64,000 nucleotides of DNA, taken from the NCBI GenBank assembly GCA_021838715.1, contig JAKCCX010000004.1, positions 16,396 to 80,395 on the forward strand, in the 5' to 3' direction. A model generated the notes under the pieces. The model searched no databases, was not told the DNA's origin, and saw nothing but the letters and a program-made list of their open reading frames with translations. Below are positions 1 through 64,000 of this stretch, one piece after another; positions within the stretch are counted from its first letter, which is position 1, and each line of letters begins with the position of its first letter. Made by a program: the position numbers and the translations under genes. The stretch comes from Pseudomonadota bacterium (GTDB taxonomy: Bacteria > Pseudomonadota > Gammaproteobacteria > Burkholderiales > Burkholderiaceae_F).

Positions 1-1962
1 AGGTAGGCGAGCGACGAGAAACCGGTTCCGAAATCGTCGAGCGCCACCTCGATGCCGTTCTGGCGGCACGCCAGCAACTGTTCGCGGACGTGCTCCGAAT
101 CCGCCAGCAGCAGGCCCTCGGTGATCTCCATCACCAGCGATTTTCCGGACAGGCCGATACTCGCCAGCACGTCCACCCAGCGGAACTCCTTCCGATCGAA
201 CTCCACCGGCGAGCGGTTGACGCTCACCTGCACGTCCCGCCCGCAGCGCGCGCGCCACACGACGACGGACGAAACCGCCTGCAGGCAGACCCAGTTGCCC
301 AGATCGTGGATGATTCCCGACTCCTCGGCCAGGGGAATGAAGATCGCCGGACTCAACGGTCCGCGCTTGGGATGGTCCCAGCGCAGCAGCGCCTCGGCCT
401 TGGCGATCCCGCCCGTCGCCAGGTCGACGATCGGCTGGTAGTGCAGCTTCATCTGGCCGACGCTCAGCGCGTGGCGCAGATCGTTGGTGAGATCGCGCCG
501 CTCGCGGGCCTCCTGGTCCATCAGCGCGGTGAAGTAGCTGAACTGGCTGCGACCGCGCTTTTTCGCCGCGTACATCGCCTGGTCGGCATGCTTGAAAAGC
601 TCTTCGATGCTTCCGGCGTCCTGCGGATACAGCGCGATTCCGGCACTGCACGAGACGTGGCCGAATTCCGAGTCCCCCAGCGCGAACGGCACCTGCATGT
701 CGCGCAGGACCTCGCGCACGATCTCGTCGATCTCGGCGGTGTCGGCGAAGTCGAGCACGATGATCGCGAACTCGTCGCCGCCGACCCGCGCCACCGTATC
801 CGCGCTGCGCACGCGCCGCCGGATGCGCTGCGCCGCATCGACCAGCAGGATGTCGCCCTTGTTGTGTCCGAGCGTGTCGTTGACCTCCTTGAAGCGGTCG
901 AGGTCGATGTACACCAGGGCGAGCGAGGATCCGTTGCGCGCAACCCGACCGATGTCCTGCTCCAGGCGGTCGAGGAAGAGCCGGCGGTTGGGAAGCCCGG
1001 TGACCTGATCGAAATAGGCCATCTCGTGGACCTTCTCCTCGAACCGCTTGCGCTCCGTGATGTCCAGCATCGAGCCGACGTAATTCGTGATGTTGCCGTT
1101 GCCGTCGCGGACCGCGGTGATCGTCAGATGCTCGGGGTAGATTTCGCCGTTCTTGCGACGGTTCCAGACCTCCCCCGACCAGTGCCCCGTCTCGAGGATG
1201 GTGTCCCACATCGCGGAATAAAACGCCGCGTCCTGCCGCCCGGAGTGCAGCAGATCGGGCTGCTTGCCGACGACATCCTCGGCCGAATACCCCGTGATCT
1301 CGGTGAACGCGCGATTCACGCGCAGGATCCGCGCCTGCGCATCCGTGACGATCACCCCGTCCTGCGATTCGAATGCGATCGCCGCGATCCGCAGCGCCGT
1401 TTCGTGATCTTTGCGCTGCAGAACGATCCCGGTGATCGACGACGCGATGCTGAGCAGGATGCGATGAAACGACGTCGGCGACCGATGCTCGAAACTCGAC
1501 AGGGCAAACGTCCCGATCACCTTGTCCTTGCCGGACAGGATCGGCGTCGACCAGCACGCCCGCACATCGAAGTCGTATGCCACCTGGCGCAGATCGCACC
1601 AGCGGCCGTCGGTCAGGGTGTCGCGGACAAACTGCGCTTCGCGCCGGTAGACGGCATTGCCGCAGGATCCGGCGCCCGGTCCGGGCTTCAACCGGCTGAG
1701 GCGCTGCACCGCATCCGGAGGCAGCCTGGGGGCCGCATACACATTCAGGAACTCCCGGTCGTCGTCCAGAATCATCACGGACGCCACGGAATTCGGCAGC
1801 AGACCCTCGGCAAGCCGACAGATCTGGTTGGTGATGTCGAGGTCGTCGGCCCCCCTGCGCAACCAGGACCAGGATCTCCTGCAGAAGGTTCAGCAGCTGG
1901 CTCTGCTCGACGTTCGACAGGTCTGCGTAGTCGACGTGAGACGTCAGGAAATTTCCGTTCAT
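1..1962 (-). CDS. GAF-PAS-GGDEF-EAL signalling protein (diguanylate cyclase/phosphodiesterase), 3' end beyond window start; frameshift near the N-terminus at 1850-1855
   Basis: Reverse-strand reading gives ...VGGDEFAIIV..., ...KLHYQPIVDLATGGIAKAEALLRWDHPK..., ...ALDDFGTGFSSLAYL at the window edge; PAS-type ITGYSAEDVVGK and GAF-like N-terminus. N-terminal MNGNFLTSHVDYADLSNVEQSQLLNLLQEILVLVAQG lies in a different frame from the rest. Confidence 0.85.
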   Translation of the reverse strand, partial: MNGNFLTSHVDYADLSNVEQSQLLNLLQEILVLVAQGGRRPRHHQPDLSACRGSAAEFRGVRDDSGRRPGVPECVCGPQAASGCGAAPQPVEARTGRRILRQCRLPARSAVCPRHPDRRPLVRSAPGGIRLRCAGVLVDADPVRQGQGDRDVCPVEFRASVADVVSSHPAQHRVVDHRDRSAAQRSRNGAADRGDRIRIAGRGDRHGCAGADPARESRVHRDHGVFGRGCRRQAARSAALRAAGRGVLFRDVGHHPRDGALVGGGLEPSQERRNLPRASDDHRGPRRQRQHHELRRLDAGHHGAQAVRGEGPRDGLFRSGHRASQPPALPRPPGAGHRSGCAQRILARPGVHRPRPLQGGQRHARTQQGRHPAGRCGAAHPAARAQRGYGGAGRRRRVRDHRARLRRHRRDRRDRARGPARHAGAVRAGGLGIRPRLVQCRNRAVSAGRRKHRRAFQACRPGDVRGEKARSQPVQLLHRADGPGGPRAARSHQRSAPRAERRPDEAALPADRRPGDGRDRQGRGAAALGPSQARTVESGDLHSPGRGVGNHPRSGQLGLPAGGFVRRRVARALRAGRAGERQPLAGGVRSEGVPLGGRAGEYRPVRKIAGDGDHRGPAAGGFGARPRTVAGVPPERHRGGARRFRNRFLVARLP

Positions 1963-2227
1963 CGCACCCAGCCGGGGCTCCATTCGGGATTAGCCGGAAG
2001 TATAAGTCCGCCGACCGGCCCGACGAATCGCGAAAAAGGAGCACCCGGAGGCAGGGTTTTCCGCCCTACCCGCCCATCCTTATGGAGCCGAAATTTTTTG
2101 TATCGACCCGGTTGATGGGGCGCAACCGCAAAGGCTGCCAAACCGCCCACCTTCCAACAAACTGGAGTCGTTTCGGCACCGATGCAATCGATACGGAACA
2201 TTTCATCCAGACTCGAGGAGGTGTGCG

Positions 2228-3505
2228 ATGAGCGCTCCCCGCACCGCCACGCAACGCGGCATTCGATGGACATTCCTGGCCGGCATCCTCGTCACGACCT
2301 TCTTCTCCTGGATCGTCTCGGGTTGCGGCGGCGGCGGAGACACCACCCTGTTCTCCTCGCTCGACCTGCCCGGCATACCGACCGCCTTCACCGTCGTCCG
2401 GACCCAGGGTGAGACCTTGTCCGCGACCCTCAGCTGGTCCCCGCCGGCCAACGGCGCCGCGCCCACCAGCTACGTAATCTACCGCAGCACCACGGCCGGG
2501 ACGGCCTTTTCCCCCACCAATCAGGTGACCTCGATTCCGGCGGTGACCGGCCAGAACTCCTACACCTTCATCGACAATGCCGAGTTGACCTCGGTCCCGA
2601 CCTACTGGGTGGTCAGCGCGAAGAATGCAACCGGCGAGACGCCGACGGCCGAGGTGAGCACCACCCCGATCGGTCCGTCGAACACGACCGGCGACACCGG
2701 CTTCGGCAACAACCTGTCGTCGCCGCTCATCTTCGCCGACGGCTACGGCACCACCGAACTGCCCATCACGGGGACCTGGACCGCGGACGTCGCCACCGTC
2801 GACTACAACACCGGCCTGCGCCCGCTCACCGGGATCCTGCCGACCACGGTGACGACCCTGCCCTACCTCGACAGCGCCGACATCTACAGCCTCAACGGGG
2901 TGTCGTACTACGAGCAGGGCACGGCGAGCACCTGGCAGGCGCAATGGGAGAACGGCGCCGCCGCGCAACAGGACGTCGTCGCGACCTGGGGCGACAACCT
3001 CAGCAGTCAGAACCTCACCTCGACCTCGGTCATCCGCGTGGAGATCGCACTGTCCAAGACCCTGACGACGCCGATGAAAGCCTATACGATGCAGTCGCTC
3101 TACGGTACCCAACTCAACGAAGTGCAGGGGACCGATGGTACGACCTACGACAGCACGACCGCGTACGTGTTCGCGACCAACGCGCACCTGAAGATCGAAA
3201 AACTGGATTCGAGCGGCAACTCGGTGTATGTCCTCTACGACCAGACGCTGTGGCAGGGCGACGGGCCCGGCTTTCTCGCCGGCGAGGTGACCGTATCCGG
3301 CGCCTTCACCTACGGCTTCGTCTGGAACATGAAGAACGTCACGCTTCCCTCGACCGTGACCAAGAGTGGAACCTGGCGCATCACCTTCTCGCTGGACCCC
3401 AGGTCGCCGGTCGGAACAAGGAACAACACCTCGATCACCAGCGCGACCAACGGCGTTCTCGACTCCTCGACCCAGGCGCACATCGACATCAACGTCGCGA
3501 GCTGA
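2228..3505 (+). CDS. Lipoprotein with fibronectin type III-like domain
   Basis: Signal peptide with lipobox-like IVSGC; Fn3-like LPGIPTAFTVVRTQGETLSATLSWSPPANGAAPTSYVIYRST; AGGAGG RBS upstream. Confidence 0.75.
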   Translation: MSAPRTATQRGIRWTFLAGILVTTFFSWIVSGCGGGGDTTLFSSLDLPGIPTAFTVVRTQGETLSATLSWSPPANGAAPTSYVIYRSTTAGTAFSPTNQVTSIPAVTGQNSYTFIDNAELTSVPTYWVVSAKNATGETPTAEVSTTPIGPSNTTGDTGFGNNLSSPLIFADGYGTTELPITGTWTADVATVDYNTGLRPLTGILPTTVTTLPYLDSADIYSLNGVSYYEQGTASTWQAQWENGAAAQQDVVATWGDNLSSQNLTSTSVIRVEIALSKTLTTPMKAYTMQSLYGTQLNEVQGTDGTTYDSTTAYVFATNAHLKIEKLDSSGNSVYVLYDQTLWQGDGPGFLAGEVTVSGAFTYGFVWNMKNVTLPSTVTKSGTWRITFSLDPRSPVGTRNNTSITSATNGVLDSSTQAHIDINVAS

Positions 3506-3512
3506 GTCTGCC

Positions 3513-3544
3513 GCGGGCGGTCTGCAGGATTGCAGACCGCCCGC
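3513..3544. terminator. Perfect 14-bp stem / 4-nt loop hairpin between convergent genes (putative bidirectional terminator)
   Basis: GCGGGCGGTCTGCA-GGAT-TGCAGACCGCCCGC, located between convergent stops at 3505 and 3562; no strong T-tract. Confidence 0.65.
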
Positions 3545-3561
3545 CCGTGACCGGGCCCCGC

Positions 3562-3969
3562 TCAATACCCCACGCGCTTGTAGCGGCTCGAGCCGACGAT
3601 CAACTCCGCACCGGACGGATCGAGCACGACGGTCGAGATTCCCAAGCCGAGCGGCAGGGGTTCCACGTTCTTCAAGGTATCGCCATCGGCCTTCAGGACG
3701 ACCGTCGACACGCGATGATCCGGGCACTGCTGGATATGGCCGGAAAACAGATTCCGTCCGAGATCCTTGCAGGCAAAGGCCGACGGCGTGTCGTCGATGT
3801 CCTTCGCGAGGAATTCCTGGCCGTTTTCCTGAATCACCAGCGTGCGGGCCGGATTCCGGACATCCTGCCAGGTGCCGAGATACCGATCGGTGGGCTTTCC
3901 GCATGCGGAAACCAGGACTGCCGAGACCGCCACCGCCATCGTGGCCCATACGGATCGCCGAATCATCAT
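3562..3969 (-). CDS. Small putative lipoprotein
   Basis: MMIRRSVWATMAVAVSAVLVSACGKPTDRYLGTWQD...; lipobox VSAC; ATGA overlap with the upstream ATPase stop. Confidence 0.7.
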   Translation of the reverse strand: MMIRRSVWATMAVAVSAVLVSACGKPTDRYLGTWQDVRNPARTLVIQENGQEFLAKDIDDTPSAFACKDLGRNLFSGHIQQCPDHRVSTVVLKADGDTLKNVEPLPLGLGISTVVLDPSGAELIVGSSRYKRVGY

Positions 3970-6900
3970 TCCCTTCCCGTAGCAACGCCGGCGCCGCCGC
4001 CGGATCCGTGGTTTATCGAACTGCCGGGCGCGGAGAATACCGTATCGAACGAATGGCTCGTCATGATATGCAGCGCCGCGGCGACCACGAAGGTCGCAAG
4101 CAGCACCGACGCCAGCCCGGCGTACGAAAACCGCTCCCGGCACTGGTATTCGTACGCCACCGCCAACGCGGCCAGCCACGCGACACTGAAACCCACGCCC
4201 CCCAGCACGTCCGACAGCCAATGGGCGCCGAGATACAGCCGCGACGAGGCGATGGCGCCGATCAGGATCGCGGCGAGGACCACCGTGGTGCGGCGAAACG
4301 CGGGCGGTTCCGCGCGCCACAACAGGAATGCCAGAAAGCCGTAGACCACCGTGCTCATGGTGGTGTGGCCGCTCGGAAACGAAAACGGCTCGAGGCCCGG
4401 CGGAAAGAGGCCCGGGCGTCGCCGTTGCAGCGCAAGCTTGAGCATCTCGCTGAGCAGCTCCGCAACGCCCACCGCCACCAGCCAGTAGCCCGCCGTCAGC
4501 CAGAGGCGGTGCACGAGGAACCATGCCAACGCCGCGAGCATCACCGGCAGCAGCACCTGGGCATCGCCAAGCTCGGTTACCGCGATCATCAGGTGGTCCT
4601 CGGCGGGCGTGCGCAGCGACTGCAGCAGACGATGGACGTGGGCATCGACGGCAAGCAGCGGATCCTGGTGAAGGATGTTCTCCAGCACGCCGAAAAACAG
4701 CCAGGCGCCGCCGACCACCAGAACCGCCGCGGTCAGGAGAAACCACTTCGGACTCTCCGACCCGAGCAGCCAGTTCAGAATGTCCTTGCGCGACACCGGC
4801 CGGTTCGTCACCGGTGCCGCGCGCACCGTGGCGGCAACCGCCGCACTCCAGCGCAGTGCGCCCGCGGCTGCGGCGGCGATGCCCGCCGCGGCGAGCCAGG
4901 TGGCGGCAGGCAGCGGTTGCAGGGCGAAGAATGCGCGCAGCGGCGGCACGCCCGCCACGACGAGGAACGCGCCGATCGTCGCACCGAACAAGACCCGCCG
5001 GCCCAGGCTGACCGGGCGCGCCACCTGCAAGAGGACCGCGGTCGCCACCGCAAAGAGCGTCACGGTCGCTGCCGTGCGGGCGTCGGCGAGGCCGCCGCGC
5101 GCCCCGCTGGGAATGAGTGCGTAGGCCGCGAAGGTCGCTCCCGCGACGATGACCCCCGCCGGCAGCGTGAAGCGCAGCACCCGCCCGACGAAGCCGGCGC
5201 GGGCGCGCTCGGCGCGATGCTCGAGCGACAGAAAGAAGGCGGGGATCCCGATGGTCAGCGAGCCGACCAGCGTCAGATGGCGCGGCAGGAATGGAAACGT
5301 GACGTCGGCCACGCCGACGGCGAGCGCGAGCAGCATGGCGTAGACCGTCTTGGTGAGAAACAGGGCCGCGAGGCGCTCGACGTTGCCGATCACCCGCCGC
5401 CCTTCGGCGATCACCGAGGGCAGCCGCGCGAACTGATTGTCGAGGAGCACCAGATGGGCGATCGCACGGCTCGCGCCGGCCCCCGCGCCCATCGCGATGC
5501 CGATGTCGGCGCCCCGGAGCGCGAGCACGTCGTTCACGCCGTCCCCGACCATCGCCACCACATGCCCGCGAGCCTGCAATGCCGCGATCAGCGCCTGCTT
5601 GTGCCGAGGCGAAAGCCGACCGAAGACCGCATGGGTTTCCGCCAGGGCCGCAAGCCCGTCCGCATCCTGCGGCAGATCCTTCGCGTCGACGGCGTCCCCG
5701 TCGATCGCGAGCTGCGATGCGATCCGGCCGACGGTCGCGGGATGGTCGCCCGACAGCAGCTTGATCGCGACCCCTTGGGAATGGAAGAACCGCAAGGTCT
5801 CCGCGGCATCCCCGCGCACCTGCTCGGTGAGCAACACGAGAGCCGTGGGCACGAGCCTGGCGGGAAGACCCTCGGCCGCAAGCGCCTCGCTGGTCTGCGC
5901 CAGCAGCACGACGCGCCGTCCGCCCCGCGCCAGGTCGTCGGCGCGCTGCCGTGCCGCGTCGCCGTCCGGAATCGCGGCCAGCAGCACTTCGGGCGCGCCC
6001 AGAACCCAGGTGCCGAGCCCGTCGAACGTGGCGCCGCTCCACTTGCGCGCCGATGAAAACGGCACGACGGCGGCGGCGACGGGATGGCGTTCCGTCCGAC
6101 AAGCCGCCTCGATCGCCCGCAAGGTCGCATTGGGTTTGGGTTCTGCAGCGACGAGCCCGGCAAGGGCATGGAGCGCGTCCGGGTGCGGGCGCAACATCTC
6201 GAGCGCCTCGAATCGCGGCTCGCGTTCCGTCAGCGTGCCGGTCTTGTCGAGACAGATCACGTCGACGCGGGCCAGGGTCTCGGTCGCCGGAAGATCCTGC
6301 ACCAGCACGCGCCGACGCGCAAGGCGCAACGCCGCCAACGCCAGGGCGATGCTGGTCAGCAGGATCAGGCCCTCGGGCACCATCGCGACCACGCCGGCGG
6401 CGGAATAGAGCAAGGCATCGGCGAGCGACACCGGGATGGCCGCCTGACCGGCGAAGAGCAGCGCGGCGGTAGGCACGATCGCCCAGGTCACGTAACGCAG
6501 AATCCGGTTGATCCCCACGCGCAGCTCCGAACGCGCCACGCGGAAGCGCCGGGCATCGGCGGCAAGACGCTGCCCATATGCGGCCGCCCCGACCCGGGTG
6601 ACGCGGCAGCGCCCGGTGCCGGCGACGACGAAGCTTCCCGACCGGACTTCGTCGCCGGCCTGCTTGGGCACCGGCGCCGATTCGCCGGTGAGCATCGATT
6701 CGTCGACTTCGAGTCCGACGGCCTCGAGGATCACCCCATCGACAACCACCTGATCTCCCGAACCCAGTTCGAGGATGTCGTCGAGCACGATCCCCGCGGC
6801 GGCGATGTCGACGAGTTGATCGGCGCGCAGGACGCGGGCCTTCGGCTGGCTGACCAGCGCGAGGCGGTCCAATGCCCGTTTCGCCCGCAATTCCTGGACC

Positions 6901-7157
6901 ACGCCGATCAGCGTGTTGAGGACGAACACGCCGCCGAACAGCGCATCCTGCCAGGGCCCGGTCAGCAGGATCACGACGAACAGCGTGCCGAGGATCGCGT
7001 TGAACCGGGTCAACACGTTGGACCGTACGATTTCCCAGGCAGTGCGGCTGGTCGGCGTCGCCGTGCGGTTGACCGCGCCGCGGGCGATCCGCGCCGCGAC
7101 CTCCGCCTCGGTCAGGCCATGCAACGATGCTGCTGCTGTCGCGTTGTCCGCCGCCAT
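3966..7157 (-). CDS. P-type cation-translocating ATPase fused to a C-terminal PAP2 phosphatase domain
   Basis: ATPase motifs TGES, PEGL, DKTGTL, GDGVND; C-terminus has PAP2 motifs KLALQRRRP (KX6RP), PSGH and SRLYLGAH (SRX5H). Confidence 0.9.
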   Translation of the reverse strand: MAADNATAAASLHGLTEAEVAARIARGAVNRTATPTSRTAWEIVRSNVLTRFNAILGTLFVVILLTGPWQDALFGGVFVLNTLIGVVQELRAKRALDRLALVSQPKARVLRADQLVDIAAAGIVLDDILELGSGDQVVVDGVILEAVGLEVDESMLTGESAPVPKQAGDEVRSGSFVVAGTGRCRVTRVGAAAYGQRLAADARRFRVARSELRVGINRILRYVTWAIVPTAALLFAGQAAIPVSLADALLYSAAGVVAMVPEGLILLTSIALALAALRLARRRVLVQDLPATETLARVDVICLDKTGTLTEREPRFEALEMLRPHPDALHALAGLVAAEPKPNATLRAIEAACRTERHPVAAAVVPFSSARKWSGATFDGLGTWVLGAPEVLLAAIPDGDAARQRADDLARGGRRVVLLAQTSEALAAEGLPARLVPTALVLLTEQVRGDAAETLRFFHSQGVAIKLLSGDHPATVGRIASQLAIDGDAVDAKDLPQDADGLAALAETHAVFGRLSPRHKQALIAALQARGHVVAMVGDGVNDVLALRGADIGIAMGAGAGASRAIAHLVLLDNQFARLPSVIAEGRRVIGNVERLAALFLTKTVYAMLLALAVGVADVTFPFLPRHLTLVGSLTIGIPAFFLSLEHRAERARAGFVGRVLRFTLPAGVIVAGATFAAYALIPSGARGGLADARTAATVTLFAVATAVLLQVARPVSLGRRVLFGATIGAFLVVAGVPPLRAFFALQPLPAATWLAAAGIAAAAAGALRWSAAVAATVRAAPVTNRPVSRKDILNWLLGSESPKWFLLTAAVLVVGGAWLFFGVLENILHQDPLLAVDAHVHRLLQSLRTPAEDHLMIAVTELGDAQVLLPVMLAALAWFLVHRLWLTAGYWLVAVGVAELLSEMLKLALQRRRPGLFPPGLEPFSFPSGHTTMSTVVYGFLAFLLWRAEPPAFRRTTVVLAAILIGAIASSRLYLGAHWLSDVLGGVGFSVAWLAALAVAYEYQCRERFSYAGLASVLLATFVVAAALHIMTSHSFDTVFSAPGSSINHGSGGGAGVATGRE

Positions 7158-7247
7158 CGTGGAACCCCTTCCCGTCTCGGGTCAGCGCCCCGGCACGGTA
7201 ACACCGCCAAGGTTGACACCAAGCCGCCGAACGTACCGTGACCGGCG

Positions 7248-10200
7248 TCAGTCGCGCTCCGCCATCGGCTTGCGGCGCCAGTACAGGTAGAGCGCGGGAA
7301 TCAGGTTGGTGCTGCGCAAAGCGCTCCAGACCAGGCCACCCAGGATCACCACCGCCAGCCCCTGTTCGGGCGCGGCACCCTGGCCCAGGCCCAGCGCGGT
7401 CGGCAGCATGCCGAGCGCAGCGACCGCCGCCGTGAGGACGATCGGCCGGAAGCGCACCTCGATCGCCTCGCGCACTGCGTCCTCCACCGGCATGCCGGCG
7501 CGCTCGTTGCGACGGGCACGATCGAGCAGCACGATGCTGTGGCGCAGCCCGATACCCACGAGCGTCAAAAATCCGACCATGCCGGTGGCGTTCAGGCCGA
7601 CGCCGCTCGCCACCAGGGCCAGCGTGCCTCCGGTCAGCGCCAGCGGAATCTCGAGCAGCAGGATTCCCGGAACCAGCAGGCCGTCGAACTGCAACAGCAG
7701 GATGCCGACCAGGATCGCGAATGCCGCCGCGGCCGCCAGGAGCAGACCCAGCGCGGTCTGCTCGAGTTCGGCCGCCAGACCGCCGAAGGCGATGCGGTAT
7801 CCGGGCGGCAGAGGCAGATCGGCCAAGGCGCGCCGCGCCGCCGCCTCCGTGCTGCCCAACGGCCCGGTCGGCGTGGCCACGATGTCGAGGGCGCGGGCGC
7901 CGGCGATGTGCCGGATCTGATCGGGTGTTTCCGCCAGGGTCAGCCGCGCCAGTTCGCCCAAGGGCGTCCAGCCTCCTTGCGTGCGGATCGGCAGCGCCGC
8001 CAGTTCCGCAACGGTGTGTTGCGGCGCATCGGCAAGCCGCAGATAGAGATCCAGGGGCACGTTGCCCTGCGGCACGAGGCCCACCACCTGGCCGCCGATC
8101 AGCGGTCCGATCTGGGCATAGAGCGCGGCCGGGGTCAGTCCGTGGACCGTCAACGCGAGCGCCCGCGGTTCGATCTGCAACTGCGTGACCGGATAGCCGT
8201 CGTTGTCGAAAACGTCCTGCAAGACGTCGATGCGGCGCAGGCGCGCGGTGATTTCCTCGGAAAGTCGGCGCAGCTCGGGTACGGCGGCGCCGAACACATG
8301 CAGCACGAACGGTTGCGACAACCCGGAGAGGCTCTCCCCCACGCGCTCGATGGTCGGCGTATCGACCGCCCGTTGCACACCCGGGAGCTGTGATTCGCGA
8401 CCGATGCGCGCGCCGATCGCGTCCAAGGCATTGACGCCGACGCCGGCCTTCAGCGCCACCAGGATCTCGCCGGCATACGCGGGTTCGGTATAGGTCGTGG
8501 ACGATGCCGAGCCGATGCGGACATACACGTGGGCCACCGCCGGATCGCGCAGCAGCCGCCGCGTGATCGTCCGTGCCGCCGCACGCGTATCGAGCAGCGA
8601 AGCCCCCGGGGGGAGCGTGAACGCTTCCAGCAGCGCGCCTTCGTTGGGCAGCGGAAGAAAGTCGACGGGCACCAGCACCAGCGCCGCAAGGCTGATCAGC
8701 AGCACTGCGACGGTGATCGCCAGGCTGGTGCGGGGGGCCCGCGCGACCCATGCGAACAGCCGCTCGTTCGCGCGCTGCAGACCGCGCAGGAGGCGCCGCC
8801 CCGCGCTCGTGCCCGCAGACGGCCGCGCACCGAGGAAACCCAGGCCCAGCGGAATGAGGGTCAGCGACACCAGCAGCGAGGCCGACAGCGCGACGATCAT
8901 CGCCCACGCGAACGGGATGAAGAACAAGCCCGCCACACCGCCGACGAAGAGCAGCGGCACGTAGATGGCGACGTTGGTGAGCGTGCCGGTGATGTCGGGA
9001 ACCACGATGCTCCGGACGCCGGCCCGGATTCCCTGCCAATGCGCGTCGCCCGACTCCCAGCGATGGTGAATGCTCTCGAGGACGAGGATCGCGTCGTCGG
9101 CCAACAGGCCGACGGCGACCGACAACGCGCCGAAGGTCATCAGGTTCAGATCTTGTCCGAGCGCGTGCAGCGCCCCGACGGCGAGGGCCAGCGACAGCGG
9201 AATGCTGCATGCGAGGACGAAGATTCCGCGTCCCGCCCCCAGCGCCCCGACGAGGATCAGCACCGCCAGCGCCGCGCCGATCAAAAGGTTGCGGCCGAGG
9301 TCGGCGCCCACCCGCGCGACCAGACGGCCTTGGTCGTAGGTCCGCACCCAGCGAACCCCCGGGGGAAGCTGCGTGCGGGTTTCGTCCAGCACGGCCCGGA
9401 CGGCGCGCGTGACGGTGCGCGTCGACGCACCCGGCTGCTTGATCACGCTGAGCGCGACGCTGGGACGCCCGTCCAGCGACACGGCGCTGTGCGTGGGTTC
9501 CGGGGCGCGGACGACCCGCGCCAACGCCTGCAGCGGGATCGGCCCGTCCCGGCCCGCGACCGGAATCCGTTCCAGCGCCGCGATGTGGGTCGGCAGGCTG
9601 CGGGCTTCGATCAGCACGTCGTTGTGGCCGAGGGTGACGTACCCGGCGGGTTCGAGCAGGACCTGCGACCGCACGGCCTGCACGATCTGCACCACGCTCA
9701 CGCCGTAGCGGCGCATGGCATCGAGGTCGGGCTGGATCCACAGCGCCTCGTTGCCGGCGCCGAACACGTTGACGAACTGCACGCCCGGGATCGCGCGCAG
9801 CGCCGGAACGATGTCGGCCACCACCGCCCGCTGCACCCGGGCGGGCGCGATGTCCGCCGGGATCGCCGCGGTGTAGTCCGCGACCTCGTTGATCGCATTG
9901 CCCAGGATCTCCGCCACCGGACGGACCTGCCCCGGCAGATCGCCGCGGGCGCGATCGATCGCCCCGTTCACCGCCTGCAGATCGATCTGCGCGCTGCTCC
10001 CGCGGCGAAACCGCACGTCGATCTCCGCCGTGCCGTTGCCCATCACCGAGCGCACGCTGCGCAGGCCGGTCAGGGTCAGAATCCGGCTCTCCAGGGGATC
10101 GACGACGAGATGTTCCAGTTCGGTCGCACTGGTCCCCGGCAGGTGCGCGTTGACGCGGATCTGCGGGTAGTCGAACTGCGGCAGGACTTCCACGGGCGTA

Positions 10201-10304
10201 CGCAGCAGCGCATCCGCGGCCCACGCCAGCACGGCGGCGAGCACGAGCAGCCACAGCACCCGGCGCCGCAGCCAGCGCGGTACGGAAGGGTCGTCGGCCG
10301 TCAT
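7248..10304 (-). CDS. Efflux RND transporter permease subunit (CzcA/CusA-like)
   Basis: 1018-aa RND permease with duplicated porter/TM halves; LPQFDYPQIRVNAHLPGTSATELEHLVVDPLE N-terminus. Confidence 0.9.
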   Translation of the reverse strand: MTADDPSVPRWLRRRVLWLLVLAAVLAWAADALLRTPVEVLPQFDYPQIRVNAHLPGTSATELEHLVVDPLESRILTLTGLRSVRSVMGNGTAEIDVRFRRGSSAQIDLQAVNGAIDRARGDLPGQVRPVAEILGNAINEVADYTAAIPADIAPARVQRAVVADIVPALRAIPGVQFVNVFGAGNEALWIQPDLDAMRRYGVSVVQIVQAVRSQVLLEPAGYVTLGHNDVLIEARSLPTHIAALERIPVAGRDGPIPLQALARVVRAPEPTHSAVSLDGRPSVALSVIKQPGASTRTVTRAVRAVLDETRTQLPPGVRWVRTYDQGRLVARVGADLGRNLLIGAALAVLILVGALGAGRGIFVLACSIPLSLALAVGALHALGQDLNLMTFGALSVAVGLLADDAILVLESIHHRWESGDAHWQGIRAGVRSIVVPDITGTLTNVAIYVPLLFVGGVAGLFFIPFAWAMIVALSASLLVSLTLIPLGLGFLGARPSAGTSAGRRLLRGLQRANERLFAWVARAPRTSLAITVAVLLISLAALVLVPVDFLPLPNEGALLEAFTLPPGASLLDTRAAARTITRRLLRDPAVAHVYVRIGSASSTTYTEPAYAGEILVALKAGVGVNALDAIGARIGRESQLPGVQRAVDTPTIERVGESLSGLSQPFVLHVFGAAVPELRRLSEEITARLRRIDVLQDVFDNDGYPVTQLQIEPRALALTVHGLTPAALYAQIGPLIGGQVVGLVPQGNVPLDLYLRLADAPQHTVAELAALPIRTQGGWTPLGELARLTLAETPDQIRHIAGARALDIVATPTGPLGSTEAAARRALADLPLPPGYRIAFGGLAAELEQTALGLLLAAAAAFAILVGILLLQFDGLLVPGILLLEIPLALTGGTLALVASGVGLNATGMVGFLTLVGIGLRHSIVLLDRARRNERAGMPVEDAVREAIEVRFRPIVLTAAVAALGMLPTALGLGQGAAPEQGLAVVILGGLVWSALRSTNLIPALYLYWRRKPMAERD

Positions 10305-10307
10305 GAA

Positions 10308-11390
10308 TCAATCGGGAGGCTGAAACGACTCGGCAATGCCGCGGTGGTATTCGAGAAACGCGTCGCGGACGACGATCCGCTGCCCGGGCTGCAATCCGGA
10401 CGCGATCCAGGTCTGCCAGCCGCGCGTCGGCCCCGGCGTCACTTCCTGGGGCCGGTCCCCCCGCGCGGTGCGCACGAGCACCCACCAATGACCATGATCC
10501 AGGATCAACGCCGAGGTCGGCACCGCGGCCATCCGGCGCGGCGGGCCGTCGATGGCGACCGTTCCCCATTGCCCGTTCTCCCACCACGCCGGAAGCGTCG
10601 GCGACGTCGGGAGAAGGCCGACGGTCCGGCTGCCGTCGGCCGCGATGCCCGACGCGACGGCGACCACCCGGACGGCAATCGCCTCGCCGCCACCCGCGGG
10701 TCGGAAGCGCCCGGTCATCCCGGCATGCAGCGCCGCAGCGTCGGCGCCGTAGTATGCGGCGCCGATCCACAGCCTGCCCGCCGGCATGAGCGTCAGGATG
10801 GTTTCCCCCGCCGACATCTCCTCGCCGTCCGCGGCCTGGAGCGCGATCACCGTCCCGGCAACCGGCGCGCGGACGATCCGCAGCGCCCGGGCCGCACCAA
10901 GCTGTGCCGCCGCGGTCCGCACCGCGGCGCGCGCAACCTGCCAGTCGCGCTGCGCGGTGTCGACCGCCTGCCGCGTCGCCAACTGGTTCGTCCATTCGCG
11001 CCGAACGATCGCGAGCGCGCGCCGGGCGGCGGATTCCTGCGCCCGCGCGCTGCGCAAGGCTTCTTCGCGGGCCGTCAGCAGCGATTGCACCCGTGGCCCG
11101 CCGACCTGGGCAAGCACGTCCCCGGCAGCCACGGCGCCGCCCGGTACGACGTGCAGGCCGCGCAAAGTGCCCGGATCGACACTACGCACCGCGAGGATTG
11201 CCGTCGGGGCGATCTGTCCATAGGCAGTCCAGGAACGGGGCAGCGTCTGCACCCGGACGGTGAGGACGTCGGCATCGCCGGCGGCCGCCGTCCCAAACGC
11301 GCCGGCCAGGGCGAGTACGCAGAGCGCGGCGAGCCGCGCCACCGCGATTCGGCCGCACCACGGCAAGCGCAAGGCAATCAGACCGACCAT
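10308..11390 (-). CDS. RND periplasmic adaptor (HlyD/membrane fusion) subunit
   Basis: Signal peptide, lipoyl/hairpin-type sequence (RAPVAGTVIALQAADGEEMSAGETILTLMPAGRLWIGA); directly upstream of the RND permease. Start chosen at ATG 11388-11390, not the longer ORF start. Confidence 0.82.
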   Translation of the reverse strand: MVGLIALRLPWCGRIAVARLAALCVLALAGAFGTAAAGDADVLTVRVQTLPRSWTAYGQIAPTAILAVRSVDPGTLRGLHVVPGGAVAAGDVLAQVGGPRVQSLLTAREEALRSARAQESAARRALAIVRREWTNQLATRQAVDTAQRDWQVARAAVRTAAAQLGAARALRIVRAPVAGTVIALQAADGEEMSAGETILTLMPAGRLWIGAAYYGADAAALHAGMTGRFRPAGGGEAIAVRVVAVASGIAADGSRTVGLLPTSPTLPAWWENGQWGTVAIDGPPRRMAAVPTSALILDHGHWWVLVRTARGDRPQEVTPGPTRGWQTWIASGLQPGQRIVVRDAFLEYHRGIAESFQPPD

Positions 11391-12274
11391 GTCCAGGCAA
11401 GAATCGGCCGCAGCACCTGCTCCCCGCAAGCGGCGCCGACGGCCGCCGCGATCAGGAGCACGGCCGCGGCAACGGCCCACGACGCCGACGGATCGAAACG
11501 GGTTCCTGCCGGTGCACCGGCAAACTCCGGCAGCGGCGACAACAACCGCGCGATCCGCTCTTGCAGCGCACGCCCGCTGCCGATCAGGCCCGCGTCGATG
11601 GCCGTCTCCCCCGGCATTCCGCCCGGCGGCAACGCCGTGGAAACGATTCGAGCGATCGCCAGGACCGCCGCGGCGAGATCGGTCCCGCATGCGCCACAGC
11701 CACGGGCCTCGTCGTCGCGGGCACATTCGAGGATTTCCAGCCAGGCCGCGAAACGGCGGCGCGCCCCGGGCCAGGGCCACTGCAGATCGGTTGCGATCTG
11801 GGCCAACCAGATCCGCAAGGGATCGCGATGCCGCACATGCGCCTGCTCGTGCTCCCAGGCTGCACGCACCAGACCGTCCTCGAGGCTCCTCGCCAGGAAC
11901 GGCGAAAACACGACCCGCGGGTGCAGGAGGCCCACGGTGTAGATGGGCAGTTGCCGCGGTGCGCGGACCACTGCCCATGCGGCCCGGACGGCGGCGCGGA
12001 TCGCGACCAGCACGAACGGCAGACCGGCGGCCATCAGGATGCCGGGGCCCACGCGGTCGGGCACGGGATCGGGTTCGCGCAGCGCCCAGCCGGCAAGCCA
12101 TGCGCCGAGCACGAACAGCGGCAGCAGCGGAAGCCACAGCTGCCGCCACGCGCGACGCTCGGCAAGCCGCGGCGACGGATCGCCGCAGGTGCGGCGCGGC
12201 AGCAGTGCCAGGGCTTGCACGGCCGCGCCGCCGAACACGACCAGCAAGGTGACGAGCAGCGTTTCACGTTCCAT
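11378..12274 (-). CDS. BlaR1-like M56 family membrane metallopeptidase
   Basis: MERETLLVTLLVVFGG..., zinc motif HEQAH (WEHEQAHVRHRDP), TM segments; overlaps the BlaI-like gene. Confidence 0.8.
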   Translation of the reverse strand: MERETLLVTLLVVFGGAAVQALALLPRRTCGDPSPRLAERRAWRQLWLPLLPLFVLGAWLAGWALREPDPVPDRVGPGILMAAGLPFVLVAIRAAVRAAWAVVRAPRQLPIYTVGLLHPRVVFSPFLARSLEDGLVRAAWEHEQAHVRHRDPLRIWLAQIATDLQWPWPGARRRFAAWLEILECARDDEARGCGACGTDLAAAVLAIARIVSTALPPGGMPGETAIDAGLIGSGRALQERIARLLSPLPEFAGAPAGTRFDPSASWAVAAAVLLIAAAVGAACGEQVLRPILAWTWSV

Positions 12275-12659
12275 GTCCCGCCCTCCGCTTGCTGCGAATC
12301 GCCCGCTCGAGTTCCGCGAGCAGTCCGGGATCGAGCTCGTCGACCGCGTCGACCAGCGCCGCGACCGCGGCATGGGGACCGGGCCCCAGGAACCGGTGCA
12401 CCAGATGACGCGCACGCGCGCGCTCGACTTCACCGCGCTCGGCGGCCGGAAGATAGACGAACGCACCGTCCTCGCGCCGGCGCGTCACCAATCCCTTGTC
12501 GCGCAGGCGGTCCACCACCTTGCCGGTGGTCGTGTAGACATGGCCGGCCGGCACCCCCACGCGCTCGTGCAGCGCACGCACGGACGCGGCGCGCAAGTCC
12601 CAAAGCGCGGCGAGCACCGCGTACTCGAGATCGTCGGCGGGTAGACGGAAATCGGCCAT
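12264..12659 (-). CDS. BlaI/MecI/CopY family transcriptional regulator
   Basis: LEYAVLAALWDLRAASVRALHERVG...YTTTGKVVDRLRDKGLVTRRREDGAFVYLP, typical BlaI winged helix. Confidence 0.9.
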   Translation of the reverse strand: MADFRLPADDLEYAVLAALWDLRAASVRALHERVGVPAGHVYTTTGKVVDRLRDKGLVTRRREDGAFVYLPAAERGEVERARARHLVHRFLGPGPHAAVAALVDAVDELDPGLLAELERAIRSKRRAGHGT

Positions 12660-12669
12660 CGCGCAACGC

Positions 12670-12685
12670 TACGACAATAGTCGTA
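12670..12685. promoter_or_regulatory. Perfect dyad TACGAC-AATA-GTCGTA, candidate BlaI-type operator
   Basis: 16-bp perfect inverted repeat 11 bp upstream of the BlaI-like start codon; a TTGACC -35-like hexamer lies at 12689-12694 (minus strand). Confidence 0.7.
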
Positions 12686-12793
12686 ACCGGTCAACCGCTC
12701 CGCCCTCATGACCTACAATTTCGCGGCCTCCTGGTCCCCGCGCCGCTCCGCCGCGCAGGGATCCTCGTCCGAAGCGCGCATCCGGAAGCGACC

Positions 12794-13276
12794 GTGCCCC
12801 TCTACGACATCGAACTGACCGACATTCACGGCGCGCATCTGCGCCTGCGCGACTTCGCGGGCAAGGTCCTGCTGATCGTGAACGTCGCAAGCCGCTGCGG
12901 CTTCACGCCCCAGTATGCCGGTCTGGAAGACTTGTACCGGCGTCATGCCCCGGGCGGCTTTGCCGTCCTGGGGTTCCCCTGCAATCAGTTCGGCGGTCAG
13001 GAACCGGGCAGCGAGGACGAAATCGACCGGTTCTGTCGCACGACCTACGACGTCACCTTTCCGATGTTTGCCAAGATCGACGTCAAGGGCCGCGACATCC
13101 ACCCGCTCTATCGCCACCTCACGAATGCCGCGCCGGGCATCTTCGGCACGAAGTGGATCAAGTGGAACTTCACCAAGTTCCTCGTCGACCGGCAGGGAAC
13201 GGTGTGCGCGCGCTACGCGCCGTCGGTGCGGCCGGAAATGCTCGACCGCGACATCGCGGCGGCGCTGCGGCGCTGA
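12794..13276 (+). CDS. Glutathione peroxidase
   Basis: VPLYDIELTDIHGAHLRLRDFAGKVLLIVNVASRCGFTPQYAGLEDLY...GFPCNQFGGQEPG...WNFTKFLVDRQG; GTG start. Confidence 0.93.
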   Translation: MPLYDIELTDIHGAHLRLRDFAGKVLLIVNVASRCGFTPQYAGLEDLYRRHAPGGFAVLGFPCNQFGGQEPGSEDEIDRFCRTTYDVTFPMFAKIDVKGRDIHPLYRHLTNAAPGIFGTKWIKWNFTKFLVDRQGTVCARYAPSVRPEMLDRDIAAALRR

Positions 13277-13334
13277 GGCCCGGCCGCGCATCGGCGACCT
13301 GCCGCGCCGCGCGATCCCCGCGCCCCTGCACCGA

Positions 13335-15068
13335 TCAGCTGCCGTCGAAGTTGATCGATTGCGCGAGGTTCTGTCCGCCCGACTGGAGGTAGTTGACCTC
13401 GACCGGCGCACCGTCGGTGAACCAGGACGGCGGCGTCGACGTGGCGGTGCCGTCGTAGAACGTGGTCGTTCCGGTCAACGTCAGGGCAACGCCGTTGACC
13501 GTGAAGACCGATCCGCCGGCAACGTACCCATGGACCTCGCCCTTCGTATCGGACGAGGTCGGCGCGCTGCCGAGGAAGGTGATGCTGTAGACCGTCAACC
13601 CGTTCGCGGTGACCGTTCCCTCGACTTCGACCGCCTTGCCGTCGGCAAGGCTGCTTTCCGGGCCGTTGACGGTCTGGACGTTGGCGGTCAACGTCACCGT
13701 CGGATTGATCACGCCGCCGAACGTCCCCTGGAGCGTGAACGGGCTGGTATCGCCGACGAAGCCGCCGATGGTCCCGAGGTAGTCGACCACCGCCCCCACC
13801 GGAGGCACCGAGGAGCTGGCGACGCTCGTGGCGACCACGACGTTCCCCTGCCCCAGGCCGCCCGGATTGCCGGTGATTTCGACATAGACGCCGTTGCCGA
13901 GCGCTGCCGGCGTGCCCCCCGCGACCGTGGTCACGGCCGCGCCGCCGGCATCGACCGGCACCCCGCGCACGAGGAAGTTCGAGGGACTCACATACCCGGT
14001 GACCGTGCCCTTCAGGCTCACCTGGGCGGGCTGCGTGGCATAGGTGCGGATCGCGCTCGCGCTCAAGGTCCCGTTCGCGCCCTCCTGGCCGGTGACCACG
14101 ATCGCATCGCCATCGTGAACCGCCGGGAAGCCCGCGGCAACGGCGTCGACCGCAACGCCATCGACCGTGAAGACGCCGCCGCCCGAACCGGAGACCAGGC
14201 CTTCCACCGCCACGGTCGTGGTGGTGCCGACGATGCCGTGAATCCGGACATTGGCGGCGGTGAGCGTCGTGCCGCTCGGCGCACTCGTGCTCAGGACGTT
14301 CACGACCTGGCCATTGGCGAGCGCAACGCCGGCCGGCTCCGTGGTGGTGGCCGAGGCCATCTGCACCGTCATGCCGCTTCCGGCGATCTGGAAGGACTCC
14401 CCGGCGGCGTTCGGCGTCAGGCCGGTGACGACGCCGGTGACGCGCGTCGCAGTGTCGGTCGAAGGCGACAACGCGATCCGCGTCGCCTGGATCGTGTTGC
14501 CGGTGCCGCCGGCATTGCCGTGGAAGAGTCCATGCACCTCGACCCGGGTGCCGCTGGTCAGGCTGGTGATGTCGGTCAAGCCGACATAGAACGTCACCGG
14601 TCCCGCCGTCGGGTCGATGTTGGTCACCACCGTCACGCCGTTGACGACGAAGCTGCCGGTCACGCCGTCCGCATGGATCGTCGGCGTTCCCTGGATGGTT
14701 CCGATCAGCGTCGGCTCGACGGTCATCGTCAGCGGATTGTCGGCGGCATCCGTTTCGATGTGGATGCGTTGCCCCAGGCCCACCACGGTCGCCGGCGTCG
14801 CCGTCGCATTGCCGTCCTGGTAATACTGCGGCGCCTGGCTGTCGTATTCGTGATCGTCGACCCCCACGCTGCCGAGTGCGACCACCGTTCCAATCGTCAG
14901 GCCCGTGCCTCCGGTGCCGACGCCGCCCAAGGCAAGCGCCGCAATGCCGCCGCCGCACGAACTCAGGGCGGCCGCCCCCAGCAGCGGGACGAGCACCGCC
15001 GTCAGCCAGGCTGCGTGCCGGCGTATCCAGTCGAAGATCGAGATGCGGGTTGCGGTGGTTGCGGTCAT
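13335..15068 (-). CDS. Lipoprotein with multiple DUF5666-like repeats
   Basis: Lipobox LSSC; recurrent G-x-V-x(n)-F-x-V-x-G-x-x-V units (VHGYVAGGSVFTVNGVALTL, VEGLVSGSGGGVFTVDGVAVDA, LKGTVTGYVSPSNFLVRGVPVDA). Start ATG 15068. Confidence 0.75.
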   Translation of the reverse strand: MTATTATRISIFDWIRRHAAWLTAVLVPLLGAAALSSCGGGIAALALGGVGTGGTGLTIGTVVALGSVGVDDHEYDSQAPQYYQDGNATATPATVVGLGQRIHIETDAADNPLTMTVEPTLIGTIQGTPTIHADGVTGSFVVNGVTVVTNIDPTAGPVTFYVGLTDITSLTSGTRVEVHGLFHGNAGGTGNTIQATRIALSPSTDTATRVTGVVTGLTPNAAGESFQIAGSGMTVQMASATTTEPAGVALANGQVVNVLSTSAPSGTTLTAANVRIHGIVGTTTTVAVEGLVSGSGGGVFTVDGVAVDAVAAGFPAVHDGDAIVVTGQEGANGTLSASAIRTYATQPAQVSLKGTVTGYVSPSNFLVRGVPVDAGGAAVTTVAGGTPAALGNGVYVEITGNPGGLGQGNVVVATSVASSSVPPVGAVVDYLGTIGGFVGDTSPFTLQGTFGGVINPTVTLTANVQTVNGPESSLADGKAVEVEGTVTANGLTVYSITFLGSAPTSSDTKGEVHGYVAGGSVFTVNGVALTLTGTTTFYDGTATSTPPSWFTDGAPVEVNYLQSGGQNLAQSINFDGS

Positions 15069-15328
15069 GGGGATCAGGGTGTTTGCCGTACGGGTTTCTA
15101 CCAACGAAACCTGAACCGGAGGCGGACCTCGGGCATCGAATGCGTTACCGATTGTTGCCGTCCCGGAAGGAGGGAGACGATCCGGGATGCGGGAACGATT
15201 CGGCACTCCCTGCATCCGGACGGCGGGGGGGTTGCTGCGGTACAGTACTAGCGCGTCGTTACCGCATCTTTGCGGCAACCCCGGGCTGCGGAGACCCCGG
15301 GAATTCCCCACCCAGCGGGAGACCGAAG

Positions 15329-16915
15329 GTGACCGAGCCGAGCGCCGCCGCAACGCCCCCTGAAGCCCGCGAGGCGGCGGCCCGGCCGGAACCGCTTGCC
15401 GGCGGCACCCTGGTGCTGGGTACGCTGGCGCTCAGCCTGGCGACCTTCATGAACGTGCTCGACACGTCGATCGCCAACGTGTCGATCCCTTCGATCGCCG
15501 GCGATCTCGGCGTCGGCGCTTCCGAAGGAACCTGGGTGATCACCTCGTTCGGGGTCGCCAATGCAATCGCGGTGCCGTTGACTGGGTTCCTCGCGCAGCG
15601 CTTCGGCTCGGTGCGGGTGTTCCTGGGCAGCATCACGTTTTTCACGCTGTTCTCTTTCCTCTGCGGCCATGCGCCGAGCCTGCAGGTGCTGATCCTGTTC
15701 CGGGTGCTGCAAGGAGCCTCGGCCGGGCCGATGATTCCGCTGTCGCAGACGCTCCTGCTTGCCAGCTATCCGCGGGAACGGTCCGGCATGGCGCTCGCGA
15801 TGTGGTCGATGACCACGCTGGTTGCGCCGATCACCGGTCCGCTGATGGGCGGGTGGATCACCGACAACATTTCCTGGCCGTGGATCTTCTACATCAACGT
15901 CCCGGTCGGGGTGACCTGCGCGCTGGTGACCCTGGCGATCTACCGCAACCGCGAGACCCCGATCCGCAAGCTGCCGATCGACCGGGTGGGGCTGGCACTG
16001 CTGGTGATCTGGGTCGGTTCGCTGCAGATCATGCTGGACAAGGGGCAGGAGCTCGACTGGTTCGGCTCCGACGTCATCATCACGCTGGCGGTCGCGGCCT
16101 TCGTCGGCTTCGTGCTGTTTCTGATCTGGGAGTTGTCGGAGACCCATCCGGTGGTCGACCTGAGTCTGTTCCGCCGGCGCAATTTCGCCATCGGCACGCT
16201 GATGATGGGCCTGTCGTATGCGATGTTCTTCGGCAGCCTGGTGCTGCTGCCGCTGTGGCTGCAGGAGTTCGTCGGCTATACGGCGACCCAGGCCGGTGAA
16301 GTCATGGCCTGGGTCGGCTTGTTCGCCCTGACCCTCTCGCCCCTGGTGGGCCGCTATCTCGATCGCATCGACACCCGGCTGCTGACCACCTGCTCCTTCG
16401 CGGTGTTCATGGTGGTGTTCTGGATGCGCTCGCACTTCACCAGCGACAGCGGCTATTGGGACTACGCCATGCCGACCGTGGTCCAGGGCATCGCCAGTTC
16501 GATGTTCTTCATCCCCCTCTTTTCGATCGTGCTCGGCGGATTACCGCAGCATCGCATCGCCGCCGCCACCGGCCTGTCCAATTTCGCCCGCATCACGGCG
16601 GGCTCGTTCGGGACCTCGATCTACACCACGTGGTGGGCCGACCGGGCGATCCAGCATCATGCGCGCCTGGTGGACCATCTCTGGTACGGCAATCCGATCG
16701 CCGACGCGGTGCTGCGGCAGGTGCAGGATCTGGGGGCGAGCCATGAGCAGGCGCTCGCCGTGCTGGATCGGATGGTCCGGCAGCAGGCCTACACGATCTC
16801 GGTCGACGACATGTTCTACGTCAGCGCCGCGCTGTTCGGCGTGCTGATCGCCCTCGTCTGGCTGGTACGGCCGACACGCGCCGCGGGCGCGACGGGCGCG
16901 GCCGCGGGGCATTGA
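15329..16915 (+). CDS. DHA2 family MFS multidrug transporter (EmrB/QacA-like)
   Basis: FMNVLDTSIANVSIPSIAGDLGVGASEGTWVITSFGVANAIAVPLTGFLAQRFG; 14-TM pattern; GTG start. Confidence 0.92.
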   Translation: MTEPSAAATPPEAREAAARPEPLAGGTLVLGTLALSLATFMNVLDTSIANVSIPSIAGDLGVGASEGTWVITSFGVANAIAVPLTGFLAQRFGSVRVFLGSITFFTLFSFLCGHAPSLQVLILFRVLQGASAGPMIPLSQTLLLASYPRERSGMALAMWSMTTLVAPITGPLMGGWITDNISWPWIFYINVPVGVTCALVTLAIYRNRETPIRKLPIDRVGLALLVIWVGSLQIMLDKGQELDWFGSDVIITLAVAAFVGFVLFLIWELSETHPVVDLSLFRRRNFAIGTLMMGLSYAMFFGSLVLLPLWLQEFVGYTATQAGEVMAWVGLFALTLSPLVGRYLDRIDTRLLTTCSFAVFMVVFWMRSHFTSDSGYWDYAMPTVVQGIASSMFFIPLFSIVLGGLPQHRIAAATGLSNFARITAGSFGTSIYTTWWADRAIQHHARLVDHLWYGNPIADAVLRQVQDLGASHEQALAVLDRMVRQQAYTISVDDMFYVSAALFGVLIALVWLVRPTRAAGATGAAAGH

Positions 16916-16975
16916 TCCGGCGGGAGGCGGATCCGGGCCACCCGGTCGAAGCCATCGCCGGGTGCCGCCGGCGGC

Positions 16976-17500
16976 TCACTCGGCGGCGCCGTGCACCCGC
17001 CGGCAGACTTCCTCCGGCTGCATGTCGTCGTAGATCTCGAAGGGCTGCCGGATCCAGGGCCGGTCCGGCAGCCGCATCACCGCGTACTCGGGAGCGACAC
17101 GCGCGCCCTCCTTGACCCAGAGCACCGCCGTGCGGATTTCCGTGATCGCTGGATAGCGCTGACGCAGATGGACCCGGACGCGCTCGATGGTCGCGCCCGT
17201 GTCGGCAAGATCGTCGACGAGCAGCAGACGGCCATGCAGGTCGGCGCCTGTGGTGGTGATGTACCGGGCGATGTCGAGTTCGCCTTGCACCGTGCCGCCG
17301 GCGGCGCGATAGGAACTGGCCGCGAGGATCGCCAACGGCACGTCGAATATGCGCGACAGCACGTCGCCGGGGCGCAAGCCGCCGCGGGCGAGGCAAAGCA
17401 GGGAATCGAAGCGGTAGCCCGACTCGTGGATCTGGGCCGCGAGGCGCTCGACGAGGCGATGGTACGCGGGCCAGTCGACGGAAAGGACGGGTTCGGACAT
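16976..17500 (-). CDS. Phosphoribosyltransferase (xanthine/hypoxanthine type)
   Basis: LLVDDLADTGATIERVR PRPP-binding motif; downstream of purA. Confidence 0.88.
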   Translation of the reverse strand: MSEPVLSVDWPAYHRLVERLAAQIHESGYRFDSLLCLARGGLRPGDVLSRIFDVPLAILAASSYRAAGGTVQGELDIARYITTTGADLHGRLLLVDDLADTGATIERVRVHLRQRYPAITEIRTAVLWVKEGARVAPEYAVMRLPDRPWIRQPFEIYDDMQPEEVCRRVHGAAE

Positions 17501-17590
17501 GGGGGCACCCTGATTAAACCTTCGCGAAATGGTTGAAAACCAGTTCGCGGACGACATTTCCCCTCTCCCCCGCACGCGCGGGGAGCGGGG

Positions 17591-20075
<2,485 letters not shown>

Positions 20076-20092
20076 GATGAAAAACGGACTGC

Positions 20093-20986
20093 TCAGTGCG
20101 CCGGCTTGGCATGGGCGGCGCCGGAATCCTTCATGTAGCGGAAGAACTCGGACGACGGATCGACGACCAGCATGTCGGAGCGGTTGCGGAAGCTTTGACG
20201 GTATGCGTCGAGGCTACGATAGAAATCGAAGAACTCGGGATCGGCGCTGAACGCCTGGGCGTAGATGGAAGACGCCTTTTCGTCGCCTTCGCCCTTGACG
20301 CGCTGGGCTTCGCGATAGGCGTCGGCAAGGAGCACCACGCGCTGGCGATCCGCATCCGCCTTGATCCGCTCGGCCTCGGCGGCGCCGATCGCGCGCTGCT
20401 CGTTGGCGACGCGCTTGCGCTCGGCGATCATCCGGGGATAGATCGATTCGGTCATGATCTCGGGCACGAAATCGACGTGCCGCAGCCGGACGTCGACGAT
20501 CTTCACGCCGAGGTCGCTCACGCGGCGCTCGACCGCCGAGCGGATCTCGTCCATCGCGGCGGCCCGGTCGCGGGAGACGATCTCCTGCACCGTGCGCTTG
20601 TTCACCGCCTGGTTGAGCGCATCGCGCACCAGCATCGAAATCCGGTCCTCGGCGGCCCGCTCGCTACCCTGGAAACTGATCCAGTATTCGCGCGGGCTGG
20701 TGATCCGCCACTTGACGAAGAAATCGACCAGCAGGTTCTTTTTCTCCGAGGTCTGGACCCGGTCGGGCGCGAATTCATCGATGGTCAGGATGCGCCGGTC
20801 GACGAAGGCGACGTTCTCGAGCGGCGCCGGCATCTTGAAGTGCAGGCCCGGCTGTTCGATCACACGGGCGACCTGGCCGAGATTGAAGACGATCGCGGCC
20901 TGACGCTGGTCCACGATGAACATCGACATCCGCGCCAGCGCGGCGACGACGATCAAGGCAAGAACGGCGATGACGGGACGATTCAT
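20093..20986 (-). CDS. hflC: Protease modulator HflC
   Basis: VDQRQAAIVFNLGQVARVIEQPGLHFKMPAPLENV; SPFH protein next to hflK. Confidence 0.96.
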   Translation of the reverse strand: MNRPVIAVLALIVVAALARMSMFIVDQRQAAIVFNLGQVARVIEQPGLHFKMPAPLENVAFVDRRILTIDEFAPDRVQTSEKKNLLVDFFVKWRITSPREYWISFQGSERAAEDRISMLVRDALNQAVNKRTVQEIVSRDRAAAMDEIRSAVERRVSDLGVKIVDVRLRHVDFVPEIMTESIYPRMIAERKRVANEQRAIGAAEAERIKADADRQRVVLLADAYREAQRVKGEGDEKASSIYAQAFSADPEFFDFYRSLDAYRQSFRNRSDMLVVDPSSEFFRYMKDSGAAHAKPAH

Positions 20987-21006
20987 GGCACGTGCGCGCG
21001 ATGGAT

Positions 21007-22350
21007 TCAGCGCGACTCCCGATTGCGCGAATCGGTGTCGTCGCTACGGCTGTTGGATTGCGGCTGACCGGCCGCGGCGCCGCCGTCGCCCCCCTGGGTG
21101 TCGCCTGCGGCGGCGGTCCCCGACGGCGCGGACGGCTCTTCCCCGGACGACTGCCGCAGCAGGCGGTCGAGCGGCAGATACAGCAGCGGTGCGCTGTTGC
21201 GGGTGTCGATCAGCACCTTGCTCGTATTGGCGAAGATGTCCCGCATGGCATCGATGTACATCCGCTCCCGCGTCACGCGCGGCGCCTTGACGTACGCGGC
21301 CAGGATCTGCCGGAACCGGGCGGCGTCGCCTTCCGCGGTGTCGACCACCCGGACTTCATAGCCTTCGGCCTCCTGCACCAGGCGGGCAGCATCGCCGCGG
21401 GCACGCGGCACCACGCTGTTGGCATAGGCCTCACCCTCATTGATCTGGCGATCCTTGTCCTGCACCGCCTTGGACGCATCGTCGAACGCCGACTGCACCG
21501 GATCGGGCGGCTGCGCGTTCTGGATCGCGACGGCGGTCACCAGCAGCCCCGTCTGGTAGCGATCGAGCATGTCCTGCAGTTCCTTGCGCGCCTCGGCGGC
21601 AATTTCCTCGCGGGAACCGAACAGCACCGCATCCATCGTCCGGCGGCCGACGACTTCGCGCATCGCCGACTCCGCGGCCTGTTTCACCACCGCACTCGGA
21701 TCGCCGTCGCGCGCATTCGGGGTGAAACGGCTGCCATAGACGTAATCGCGCGCGCCATCCGGCCCGCTCTTGACCCGGTACTGCACCTCGAACTGGAGAT
21801 CGACGATGTTCTCGTCGTCGGTGAGCATGAGCGCTTCCTTGAGGCGATCCTCGTCGCCATGCATGCCAATGTCGACCTTGCGCTGGGCATAGACGTCGAC
21901 CGTGTCGTTGGCCTGGATCGGCCAGGGCATGCGCCAGTGCAATCCCGGACCGACGGTCCCGACGAAGCGCCCGAAGGTGGAGACCACCGCCACCTGTCCG
22001 GCCTGGACCGTATAGATGCCCGTTCCCATCCAGATCAGGAACAGCGCCGCCGCGACGGCGCCGATGCCGAGCCACGCCTGACGCGGACTCGGGCCCTCTC
22101 CGCCGCCGGTGCCGGTGCCGCCGCCATTGCGATTCGCCCCCCCCGGGTTCCCGCTGAACAAGCCGGAAAGGCGGCGATTGAAGTCGCGCCACAGCTCGTC
22201 GAGATCGGGAGGGCCGTCGGGATTCTTGCCGGGATCGTTCCAGGACAGGAAGCGCCCCCGCTCCGCCGGACTCCGTGCACCGCACACGACGGACCACCCC
22301 CGATCCGGCAACGGACTAGGCGGCATCGGGGAATGCGTCGGGTGCGTCAT
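21007..22350 (-). CDS. hflK: FtsH protease activity modulator HflK (start uncertain)
   Basis: SWNDPGKNPDGPPDLDELWRDFNRRL...GTGIYTVQAGQVAVVSTFGRFVGTVGPGLHWRMPWPI. Confidence 0.93.
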   Translation of the reverse strand: MTHPTHSPMPPSPLPDRGWSVVCGARSPAERGRFLSWNDPGKNPDGPPDLDELWRDFNRRLSGLFSGNPGGANRNGGGTGTGGGEGPSPRQAWLGIGAVAAALFLIWMGTGIYTVQAGQVAVVSTFGRFVGTVGPGLHWRMPWPIQANDTVDVYAQRKVDIGMHGDEDRLKEALMLTDDENIVDLQFEVQYRVKSGPDGARDYVYGSRFTPNARDGDPSAVVKQAAESAMREVVGRRTMDAVLFGSREEIAAEARKELQDMLDRYQTGLLVTAVAIQNAQPPDPVQSAFDDASKAVQDKDRQINEGEAYANSVVPRARGDAARLVQEAEGYEVRVVDTAEGDAARFRQILAAYVKAPRVTRERMYIDAMRDIFANTSKVLIDTRNSAPLLYLPLDRLLRQSSGEEPSAPSGTAAAGDTQGGDGGAAAGQPQSNSRSDDTDSRNRESR

Positions 22351-23482
22351 GAAAGGAATATGGGGTCGTCTCGGCTGGATCGGAAATGCGAGCGGTCCGG
22401 ACGGCTTCCTCCTCCATCCGCTCCGCGATCGCCTCGCGCAGAAGACCGAGGCCATCGCCGGTCCGCGCGCTCAGCCAAACCGCGCCGATCCTACCACAGG
22501 CATCGCGATCCACCCCGGCTGCGCGGTCGACGCGATCGATCTTGTTGTGCACGATCAGCCGCGGCACCGCGTCCGCGCCGATCTCCGCCAGCACCTCGTC
22601 GACGTTGCGCATCTGGTCGGCCCGCGCCGGGCCGGCCGCATCGACGACGTGGAGCAGCAGGTCGGCATGCACCGCCTCATCGAGCGTGGCGCGGAACGCG
22701 GCGACCAGGGTGTGCGGCAGTGCGCGCACGAAGCCCACCGTGTCCGAGAGCACGATCGATTTCCCCTCGGCGATATGGCAGCGGCGCGACGTGGTGTCGA
22801 GGGTTGCGAACAGCTGGTCGGCACAATAGGCGCGCGCCTGCGTGAGGGCGTTGAAAAGCGTCGACTTGCCGGCGTTGGTGTAGCCGACCAGCGACACGCG
22901 GAACACGCCGCCGCGTTCGCGCGCACGGCGCTGGGTGCCGCGCTGGCGCTCGAGCGTGCGCAGCTTGTCGCGCAACTGCTTCACACGCACGCCGATCATG
23001 CGGCGATCGAGTTCGATCTGCTTCTCGCCGGGCCCGCCGCGCAGGCCGATCCCGCCGCGTTGCCGCTCGAGGTGGGTCCAGCCGCGCACGAGGCGCGTCG
23101 ACAGGTATTCGAGCTGCGCCAGTTCGACCTGCAGCTTCCCTTCGCGGCTTTGCGCACGCCGCGCGAAGATGTCGAGAATGAGGCCGGTACGATCGAGCAC
23201 GGCGACGCCGAGTTCGCGTTCGAGGTTGCGCTGCTGCACCGGCGAGAGTTGCGCATCGATCAGCACCGCGTCGACCGGCCCGACCGCGGCGATTTCGTCG
23301 CGCAGGGCGTCGACCTTGCCCGAACCGAGGTAATACGCGGGATCCGGACGGTCGCGGCGCGCCCGCATGGTTCCCGCCACGGTCATGCCGCTGCTTTCGG
23401 TCAACAGGCCAAACTCTTCGAGCGCATCGTCATCGCACGCTGCGCCCTGCAAGGCCACCTGCACGAGAAACGCCCGGGGCAT
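22316..23482 (-). CDS. hflX: GTPase HflX
   Basis: GGPGEKQIELDRR, VSLVGYTNAGKSTLFNALT. Confidence 0.96.
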   Translation of the reverse strand: MPRAFLVQVALQGAACDDDALEEFGLLTESSGMTVAGTMRARRDRPDPAYYLGSGKVDALRDEIAAVGPVDAVLIDAQLSPVQQRNLERELGVAVLDRTGLILDIFARRAQSREGKLQVELAQLEYLSTRLVRGWTHLERQRGGIGLRGGPGEKQIELDRRMIGVRVKQLRDKLRTLERQRGTQRRARERGGVFRVSLVGYTNAGKSTLFNALTQARAYCADQLFATLDTTSRRCHIAEGKSIVLSDTVGFVRALPHTLVAAFRATLDEAVHADLLLHVVDAAGPARADQMRNVDEVLAEIGADAVPRLIVHNKIDRVDRAAGVDRDACGRIGAVWLSARTGDGLGLLREAIAERMEEEAVRTARISDPAETTPYSFHDAPDAFPDAA

Positions 23483-23514
23483 GGCCGGCCCCGCGCCGGA
23501 AGAGGAACCGGTAC

Positions 23515-23748
23515 TCAGGCGTCGGACTCCGTATTGAGATTCACCGGGCGCGCCGGGACCACGGTGGACACCGCATGCTTGTAGACCATCTGCGTGACGG
23601 TATTGCGCAGCAGAACCACGTATTGATCGAAGGATTCGATCTGCCCCTGCAACTTGATTCCGTTGACGAGGTAAATCGACACCGGCACGTGTTCCTTGCG
23701 CAGCGCGTTCAGGAACGGGTCTTGTAGTAGTTGCCCTTTACTGCTCAT
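23515..23748 (-). CDS. hfq: RNA chaperone Hfq
   Basis: [65 protein letters not shown]. Confidence 0.99.
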
Positions 23749-23939
23749 GTTGACTCCCGTCGGGTGGAGATCTTCGATGACGGAGTGTACTCGCACCGAG
23801 GTGCGGACACTTGCAGCACCTTAAGGAATGTACTGGAAAACCGCATGTGGTGCCAGGATAGGCCGGCCGGCGGACCGATCGCTCGGCATGTTCCGCCGCA
23901 CCGACATTGCTCCGATTGCACGCAGTGAGGTCCGCCGCC

Positions 23940-25358
23940 CTACTCGCTCCGTACATACGGGTTGCGATTCGAGCGGAACTCGATCCGCAACGGCGTGCCC
24001 TGCAGATCGAATTCCTTGCGAAACCAGCCCTCGAGGTAACGCCGGTAGCTTTCCTGCACCCGGGACAAGGCATTGCCGTGAATCAGGATCAACGGGGGAT
24101 TGGTCCCCCCCTGATGCGCGTAGCGCATCTTCGGTCGCGAGTAGCCCGAACGAGCGGGCTCCTGCCGGGTCACGGCCGCCTGCAGCGCCCGCGTCAGCTT
24201 CGGCGTCGACAACTTGGCGAACGCGGCACGCTGGGCGCGGACCACCGATTTCATCAGCGCCCCCAGGCCCCGGCCCCGCAATGCCGAGATCTCATGCACC
24301 GACGCCCAATCGAGAAAATGGAGCTTGCGCGTCATTTCGCGATGGATGCGCTCCCGCTGATAGGCATCGAGATCGTCCCACTTGTTGATCGCGATCACCA
24401 GGGCGCGCCCGCGATCGAGGATGTACCCCGCGATATGCGCGTCCTGCTCGGCGATCTCGGACGCGGCATCGAGCACCAGCACCGCGACGTTGGCCTGGTC
24501 GATGGCCTGCAGGGTCTTCACGACCGAGAATTTCTCGATCGACTCGAAGACCTTGCCCTTGCGGCGCAGGCCCGCCGTGTCGATGAGCACGAACGGCTCA
24601 CCGCCGTATTCGAATTCGACCTCGATCGCGTCGCGCGTCGTCCCCGGGGCATCGAACGCGATCATCCGCTGTTCGCCCAGAAGCGCGTTGATCAGCGTCG
24701 ACTTGCCGACGTTGGGGCGGCCCACCACGGCGACGCGGGTGCGTCCGCCGGGGCCGTGCGATGCACCCGCTTCCGCCGCAGATGCAGTCGCATCGGGCTC
24801 GGCGCCTTCCTCCGCCTCGCCCGGACGGACAGCATCGCCCTCCCCGGCTTCGGGTTCGGCGGCGGCGCGCACATAGGGACCCAGCGCATCGTCGAGCAAG
24901 GCGGCGATGCCGTCGCCGTGCGCGGCCGAGATCCGGTACGGGTCGCCCAGCCCCAGTTCGAAGAATTCGGCAACCGCGGTTTCCGGCAACCCCTCCGCCT
25001 TGTTGACCGCAAGCAGGATGCGCCGCCCGCTCGTACGCAGGCGATCGGCGATGCGCCGGTCATGGGGGGTCAGGCCGCTGCGCGCATCGAGCACGAAGAG
25101 CAGGACGTCGCTTTCCGCGATCGCCTGCTCGGCCTGGCGGTTGACGGCGTCCTGGATGCCGCCCCGGTCCGAGGGATCGAACCCGCCGGTATCGATGACG
25201 ATGCTCGGCACCGGTCCCACACGGCCCTCGCCGTACTGGCGGTCGCGCGTAAGCCCCGGCATGTCGGCGACCAGCGCCGCCCGCGAGCGGGTGAGGCGGT
25301 TGAAGAGGGTCGATTTGCCGACGTTGGGGCGGCCGACCAGGGTAACCACAGGTTTCAT
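23940..25358 (-). CDS. der: Ribosome biogenesis GTPase Der (EngA)
   Basis: Two GTPase domains: [19 protein letters not shown] and [19 protein letters not shown]. Confidence 0.98.
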
Positions 25359-25415
25359 ATCGTCGCGCCTCTCCCCCGCACCCCGCCCCCTCTCGTGCCG
25401 GGATCGGGAAGAAAC

Positions 25416-26570
25416 TCAGCGAGGGTTCAAAAGGGAAAGTTTTCCGGCCACCGTCTGGATGATGATGCCGTCGTTCCAGATCTGCGGGGTGCTGGCGAGC
25501 GGCGAACCGGCATCGAAGCGCCCGACGATCCGGCCGTCATCGAGACGCAGGAAATGCACCTCGCCGGCAAAATCGCCGACCGCCGCCCAGTGCCCGACGA
25601 TCGCCGGCGTCGTGAGTCCGCGATACGACAGCGTACCGTTATGCCAGATTCCTGCGCCGGCATCCCGGGAAAATGCGTCGACGTCGCCGTTCTCCCGCAC
25701 GCCGATCACCATGTCCGCATCCATCGCGACCCCGGCGCCGGCATCGTAATTCCGCGCCCAGCGCAACTCGCCGGTATAGGTGTCGAAACAGCTGATCCGG
25801 CCCTGATACGACTCGGCGCAGGCATCGGCGCCGTCGACCCCCGGCATGCCCAATACGTCGTTCAGGCGCTCGACCTCCGTCACCCCTTTGGGCTCGGACA
25901 CCGCGGCCTCCCAGCGCGGCGCGCCGTTGGCGAGCGCGACCGCGACCAGTTGCCCGCGCGGAAAACCGATGACCGCGAGGTCTCCCGACAACGCGATCTC
26001 CGATTCCCCCCGCAGCGACAGCGGCGGCGGCGTCTTGCGGAACGACCAGAGCCGGTTGCCGCTGTCCTCGTCATAGGCCGAGACGCGCTGATCGATGGTG
26101 CGAACGACGACCATCGAGTGCGCGACCAGGGGCGGTGTCACCGCGACGCTGGTCGCGTCGTCCGACTTCCACCGGAACTTCCCGGCCGCGTCGTAGAGGC
26201 GCAAGCCGCCGCGTTGCACGACCACCGCTTCGCTGATGCCGTCGCAGCCGACCCCGGCCGCGATGCCGCCCGGAACCCGCACGCGCCAGACCGTCTTGCC
26301 GGTCGTAGGGTCGACGCGCACCAGATCCCCGTCCGCCGAGGCGGCATAGACCGACTGCGCCAACACGCACGGACGTAGATAGGCGGCGCCGGCACTGCCG
26401 ACGTCGACCGTCCAGGTCTGGTGAATCGCGATCGGATGGGCAATCGCGATGAGCTTCGCCGGCTTCGGGCCTTTGTCCGAGGAGCAGGCCGCCAGCGCCA
26501 GCGCGCCGAGCAGAAGACCGGCGAGGCGCGCCCCCCGCGCCACCGCGTCAACCGGCCGCCGGGATCGCAT
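25416..26570 (-). CDS. bamB: Outer membrane protein assembly factor BamB
   Basis: Lipobox LAAC, PQQ-like beta-propeller repeats, position between der and yfgM/hisS. Confidence 0.94.
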   Translation of the reverse strand: MRSRRPVDAVARGARLAGLLLGALALAACSSDKGPKPAKLIAIAHPIAIHQTWTVDVGSAGAAYLRPCVLAQSVYAASADGDLVRVDPTTGKTVWRVRVPGGIAAGVGCDGISEAVVVQRGGLRLYDAAGKFRWKSDDATSVAVTPPLVAHSMVVVRTIDQRVSAYDEDSGNRLWSFRKTPPPLSLRGESEIALSGDLAVIGFPRGQLVAVALANGAPRWEAAVSEPKGVTEVERLNDVLGMPGVDGADACAESYQGRISCFDTYTGELRWARNYDAGAGVAMDADMVIGVRENGDVDAFSRDAGAGIWHNGTLSYRGLTTPAIVGHWAAVGDFAGEVHFLRLDDGRIVGRFDAGSPLASTPQIWNDGIIIQTVAGKLSLLNPR

Positions 26571-27185
26571 CGAGCTTCGCCTGAATCAGCGACCGCAACG
26601 GATTCTGCGACCCCGCTGCGAGCAGGGCCTCCTGATACGCGGTGCGCGCCGCCGTCGGCTTCCCTTGTGCAAACAGGATGTCGCCGCGACGGTCGGCATA
26701 GTCCGCCTCGAATCCCGGAGGCGGCGACTGCAGCAGCGCCAAGGCGGCATCGTAGGACTTCTGGTCGAGCAGTACGCCGGCCAGCCGCACGCGGGCCACC
26801 GCCGCCAGTTCCGGGAACTGCGATTTGCCCGCGACCCATTGCAGCTGCGCCTTGGCAGAGGTGAAGTCGCCGACGGTCAGATTGGCCTTCGCCTGCTGCA
26901 GCGCGGCCAGCGCCGCATAGATGCTGCCGCCCTGGCGCTGCACCAGCGACCCGGCGATGTCGCGGGCGCGGGTGGCGTCATCGCGCGCAACCGCCGCCTC
27001 GTACTGGTCGTAGAGCGCGCTGGCCGCCTCGGCACCATGCTGCGTGTACCAGCGCCAGCCCCAGTTGCCGGCGGCGATCAGCGCCGCCGCCAGCAGCACG
27101 CCAACCAGCCAGTTGCCGTACTTATCGAACCAGTCCTTGATCTCGTTGATGTTCTCGGTTTCTTCCAGCGTCAGCGCCATATCCG

Positions 27186-27189
<4 letters not shown>
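26548..27189 (-). CDS. YfgM-family tetratricopeptide protein (ancillary SecYEG/UPF0070)
   Basis: [52 protein letters not shown] overlap with hisS stop. Confidence 0.9.
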
Positions 27190-28508
<1,319 letters not shown>

Positions 28509-28511
28509 GTG

Positions 28512-29783
28512 TTATGCGTAGTGCGTACGGATGTATTCGTCGACCAATGCGTGGAACTGCTCCGCAATGTCGTCGCCCTTGAGCGTCATGGCGTGCTTGC
28601 CGTCGATATACACCGGCGCGACCGGCGACTCGCCGGTGCCGGGCAGGCTGATGCCGATGTCGGCGTGCCGGCTTTCCCCCGGACCGTTGACCACGCAGCC
28701 CATCACCGCGACGTTCATCCGCTCGACCCCCGGATATTGCGCACGCCACACCGGCATCTGTGCGCGCAGGTAATCCTGGATCTTCTCCGCCAGTTCCTGG
28801 AACACCGTGCTCGTCGTGCGGCCGCAGCCCGGACAGGCCGTGACCATCGGGGCGAAGGCGCGCAGGCCCAACGACTGCAGGATCTCCTGGGCGACGATCA
28901 CTTCGCGCGTGCGCGATTCCCCGGGCTGCGGCGTGAGCGACACCCGGATGGTGTCGCCGATCCCCTCCAGCAGCAGCGGCGCCAGGGCTGCGGTCGATGC
29001 CACGATGCCCTTGCTGCCCAGCCCCGCCTCGGTCAGCCCGAGGTGCAGCGGATGATCGCAGCGGGACGCGAGCTCGCGATAGACCGCGATCAACTCCTGG
29101 ACCACGCTCACCTTCGCCGAAAGGCAGATGCGATCCGGAGACAATCCCAGCGCCACCGCACGCTGCGCGCTCTCGACCGCCGAGCGCACCAGCGCCTCGC
29201 GCACGATGGTCCCGGTGTCGCGCGGCTGCTCCGCCGCCGCGTTCTCGTCCATCAGCCGGGCGAGCAGATCCTGGTCGAGGCTGCCCCAATTGACGCCGAT
29301 CCGCACCGGCTTGTCATGGCGGCACGCCATTTCGATCAGGCTGGCGAAGTTGTCTTCGCGGCGGGCACCGGTGCCGACGTTACCGGGATTGATCCGGTAC
29401 TTGGACAGCGCCTGGCCGCATTCCGGCACCTGCGCGAGCAGGCGATGGCCGTTGAAATGGAAATCGCCGATGAGCGGCACGGCGCAGCCTGCCGCATCGA
29501 GCCGCTCGCGGATCGCCGGCACCGCCCGCGCCGCCTCGACGGTATTGACGGTCACGCGCACCAGTTCGGACCCGGCATCGGCCAACTCGCGCACCTGGGC
29601 CACGGTCCCGGCGACGTCGGCGGTATCGGTATTGGTCATCGACTGCACGACGACCGGGGCAGCGCCGCCCACGACCACCCGGTGCGCACCCCAGCGCACC
29701 TCGACGGCACGCGTCGGACGGCGCGATGCCGGAACCTCGGGCGCAGGCGGGTTCTGTTCGGGAAGAATGGGAATCACGGACAC
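28512..29783 (-). CDS. ispG: (E)-4-hydroxy-3-methylbut-2-enyl-diphosphate synthase
   Basis: [14 protein letters not shown]...YRINPGNVG...[10 protein letters not shown]...CVVNGPGE. Confidence 0.97.
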
Positions 29784-29787
29784 GAGT

Positions 29788-30879
29788 TCACTCCAAAGTC
29801 AGACGGGCCACGTCGGTCTCACCGGCATGGGCCCGCAGATCCACCGCATGACCGCGGAATTCCGCCACCACCGCCGACGCCTTGCCGACGATGAGATGCA
29901 GCGGCGCGGTGCCGCTGACGGTCTGTACGCTGCCGCCGGGAACGATCTGCGACAACAAGGTCCGGCCGCTCGAATCGCTCACGTCGATCCACACGTTGGC
30001 CGTCGTCCGCAGGGTCAGCACGCCGGAATCCTGCCTCGCGGCCGCGGCGGCCGATGCCATCGCCGCGCCCGCCGCGCCGGCTGCCGCCGCGTTCGCGGAG
30101 GACGGCACGGCTGCGGGTGCCGATGCCGGGACCGGAGAAGCAAGCGGGGCCGCCGGGCGATCGACCCGCGCCGGCATCGGTTCGGCCGCAACCGGCGCGG
30201 CAGCGGTCGGGACGGGAGCCGGCGCCGTAGCCGCGGCCGGTGCGGGCGCTGCCGCGCCGACCGGCGACGGCGGCCGCGATGCCCCACCCGGAGGGTTCGC
30301 CCCGGAACGCGGCGAGACCCCGCCGGAAACCGACGGGGTCCCGGTCGCATGCCGGCCGTGGCCGCGCGGCAGGCGGCTCACGATGAAAACCGCAGCGAGC
30401 AGTACGACCAAGGCCACGATTGCGACGGCGACGCGCTTCGTCCCGGAGGCGCGTCGTCCCGCCGACGCCACTACGGCCCGCGTCACCCGCACGCGCTCGG
30501 GCTGCGTCGCGGCGGCCTCGGCGGCCGCAGCCGCGGCTGCGGCCTGAACCTTGCGGTCGAAATCGGCCAGCAACGGCGCGACGTCGATCCGCAGTTCCCG
30601 TCCGCAACCCCGCAGGTAGCCGCGGATGTAGATCGGCTCGGGCAGCGCCGCGAAATCTTCGCGCTCCAGGGCATCGAGCTGGCGGGGGTGCAGATGCAGG
30701 CGGGCCGCCAATTCGGTCGCCGCCATGCCCGCCTCATTCCGCGCGCGCCGCAGCGCCGCACCGAAGCCGAGCGGAGCCTCGGCGCCATCGGGCGCAGGCG
30801 CCTCCGCGGGCGCCACGTGCTCGCCCTGCGGCATTGCCGCCGCATCCTGGTCGCGGATTTCCGTGGTTTCGTCAGTCAT
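29788..30879 (-). CDS. rodZ: RodZ-like cytoskeleton/HTH membrane protein
   Basis: N-terminal HTH_25 ([50 protein letters not shown]), TM helix, Ala/Pro linker, C-terminal DUF4115-like domain; between pilW and ispG. Confidence 0.88.
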
Positions 30880-31708
30880 CGAAACGCCCGTGGTGCAGCG
30901 CATCCGCCTGCGGCGAGTTCGGGAATTTGCCCAGCAACTCGTCCTCGTCGTGGTGCTCGGTCGTCGGATCGTGCTGCGCCCGCGCGAGGCGCGCACCCAG
31001 CCACAGCGTCTCGGGATTGGGAGGCACGGACCGGACCAGGAGGTCGTAGTAGAACTGAGCCCGCCCCAACCGTCCTTCCTTCAGATACATCTGCGAAAGC
31101 TGGTACTTGGCGACCGGGTCGGTCGCGTCATACCGCAACGCGCGCAGAAAATATTGCTCGGCGCGGGCGTTGTCGTGTACCTGCAGCAGGCAGATGCCGG
31201 CGTTCTGCAGCGCGCGCGCCGGCGTCTCATACAAGCGATTCGCGACCGCCTTGTCGAACCAGGCGATCGAGTCCTTGACGCGCCCCGTTCGACACAGGAA
31301 CCAGCCGTAGTTGTTCTGGAGATCGGGGCTCTTGGGATCGAGTTCCAACGCGCGCTGGAACTCCTCGTCCGCGGTGTCGATCTGGCCCAGATTCATGAGG
31401 ATCAGCCCATAGAGGCCGTGGGCGGCGGCGAGATCGGGGTCGACCGCGATTGCCCGGCGCACGTCGTGAAGAGCAACCGGAATCTGCCCGTCGCGGTAAT
31501 AGCCGGTTGCCAGTTGCAGGCGCGCCAGGGCGCGCTGCTTGGCGTCGCCCTCGATCGCGCCGGGGACCGGCGCCTTGCTGATCTGCACACCGTCGGCAGT
31601 GGTGGTCACCGTCTCGCAGCCGCCGAGCGCCAGCGCCGCCGCGAATGCAAGCGCGCCCGCCAGGGCTGCGCGCGTGCGCAGACTTGCCCCGATCGCTCCC
31701 ATCTTCAT
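30872..31708 (-). CDS. pilW: Type IV pilus biogenesis/stability protein PilW (TPR lipoprotein)
   Basis: LGGC lipobox, TPR repeats, between rlmN and rodZ. Confidence 0.88.
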
Positions 31709-32826
31709 GCCGTGCCCTCCATCAAGACCGGCGTGCGGACCCGTGCCACGAGCCGGGTGCGATCGCGCACCTGCCCGGCCAACTGTCCGCAGGCGGCATC
31801 GATATCGTCGCCGCGCGTACGCCGCACCGTCGTCACGATCCCTCCCTCCTGCAGGATTTCCGCAAACGCCCGCACCCGCTGCGGGTCGGGACGCTGGAAT
31901 GCGGACATCGCCGTGGGATTGAAGGGAATGAGATTGAACTTGCAGGGCAGACCGTCGACCCGCCGCAGCAGCTCGCGCGCCTGGTCTTCGGCGTCATTGA
32001 CGCCCGCGAGCAGGATGTACTCGAACGTGATGAAGTCGCGCGGCGCATGCGCGAGGTACCGCCGGCATGCCGCCAGAAGTTCGGCGATCGGATATTTCCG
32101 GTTCAGGGGAACGAGTTCGTCGCGCAGCGCATCGTCGGGGGCGTGCAGCGAGACCGCCAGCGCGACCGGACAATCCTGCGCGAGGCGATCGATCATCGGC
32201 ACCATGCCCGACGTCGACAGCGTGACGCGGCGACGCGACAGGCCGTAGGCATCGTCGTCGAGCATCAGGCGCAGCGCCGGCAGGACCGCGTCATAGTTCT
32301 GCAGCGGCTCGCCCATGCCCATCAGGACGACGTTGCTGATGACCCGGTCGCCGTCGCCCGGCGTTCCGGACTCCGCCGCCGGCCGCAGCATCCGTTCCGC
32401 CATCCACAACTGCCCGATGATCTCCGCCGTCGTGAGATTGCGCGAAAAGCCCTGGGCCCCGGTGGCGCAGAAGCGGCACCCGACCGCACAGCCGGCCTGG
32501 GTCGAAATGCAGAGCGTGGCGCGATCGGCCTCGGGGATGTAGACGGTCTCCACCGCCTCGCCGCCGCCGACGTCGAGCAGCCACTTGCGTGTGCCGTCGC
32601 CCGATGCGCCGTCCCGCAGAATGGGCGCGGATTCGATCACAGCCCGCGTCGCGAGCGTCTCCCGCAGGCTGCGCGCGACATCGGTCATCGCGGCAAAGTC
32701 GGCTGCGCCGCGCTTGTGGATCCAGCGCAGCAGCTGGCGCGCGCGGAACGGCTTCTCCCCCAGCGACTGCACCCACGCAGTCAGGCCGTCGCGATCGAAA
32801 TCGAGGAGGTTGGCTGCGTGGTCCAT
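31705..32826 (-). CDS. rlmN: 23S rRNA (adenine2503-C2)/tRNA methyltransferase RlmN
   Basis: Radical [30 protein letters not shown]. Confidence 0.97.
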
Positions 32827-32887
32827 GGGTCTCTCGATCGGGGGCCGGAATCCCCGCCGGCGACGGCGCGCCGGCAGGGAAACGCGA

Positions 32888-33313
32888 TCAGCGTACGTGG
32901 ATGTCCAGCGTGGAGAAGAAGAACGCCACCTCCACCGCCGCGGTCTCCGCACTGTCGGAACCATGCACGGCGTTGGCGTCGATGCTGTCGGCGAAGTCGG
33001 CGCGGATCGTACCCGGCGCGGCCTTCTTCGGATCGGTCGCACCCATCAGTTCGCGATTGCGCGCGATTGCGTTCTCACCGCGCAGCGCCTGCACGAACAC
33101 CGGCCCCGAGATCATGAAGTCGACGAGGTCGCCGAAAAACGGACGCTCGCGGTGCACCGCATAGAAGGCCTCGGCCTGCCGGCGGGAGAGATGCATCATG
33201 CGCGCGGCGACGATCTCCAGGCCGGCACCCTCGAAGCGCGAGAGGATCTGGCCGATCGCGTTCTTGCGAACCGCGTCGGGTTTGAGAATGGAAAGGGTGG
33301 TTTCGATGGCCAT
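32888..33313 (-). CDS. ndk: Nucleoside diphosphate kinase
   Basis: [36 protein letters not shown]...NAVHGSDS. Confidence 0.98.
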
Positions 33314-33370
33314 TGCAAAAATCGTATGAAAAAAGAAACAGTTGGCGAACTTATTGAACCCGTGATGATA

Positions 33371-34756
33371 TCACGCGGGGGGTTCCAGTACGGCGATTGA
33401 TTCGACGTGGGAGGTGTGCGGAAACATGTTCACCACCCCCGCCGCGCGCACCGTCCATTTCGCCTCATGGACCAGCCAGGCGCAATCGCGCGCGAGCGTG
33501 GCGGGATTGCACGAAACGTACACCACCCGCCGCGGCGGCGCGGCGTCCAGGCCGAACGACTGCACCACCGCCAGCGCCCCTTCGCGCGGCGGGTCGACCA
33601 GGACGCGATCGATCCGGCCGCCGAGGCCGGCGCGCAGGCCCTCCCAATCGGCCGCGGTCCACTCGAACAGGTTGCGCGCCGCGAAGTCCACCCGGCCGGC
33701 GAATCCGGCCGCCGCCGCGGCGGCTTCCGCCCGGCGCAGCAGCGCGGCGCTACCTTCCAGGCCCCGCACACGCCCCGCCCGCGTCGCCAGCGGCAGGGTG
33801 AAATTCCCCAGGCCGCAGAAGAAATCCGCGATCACGTCCTGCGGGCCGGGATCGAGCAGCGCAAGCGCCCGTCGGACCAGGACCTCGTTGATCGCGTGGT
33901 TGACCTGCGTGAAATCGGTCGGCCGGAACGGAATCTCGACGCCGAACTCCGGCAGCCGCAAGGGTAGCGCGCCGTCGCCGCGTGCCGGCGGATCCATCGG
34001 TTCGGCCGTATCCGGGCCGGCCGGCTGCAGCCAGAAACCGACGCCCTGGCCACGCTCGAAGGCGCGCAGGCGGTCGCGATCGGCATCGGACAGCGGCGCG
34101 AGAATTCGCAGCACCAGCACCGTGATGGGCGGTCCGGAACCGGCCTGGGCGATCGCCACCTCGATCTGCGGCAGACGGTCGCGGATCGACAACCCGCTCA
34201 CCAGTTCGCGCAGCGGATCGATGAGATGGGCCACCGGCTCGCCCAGCACCGGGCAGGCGTGCATGTCGGCGACATAGCTGCTGTTGCGCTCGCGGAATCC
34301 GACCAGCGCCCCGCCCTTGCCCGGCACGAAGCGCACCGACAGGCGGGCGCGGTGGCGATAGTTCCAGACCGGCCCGACCACCGGCCGCAGCACGGTCTCC
34401 GGACGCAGCCTGCCGATGTGCCACAGCGTTTCCTCGAGCACCCGCTGCTTGATCGAGACCTGCGCACGCGCGTCGAGGTGCTGCATCGAACAGCCGCCGC
34501 ACTTGCCGGCATCGAGGCCGAAGTGCGGGCAGCGCGGCGTCACCCGCAACGGGCTGGCCGCGAGTACCGCCGTCACCCGGCCGGTGTCGAACCGCGCCTT
34601 GGCGCGCAGCCGCGCCCACTGCACGCGCTCGCCGGGCAAGGCGCCTTCGATGAACGCCACCTTGCCATCATCGAGGCGGGCGACGCCGCGCCCCTCCAGG
34701 TCGAGCGACTCGATGCGGGCGACCTCGCGCTCCGCCTCCTCCACATCACGCTTCAT
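33371..34756 (-). CDS. rlmD: 23S rRNA (uracil1939-C5)-methyltransferase RlmD
   Basis: TRAM domain, CPHFGLDAGKCGGCSMQH Fe-S motif, DPPREGA, VSCNPATLARD. Confidence 0.95.
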   Translation of the reverse strand: MKRDVEEAEREVARIESLDLEGRGVARLDDGKVAFIEGALPGERVQWARLRAKARFDTGRVTAVLAASPLRVTPRCPHFGLDAGKCGGCSMQHLDARAQVSIKQRVLEETLWHIGRLRPETVLRPVVGPVWNYRHRARLSVRFVPGKGGALVGFRERNSSYVADMHACPVLGEPVAHLIDPLRELVSGLSIRDRLPQIEVAIAQAGSGPPITVLVLRILAPLSDADRDRLRAFERGQGVGFWLQPAGPDTAEPMDPPARGDGALPLRLPEFGVEIPFRPTDFTQVNHAINEVLVRRALALLDPGPQDVIADFFCGLGNFTLPLATRAGRVRGLEGSAALLRRAEAAAAAAGFAGRVDFAARNLFEWTAADWEGLRAGLGGRIDRVLVDPPREGALAVVQSFGLDAAPPRRVVYVSCNPATLARDCAWLVHEAKWTVRAAGVVNMFPHTSHVESIAVLEPPA

Positions 34757-35538
34757 CGGTCTCCGGCATTCCAGGCTGCAAGATATTCCTGCCAGTGCGG
34801 CGCGCCGATGCCCTGCAGGCTCGCCCGCACGGTCTCGACCTCGCGCGCATACGCATCCTCGCCGAGCGCGCCGCGCATCCGCTGAAACCGGCAATGGAGC
34901 AGGTAGGTGTTGACGACGTCGGTTTCGCAGTACGCGCGAATGGAGTCGATCCCGCCATCGAGGAACGCCCCCCAGACCTTGTCGCCCGACATGCCGAGCT
35001 TGCCGGCAAACCCGCAGAGCCGCGACAGGTCGTCGAGCGGCGCATTGGCCCGTGCCTGGTACATCGCCAGCACGTCCATCAGATCGCAATGCCGCGCGTG
35101 ATAGCGGTTGACGTAGTTGTTGTATCGGAAGTCGCGATCGTCGTCGCCGCTTTCCCAATAGCGCGCCGCGGCGACGCCATGCACCATCGCCCGATAGTGC
35201 AGCACCGGCAGATCGAAGCCGCCGCCGTTCCAGCTCACCAGCTGCGGCGTATAGCGGTCGATGAGCCGGAAGAAGTCGTGCACCAGCTTCGTCTCGTCGT
35301 CCTCGGGCGCGCCCAGGCAGCGCACGCGAAAGCCCGAATCGTCGCGGAACGCGCAGCCGATCGCGACGATCCGGTGCAGATGCAGCGGCAGGAAATCGCT
35401 GCCGGTGCGCTCGCGCCGTTCGGCGAAGGCCGCCGCCGCGGTCTCGGCGTCGGACAGCGGCGCCCACTCCGGCCGCAGGCGGCGCAGCCCGGCGACATCG
35501 GGAACGGTTTCGAGGTCGAAAACCAGGACCGGAGTCAC
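34753..35538 (-). CDS. 3'-5' exonuclease (PolB elongation-like family)
   Basis: VLVFDLETVPDVAGLRRL ExoI-like motif; VSWNGGGFDLPVL; CETDVVNTYLLHCRF. Confidence 0.85.
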   Translation of the reverse strand: MTPVLVFDLETVPDVAGLRRLRPEWAPLSDAETAAAAFAERRERTGSDFLPLHLHRIVAIGCAFRDDSGFRVRCLGAPEDDETKLVHDFFRLIDRYTPQLVSWNGGGFDLPVLHYRAMVHGVAAARYWESGDDDRDFRYNNYVNRYHARHCDLMDVLAMYQARANAPLDDLSRLCGFAGKLGMSGDKVWGAFLDGGIDSIRAYCETDVVNTYLLHCRFQRMRGALGEDAYAREVETVRASLQGIGAPHWQEYLAAWNAGDR

Positions 35539-36353
35539 GGTGCGGCGTTCATGGCGCCGAGGAAGGGCATCGGATCGAGCGGCACGCCGGCGCGCCGCAC
35601 CTCGAAATGCAGCGTCGACGGCGCTCCGCCGCCGCCCACGATCGCGATCGGGTCGCCCTGCTGGACCGCCTGCCCCTCATGCACGAGGTTGGAGCGGTTG
35701 TGGGCGTACACCGACACGATCCCGCCGGGGTGGCGCACGATGACCAGACGGCCATAGCCTTGCATCGATCCTGCATAGAGCACCGTGCCCGCCGCCACCG
35801 CAACCACGTTTTCGCCGCCGGCCACGGCGATATCGATGCCTTTGGAGGTCTTGCCGTCGAACTTGCCGACGACGTCGCCGTGCACCGGCCAGATCCACGA
35901 CCCCGCCGCCGGCAGGGCCCCCGGCGCCTTCTCCGACGGCACCGGCGCGACCGCGCCCGGGGTCACCGGGGCCGCCATCGCCATGCCGGGCGCTGCGGGC
36001 GCCGCGGACGGCGGCGGCGCCGACGTGCCGGGAGCGGCCGCACCGGTCACGGCGGCGGGCGCCATCGCCCCCTGCAAGGGCTGCGCCTGCACCGCACCCG
36101 GCGCGGCAAGAGGTTGCGCCTCCGGTTCCGCCTCGGGCTGCGCCGCCGGCGCCGATCCGCCCTGGGGGGCCGCCGCGGCGGCCCCCGGCGCCACCACGGT
36201 TTCCGCCGGCGCCGGACCGGCGTTGGCGGAAACCGAACGATCGATGATCGGCGGCGGCTGGTTGAGCGACACCTCGCTGCAGCCGCTCAGCAACGCCATC
36301 GAGACTGCCGCGCACACCATGCCATACGCCATCACTCTGCTGGACGGGTTCAT
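35535..36353 (-). CDS. nlpD: NlpD-like M23 peptidase/LysM-type lipoprotein
   Basis: Lipobox LSGC, Ala/Pro-rich linker, WPVHGDVVGKFDGKTSKGIDIAVAGGENVVAVAAGTVLYAGSMQGYGRLVIVRH. Confidence 0.88.
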   Translation of the reverse strand: MNPSSRVMAYGMVCAAVSMALLSGCSEVSLNQPPPIIDRSVSANAGPAPAETVVAPGAAAAAPQGGSAPAAQPEAEPEAQPLAAPGAVQAQPLQGAMAPAAVTGAAAPGTSAPPPSAAPAAPGMAMAAPVTPGAVAPVPSEKAPGALPAAGSWIWPVHGDVVGKFDGKTSKGIDIAVAGGENVVAVAAGTVLYAGSMQGYGRLVIVRHPGGIVSVYAHNRSNLVHEGQAVQQGDPIAIVGGGGAPSTLHFEVRRAGVPLDPMPFLGAMNAAP

Positions 36354-36384
36354 ATCCGCTCCTGTCACGCTGTCCACTCCACCA

Positions 36385-37110
36385 TCACCCGACGACACCG
36401 CCCAACAGCGGAACGAAGCGCACCGGCTCGACCGCATGGACGACCCACTTCCCGCGCGCATCGCGCGCCACCACCGACAAGGTCTGCCGCTCGGCACCGA
36501 CCGGGGCCACCACCACGCCGCCGGCGACGAGCTGCTCTCCCCACGCGACGGGAATCTCCTCTCCGGCCGCCGCCGCGATGATCGCGTCGAACGGCGCCTC
36601 CGCGGGCAACCCCGCGGCACCGTCGCCGAACACCAGGCGCAGGTTGGCCAGGCGCAGGGGCCGGAGGTTGTCGCGCGCCCGCTCATGCAGCGCGCGCACG
36701 CGCTCGATCGAATACACCGATCCGAACAACTGGGCGAACACCGCCGCGGCATATCCGCAGCCGGTGCCGATTTCGAGCACGCGCGCCGCGCGCGCGTCGG
36801 CGATCGCACCCAGCGCCAGTTCCGCGCTGCGCGCCACGATATAGGGCTGCGAGATCGTCTGTCCATGGCCGATCGGCAGCGAGCAGTCGTCGTACGCACG
36901 GCTCGCGAGCGCCGCATCGACGAAGGTGTGGCGGGGCACGGCCGTCAGCGCCGACAGCACGCGGGGATTCCGCACCCCCAGGGCACGGACGCGCTCGACC
37001 ATGCGGCCGCGCACCCGTTCCGAATTGAGGCCCAGATTGCCGGCCGGCGCGGCACCGGCCGTCGGACCGGCTGCGGGCCTGCCGTGGCGCAGCTTCACGG
37101 GGCGAGCCAC
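36385..37110 (-). CDS. pcm: Protein-L-isoaspartate O-methyltransferase (start uncertain, GTG 37110)
   Basis: [36 protein letters not shown]...[14 protein letters not shown]. Confidence 0.94.
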
Positions 37111-37838
37111 CGTGCAACGGCATCCATCTGCTGCACATGGGTGAGATCGATCTGCAGCGGCGTCACCGACACGCAACCTTCCGCGATCGCATGGAAATCG
37201 GTGCCCGGACCGGCGTCGCGGGCCTCGCCCGCCGCGCCCACCCAGTAAATCGTCTCGCCGCGCGGGCTCGTCTGGCGGATCACCGGTTCGGCCTTGTGGC
37301 GCTTGCCCAGGCGGGTGCAGCGGATCGGCCCCATCTGCTCCGCCGCGATGTTGGGAATGTTGACGTTGAGCAGGAACGGCCCTTCCAGCGGGCGGTCCAG
37401 GAAGCGCTCGACGACCCGGGCGGCCACCTGACCGGCGGCCTCCCAGTTCGTGCGCCCCTTTTCCGCCCGGGAAAAGGCGATGGACGGAATCCCGAACAGG
37501 TAGCCCTCCATCGCCGCCGCCACGGTGCCGGAGTAAACCGTGTCGTCGCCCATGTTCTGGCCGTCGTTGATGCCCGACAGCACGAGATCCGGAACCCGGT
37601 CGAGCAGCCCCGTCAGCGCGATATGGACGCAGTCGGTGGGCGTACCGTTGACGAACCGGAAGCCGTTCTCGGCGCTGCGCACGCTGAGCGGCCGGCTCAA
37701 GGTGAGGGAGTTGCTCGCTCCGCTGCAGTTCTGTTCCGGGGCAACCACGGTGATGTCGCCGAAGCGGCGGACGGCTTCGACCAGCGCCGCAAGACCGGGC
37801 GCAAGGTATCCGTCATCGTTCGAGATCAAAATGTGCAT
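37095..37838 (-). CDS. surE: 5'/3'-nucleotidase SurE
   Basis: [24 protein letters not shown]...[24 protein letters not shown]. Confidence 0.98.
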
Positions 37839-37895
37839 GGGGCGGAATCTTACCGGCTGCGCCCCCCCTTACGCCAAACCCGGAGCAAAAACGAC

Positions 37896-38231
37896 ATGGA
37901 CGATGCAATCCTGGTACATACCACCACCGCGACCGCGGAAAATGCGCGCGCGATCGCGCGGGCGCTGGTGGCGGAGCATCTGGCGGCCTGCGTCCAGATC
38001 CACCCCGTCGAAAGCTTCTACCGCTGGGAAGGCGCGGTGCAGACCGACGCCGAGTTCGCGCTGCAATGCAAGACCTTGCGATCGCGGTACGATGCCGTCG
38101 CCGCCTGCATCCGACGGCACCACGCCTATGAACTGCCGGAGATCGTCGTCACGGCGATCGCCGGCGGGTCGAAGGAATACCTGGCGTGGATCGGGGAGTC
38201 CGTCTCGTCGACGGCGGCACCGTCATCTTGA
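37896..38231 (+). CDS. cutA: Divalent-cation tolerance protein CutA
   Basis: AENARAIARALVAEHLAACVQIHPVESFYRWEGAVQTDAEFALQCKT. Confidence 0.95.
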   Translation: MDDAILVHTTTATAENARAIARALVAEHLAACVQIHPVESFYRWEGAVQTDAEFALQCKTLRSRYDAVAACIRRHHAYELPEIVVTAIAGGSKEYLAWIGESVSSTAAPSS

Positions 38232-38282
38232 GGAGGATCCAGTCGTGTCAGCAAACCACACCCCCCTGCGCGCATCGCCATC

Positions 38283-39014
38283 GTGACCGGCGCCACGTCG
38301 GGCATCGGCGAAGCCACCGCCCGCGCCTTCGTCGGCGCCGGCTACGCCGTGATCGGCAATGGACGCACGGCGACCAAATTGCGCGCGATCGAGCGCGAAC
38401 TCGGCGACGCGTTCCACGGCGTCGAGGGAGATGCCGCGGATGCCGCGGTGATCGAGCGCCTGTTCACCGCCGCGCGCGACCGCTACGGCCGCGAGGCCGA
38501 CATCGTCGTCGCCAATGCCGGCCGCGGCCTGGGCGGATCCGTACGCAACGCCGACCTGTCGCGATTCGAGGAGATCCTGCGGCTCAACGTCCAGGGCGTC
38601 CTGGCGCTGATGCAGCAGGCGGCGCAGCGCATGGTCGCGGCGCAGGAACGGGGATATCCCACGACCGCGGCCGACATCGTCGTCCTGGGCTCGGTGGTCG
38701 GCCGCAACGTTTCGCCCTTCAGCGCGGTGTACGGCTCCACCAAGTTCGCCGTCCATTCGCTCGCCGAAGGCCTGCGCCGGGAGATCGGCCCGAAGGGCGT
38801 GCGCGTGACCCTGGTCGAACCCGGCATCGTCGTCAGCGGATTCCAGGACGGCGCCGGATACGATGACGCCCAGGTGCAGCACTTCCACGAGCATTTCGGC
38901 CCCTTGCTGCAGCCCGACGACATCGCACGCGCCATCCATTTCGTCGTGAGCCAACCGCCGCACATCCATGTCAGCGACATCCTGGTTCGCCCGACTCGCC
39001 AAGACTATCCGTAA
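38283..39014 (+). CDS. SDR family NAD(P)-dependent oxidoreductase; intact start would be GTG 38245 if a one-base frameshift in the C6 run at 38261-38266 is corrected
   Basis: (I)VTGATSGIGEATARAFVGAGYAVIGNGR...YGSTKFAVHSLAEGLRREIG (YxxxK). AGGAGG at 38231-38236 is spaced for GTG 38245. Confidence 0.85.
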   Translation: MTGATSGIGEATARAFVGAGYAVIGNGRTATKLRAIERELGDAFHGVEGDAADAAVIERLFTAARDRYGREADIVVANAGRGLGGSVRNADLSRFEEILRLNVQGVLALMQQAAQRMVAAQERGYPTTAADIVVLGSVVGRNVSPFSAVYGSTKFAVHSLAEGLRREIGPKGVRVTLVEPGIVVSGFQDGAGYDDAQVQHFHEHFGPLLQPDDIARAIHFVVSQPPHIHVSDILVRPTRQDYP

Positions 39015-40368
39015 TGCGTTCGGGGTGTGGCGCGACCTGGCCTCGGTCAGCGTGCCCACCCTGCTCGTCATCGCGCTGGCCTTCGGCGCCGCGATTCATT
39101 TCATCCAGCCGGCGCCGCCGGATACCGTCGTCATGTCGACCGGACCCGACGGCAGCCTGTTCGAGCGGTATGCCGAAGGCTATCGCCAGGTCTTCGCCCG
39201 CAACGGCATCACCCTGCGCCTGATCCCGTCGCGCGGCTCGGTGGAGAATCTCGCGCGGCTGGCGGATCCGCACCAACACATCGACGTCGCCTTCGTCCAG
39301 AGCGGGCTGCGGCGCATGCCGGCCGACGCGCACCTCGTTTCGCTGGGCAGCACGTCCTACGAGCCGCTCTTCATCCTGTATCGCGCACCGCGGGCGCTGC
39401 ACCGCCTTGCCGATTTCGCCGGCAGGCGCCTCGCCATCGGGCACCCGGGCAGCGGCACCGAAGCGCTCGCGCTGACCCTGCTCGAAGCCAACGGCATCCG
39501 CCGCGGCGGCCCCACCCGGCTGCTGCCGCTCGCCGGCGACGAGGCCATGCGCGCCGTGCTTGCCCATCGGGTCGACGCCGTGTTCCTGTCCGGCGACTCG
39601 GCCAAGGCCGGCGAAATCCGGCGCCTGCTGTACACGCCGGGCTTCCGCATTTTCGGATTCGATCAGATCGGCGCGTACCTGCACCGATTCCGCTACCTCA
39701 ATCGCGTCGACCTGCCGATGGGCCTCTTCGATCTTGGCCGCAACCTTCCCGACCGGCGCACGCCGCTGGTCGCGCCATCGGTGGAGATCGTCGCGCGCGC
39801 CGGCCTGCACCCGGCGCTCGTCGACCTGATGATCGAGGCCGCGCAGGAAGTGCATTCGCACGCCACCCTGCTGCAGGCGGCGGGCACCTTCCCCTCGCCC
39901 GAGGAACGCGACTTTCCGATGAGTGCGGAAGCCCTGCGCTATTACAAGTCCGGCAAGGGCCTGGCCTACCGCTACCTGCCGTTCTGGCTGGCCAGCCTCG
40001 TCAATCGCACGATGGTCCTGCTGCTGCCGGTCGTGATCCTGCTGCTCCCCGCGATGCGGGCGCTGCCCGGGATGTATGCATGGCGGGTGCGCCGCCGCAT
40101 CTACCGGCACTATGGAACCCTGGTGGCACTCGAACGCGAGTCCACGGACGTCCGGCCCGGAACCGCCGCCGCGGCCGCTTTGCTCGATCGGCTGAACCGG
40201 ATCGAGCGCGAGGTCATCGACATGAAACTGCCCAATCCGTTCGCCGACGAGGCGTACGGATTGCGGCAGCACGTCCACTTCGTGCGCGCACGGCTGTCCG
40301 GGGACCTTTCCGGCGGGAAGATGACCCCGCCGGCCGGTCCCGCGCGCCGCCCGCCCCGCTCACTCTGA
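38968..40368 (+). CDS. TAXI family TRAP-type solute-binding protein with C-terminal membrane segment
   Basis: VVMSTGPDGSLFERYAEGYRQVFARNGITLRLIPSRGSVENLARLADPHQHIDVAFVQSG; C-terminal TM LLLPVVILLLPAMRALPGMY. Confidence 0.85.
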   Translation: MSATSWFARLAKTIRNAFGVWRDLASVSVPTLLVIALAFGAAIHFIQPAPPDTVVMSTGPDGSLFERYAEGYRQVFARNGITLRLIPSRGSVENLARLADPHQHIDVAFVQSGLRRMPADAHLVSLGSTSYEPLFILYRAPRALHRLADFAGRRLAIGHPGSGTEALALTLLEANGIRRGGPTRLLPLAGDEAMRAVLAHRVDAVFLSGDSAKAGEIRRLLYTPGFRIFGFDQIGAYLHRFRYLNRVDLPMGLFDLGRNLPDRRTPLVAPSVEIVARAGLHPALVDLMIEAAQEVHSHATLLQAAGTFPSPEERDFPMSAEALRYYKSGKGLAYRYLPFWLASLVNRTMVLLLPVVILLLPAMRALPGMYAWRVRRRIYRHYGTLVALERESTDVRPGTAAAAALLDRLNRIEREVIDMKLPNPFADEAYGLRQHVHFVRARLSGDLSGGKMTPPAGPARRPPRSL

Positions 40369-41460
40369 CCCGCTTCCCTCCGGGAATTGCGAACCGCCAT
40401 CGGCCGGCGAGGATGGGGCCTCCTGGGCGCCGACGCTCAGCAATTCGTCGAGGAACACCTGGCCGACGGCCAGGATCACCGGGCCGACGAACAGGCCGAT
40501 GATCCCGAAGGCCATCGCCCCGCCGAGTACGCCGATCAAGGTCACCACCACCGGCTGGCGATTGCCCTTGCTGATGAGATAGGGCTTGATGACACTGTCC
40601 GCACCGGCAACCACCACCAGCCCCCAGGCCGCGAGGAAGATCGCATAACCGACGGCGTGGTGCAGGAACAGCCAGACGCCGGCGGGAATCCACACCAGGG
40701 GCGGGCCGATCGGAATGACCGAGAGAAAAAAGGTGAGGAAGCCGAGCAGGCTGGCCCCGGGCACGCCGGCGATCTCCAGCCCGATGAACATCAGCACGCC
40801 CTGCGCGAACGCCGTGGCGAGCAACGCGCGCACCACGCCGGCCGTCATCGTCCGCGCCGCCGCCAGCACCGTCAGGCCGGTCTCGCCGAACAGCGTGCCG
40901 AAGAGGCGCTGCAGGAAGGCGGAAATCCGCTCGCCGTCGAGATACAGGAAAAACGCCAAGACCAGGCTGAACAGCACGACCCACAGGCCACGGGTGAGCG
41001 CGCCGGCCGCGGAGCCGATCCAGGCCCGCGCCGGCAGCGATTCGACCGCGCGCTGCAGCTGGCTGACGGCGCCCTGGTCGCCCGCGATCACGCTGTCGAG
41101 AAAACGATAGATCGGGGGGCCGACCCACGGCACGGAACGGACGAAATCGGCGACCTCCACGGCAAGCCGATGCAACGATTCGAGCTGCGGGTGGATCTGG
41201 TCGATCAGCGAGGAGAGATTGCTCGCCACGAACATCATCGGAATCGCCATCACCGCCAGCAGCAGGGCAACCATCAGCGCCGCCGCGCCCGCCTTGCCGA
41301 TCCGGTTCCGCAGTACGGCGAAGATCTCCCAGGTCGAAAACGTGATGATCGCCGCCCAGGTCAGGGACAGCAGGAACGGCTCGGCGACGCGAAAGGCGGC
41401 GTAGCCGAGGGCGCCGACGGCGCCGATGGCGATCAACTGCCGGATCGGGATCTGGGTCAC
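40360..41460 (-). CDS. AI-2E family transporter (YdiK/PerM-like)
   Basis: Multi-TM permease; FLSVIPIGPPLVWIPAGVWLFLHH...DSVIKPYLISKGNRQPVVVTLIGVLGGAMAFGIIGLFVGPVILAV. Confidence 0.9.
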   Translation of the reverse strand: MTQIPIRQLIAIGAVGALGYAAFRVAEPFLLSLTWAAIITFSTWEIFAVLRNRIGKAGAAALMVALLLAVMAIPMMFVASNLSSLIDQIHPQLESLHRLAVEVADFVRSVPWVGPPIYRFLDSVIAGDQGAVSQLQRAVESLPARAWIGSAAGALTRGLWVVLFSLVLAFFLYLDGERISAFLQRLFGTLFGETGLTVLAAARTMTAGVVRALLATAFAQGVLMFIGLEIAGVPGASLLGFLTFFLSVIPIGPPLVWIPAGVWLFLHHAVGYAIFLAAWGLVVVAGADSVIKPYLISKGNRQPVVVTLIGVLGGAMAFGIIGLFVGPVILAVGQVFLDELLSVGAQEAPSSPADGGSQFPEGSGSE

Positions 41461-41515
41461 GGGCAACCCGCAGCGGACGCCGCGGCCGCAACGACGGCGT
41501 ATCCCGACCCCGCGA

Positions 41516-41920
41516 TCACGGGTTCCCCATCGCACTGCCGGCGGCGGGGCGGCGCGCCGCTTCCCACTGCACCGCGACATCGACCTTCTTCCGGGCCAGG
41601 GCCTCGATCCCGGCCGCATCCTTGGCCTGCCGCGCGCTTCCCGCCGGCGCGATGTCGTAGTCGGTGATCAGCTTCCGGGCCTGTGCCTCCCGCTTCTTCT
41701 TGACCGCGAGGTGGTGGCCGACGACACACCCGCCGATCGCGCCGATCACGCCGTGATGCCCGGCCACGTGCCCGGCCACGGCGCCTGCCGCAGCGCCCGA
41801 GAGGCAGCCGATCGCCTGCGCGCGCGGCGGCACCACTGCCAGCGACACGGCGACAGCGCCCGCCATCGCCACCATCAAGACCGATTCCCGATTCGATCGC
41901 ACTCCATTCGATTGCCCCAC
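41516..41920 (-). CDS. Glycine-zipper-like exported protein of unknown function
   Basis: IGCLSGAAAGAVAGHVAGHHGVIGAIGGCVVGHH glycine-zipper pattern after a hydrophobic N-terminal segment. Confidence 0.6.
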   Translation of the reverse strand: MGQSNGVRSNRESVLMVAMAGAVAVSLAVVPPRAQAIGCLSGAAAGAVAGHVAGHHGVIGAIGGCVVGHHLAVKKKREAQARKLITDYDIAPAGSARQAKDAAGIEALARKKVDVAVQWEAARRPAAGSAMGNP

Positions 41921-42008
41921 GACAGCCTCCGCACCCTTGTCCACGAAATCAGCCGGAGATGATAACGCCCGGGCCGCGCGCCGCCGAACGACGGCGCACC
42001 GCGGACCG

Positions 42009-45000
42009 TCATTGCGCCCGGATGTCGATGGCGCTGGGAATCGCCGCCGTGCCGGTGACCGAGATCGCCTTCGGCTCATCGATGTAGACGCGGCGATCCG
42101 CCACCCCGGCACGCACCAGCACGGCCTTGACGGCCTCCGCGCGATGCACGGCAAGTTCGCGCAGCGCGCGCCGGCCGGTTACGACGTGGAAACGCCGTTC
42201 CGCCGCGTCGGCCGCGGTGTCGTAGGCCGGATGCACGAACACGTTGAGATGCGGATGCGCGCGCAGCACGGTGCCGATCGCGTCGAGCTTCCGGCGTTCC
42301 GTCGCCGACAGCGCCGCGCTGCCGGGGGCGAAATCGATGTGGTGCAGCACGGTTTCCGGCATATCGCCCAGCAGGTCGGCGATCCAGTGAAACGGCGCCT
42401 CGATCGCCGAACGCAGGCTGTCGCGGATTGCCGCATAGACGACCTTGCGAATCACGAAGTTCGGATCGTTCAGATTGCCCCGCACCGGGACGTCGAGCCG
42501 GATCCGACCGCGATCGTTCTGCAGCACATCGATGATCGCCTGCAGCGGCAGGTCCGGTGCATCGGCACCGCGCACCTGCCGCCCCAGCACCAGCTGGTTG
42601 ATCTGCATCCGGTTCCGGCCGTCGATGCGGCCGTCGGCCACCGAGTAGTGCAGACGCAGATCGAGCATGCCCTGGTCAACGCGATATCCGGCGATTTCCA
42701 TCGCGAACGGATTGAGGGTCGGCATCTCGATGTCGCGGAAATGCACCGCGACGTCGGCCCGCAAGGGCTTGGCCATCGGTGCGATGCGGCCGGTCACGGC
42801 GACGTGGCCGTTGCGGTTGACGAATCCGTGCAGATCGATCCGTGACCAGGCCTGCGGCGTATCGCTGGCGAACGGACCGATGACGCCCGCCAGCCTGCGG
42901 ATGCGGGCGTGAAACGGCGACGTCAGCGTGGCATCGGTGAAGTCGACGGCGTCATCCGCGAATATCAGGCGGTCGACCCGGATCACCGGCGACGGCGCAC
43001 CCGCCGGGGCCGCCGCAGCGGAACCCGCCGCGCCGCGAACCGGCAACCCGGCCGCCCGCGAAACGACCGCAGGATGCCGGGCTTGCAGCAGCGCCTCCCA
43101 ATTGAGCCGGTGATCCGGTTCGATGACGATGCGCGCACGGATCCCCTCCGCCAGGACCGCAGGCACCTGCACGCCGCGCGGCCAGTCGAGGACGATGCGC
43201 GGCACGCGCACATCGCGCCACGACAGCATCGGCTGGCCGTCGCGCCGGTCGACGACGCGCAGCCGGTCGGCGGCGGCACGGCCGGCAAACCGCACCTGCA
43301 TCGGTCCCCGTTTCGGTAGCCGCACCCGCAACGCCCCTTGCGCCGAGACCATGCCGCCGGCGATCTCCACCGCCCCCGGCTGCGGCAACCAAGGCTGCAA
43401 GGCGCGCAGATCCAGCTCTTGCACGGCGATCGCGCCATCGGTGGCGAAGGGCTGGTACTGCAAGCCGCCGCGCCACGACCAGCGTCCCAGGCGACCGGCG
43501 CGCGCCGAGAACGCACGCACGGCGATGCGATGGCTGCGCAGGTCGACGCGCAGGTCTCGCGCGGCTGCCGCGGACAGCGTTCCGCGCACGCGGCCCCGGC
43601 GCCAGGAAAAGCCTGCCAGATCGACGCCGCCCACAGCGATCCGTTGCGCCGTCAGATCGGCGGTGCCTGCGGTCAGGGCGACCCGGCGTCCGGTTACGCG
43701 CAACGGGCCGGCGCCCTTCGGCGCCGTCCGGATGAGCGCCAGCGCATCCGCCGCCAGCGTCGCGCCCGACACCCGCCGCGCGCCCCAGTCGACGCCTTCC
43801 GCGCCCATGCGGATGCGACGCCCGGTCGCGCGCAGCGCGCCGTGGTTCCGTCGCGCGGGAACGCCAACCGTGGGAGCGTCGAACGCCACGGCGACGCCGG
43901 ACGCCTGCCGCGCCCGCCAGTCGACGCCGCGCACCATCAGCCGGAGGTCGCGTCCGGCGGCATGCAGCGATCCCCGTTGCCGCGTTGCCGCGACGGTCAC
44001 CGTCGGAGTGCCCAGGTCCACCACGAGGTCCGATGCGTCGCGGGCGGCCCAGTCGACAGCGCCCACCCCCACCTGCAGGGTTCGTGCGGCCGCATGCACC
44101 GCTCCCCACTTCCGGGTCGCCGCGACGGCCACCGCGGGAGCACCCAGATCCACCGCGAGGCCGGATGCGGCATGCGCCCCCCAGTCGACGCCGCCGGCCG
44201 TTACCCGCAGGTCCCGTGCGGCCGCGTGCACCGCTTCCCGGTGGCGGGACGCCGCGACGGCCACCGTCGGCGCAGCCCAATCCACCGCGAAGCCGGACGC
44301 GTCGTGCTTGCCCCAGTCGATGCCGCGTGCCGTGACCGCGATGCGCTGCCCGCCTGCCCGCATCGACCCGGCCCGCGGGGTCGCTGCGACGGCGACCGCC
44401 GGGGCATCGATGGTCACGGTGATCGCCGATGCCTGGCGCGCCGCGAGATCGACCGCGGCGGCCGCGTGGAGGTGCTGCCACCCCAGATGCAGGGCGTCGC
44501 CGCGTGCCAGCGCGGCATTGCGCACGTCGACCCCCAGGTCCCGCAGCGAAATCCGCATGGCACCGCCCTCGGAACGCCACTGCGCCGCCAGCGCGGCGTC
44601 GAGGTCTCCCCCGGTCGCCGTCCAGTCCGCGAGCTTGTCGCGCAGGCGTTGCGCCACCCACGGCAGGGAGAGGGCCTCGAGCTGCAGCCGGGCATCCCCG
44701 GTGGCATCGGCGATGTCCAGGTGGCCGTCGACATGCAGCGCCCCGGCCGGCGCGCCGGGCGAACCGAGGGTCAACGTCCCCGCGAACTGCCCCGCCTGCG
44801 CGCGCCATGTACCGAGATCCTGGGCATGCACATCGGGCACCGCGAACTCGATCGGCTCGGCGAGACCGGCCGCGACATCGGCCACGCGCACCCGCGCCGA
44901 CGACAGCAGGAAGCGCCCGATCCGCCACGGCGTCGGCGATGACGAGGCCGGCGCGGGCGCGCCGCGCCGGGGCAGAATGCGCTCGAATGCGAACCGGCCG

Positions 45001-45368
45001 CCGGCATCGGCCTGCAAGTCCACCTGCAGGCCGCGCACGGCCACGGTATCGATCCACACCGCGCGCCGCAGCACCGAATGAGGATCGATCTGCACGTCCG
45101 CCGCCGCGAGCGTGAGCGTATCGGCCGCACGCGGCGGCTGCGCGATCCGCAGCGACAGGTCCCGGACCCACAGCCGCCAGGTCCACGGGTCGATGGAGAA
45201 CGTCCCCAGCGACACGGTGACCCCGGGCGTCTCCGCCTGCCAGCGGGCGATCTCGCGCCGGACGAGCCACGGCACGACCGCGGCGACCCCGAACCAGTAC
45301 AGTGCGAGCAGGGCCGACAACGCGCCGACGATCCCGGTGAGGGCTTTCTGTAAGGGTGATCGCTTCAC
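42009..45368 (-). CDS. DUF748/AsmA-like large envelope protein (about 1119 aa) with C-terminal OmpA-like segment
   Basis: Single N-terminal TM, long beta-rich body, C-terminal IDFAPGSAALSATERRKLDAIGTVL; contains six tandem 44-aa repeats. GTG start at 45366-45368 inferred. Confidence 0.75.
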   Translation of the reverse strand: MKRSPLQKALTGIVGALSALLALYWFGVAAVVPWLVRREIARWQAETPGVTVSLGTFSIDPWTWRLWVRDLSLRIAQPPRAADTLTLAAADVQIDPHSVLRRAVWIDTVAVRGLQVDLQADAGGRFAFERILPRRGAPAPASSSPTPWRIGRFLLSSARVRVADVAAGLAEPIEFAVPDVHAQDLGTWRAQAGQFAGTLTLGSPGAPAGALHVDGHLDIADATGDARLQLEALSLPWVAQRLRDKLADWTATGGDLDAALAAQWRSEGGAMRISLRDLGVDVRNAALARGDALHLGWQHLHAAAAVDLAARQASAITVTIDAPAVAVAATPRAGSMRAGGQRIAVTARGIDWGKHDASGFAVDWAAPTVAVAASRHREAVHAAARDLRVTAGGVDWGAHAASGLAVDLGAPAVAVAATRKWGAVHAAARTLQVGVGAVDWAARDASDLVVDLGTPTVTVAATRQRGSLHAAGRDLRLMVRGVDWRARQASGVAVAFDAPTVGVPARRNHGALRATGRRIRMGAEGVDWGARRVSGATLAADALALIRTAPKGAGPLRVTGRRVALTAGTADLTAQRIAVGGVDLAGFSWRRGRVRGTLSAAAARDLRVDLRSHRIAVRAFSARAGRLGRWSWRGGLQYQPFATDGAIAVQELDLRALQPWLPQPGAVEIAGGMVSAQGALRVRLPKRGPMQVRFAGRAAADRLRVVDRRDGQPMLSWRDVRVPRIVLDWPRGVQVPAVLAEGIRARIVIEPDHRLNWEALLQARHPAVVSRAAGLPVRGAAGSAAAAPAGAPSPVIRVDRLIFADDAVDFTDATLTSPFHARIRRLAGVIGPFASDTPQAWSRIDLHGFVNRNGHVAVTGRIAPMAKPLRADVAVHFRDIEMPTLNPFAMEIAGYRVDQGMLDLRLHYSVADGRIDGRNRMQINQLVLGRQVRGADAPDLPLQAIIDVLQNDRGRIRLDVPVRGNLNDPNFVIRKVVYAAIRDSLRSAIEAPFHWIADLLGDMPETVLHHIDFAPGSAALSATERRKLDAIGTVLRAHPHLNVFVHPAYDTAADAAERRFHVVTGRRALRELAVHRAEAVKAVLVRAGVADRRVYIDEPKAISVTGTAAIPSAIDIRAQ
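43636..44427 (-). repeat. Six in-frame tandem repeats, 44 aa (132 bp) each, inside the DUF748-like CDS
   Basis: Units such as SGFAVDWAAPTVAVAASRHREAVHAAARDLRVTAGGVDWGAHAA / SGLAVDLGAPAVAVAATRKWGAVHAAARTLQVGVGAVDWAARDA, all exactly 44 residues; DNA boundaries approximate. Confidence 0.85.
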
Positions 45369-45434
45369 GGAAAATCCGGTCGACTGGGGTCCGATGGGGG
45401 TTGGTGTGGTCCCGGCAATCCTACCGCTTTGCAC

Positions 45435-46340
45435 ATGAACCGACTTCGAGCCGATCTCCTTCTTCTCCTCGCATCCGTGATCTGGGGCACGACCTTCGTC
45501 GCACAGAAGATCGCCAACGACCATGTCGGGCCGATCGCCTTCGTCGCCGCCCGCTTCGCCATCGCCACCGCGTTCCTGGCCCCCGCGGCGATCTGGGAGA
45601 CGCGCCGCCACCGGCGCAGCGGCAATGCGCTCCCGCGCTCCGATCTGCTCCGCGGTCTCGGGATTTCCCTGTGCCTCGGTACGGCCGCCTGCGCACAGCA
45701 GATCGGCCTGGTCACGACCACCGCGACGCATGCCGGCTTCCTCACCGCCGCATACATCGCATTCGTCCCCTTCCTGGCCTGGGCGGTCGCGCGGGCACGG
45801 CCGCGGGCGCCGGTGCTGCTCGCCTGTGCGGTCGCACTCTATGGCGCATGGCTGCTCGCCGGCTCCGGAACCGGACTGACCGCGGCCGGATGGAACCGCG
45901 GCGACGCGATCATCCTGGGCAGCGACCTCGTCTGGGCCCTGCACGTCACGCTGGTCGGCCACTGGCGCGGCATTGCCGCGCGCCCGTTCCTGCTGTCCTG
46001 GATGCAATGCGCCGCCGCGGCGGCCGCGACGATCCCGGCGGCGTGGATCGCGCAGCCGGCATCCTGGGATGCCCTGCGCCCGATCCTGCCCGAGATCGCC
46101 TATGCGGGCATTCTGTCGAGCGGCGTCGCGTTCACCCTGCAGATCGTGTCCCAGCGCCATACGCCGGCGGCGGAGGCCGCGCTGGTGATGTCGCTCGAAA
46201 GCGTATTCGCGGCGGCCGCCGGCGCGGTGATGCTGGGCGATACGCTGACGCGCGCCGCATCGTTCGGCGCGCTGCTGATCCTGGTCGGCGCGGTGCTGGT
46301 CGAAATCGGGCCGCTGCTCCGACTGCGGGCGACGCGCTGA
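45435..46340 (+). CDS. DMT superfamily (EamA) transporter
   Basis: LLLLASVIWGTTFVAQKIANDHVGPIAFVAARF; ten-TM EamA architecture. Confidence 0.9.
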   Translation: MNRLRADLLLLLASVIWGTTFVAQKIANDHVGPIAFVAARFAIATAFLAPAAIWETRRHRRSGNALPRSDLLRGLGISLCLGTAACAQQIGLVTTTATHAGFLTAAYIAFVPFLAWAVARARPRAPVLLACAVALYGAWLLAGSGTGLTAAGWNRGDAIILGSDLVWALHVTLVGHWRGIAARPFLLSWMQCAAAAAATIPAAWIAQPASWDALRPILPEIAYAGILSSGVAFTLQIVSQRHTPAAEAALVMSLESVFAAAAGAVMLGDTLTRAASFGALLILVGAVLVEIGPLLRLRATR

Positions 46341-46428
46341 CCGGGCCGGCGTGGAAGGTCGCGAGCCCCCGCGGGCTCGGAGCGTGCGCGGTAGAAGGAT
46401 TTCGGAGGGCACGATGCCCTGCTAGTCC

Positions 46429-46452
46429 CCCTCTCCCGCGTGCGGGAGAGGG
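46429..46452. repeat. REP-like palindrome CCCTCTCCCGCG/TGCGGGAGAGGG
   Basis: 24-bp near-perfect palindrome followed by GGAGGTGAGGGTGG, same family as 47257-47280. Confidence 0.75.
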
Positions 46453-46736
46453 CGGAGGTGAGGGTGGCGGCACGTGGAGCGTGCTGGCAGGCGGGAACGG
46501 GCGGTGTGCGGGCGACATATCCGGACCCGCGGTTGTTCATGCGGTTGCCAGTTTCGCCATCCGGCGCAGGGAATGGGCGTGCAATTGCGGCGATGACGCC
46601 GACACCACGCAGGCGAGCGGCGGCTGCACTCCGCCACGTAATGCATGGCCCGCAGCCAGCATCTCGACCACCGCCTCGATTGCGTTGCCACGGCCCGATC
46701 GGGGCGCCTTCCCTCTTGCAATGCCACGGCGTTTGC

Positions 46737-46980
46737 CGAGATCCGGGTGCCCTGCACCGGTTCCGGCCCCATTGAGGGGCGCGGTGCGCAGCGCAGGCGC
46801 CGGGGCGGCGCGCGACCGCGCGCCTCCTCTTCTGACTCACGGCCCCTGTCCGAGCGTAGCGTCCCGGAGGGACGCAGAGCGAGTTGGCCGTGCGCCCCGG
46901 CGCCGAGCAGCACAACGGAGTCGGCCCGCAGGGCCGACCGCGGCCCGGGGCCGGAACCGGTGCAGGGCGCCCGGATCTCG
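46737..46980. repeat. Inverted-repeat element: 34-bp arms (one mismatch) around a GC-rich core with central hairpin
   Basis: Left arm GAGATCCGGGTGCCCTGCACCGGTTCCGGCCCC (46738-46770) versus right arm GGGGCCGGAACCGGTGCAGGGCGCCCGGATCTC (46947-46979); central GCGTCCC-GGA-GGGACGC (46859-46875). Confidence 0.8.
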
Positions 46981-47256
46981 TTCATGACCCCGTGCGCGAC
47001 AGTCTTCTCCCGTCCACTGCGCATGGATGACACGCCCCAAGAGAACGCCAAGAACTGACGTTCCTTCGCCGCATCGATTGACACACGCTGCGCCACAGAT
47101 CCTGCAGAAAATGATCCGCACCAATCCGTAGTTCCGTTCCAAACAGAACGAAGCACCACACTAGCGCGGTTCGTACGGTAGGTAGCTGGGCATCCACCAT
47201 GAACGCCGATACCTCGTTGCGCGTCTACCGTCCCACCTCAATCACCCTCACCCCCA

Positions 47257-47345
47257 CCCTCTCCCGCGCGCGGGAGAGGGGGTACATGCTTGAGCGCTCA
47301 AGTATTGCCAGTCCCCCGCCGCCCTCTCCGGCGCGCGGGAGAGGG
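47257..47345. repeat. Pair of REP-like palindromes (47257-47280 and 47322-47345)
   Basis: CCCTCTCCCGCGCGCGGGAGAGGG and CCCTCTCCGGCGCGCGGGAGAGGG, each followed by GGTAC. Confidence 0.75.
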
Positions 47346-47370
47346 GGTACCCCTTCTACCGCGCACGCTC

Positions 47371-47874
47371 CTAGCCGGCGGCCGCGGACTTTCTGCGGCG
47401 CGCCCGCGATGCCTCGCGCAGCGCCTGCAGTTCCTCGCGCTCGGCAACGAAGCGCTCGACGGCCTCGAGCCCGGCGGCATCGAGGTCGGCGATCCGCTTC
47501 ACGAGCCCGACGACGCGCGGTGCCAGCGGCTTGGGTTCACTGCGCGCGCGCCGGCGTCCCGCACCCGGCGACGACAGCAGATACCGCATCCGATCCTGCT
47601 CGTGCTCGCGCGTCGCGCGGGCGACGTTGTCGAGCTGGGTCCGCTCGGATTCCGTCAGACACCAATGTTCGGGACCGACGACGTCGGAAAAATATTCGAA
47701 CATGCGCAGCAGCTTGGTCTTGGAAACGGTGCCCCGCTCTTCCCAGTCGTAGAGCGACGGCGGCTTCATGTCGAAGTGCGCGGCGATCTGCGCGCGGGAG
47801 CGCGCAGCCCCGCTGTCGAGCTTGCGGCGGATCGCCTCTGCGATCGCCGCGCCCAAATCCGGTCCGGTAAGCAT
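47371..47874 (-). CDS. HTH (XRE/CI-like) transcriptional regulator
   Basis: GAARSRAQIAAHFDMKPPSLYDWEERGTVSKTKLLRMFEYF HTH region typical of phage-repressor-like regulators. Confidence 0.75.
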   Translation of the reverse strand: MLTGPDLGAAIAEAIRRKLDSGAARSRAQIAAHFDMKPPSLYDWEERGTVSKTKLLRMFEYFSDVVGPEHWCLTESERTQLDNVARATREHEQDRMRYLLSSPGAGRRRARSEPKPLAPRVVGLVKRIADLDAAGLEAVERFVAEREELQALREASRARRRKSAAAG

Positions 47875-47933
47875 TGCCTACTGTCCAACGCGGCGCATCC
47901 GGTAGGCAATTCCTGCCGACGATGAATAGGCAA
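47873..47933. promoter_or_regulatory. Three TAGGCAA/TTGCCTA heptamers at the HTH gene start (putative autoregulatory operator)
   Basis: ATTGCCTAC (47873-47881), GTAGGCAAT (47902-47910), ATAGGCAA (47926-47933). Confidence 0.5.
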
Positions 47934-47936
47934 CAC

Positions 47937-49103
47937 CTACCGGCAGGTGGCCGGATACCGGGATGCCGGCGATGCCCCCAGAAACCGGGTCTTTGCGATC
48001 CACTCGGCCCACTCGCCCGCGGCCGTCGAGTCGTAGGTGATGCCGCTGCCGATTCCGCACTCCGCGTGCCCGGCCGGCGCATCGACGGCGACCGTGCGGA
48101 TCGCGACGTTGAAGGTCGCATGCCCGCCCGGACGCAGGAGGCCGACCGCGCCGCAGTAGACGCCGCGCGGCCCGGGCTCGAGCGCCGCGATCGTCCGCAT
48201 CGCCGCAACCTTCGGCGCGCCGGTGACCGATCCGCACGGAAACAGCGCGCCGAAGACCTCCGGCAGCCCGACCTCGGCACCGGTGCGGCAGCGCACCGTC
48301 GAGGTCATCTGCCAGACCGTCGGCAGCGCCGCGACGTCGAACAGGCTGGCCACCCGCACCGAGCCGGTACGCGCGATGCGACCGAGGTCGCTGCGCAGCA
48401 GATCGACGATCATCAGGTTCTCGGCACGCTCCTTGGCGCTCTCGCGCAGGTACCGCGCGAAGCCTGCATCGCGCTCCGGATCGGCATCCCGCGGCGCGGT
48501 TCCCTTCATGGGACGGGTGGTCAGGATGCCACCCTCGTTCCAGTCGAAGAACAGTTCGGGGGAGACGGAGGCGATCCGGTGGCTGCCGAGATCGAGGTAT
48601 GCGCAATAGCCGTCGGGCTGCGATGCCCGCAAGGCGTCGAACCATGCCGACGCGTCGCCTTCCCACGCCGCATGCAGACGGGTGGTGAGGTTCACCTGAT
48701 AGACGCCGCCGGCGGCGATTTGGGCGCGGATTGCGGCGATCGCCGCGTCGGCGTCGCGGCGCGAGGTCGCGATGCGCCAGCGCGGGGCAGCCGCGGCGTT
48801 GCCTGGGGTTTCGCCTGCGGCCTCGTCCGGCGCCGGCAGGAAATCTCCTTGCGAAAACGCGGCGAACCACGCCAGGGGCAGGCTGCCGGCGGGCAGGACG
48901 GCGAATGCCGGATCGAACGCCGGCGCTGCCTCGTAGGCGACGAATCCGGCAACCCAGCAGCCGGCGTGCGCGCGCTCCTGCGCCCAGGCAAGCGCAGGCA
49001 CCACCTCGTCGACCCGCCGCGCGATCCGCAGGCCGGACGGCCGGGAAAAGCGCGCCACGAGCCGCCCGCCCCCCTCCTGCGCGAAATCAAACCGGGCAAG
49101 CAT
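47937..49103 (-). CDS. pabB: Aminodeoxychorismate synthase component I
   Basis: GGVYQVNLTTRL...MKGTAPRDADPERD...ENLMIVDLLRSDLGRIARTGSV...FPCGSVTGAPKVAAM. Confidence 0.94.
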   Translation of the reverse strand: MLARFDFAQEGGGRLVARFSRPSGLRIARRVDEVVPALAWAQERAHAGCWVAGFVAYEAAPAFDPAFAVLPAGSLPLAWFAAFSQGDFLPAPDEAAGETPGNAAAAPRWRIATSRRDADAAIAAIRAQIAAGGVYQVNLTTRLHAAWEGDASAWFDALRASQPDGYCAYLDLGSHRIASVSPELFFDWNEGGILTTRPMKGTAPRDADPERDAGFARYLRESAKERAENLMIVDLLRSDLGRIARTGSVRVASLFDVAALPTVWQMTSTVRCRTGAEVGLPEVFGALFPCGSVTGAPKVAAMRTIAALEPGPRGVYCGAVGLLRPGGHATFNVAIRTVAVDAPAGHAECGIGSGITYDSTAAGEWAEWIAKTRFLGASPASRYPATCR

Positions 49104-50346
49104 GGCCGGGGATCACCGCCGTGCCGTCGGCGGGCGCGCCGCAGCGAACCCGCAGCCGCGCCAGCCCCCGATACACCGCGTTGTCGATGCGCGTCGGCGC
49201 TTCCTCGATCCGCGCCAGGCCCGGCAGGCGCTGGCGCAACCGCGCGAACGCCGTCCAGGCTTCGAGCACCGAAAGCTCCGCACCGATGCAGACGTGCGGC
49301 CCCCAGCCGAAGGACAGCGGCGTGGCCTCGCCGTGGCGATCGACCCGAAAGACGTCCGGATCCGGAAATATCTCCGGATCGCGGTTGGCCGCCGCGAGAT
49401 GGGCGATCACGAGGTCGCCGCGCCGCAGGCGCCGCCCGGCGACGGTGCAGTCCCGGATCACGCGCCGTCCCGTGTACTGCACCGGGCTGTCATAGCGCAG
49501 CACCTCGAACACCGCCGCGCGCGCCCGCGCCGGCGATTCCGCCAGACGCCGCCACTCGTCGGGATGTCGCAACAAGGCCTGGATGCCGTTGCCCAGCAGA
49601 TTGCGCGTGGTTTCGTGGCCGGCAAACAGCAGCATCGCGCCTTGCACGATCAACTCCCGCGTCGACAAGCGCCCGGCGGCATGGGCATCGACCAAGGTCG
49701 CGAGCAAGCCGCCCCCGGCCCGGTCCGGCTGCGTCCCGTCGCGACCCGCCGGCTGCAACATCCGCTCGAAATAGCCGATCAACTCCTGCGCGCCGTCCTC
49801 CGCGGCCCGGGCCGCCGGAGCGCTCGGCGCCGGCTCGCCGATGAACCGCGCGATCGCATCCGAACTGGCCACCAGACCCAGCGCATCCTCGAACGGAACC
49901 CCCAGCATGCCCGCGATCACCCGCACCGGCAGCGGCCGGGCGAACTGCGCCATGAAGTCGGCCTCGCCGTCCCGCGCTTCGGCCGCCAGCAGCGCCGTGA
50001 TGCCGTCATCCACCGCGGCCCCGATCGACGGCAGCATCGCCTCCAAGGCCGCGCGCCGGAAGCCGTGGGCGACGGCCTGCCGCAGGCGGCGATGCCGCCG
50101 GCCGTCGGCGAACACCATGGTCCGCGCCAGGACGCCTTTCAACGCCCGGAATTCCCGGCGCGCGTCGGGACCGACGACGTTGACCCAGGCGCCGGCGCGG
50201 GCTGCCGAACAATTCGGGTCGCGCAGCACGGCGGCGACCTCGTCATAGCGGGTGAACACCCAGGCGCCGCCGCAATAGGCCGGATCCCGATACCCGCACC
50301 GGGGATAGGCAAATTGCGCAGAAGAAGAGGAATGATCTGGGTTCAC
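49087..50346 (-). CDS. Cytochrome P450
   Basis: I-helix FAGHETTRN, ExxR (EVLRY), haem loop FGWGPHVCIGAELSVLEA; GTG start. Confidence 0.93.
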   Translation of the reverse strand: MNPDHSSSSAQFAYPRCGYRDPAYCGGAWVFTRYDEVAAVLRDPNCSAARAGAWVNVVGPDARREFRALKGVLARTMVFADGRRHRRLRQAVAHGFRRAALEAMLPSIGAAVDDGITALLAAEARDGEADFMAQFARPLPVRVIAGMLGVPFEDALGLVASSDAIARFIGEPAPSAPAARAAEDGAQELIGYFERMLQPAGRDGTQPDRAGGGLLATLVDAHAAGRLSTRELIVQGAMLLFAGHETTRNLLGNGIQALLRHPDEWRRLAESPARARAAVFEVLRYDSPVQYTGRRVIRDCTVAGRRLRRGDLVIAHLAAANRDPEIFPDPDVFRVDRHGEATPLSFGWGPHVCIGAELSVLEAWTAFARLRQRLPGLARIEEAPTRIDNAVYRGLARLRVRCGAPADGTAVIPGHACPV

Positions 50347-50456
50347 GGGCGAAGCGATGGTCGGATTCCATGTCGGGCACCGAACGGCGAACTCCGCGGG
50401 GATATCCCATATCACGCGGCGATTGCCGGACCGGGGCCGAAAGTGTACGCGGAAGG

Positions 50457-50501
50457 AAAAAAATGAGGCCGCAGCCGGGGGAGAACATCGGGCTGCGGCC
50501 T
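50457..50501 (-). terminator. Rho-independent terminator on minus strand (downstream of pirin)
   Basis: Perfect 11-bp stem AGGCCGCAGCC...GGCTGCGGCCT with 14-nt loop, followed on minus strand by CATTTTTTTCC. Confidence 0.8.
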
Positions 50502-50713
50502 GGCCAGGTAAAACTGTCGAATGCGCGGAGGATTTCGCAGGGAGGAGAACTATTCCGTAGCGCAGGAGACCTCGACAGCGTCCTGAGAAACAAATGAAGC
50601 AACAACGGAGTGAATTCTGGGGAGGGAGCCTGAACGGATGCTGAACCGGGTTTCCGCCCCGGTTCCGGCACTCCCACCCGCCCGCCAACGACGGCCTACG
50701 ACCGCGGGCCGGC

Positions 50714-51601
50714 TTACGGCCGGCCGAACCGTCCGCCCTGGAAATCCGCCACCGCCTCCTCGATCTCCGCCCGCGTGTTCATCACGAACGGTCCGTATTG
50801 CACGATCGGCTCACCGATCGGTCGGCCCGACAGCAACAGCAGGCGCGCCCCCGCCGCACCCGCCTGGACGGCCACGCGATCACCGGGTCCCAGCAGACCC
50901 GCCGCCCGCGGGGCCAGCGCCTCGCCGGCGCCGGGGCCGACCGCCGCATCCCCCTCGTAGCAATAGAGGAAGGCATTGTCGCCCGCGGGAACCGGCGCCT
51001 CGAATCGCGCACCGGCCGGAAGCTGCAGATCCCAGTAGCAGCTCGCCGCGCTGCCGCCGATGCCCTCGGCCTGCGCGTCGCCGTCGGCCACCGGTCCGGT
51101 CGCCGACCCGCCGGCCTGGACCAGCGTCCCCCGGATGACCCGCGCGACACCGCCGCCATCGAGCGACAACTGCGGAATGTCGCCCGCCGGGATATCCCGA
51201 TACGCCGCCGGGGACATCTTCGAGCGTGCCGGAAGATTGATCCACAACTGGAAGCCGCGCATCCGCCCTTGCGTCTGCTGCGGCATTTCGGAATGGACGA
51301 TTCCCCGCGCCGCCTTCATCCACTGCACGTCGCCCGGCCCGAGGTCGCCGCGGTTGCCGATGCTGTCCTCGTGCCGCATGCGGCCGTCGATCATGTAGGT
51401 CACGGCCTCGAACCCACGATGGGGATGGGGCGGGAAGCCCGGCAGATAGTCCTGCGGATCGTCGGAATGGAACTCGTCGAGCATCAGGAACGGGTCGTGG
51501 CGCAACATCTGCGTGGCGCCGAGGCTGCGGCGCAGATGCACGCCGGCGCCGTCCGACGTGGCGTGGGAGGGGATGGTCCGTTGCAAGGAGCGGATGGTCA
51601 T
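50714..51601 (-). CDS. Pirin family protein
   Basis: DPFLMLDEFHSDDPQDYLPGFPPHPHRGFEAVTYMIDGRMRHEDSIGNRGDLGPGDVQWMKAARGIVHSEMP. Confidence 0.96.
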   Translation of the reverse strand: MTIRSLQRTIPSHATSDGAGVHLRRSLGATQMLRHDPFLMLDEFHSDDPQDYLPGFPPHPHRGFEAVTYMIDGRMRHEDSIGNRGDLGPGDVQWMKAARGIVHSEMPQQTQGRMRGFQLWINLPARSKMSPAAYRDIPAGDIPQLSLDGGGVARVIRGTLVQAGGSATGPVADGDAQAEGIGGSAASCYWDLQLPAGARFEAPVPAGDNAFLYCYEGDAAVGPGAGEALAPRAAGLLGPGDRVAVQAGAAGARLLLLSGRPIGEPIVQYGPFVMNTRAEIEEAVADFQGGRFGRP

Positions 51602-51856
51602 GATGGGATCTCCATTCGATTTGGTTTCCGTTGGTAACAACAATAGGACCAAACGGCGGGGCGATCCAAGCGCAGAATTTTCGTCGACGGACTTCGACGC
51701 AATTGAACGGTTCCCGACGGAAATCCGGCCTGCGCCCGCTCGGAACGACATCGCTTGCAAAGGAGCGCGCAGGCCGGATATCCGCCCCGCACTCCCCATC
51801 GGGAGTAGCCATGGGCCGCAGGCGATGCCCGACCGGCCTGTAATATCGCCCCCGCC

Positions 51857-54800
51857 ATGTGGATCGTCGAACTCGCCCTGCGCCGCCGCTATACCTTCAT
51901 CGTGATGGCGCTGCTCATCCTGCTCGCCACCCCGCTCGCGCTCATGAAGATGGCGACGGACATCCTGCCCGACATCGACATCCCGGTCGTCAGCATCATC
52001 TGGAACTACAGCGGCATGGCGGCCCCCGACATCGCGGATCGCGTCACCTCGGTGAGCGAGCGCGCCCTGACGACCACGGTCAACGACATCGAGCACATCG
52101 AATCGCAATCGCTCTATGGCACCGCGGTCGTCAAGGTCTTCTTCCAGCCCCGCGCCAACATCGCCACCGCCATCGCGCAGATCGTCTCGATCACCCAGGC
52201 GCAGCTGCGCCAGATGCCGCCCGGCATGCTGCCGCCGCTGGTGATCGAATACTCGGCATCCAGCATCCCGGTGATCCAGCTCGCGATCTCCGACCCGAAC
52301 GAATCGGAACCGCAACTCTTCGACACGGGCATGAACTTCCTGCGCCCGCAGCTGATCACCGTTCCCGGCGCGGCGGTCCCCTGGCCCTACGGCGGCAAGA
52401 CCCGCGTGATCTCGGTCGACCTCGACACCCGCGCCCTGCTCGCCAAGGGCCTCACGCCGATGGACGTGATCGGCGCCGTCAACGCCCAGAATCTGATCCT
52501 GCCCTCCGGAACGGCCAAAATCGGCGCGACCGAATACGCCATCGACGTCAAGGGCTCGCCCGACACCATCGCCGAACTCAATTCCTTGCCGGTGCGGACG
52601 GTCGGCGGCACGACGATCTACCTGCGCGAGGTCGCGCACGTGCGTGACGGTTTCACCCCGCAGACCAACGTCGTGCGGCTCGACGGCCGCCGCGGCGTGA
52701 TGCTGTCGGTCATCAAGAACGGCGGCGCCTCGACGCTGCAGGTCGTGCGCGACCTGCGCAAGCGCCTGCCCTACATCCTCCAGACCCTGCCGCGCACCCT
52801 CAAGCTCACGCCGCTCTTCGACCAATCGGTCTTCGTCAAGGCGGCGATCTCCGGGGTCGCCCGCGAAGCCGTGATCGCCGCCTGCCTCACCGCCGCGCTG
52901 ATCCTGCTCTTCCTCGGCAACTGGCGCAGCACGGCGATCGTCGCCGTTTCGATCCCGCTGTCGATCCTCTCCTCGATCCTCGCGCTCTGGGCGATGGGCC
53001 AGACGATCAACATCATGACCCTCGGCGGCCTTGCCCTGGCGGTGGGCATCCTGGTCGACGACGCGACGGTGACGATCGAGAACATCGAACGCCATCTCCA
53101 TCTCGGCAAGGACCTGCACGCGGCGATCCGGACCGGCGCGGGCGAGATCGCCCTGCCCGCCCTGGTGTCGACCCTGAGCATCTGCGTCGTCTTCGTGCCG
53201 ATGTTCTTCCTCACCGGGGTGGCGCATTACCTCTTCGTGCCGCTCGCCGAAGCCGTGGTGTTCGCGATGCTGGCGTCCTACGTCCTGTCGCGCACCCTGG
53301 TGCCGACCCTGGCGCTGATGCTCATGCAGCGCAGCCACGACGTGGCGGGGGCGAACCCCCTGCAGCGCTTGTACCGGCGCTTCGATGCCGCGTTCGAGCG
53401 CCTGCGCAACGGCTACGTCCTGCTGCTGAGCACCCTGCTGACGCGGCGCGGGCGCTTCACCACGCTGTTCCTGGCGTTCTGCGTGCTGTCCTGCGGCCTC
53501 TACCCGCTGCTCGGCCGCGACTTCTTCCCGAGCGTCGATGCCGGATTGATCCGCCTGCACATGCGCGCGCCCACCGGAACGCGGATCGAAGAAACCGCGC
53601 GCCTCTCGGCAGAGGTCGACGATACGATCCGCCGCCTCGTACCGGCGCGCGAACTCGGGACCATCCTCGACAACATCGGCGTTCCCTATAGCGGCATCAA
53701 TCTCTCCTACAGCAATTCCGGCACCTTCGGCACCCTGGACAGCGAGATCCAGGTCGCGCTGCGGCCGGGACACGAACCGACGCGCGCCATCGTCGACCGG
53801 CTGCGCGCCGAACTGCCGCGTCGATTCCCCGGGATCGAATTCTTCTTCCAGCCCGCCGACATCGTCACCCAGATCCTGAATTTCGGCCTGCCGGCGGCGA
53901 TCGACGTCCAGTTCGCCGGGCAACGCCTGCAGCAGAATTTCGCCTTGGCGTCGAAACTCTTCAAGCGCGTGCGCGCCATCCCGGGCGCGGTCGACGTCCA
54001 CATCCAGCAGCGGCTCGACGAGCCCACGATCGGGCTGCGGCTCGACCGCACCCGCGCGCAGCAGGCGGGCGCCAGTGCCAACGACATCGCCCAGAACGTG
54101 CTGCTGTCGCTCGCCGGCAGCACCCAGACGCAGCCGTCGTTCTGGCTCAACCCCAGGAACGGCATCGTCTACAACCTGGTGGTCCAGACGCCGCAGTATC
54201 AGGTCGACTCGATCGACTCGATGCTGCGCACGCCGGTCAACGCGCACCTGCGCAACCAGTTGCTGGGCAACCTCGTCGAGGTCGTCCCCGAACGGCGCTT
54301 CGCCGAGGTCTCCCACTACGACATCGCCCCGGTCGTCGATCTCGACGTGAGCGTCGAGGGCCGCGACCTGGGATCCGTGACGGCCGACGTCGAGCGCGCC
54401 GTGGCGGCGGTGCGGCCGCACCTGCCGCGCGGATCGCGGATCACCATCCGCGGCCAGGTCCAGACCATGCATTCGTCCTTCGTCGGACTGGGCATCGGCC
54501 TGGCGATGGCCGTCGTGCTGGTCTATCTGCTCATCGTCGTCAACTTCCAGTCGTGGATCGATCCATTCATCATCATCACCGCCTTGCCCGCCGCGTTGGC
54601 AGGCATCGCCTGGATGCTCTTTCTCACCGGCACGACGCTCAGCGTTCCCGCGCTCACCGGCGCGATCATGACCGTGGGCGTCGCCACGGCCAACAGCATC
54701 CTGCTCGTCTCCTTCGCGCGGCAGCGCCTCGACGCGGGCGCGCCGCCGCTCTCCGCCGCGCTCGAGGCCGGCGCCACGCGCCTGCGGCCGGTGCTGATGA

Positions 54801-55027
54801 CGGCGCTGGCGATGATCGTCGGCATGATTCCGATGGCCCTCGGCCTTGGCGAAGGAGGTGAGCAGAACGCGCCCCTGGGCCGTGCCACCATCGGCGGACT
54901 GCTCTTCGCCACGGTATCGACGCTGCTCTTCGTGCCGGTGGTGTTCGCGACGATCCACAAGCGGCTGGCGCACCGGCGCACCGCGGCAAGCGGGCTCCCC
55001 GCGACCGGAGTTTCCCCCAATGCGTGA
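51857..55027 (+). CDS. Efflux RND transporter permease subunit (AcrB-type)
   Basis: 1056 aa; TFIVMALLILLATPLALMKMATDILPDIDIPVVSIIWNYSGM; GGLALAVGILVDDATVTIENIERH. Confidence 0.95.
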   Translation: MWIVELALRRRYTFIVMALLILLATPLALMKMATDILPDIDIPVVSIIWNYSGMAAPDIADRVTSVSERALTTTVNDIEHIESQSLYGTAVVKVFFQPRANIATAIAQIVSITQAQLRQMPPGMLPPLVIEYSASSIPVIQLAISDPNESEPQLFDTGMNFLRPQLITVPGAAVPWPYGGKTRVISVDLDTRALLAKGLTPMDVIGAVNAQNLILPSGTAKIGATEYAIDVKGSPDTIAELNSLPVRTVGGTTIYLREVAHVRDGFTPQTNVVRLDGRRGVMLSVIKNGGASTLQVVRDLRKRLPYILQTLPRTLKLTPLFDQSVFVKAAISGVAREAVIAACLTAALILLFLGNWRSTAIVAVSIPLSILSSILALWAMGQTINIMTLGGLALAVGILVDDATVTIENIERHLHLGKDLHAAIRTGAGEIALPALVSTLSICVVFVPMFFLTGVAHYLFVPLAEAVVFAMLASYVLSRTLVPTLALMLMQRSHDVAGANPLQRLYRRFDAAFERLRNGYVLLLSTLLTRRGRFTTLFLAFCVLSCGLYPLLGRDFFPSVDAGLIRLHMRAPTGTRIEETARLSAEVDDTIRRLVPARELGTILDNIGVPYSGINLSYSNSGTFGTLDSEIQVALRPGHEPTRAIVDRLRAELPRRFPGIEFFFQPADIVTQILNFGLPAAIDVQFAGQRLQQNFALASKLFKRVRAIPGAVDVHIQQRLDEPTIGLRLDRTRAQQAGASANDIAQNVLLSLAGSTQTQPSFWLNPRNGIVYNLVVQTPQYQVDSIDSMLRTPVNAHLRNQLLGNLVEVVPERRFAEVSHYDIAPVVDLDVSVEGRDLGSVTADVERAVAAVRPHLPRGSRITIRGQVQTMHSSFVGLGIGLAMAVVLVYLLIVVNFQSWIDPFIIITALPAALAGIAWMLFLTGTTLSVPALTGAIMTVGVATANSILLVSFARQRLDAGAPPLSAALEAGATRLRPVLMTALAMIVGMIPMALGLGEGGEQNAPLGRATIGGLLFATVSTLLFVPVVFATIHKRLAHRRTAASGLPATGVSPNA

Positions 55028-55120
55028 CACGGCCCTCCCCCACCCCGTCCTGCGCTTGCGCAAAGCGCGGGAACACTTCGCGCGCGGAGCGACACGCCGC
55101 TCCGCGATGGTTGGATCGAC

Positions 55121-56338
55121 ATGACCCAAGACCGCCACGCCTCCCTCGGAATCCATCGCGGGTCTTCCGCGGCTCCCGGCGGGATTCCCCGGATCCGCAC
55201 CCTGCGGCGCGCATCCCGATTCGCCGTCGGCACGATCGCAGTCCTCGTGCTTGGCGCCGCCCTCGGCGTCGCCGGACGCCTGGCGCACTCGCGCGACCTG
55301 CGGGCGGCAACACGCCGGCAACAGGCCGTGTACGTCGCAACCACGGTCGTACACCGCGCCCGGGCAGGCGCCACCGTCGATCTGCCGGGCACCCTGCAGG
55401 GATATTTCGAGTCGCCCATCTACGCGCGGGCCAGCGGCTATGTCCGGAAGTGGTATCGCGACATCGGCGCGCGCGTGGGCAAGGGTGCGCTGCTCGCCGT
55501 CATCGAAACCCCGGAACTCGACCAGGAACTGCAGCAGGCGGTCGCGGATCGCGCGCGCGCGGCGGCGGCACGGACGATCGCCAACATCACCGCACAGCGC
55601 TGGGCGGCCCTGCAGCAACACGACGCGGTGTCGCGGCAGGCCGCCGATGAAAAGCGCAGCGCCGCCGAGCAGGCGCAGGCGGCACTCGCCGCCGCCGACG
55701 CCAACGTGCGCAGGCTCCGTGCGCTGAAAGGCTTCCAGCGCGTGCTGGCGCCGTATGCCGGCGTCATCACCCGGCGCGACGTCGACGTGGGCGATCTGGT
55801 GAACGCCGGCAACGGCGGCTTTCCGAGCGCACTGTTCCACATCGCGCAGATCGATCCGCTGCGGCTCTACATCGACGTGCCGCAACGCTATGCGCCCTCG
55901 GTACGGATCGATGAACCGGTGACGGTCACGCAGTCGGAACTGGCGACGCCCCTCCACGGCAAGGTCGTGCGCACGGCCCGCGCCATCGACCCGGTCACCC
56001 GCACGCTCCAGGTGGAGGTCGACCTGCCGAACCGGGACGGGCGCCTGCTCCCCGGCGCCTACGTCGAAGCGCGCGTGCCGGTCGGCGCGACCGGCACCCT
56101 GCTCGCCCCCGACGACGCGCTGCTGTTCCGTGCCGCCGGCCCGCGGATCGCGGTGATCGACGCGAACGGCCGCATCCACCTGAAGGCGGTGAGCCTGGGC
56201 CGCGACATGGGGCGCACGATCGAGATCCTGCGCGGACTCCGCGACGGCGACCGCATCGTGCGCAATCCACCGGATTCCCTGGCGGACGGCGACGTCGTCA
56301 CCGTGCAGGCGGCCACGACCGGGGATCGCGCGCAATGA
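55121..56338 (+). CDS. Efflux RND transporter periplasmic adaptor subunit
   Basis: HlyD-type VDLPGTLQGYFESPIYARASGYVRKWYRDIGARVGKGALLAVIETPELDQEL. Confidence 0.95.
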   Translation: MTQDRHASLGIHRGSSAAPGGIPRIRTLRRASRFAVGTIAVLVLGAALGVAGRLAHSRDLRAATRRQQAVYVATTVVHRARAGATVDLPGTLQGYFESPIYARASGYVRKWYRDIGARVGKGALLAVIETPELDQELQQAVADRARAAAARTIANITAQRWAALQQHDAVSRQAADEKRSAAEQAQAALAAADANVRRLRALKGFQRVLAPYAGVITRRDVDVGDLVNAGNGGFPSALFHIAQIDPLRLYIDVPQRYAPSVRIDEPVTVTQSELATPLHGKVVRTARAIDPVTRTLQVEVDLPNRDGRLLPGAYVEARVPVGATGTLLAPDDALLFRAAGPRIAVIDANGRIHLKAVSLGRDMGRTIEILRGLRDGDRIVRNPPDSLADGDVVTVQAATTGDRAQ

Positions 56339-57891
56339 CGTTGCGCAGCGCCGAACCATTGCCGACGCACGGCGACCACCGCGCCCGCCGCTCCCGCGCT
56401 GCGGGCGCCGGGGCGCCCGGGCCGAGGATCGGGCGCTGGGCCGGCGTCCTTCTGATCGCGCTGGGCGGCTGCACGGTCGGCCCCGACTACCGGCGGCCGG
56501 CGACGGATCTGCCGCCGGCCTGGAAGACCGAGGCGCCCTGGCACGCCGCGGCGCCCGCGGACGGCGTCCGGCGCGGCGCGTGGTGGACGGTGTTTGCCGA
56601 CCCGCAACTCGACGCACTGGAAGCCGCGGCGCTCGCCGGGAGCCCCAGCCTGGCGATCGCCGGCGAACGGCTTGCCCAGGCCCAGGCGGTGGTCACGCAG
56701 ACCGCAAGCGCCCTGGTGCCGCAGGTCGGCCTCGGCGCGACCGCGTCGCGCACGCGCCTCTCCGGCACCCGGCCGCGCTTCATCTACTCGTTCGTCCTGC
56801 CCTCCGCCGTCCAGAACGATTTCGTGGTGGCGCCCTCGGTGGCGTACGAGACGGACCTCTTCGGCAAGATCCGTCGCGAGGTCGAAGCGGCAAACGCCGC
56901 GGCGCAGCAGGCACAGGCGGATCTCGAGACCGCGCGGCTGGTACTCACCGCCGATGTCGCCGCCGCCTATTTCACTCTGCGGGAGCTCGATGCCGAAACC
57001 GACACCGTCCGGCGCGGCGTCGCACTGCAGCGTCAGGCGCTCGTCATCGTGCGCGCCCAGCACGACATCGGCTCGGCCTCGGCGATCGATGTCGCCAACC
57101 AGGTCGCGGCGCTCGAATCCGCCACCACCGAAATCGAAGCCCTGCAAGTCCAGCGCGACCGGACGGAGCATGAGATCGCCGCCCTGCTTGGCAAGCCGGC
57201 GCCGACCTTCACCATTGCTCCGGATCCGCACCCGCGCCGCGTGCCGTCGATCCCCGCCGGCGTTCCGTCCGACCTCCTGCAGCGGCGCCCCGACATCGCC
57301 TCGGCCGAACGCGCGATGGCCGCGGCCAATGCGCAGATCGGCGTCGCCAAGGCGGCGTTCTATCCCGACATCCGGCTCGGCCTTTCGGGGGGCACCGAAA
57401 GCCGGATGGTCTCGCAGTTGCTGCAGGCACCGTCGATCATCTGGTCGTTCGGCGTCTCGGCGGCGCAAGTCCTCTACGACGGCGGCTATCGCTCCGCGGG
57501 CGTGGCGATGGCGCAGTCCGGCTATCGGGCCGCCAACGACGCATACCGCAAGACCGTTCTGGGAGCGATGCAGGAAGTTCAAGACGGACTGACCACCGCG
57601 GAGGACCTCGATCGCGCCGCGCGGGAGGCCGCGGCAGCGAGCGCCGGCGCCCGCAGCGCGCGCGATCTCGCCCGCGATCGCTATGCCGTCGGGGTGGACG
57701 ATCGCCTCGATGTGATCCACGCCCAGGAGGCGCTGGTCGCCGATGAACGCCGGCAGGTGCAGATCGGCGGCCAGCGATTGGGCAATTCCGTGTATCTCAT
57801 CAAAGCCCTGGGTGGGTACTGGAGCGGATCTGCGCTGCGTGCACCGGCAGATTCCGGCACCGCGGGATCCCCGCGGAAATCGGCCGGCTGA
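56335..57891 (+). CDS. NodT-family outer membrane efflux lipoprotein
   Basis: LIALGGCTVGPDYRRPATDLPPAW; two TolC-like repeats; ATGA overlap with adaptor gene. Confidence 0.95.
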   Translation: MTLRSAEPLPTHGDHRARRSRAAGAGAPGPRIGRWAGVLLIALGGCTVGPDYRRPATDLPPAWKTEAPWHAAAPADGVRRGAWWTVFADPQLDALEAAALAGSPSLAIAGERLAQAQAVVTQTASALVPQVGLGATASRTRLSGTRPRFIYSFVLPSAVQNDFVVAPSVAYETDLFGKIRREVEAANAAAQQAQADLETARLVLTADVAAAYFTLRELDAETDTVRRGVALQRQALVIVRAQHDIGSASAIDVANQVAALESATTEIEALQVQRDRTEHEIAALLGKPAPTFTIAPDPHPRRVPSIPAGVPSDLLQRRPDIASAERAMAAANAQIGVAKAAFYPDIRLGLSGGTESRMVSQLLQAPSIIWSFGVSAAQVLYDGGYRSAGVAMAQSGYRAANDAYRKTVLGAMQEVQDGLTTAEDLDRAAREAAAASAGARSARDLARDRYAVGVDDRLDVIHAQEALVADERRQVQIGGQRLGNSVYLIKALGGYWSGSALRAPADSGTAGSPRKSAG

Positions 57892-58002
57892 TCCCGCCTG
57901 CGCCGCGGCCAACGACGGGGTTGCGCACCAGCCGTGTACCATCTCTCCTGGGGTACGGCGGTGCGATGCCGTGATCAATGCTCCGAACTCCGGGTTTCCT
58001 GC

Positions 58003-58587
58003 ATGCCGATCGTTCGCCTTGCGCGGTTCTTCGCCGAAACAACGGCCATCCTGCTTCTGCTTTGCGCCTGCGGCACCATGCTGCCGAAAGGCGCACACCA
58101 GATGCCCCTTCCCTGGGCGAACTACGATCAGGCACTCGCCGCGATCAACGGGATCGTCGCGTTCAAGACAACGCGCGCCGAGTTGCGCGCGGAGCACATC
58201 GACCCGGCGACCAACCCGTCGATCACCGTGCTGACGTACACCGACCTGCTGGCGCGATTTCCCGCCGCCCCCGCGGTCCCGGCGGGACGCCTCGACCGCG
58301 GAATCGCCGCCTGCCTGGGGGCAGGGAAGCAGTGCAGCGCCTACTGGATCTCCATCCGGCAGGTCAGGACGCGCCGAACCGGCAATTTCTGGCTGGACCT
58401 GTTCAACTTCCACCGGCATACGGTGACGACCGGCTGGACATTCCGGGCGATGATCCTGTTCGTCGGCGACACGGTCGTGTATGCCCTGGGTAGCGGCCAG
58501 CCCAACATCAACGAAGTGCGTTCAAGCCACAATCCGCTCGGTCCCCTGCAGGGGATCGGCGAGGCGCTTCGGCCGAGCGGTCTGTAA
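58003..58587 (+). CDS. Putative lipoprotein of unknown function
   Basis: MPIVRLARFFAETTAILLLLCACGTMLPKGAH...; lipobox LCAC. Confidence 0.65.
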   Translation: MPIVRLARFFAETTAILLLLCACGTMLPKGAHQMPLPWANYDQALAAINGIVAFKTTRAELRAEHIDPATNPSITVLTYTDLLARFPAAPAVPAGRLDRGIAACLGAGKQCSAYWISIRQVRTRRTGNFWLDLFNFHRHTVTTGWTFRAMILFVGDTVVYALGSGQPNINEVRSSHNPLGPLQGIGEALRPSGL

Positions 58588-58713
58588 GCGGCGGCGCATC
58601 CGCAGGGCCGGGAGCGCGCGGGTTTCTTCGCGCGGCAGAAATCACCGCTGCGTCGCGCACAGCGGATTCGGGCGGGAGTACGCTACGCACTCCGATTTTC
58701 CAAGGAGGACGCC

Positions 58714-59160
58714 ATGATCCGCCATCTCCGTCGCCACGCCTTCGCCGTGCGATGTGCCGCCATCCTCGCCCTGCCGTTGTCGTTCGCCCTGCCCGCCCGG
58801 GCGATGGACCCCCAGCTGGCGCAGGCCGTCGCCCAAGGCAAGCAGATGTACATGCACGACACGTTCGGCGGCAACGGACGCGTGTGCAACACCTGCCACC
58901 TCGGCGGCGGCCGTGAGCCGGGCCGCCTGCCCGACGGCACCCGGATCCCGAGTCTGACCAACGCCGCGGCGATCTTCCCGCGCATCTCGCGCCGGAACGG
59001 CCAGCTGCTCACGCTTCCCGACCAGGTTGCGCACTGCATCGGCGGCGCCTTGCGGGGCAACCCGCCGGATTACGGCAGCGCCCAGCTCAATGCCCTGGTG
59101 GCGTACGTCACCTCGCTGGCCGAGGGCAAGCCCATCGACATGGGCGGCAAGCCGCGCTGA
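58714..59160 (+). CDS. Exported c-type cytochrome
   Basis: Signal peptide ending ARA; haem motif CNTCH; RIPSLTNAAAIFPRISRRNGQLLTLPDQVAHCIGG. Confidence 0.85.
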   Translation: MIRHLRRHAFAVRCAAILALPLSFALPARAMDPQLAQAVAQGKQMYMHDTFGGNGRVCNTCHLGGGREPGRLPDGTRIPSLTNAAAIFPRISRRNGQLLTLPDQVAHCIGGALRGNPPDYGSAQLNALVAYVTSLAEGKPIDMGGKPR

Positions 59161-59479
59161 GGCCGGCGTCCCGCAGCTTGCCGGCCATGCTCCCGGCAAG
59201 CGCGGACCGCCCGAAGCCGGGCCGGCGGATCATCCGTCTGCACAGTGGTTGCTCCGGCGCAACGTTTGGCGCGGAATCCCTGTATCCAATGGGGAAAGGC
59301 GGTGATAACATCCTCGCGCCGCGGGCCATTTGGAAGAATTTCCGTCATGTCAACCGGATGTCAACCGAATCTTCGCGCAAATCGTTTTTCCGCTCTGGTC
59401 ACCGTGGATATCCCTGTGTGACCCGAGTGAAATTTCGTCCCGACAAATTTGAATCACAACTCCTGGGAGTCTGTACCTC

Positions 59480-59998
59480 ATGAACCGCGCCCTCCTGATT
59501 GCCCTTGCCTCGATGCTGGCCGCCGCCGCCTGCACGACGGTCAAGCCCCTGCCCGCCAGCAGCACCCCCGCTCCGGCGCCGGCCGCGCAACCCGCTCCGG
59601 CCGCGAGCGCCGCTCCGGCCCCGAGCCCGGAACAAGTCTTCCAGCAGAAGGCCCAGGGTCTCGACGCCAATGAAAGCGTCTATTTCGCCTTCGATCGCTA
59701 CAACATCCTGGCCGATCAGGCGGCGGCGATCCGCAATCACGCCAATCTGGCGATCGCCTACCCGAACGACCACATCACGATCCAGGGCAACTGCGACGAG
59801 CGCGGCAGCGCCGAATACAACCTGGCGCTGGGCCAGCATCGTGCCGACGCGGTCAAGCACGCCCTCGTCGCCGAAGGCGTTTCCGCCAGCCGCATCGACA
59901 CCGTGAGCTTCGGCAAGTCCAAGCCGCGCGCGCTGTGCCATGCCGAGCGCTGCTGGAAGGAAAACCGCCGCGCCGACTTCGTCGACGCCTGGCAGTAA
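59480..59998 (+). CDS. pal: Peptidoglycan-associated lipoprotein (OmpA family)
   Basis: Lipobox AAAC; VYFAFDRYNILADQAAAIRNHANLAIAYPNDHITIQGNCDERGSAEYNLALGQHRADAVK. Confidence 0.9.
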   Translation: MNRALLIALASMLAAAACTTVKPLPASSTPAPAPAAQPAPAASAAPAPSPEQVFQQKAQGLDANESVYFAFDRYNILADQAAAIRNHANLAIAYPNDHITIQGNCDERGSAEYNLALGQHRADAVKHALVAEGVSASRIDTVSFGKSKPRALCHAERCWKENRRADFVDAWQ

Positions 59999-60016
59999 CG
60001 TAGGATTTGCTCTACC

Positions 60017-60071
60017 ATTCGCTCTTCTGAGCGAATCAGGCGGCGGCTGACAAGCCGCCGCCTGTTTTTTT
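60017..60071 (+). terminator. Tandem hairpins ending in a canonical rho-independent terminator after pal
   Basis: ATTCGCTC-TTCT-GAGCGAAT then AGGCGGCGGC-TGACAA-GCCGCCGCCT followed by GTTTTTTT. Confidence 0.9.
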
Positions 60072-60074
60072 GTC

Positions 60075-61379
60075 ATGGCGATCGCCAACCTAATCCATCC
60101 GACGAAGCTGTTCAGTTCCGCGCGCTGGCGTACCCGGTTCACGATCTGGACGTTCGCCGCCATCGCCGGGATCGCGGCAGTCGGCTTCACCAAGCTCTCC
60201 GATCTGGCGCTGGACGCATTCAGCCGCGTGACCGACGGCCGGCTCTGGCTGACCTTGCTGCTCACCCCCAGCCTCGGCATGGTCGTGGTCTGGGCGACCA
60301 CGCGCTATTTTCCGGGCGCGCAAGGCAGTGGCATCCCCCAGGCGATCGCCGCCACCCGCGCGCTGGCAAAGCATGAGCCGGTGAGCCGGCTGCTGTCGCT
60401 GCGCATCGCAGTCGGCAAGGTGTTCCTGGGCGCCCTGGCGCTGTTTGCCGGGTTTTCCGCCGGACGCGAGGGGCCGACCGTTCATATCAGCGCGATCTTC
60501 ATGCTGCTTGCGCACCGCTGGCTGCCGAACCAGCGTGTGATCCGGGCACCGGATCTGGTCATCGCCGGCGGCGCCGCCGGCATTGCGGCGGCGTTCAACA
60601 CCCCCCTCGCCGGCATCGTCTTCGCGATCGAGGAGCTGGCGCGCCGCTTCGAAGCGCGCACCTCGGCGGTACTCCTCAGCACGATCATCGTCTCCGGCCT
60701 CACCGCCATCGCGTTCGAGGGCAATTACCTCTACTTCGGCAAGCTCATCGTGGGGTCGGTCGGCGTGGACATCATCCCGGCCATCCTCGTGGGCGGGGTG
60801 GTCTGCGGCCTCGCGGGCGGGGCATTCAGCCATCTCATGCTGCTGCCCCAGCGCCAGGGCCACATGTGGCTATGGCAGATGCGCAAACAGCATCCGGTGC
60901 GGTTTGCCGGCATCTGCGGCCTGGTCGTGGCCATCATCGGCATCGCCAGCGGCGGCGTGTCGCTGGGCAGCGGCTACGGCATCACCGCCGCGGCGATCAA
61001 CGGACAGATTCATCTGCCCTGGTACACGCCGATCGCACGCTTTGCGGCAACCGCGGTCTCCTATCTGTCGGGCATTCCCGGCGGCCTGTTCGCCCCCGGC
61101 CTGGCCGCCGGCGCGGCGATCGGGTTCGATCTGGTGAACTTGTTTCACTTCGGAATCGGCGTCCATCCGGTGGTCGCCATCTGCATGGCCGGGTTTCTCG
61201 CGGCGTTGACCCAATCGCCCATCACCTCGGCGATCATCGTCATGGAAATGGTCGACGGCCACACGATGGTGATCAGCCTGATGACCGCCGCGCTGCTCTC
61301 GAAGGCGATCAGCGAACGCTTCGGACCCGAGCTCTACCAGGAACTGTCGCTGTCCTTTGATTCTCGGCCACGAGAATAG
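60075..61379 (+). CDS. ClC-type chloride channel/transporter
   Basis: Motifs GSGIPQ, GREGPTVHI, GGLFAPGLAAGA. Confidence 0.92.
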   Translation: MAIANLIHPTKLFSSARWRTRFTIWTFAAIAGIAAVGFTKLSDLALDAFSRVTDGRLWLTLLLTPSLGMVVVWATTRYFPGAQGSGIPQAIAATRALAKHEPVSRLLSLRIAVGKVFLGALALFAGFSAGREGPTVHISAIFMLLAHRWLPNQRVIRAPDLVIAGGAAGIAAAFNTPLAGIVFAIEELARRFEARTSAVLLSTIIVSGLTAIAFEGNYLYFGKLIVGSVGVDIIPAILVGGVVCGLAGGAFSHLMLLPQRQGHMWLWQMRKQHPVRFAGICGLVVAIIGIASGGVSLGSGYGITAAAINGQIHLPWYTPIARFAATAVSYLSGIPGGLFAPGLAAGAAIGFDLVNLFHFGIGVHPVVAICMAGFLAALTQSPITSAIIVMEMVDGHTMVISLMTAALLSKAISERFGPELYQELSLSFDSRPRE

Positions 61380-61526
61380 GTTTCACTCCGGCAGCCACCC
61401 GCCGACTCCGCCGTTTCCCGAGTCCGTTTTGCGCTACGCTGCGCGGATTCGGCGGTGGAGGTCTGCGCCGGACCACCGCGCGTACCGAGGCGCCGCCGGG
61501 TTCGGAGTTTCCATATAGGGGGGGAC

Positions 61527-62315
61527 GTGGGACTGGAGCTCTACAACAAGAACGAACATACCTGCATCCTGTTCACGGACCTCGTCGATGAGCAGGGCGA
61601 TGCGGTCCAGGCCAACCAGGTCCTGATCGTCGATCATGGCCGCGGCATGTTGCTCGACCCCGGCGGCAACATGACCTACAACGAGCTCTTCATCAGCATG
61701 AGCCGTTTCTTTCCGCCCAAGGAACTCCAGTACGTATTCGCCTCGCATGCCGATCCGGACATCGTCGCCTCCCTGCCGCGGTGGCTGTCGGCGAGCAACA
61801 CCCGCCTGCTGATCTCGCGCCTATGGGCGCGTTTCGTACCGCACTTCGCGCCCCCGGGGCGCACGGAAGGCCGCGTCACCGCGATTCCCGATCGCGGTGG
61901 CGTGGTAACGGTAGGCAATGCGCAGCTGCTGATCCTGCCCGCGCATTTCCTGCACTCGGAAGGAAATTTCCAGGTCTACGATCCGATCTCCCGGATCCTG
62001 TTCAGCGGCGACATCGGTGCCTCGATGCTGCCGCAGGAGCGGATCAAGCAGGAGGTGACGAATCTTGAAGAACATCTGACCGGAATGCTGGCGTTCCACC
62101 GAAGGTACATGGTCAGCAACCGCGCCTGCGCGTTGTGGGCGGAGATGGTTTCGCGGCTCGACATCGAAGCCATCGTCCCGCAGCACGGCGCACCGATCCG
62201 CGGCAAGGCCGCCGTCGCGCGCTTCATCGAATGGATCGCCGGCCTGCGTTGCGGCATCGACCTGATGACCGAAGAGAACTATCGCATCCCCGATCCGCAG
62301 TGGCGGATCGAGTAA
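61527..62315 (+). CDS. MBL-fold metallohydrolase, flavodiiron ODP-like
   Basis: LIVDHGRGMLLDPGGNMTYNELF...YVFASHADPDIVASLP...LPAHFLHSEGNFQVYDP...LFSGDIGAS...IVPQHGAPIRG; GTG start. Confidence 0.85.
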   Translation: MGLELYNKNEHTCILFTDLVDEQGDAVQANQVLIVDHGRGMLLDPGGNMTYNELFISMSRFFPPKELQYVFASHADPDIVASLPRWLSASNTRLLISRLWARFVPHFAPPGRTEGRVTAIPDRGGVVTVGNAQLLILPAHFLHSEGNFQVYDPISRILFSGDIGASMLPQERIKQEVTNLEEHLTGMLAFHRRYMVSNRACALWAEMVSRLDIEAIVPQHGAPIRGKAAVARFIEWIAGLRCGIDLMTEENYRIPDPQWRIE

Positions 62316-62370
62316 TGCGGCGCGCCGGCATGGCGCGTCGCATGCGTTCCGGGATCGCGCGTGCCGGTCT

Positions 62371-62550
62371 TCAGTCGATCTCCGGATCGTCGTCGCTTGG
62401 CAGCGTCGTCAATGCGAGTTCGATGTTTTCCGCCAGTTTGCTGGCGTAATGGGCCGCCTCGGCCAGATGGTGTTCGCGGTAGAACTGCATCTTCTTCCGC
62501 GCGTTTTCGATGTCTGCGGTAAGAATCGCGCGCAACTCGTCGTTCGTCAT
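62371..62550 (-). CDS. Small 59-aa protein of unknown function (below the ORF-track length cutoff)
   Basis: MTNDELRAILTADIENARKKMQFYREHHLAEAAHYASKLAENIELALTTLPSDDDPEID*; GGAGGGG RBS upstream; helical composition. Confidence 0.65.
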   Translation of the reverse strand: MTNDELRAILTADIENARKKMQFYREHHLAEAAHYASKLAENIELALTTLPSDDDPEID

Positions 62551-62602
62551 CGCCCCTCCCTATCGGTTCTGTGGGTCCAGTGCTGCCGCTTGCAAAAATG
62601 CT

Positions 62603-63430
62603 TCATGAAGTTTGCCAGAATGTCACCAGTCCCACGCCGGCGACCGGTTGCGTCAGTTCGATCCCCTGGATCGTTCCTGCCGGGCTGATCCGATAGCAGA
62701 CGGAGGTCTGCCCCGAGACCAGGCCATCCGTCGTACCCGACGCGTTCGGGCTCGTCGTATCGTCGAAGCACATCAGCGCCGTCGTCGCCGTATCGGCGTT
62801 GAGCGCGAAGGTCTCCGTCAGGGTGCCGTCGTTGACCGTCATCGTCGAATCGCGGTACAGATTCGCCGAAAACAGCGACGTCGACTGCCCTTCGGTCGCG
62901 GTCGCGGGAACCGGCGACACCGTCGGGGTCGGCGCCACGACTTCATATCCGCCGAGGTAATTGCTCCTCGAACCGAGAAATGCGTAGGTCGACGGATCGA
63001 AATAATTGGTCGTGGTCGTCACCGAGGGCGACGAGCCGTTCTCCGAAAACGTCTCCGTCACGTTGGCGGTGACCGCCGGAACAGGGGTTGCGGCTCCGGT
63101 CTGGAAACTCGCGCTCCCCCCCGGGGTCGAGGCGTAGACGACGGTGTAGCTGTTGCCCGAACTGTCATAGCCGCTGACCGTATAGGAAAACGTCTGCGTC
63201 GCGACGTTGGTCATCGCCGCCGCGGTATCGAAGGTGTCGGTCGAAGCCACCGGCGCCGGCTGGGTCGGCGGACTCGGTGTGGTCGGGATCGAGCAGAACA
63301 GCGGATCTCCGAAGGCGTCGTAGCCGCAGACGTAGCCGTTATCGTTGCTGCCGCAAGCAGCCAGCGCCAGAACCGCAGCCGCGCACAAGCCGCCTCGCGC
63401 GGCAAAACGAACGAGTTTCGTGGTCACCAC
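62603..63430 (-). CDS. Putative lipoprotein of unknown function
   Basis: Signal peptide with LAAC lipobox; Ser/Thr-rich extracellular-type sequence. Confidence 0.7.
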   Translation of the reverse strand: MVTTKLVRFAARGGLCAAAVLALAACGSNDNGYVCGYDAFGDPLFCSIPTTPSPPTQPAPVASTDTFDTAAAMTNVATQTFSYTVSGYDSSGNSYTVVYASTPGGSASFQTGAATPVPAVTANVTETFSENGSSPSVTTTTNYFDPSTYAFLGSRSNYLGGYEVVAPTPTVSPVPATATEGQSTSLFSANLYRDSTMTVNDGTLTETFALNADTATTALMCFDDTTSPNASGTTDGLVSGQTSVCYRISPAGTIQGIELTQPVAGVGLVTFWQTS

Positions 63431-63498
63431 GCGCTTCCGTCACATTCCCTGAAAGCCCCGGAGCCGGGGCTCTGCGCCTGCGCTCCCGCCGCGCGCCC

Positions 63499-63918
63499 TC
63501 AATCGTCGTCGCCGCCGCCGTAGTAGTAGCCGCCGCCCCCATAGCCATAGGGGGCCGGATAGGCGGGCTGCACGTACGCCGGCGGCGCGGGATAGGCCAC
63601 CGCCGGTGGCGCATATCCGTATCCGTACGCCGGTTGCGGCACGATGACCGCCGGCGGCGCCGCGACGACCGGCGGCGGGGCGACGCCCTGCGCGATCATC
63701 CCGCCCAACATGCCGCCCACCACTGCGGCGCCCATGCCTTCGCCGCCCCAGCCACCGCCCCAGCCTTCGCCACCGCGCCAGCCGTCGCCACCGCCCCAGC
63801 CGCCGCGCCAGCCATCGCCACCGCCCCAGCCACCGCGCCAGCCGTCCGCCTGCGCCGTCCCGAGCACCGCCGCGTTGGCGAGCAAGGCCAGAGCCACCAC
63901 ACCCAAAATCCGTTTCAT
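63499..63918 (-). CDS. Exported Gly/Trp/Tyr-rich low-complexity protein
   Basis: Signal peptide ...LGTAQADGWRGGWGGGDGWRGGWGGGDGWRGG...; Pro/Tyr-rich C-terminus ending GGGGYYYGGGDDD. Confidence 0.65.
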   Translation of the reverse strand: MKRILGVVALALLANAAVLGTAQADGWRGGWGGGDGWRGGWGGGDGWRGGEGWGGGWGGEGMGAAVVGGMLGGMIAQGVAPPPVVAAPPAVIVPQPAYGYGYAPPAVAYPAPPAYVQPAYPAPYGYGGGGYYYGGGDDD

Positions 63919-64000
63919 CACACTCTCCTCTTCCGGTTTCCCGGTGAATCCTCTGCCAATACTAGCGAACGACGCCGGCACCCGCACAGGCCATTGCGTT

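Follow-up and report, generated by a model that had tools for sequence, protein, structure and literature searches.

Among P-type ATPases, the presence of PEGL in TM4 together with Ile in place of the Asp of TM6 is the feature pair of a proposed family, P6 (PMC10654040), to which mycobacterial CtpE belongs (family 23). CtpE takes up Ca2+ in radioactive assays; cells that lose it have a weaker envelope and become more sensitive to polymyxin B (PMC5615198). On the side of lipid phosphatases, DedA proteins are UndP flippases, and PAP2 domains fused to DedA have been proposed to dephosphorylate UndPP first (PMC10127716). One such DedA-PAP2 protein, PA4011 of P. aeruginosa, is partly involved when colistin resistance emerges (PMC12893004). 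A P-type ATPase and a C55-PP phosphatase are also paired in the pbr lead-resistance operon of Cupriavidus metallidurans, as PbrA and PbrB.

How does the present locus compare with these systems? It lies in a stretch of 64,000 nucleotides from a Pseudomonadota bacterium (the window, below) and encodes a P6 ATPase and a PAP2 domain in one polypeptide. Like CtpE, the protein has VPEGL in TM4, Ile for the TM6 Asp, ten TM helices and the catalytic motifs, but CtpE ends at 791 aa without a PAP2 domain whereas the window protein is a fusion placed in a Gram-negative RND operon. PA4011 is likewise a transporter-PAP2 fusion, although its transporter is DedA and it has no ATPase; the colistin role belongs to PA4011. 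PbrA and PbrB are separate polypeptides with an ATPase of the metal-efflux type under control of PbrR (MerR-type), in contrast to the single polypeptide with P6 motifs. The closest relatives of the PAP2 half are DedA(VTT)-PAP2-LssY_C proteins of about 680 aa, whose N-terminal transporter is DedA, while the window copy has a P-type ATPase there and no LssY_C. Our literature search found no description of a P-type ATPase-PAP2 fusion, though InterPro may list the architecture without comment. Both parts are of known kinds; what our checks indicate to be new is that they are combined, that the combination arose once by domain replacement and that it has partly decayed.

The fusion gene

A sequence-only reading had proposed a P-type ATPase joined to a PAP2 phosphatase at 3966-7157, and Pfam and the motifs confirm it, on the minus strand. 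The ORF starts with ATG at 7157 and stops with TGA at 3968-3966, and its parts are as follows.

3966..7157, minus strand: fusion gene, P6 ATPase plus PAP2, 1063 aa (single open frame, Pfam)
4818..7157, minus strand: ATPase half, P6 (CtpE-type), residues 1-780, 10 TM helices (Pfam, alignment, AF2)
4758..4817, minus strand: linker, residues 781-800, the least conserved stretch (identity comparison)
4053..4757, minus strand: PAP2 half, residues 801-1035, with C1 907-915, C2 928-931 and C3 972-979 intact (Pfam, alignments, PDB profile)

Pfam assigns E1-E2_ATPase to residues 103-282 (2.9e-41), Hydrolase/HAD to 298-551 (3.3e-21), Cation_ATPase_C to 656-764 (2.5e-6) and PAP2 to 891-1002 (1.5e-17). 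In the window copy the catalytic set of the ATPase is complete, with TGES at 157-160, DKTGTL at 304-309 and GDGVND at 538-543, and all three PAP2 motifs are present as KLALQRRRP (907-915), PSGH (928-931) and SRLYLGAH (972-979), as had been read from the sequence. In a PDB search with a profile, the PAP2 half matches PgpB of B. subtilis (5jki, E 5e-30). The frame runs uninterrupted over the junction at residues about 781-800, and the seven other genomes or records described below have the same single frame, so that this part of the earlier reading was also borne out. Residues 771-800 show about 27-33% identity to the copies in G080, G156 and G749, against about 64% in the flanks on both sides. 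Long overlapping ORFs in other frames (for example one of 2477 aa, 10995-3562) were set aside as high-GC shadow frames.

Recurrence of the fusion

The fusion was sought with the PAP2 half as bait, followed by reading of the open-frame length. It was found in eight genomes or records: the window copy, three congeners (G001, G002 and G005), G080, G156, G749 and plasmid pB1701 of B. contaminans. Over the PAP2 half the congeners are 82-88% identical; G080 and G156 represent two other families and G749 another order (63%). The B. contaminans protein has 1257 aa and is annotated just as 'HAD-IC family P-type ATPase'. Among 399 genomes sampled from the order five have the fusion, three of which come from the genus of the window, and the class sample (369 genomes) gave one further fusion. 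No additional one came from the phylum-wide sample of 399 genomes, and viral collections gave distant P-type ATPases and weak PAP2 matches but nothing closer. These counts rule out a widespread fusion, so the earlier worry that it might be common does not hold, nor, to judge by our literature search, is it already characterised. An assembly or sequencing artefact joining two genes, also considered in that reading, is ruled out for practical purposes: the same junction recurs in eight independent genomes or records, one of them a single-contig genome, and nothing speaks for the artefact. The genomes G080, G156 and G749 belong to different families or orders, yet identity among their fusion proteins is about 90-94%; horizontal transfer is therefore likely.

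Structure and topology

Structure prediction, which the sequence-only reading had suggested, succeeded for one half. In the AF2 model of the whole protein, pLDDT of the ATPase half is mostly 75-92, with ten membrane helices within residues 51-780 (51-66, 69-102, 211-240, 245-281, 576-617, 625-644, 656-685, 690-712, 718-736 and 751-780). The PAP2 half, in contrast, has pLDDT under 50 and is unusable, and the relative geometry of the halves is not readable from the model; hydropathy indicates more hydrophobic segments from 803 to 1037. The best Foldseek matches (MgtA, SPCA1 and a Listeria Ca2+-ATPase) confirm the P-type fold only. In ten-helix P-type ATPases the C-terminus is cytoplasmic. If this applies to the ATPase half, the PAP2 domain that follows it would have its active site on the periplasmic side, like that of PgpB.

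Origin of the two halves

The ATPase half belongs to the P6 (CtpE) family by its sequence: alignment places VPEGL at 260-264 in TM4 and Ile636 at the TM6 Asp position of Ca2+ pumps, and the 'CtpE-like' features reported earlier are thus substantiated. In the ATPase tree, which was built without M. tuberculosis CtpE itself, the fusions form one clade (98/96) that is sister to acidimicrobial P6-like ATPases, and P2-type paralogues from the genome that carries the window copy stand well apart on a 100/100 branch. Each of the eight fusions has intact phosphorylation and hinge motifs; TGES reads SGEA in G080, G156 and G749. To our knowledge mycobacterial CtpE is the one characterised P6 ATPase, and what can be said of substrate specificity in the family comes from it.

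Relatives of the PAP2 half occur in 92 of the 369 class genomes, and most of these hits lie in open frames close to 680 aa in length. With the corresponding domain of the nearest VTT(DedA)-PAP2-LssY_C proteins, a widespread kind, the half shares 45-50% identity, and in the PAP2 tree the fusions are again one clade (97/97), situated among these proteins. According to Pfam, the window copy lacks both the N-terminal VTT/DedA domain, in whose place the ATPase stands, and the C-terminal LssY_C. The latter is kept after PAP2 in the B. contaminans fusion, and VTT-PAP2-LssY_C proteins are present in relatives. Because the trees of both halves give the fusions as one clade, the simplest history would be that the DedA domain of such a protein gave way to a P6 ATPase a single time, and that lineages other than that of B. 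contaminans later lost LssY_C.

The architecture to which the PAP2 half is traced shows some variation of its own. PAP2 motifs are degenerate or missing in several VTT-PAP2-LssY_C-like proteins, one on the B. contaminans plasmid (L139, 15751-17790) and others at loci L094, L130, L131 and L138, so that loss of PAP2 catalysis seems to be recurrent in it. Two open frames of 896 and 1060 aa in G001 (G001:C1:606480 and G001:C1:1992070) carry VTT domains and are possibly more DedA fusions.

The genome that carries the window copy also encodes a BacA-type UndPP phosphatase and two VTT/DedA proteins. The presence of BacA rules out the fusion as sole UndPP phosphatase, and since the genome has these genes of its own, the PAP2 domain, and with it the fusion, is accessory rather than essential for UndPP recycling.

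The RND operon

In the genus the gene order is BlaI-like repressor, M56-like protease, HlyD, RND, fusion and small lipoprotein; adjacent genes overlap or lie a few bases apart, save for 90 bp ahead of the fusion. In the window these neighbours are:

3562..3969, minus strand: small lipoprotein-like protein (..VLVSACGKP..), whose start overlaps the fusion stop (ATGA)
7248..10304, minus strand: RND efflux permease, 1018 aa, directly upstream of the fusion (ACR_tran 3.2e-174)
10308..11378, minus strand: periplasmic adaptor (HlyD/RND_mfp), 356 aa (Pfam)
11378..12274, minus strand: M56-like membrane protease with HEQAH (weak PF05569, HEXXH); likely start ATG 12274 by start context
12264..12659, minus strand: BlaI/CopY-type repressor, 131 aa (Penicillinase_R 7.9e-18)
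12670..12685, no strand: perfect, operator-like dyad TACGAC-N4-GTCGTA, 10 bp before the start of the repressor gene

A match to the dyad with no mismatch occurs once in the window, and once per genome in G000, G001, G002 and G005, always before the repressor; in G005 the spacer is changed and the arms are unchanged. The dyad, of BlaI type, is likely a dedicated operator. Among the loci examined, the small lipoprotein-like gene is found only in the genus. On the plus strand at 2228-3505, convergent with the operon, lies a gene for a 425-aa lipoprotein-like protein with no Pfam match.

The association with RND is not confined to the genus. An RND permease gene is located directly upstream of the fusion in all eight cases, and in the family sample the permease and the fusion co-occur in the same four genomes. 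Three RND types are involved, of which B. contaminans, G080 and G156 share one, G749 has a second and the genus a third. The permease of the window carries an Asp-Asp pair in its TM4 motif (GLLADDA), which we take to be more typical of drug-type pumps. The RND gene of G749 (L175) corresponds to the first RND gene of G156 (L144), which has two; G749 lacks a TolC-HlyD-RND segment that G156 has. In G316 (L177, 7471-15764) a standalone P6 ATPase adjoins TolC-HlyD-RND genes, and the RND there is 58.6% identical to that of B. contaminans; the link between P6 and RND may therefore predate the fusion or extend more widely than it. Near the fusion operon of B. contaminans (L139, 21774-25754) are DUF2282, DUF692, DNA-binding and DoxX genes and mer genes, in a metal-linked plasmid region.

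Decay of the PAP2 active site

Is the phosphatase needed in every copy? Among 28 active relatives, 21 PAP2 positions reach a conservation of at least 90%, and G001 is changed at four of them, R914, H931, H979 and Y975. R914H, H931D and H979N hit the catalytic positions of C1, C2 and C3, which are invariant in the 28 relatives, while the structural Gly, Pro, Trp and Asp positions remain and the fused frame is still open. In G002, whose fused frame is open as well, C1 is lengthened by one inserted residue and PSGH has become PISH. The catalytic residues are intact in the window copy and G005, and they are kept, with PSGH or PSSH, in the fusions of G080, G156, G749 and B. contaminans. Pooled dN/dS values over the genus are 0.148 (ATPase) and 0.278 (PAP2), a ratio of 1.87 (bootstrap 1.25-2.84); in the G080 group the PAP2/ATPase ratio is 0.79 (0.41-1.5). 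PAP2 catalysis is thus under relaxed constraint in the genus and not visibly elsewhere, which makes it unlikely that pump and phosphatase are obligately coupled in a chemical sense in the genus; a facultative role is possible. The earlier suggestion that the fusion couples ion transport to envelope lipid metabolism was a fair Rosetta-stone guess, and descent from DedA-PAP2-LssY_C proteins strengthens it, but the lesions in G001 and G002 speak against coupling in its strict form. Coupling of ion transport to a lipid phosphatase is possible, and it is not maintained everywhere.

What may the fusion do?

The explanation that we favour, tentatively, is an inner-membrane P6 cation pump and a PAP2 module with side-by-side roles in envelope homeostasis within an inducible RND operon. 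In one ancestral fusion, a cation-transporting ATPase of the CtpE family would have gained the PAP2 module of a DedA-PAP2-LssY_C protein. The ATPase half would most likely move a divalent cation through the standard phosphorylated-Asp cycle, with Ca2+ as the best guess by analogy with CtpE, and the PAP2 half, where intact, would cleave a lipid (pyro)phosphate on the periplasmic side. The halves would serve the envelope in parallel and not via obligatory chemical coupling, and the phosphatase would be dispensable enough to decay in some species. Since both halves point to envelope homeostasis and stand with an RND pump and a BlaI/M56 pair, the operon, in which the fusion is the last large gene and which has its own BlaI-type repressor, may be an inducible envelope-defence module. 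The transported ion and its direction, the lipid substrate, the topology, the inducing signal and a functional link to the RND pump are what we infer here. Against this explanation, the PAP2 site is kept in B. contaminans and in G080, G156 and G749, and in the latter three its constraint equals that of the ATPase, so the phosphatase may matter there; the mer and other metal-linked genes by the B. contaminans copy fit metal resistance equally, and CtpE is the single source for P6 substrate specificity.

It is rather doubtful, though worth serious thought, that the PAP2 half in the genus is becoming a pseudoenzyme, retained as a membrane scaffold for assembly, stability or docking of a partner such as the RND permease while the ATPase works. 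The loss of R914, H931 and H979 in G001 with its structural positions kept, the damage at C1 and C2 in G002, a PAP2 dN/dS that is raised yet well under 1, and the degenerate PAP2 domains in several DedA-PAP2-LssY_C relatives agree with such a fate; all catalytic residues are kept, however, in the window copy and G005, and the G080 group is without relaxation. Metal resistance of the pbr type appears improbable. There, the ATPase would export a toxic cation, PAP2 would free phosphate from UndPP to precipitate it in the periplasm, as PbrA and PbrB cooperate in lead resistance (PMC3431237, PMC4790310), and RND would clear the periplasm. The RND and HlyD neighbours and the mer genes near the B. 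contaminans copy would suit it, and cadmium induces PAP2 genes in P. brassicacearum (PMC2121137). However, the literature describes PbrA as an efflux ATPase of P type that works together with ZntA and CadA, whereas the window ATPase is a P6 type with PEGL whose only characterised relative imports Ca2+. Nor does the BlaI/M56 regulator belong to the MerR-type metal sensors, and G001 has lost its PAP2 catalytic residues. The Asp-Asp pair of the RND permease, too, would be more usual in a drug-type pump. Finally, the ATPase half might have assumed the job of DedA, as an ATP-driven flippase that returns UndP made by PAP2 to the cytoplasmic leaflet. The swap from DedA-PAP2-LssY_C to P6-PAP2(-LssY_C), the proposed order of action of DedA-PAP2 fusions on UndPP and UndP (PMC10127716) and the missing cation-binding Asp in TM6 of P6 speak for it, but PEGL, a cation-pump signature, is retained, CtpE transports Ca2+ (PMC5615198) and the genome has its own VTT/DedA proteins, so we consider it quite improbable. 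A full lipid-carrier recycling machine, whose P6 half flips UndP or another lipid freshly dephosphorylated by its PAP2 half, is a long shot; if true, a bacterial lipid flippase of the P type would share one polypeptide with its phosphatase.

Returning to the parallel roles that we favour, the genus offers a series of intact, damaged and dead PAP2 sites behind an ATPase that is always intact, a ready-made test of the need for the phosphatase. By Rosetta-stone logic, a P6 ATPase sitting exactly where a DedA flippase normally sits in the related proteins hints that P6 pumps take part in the same envelope process as lipid-carrier phosphatases.
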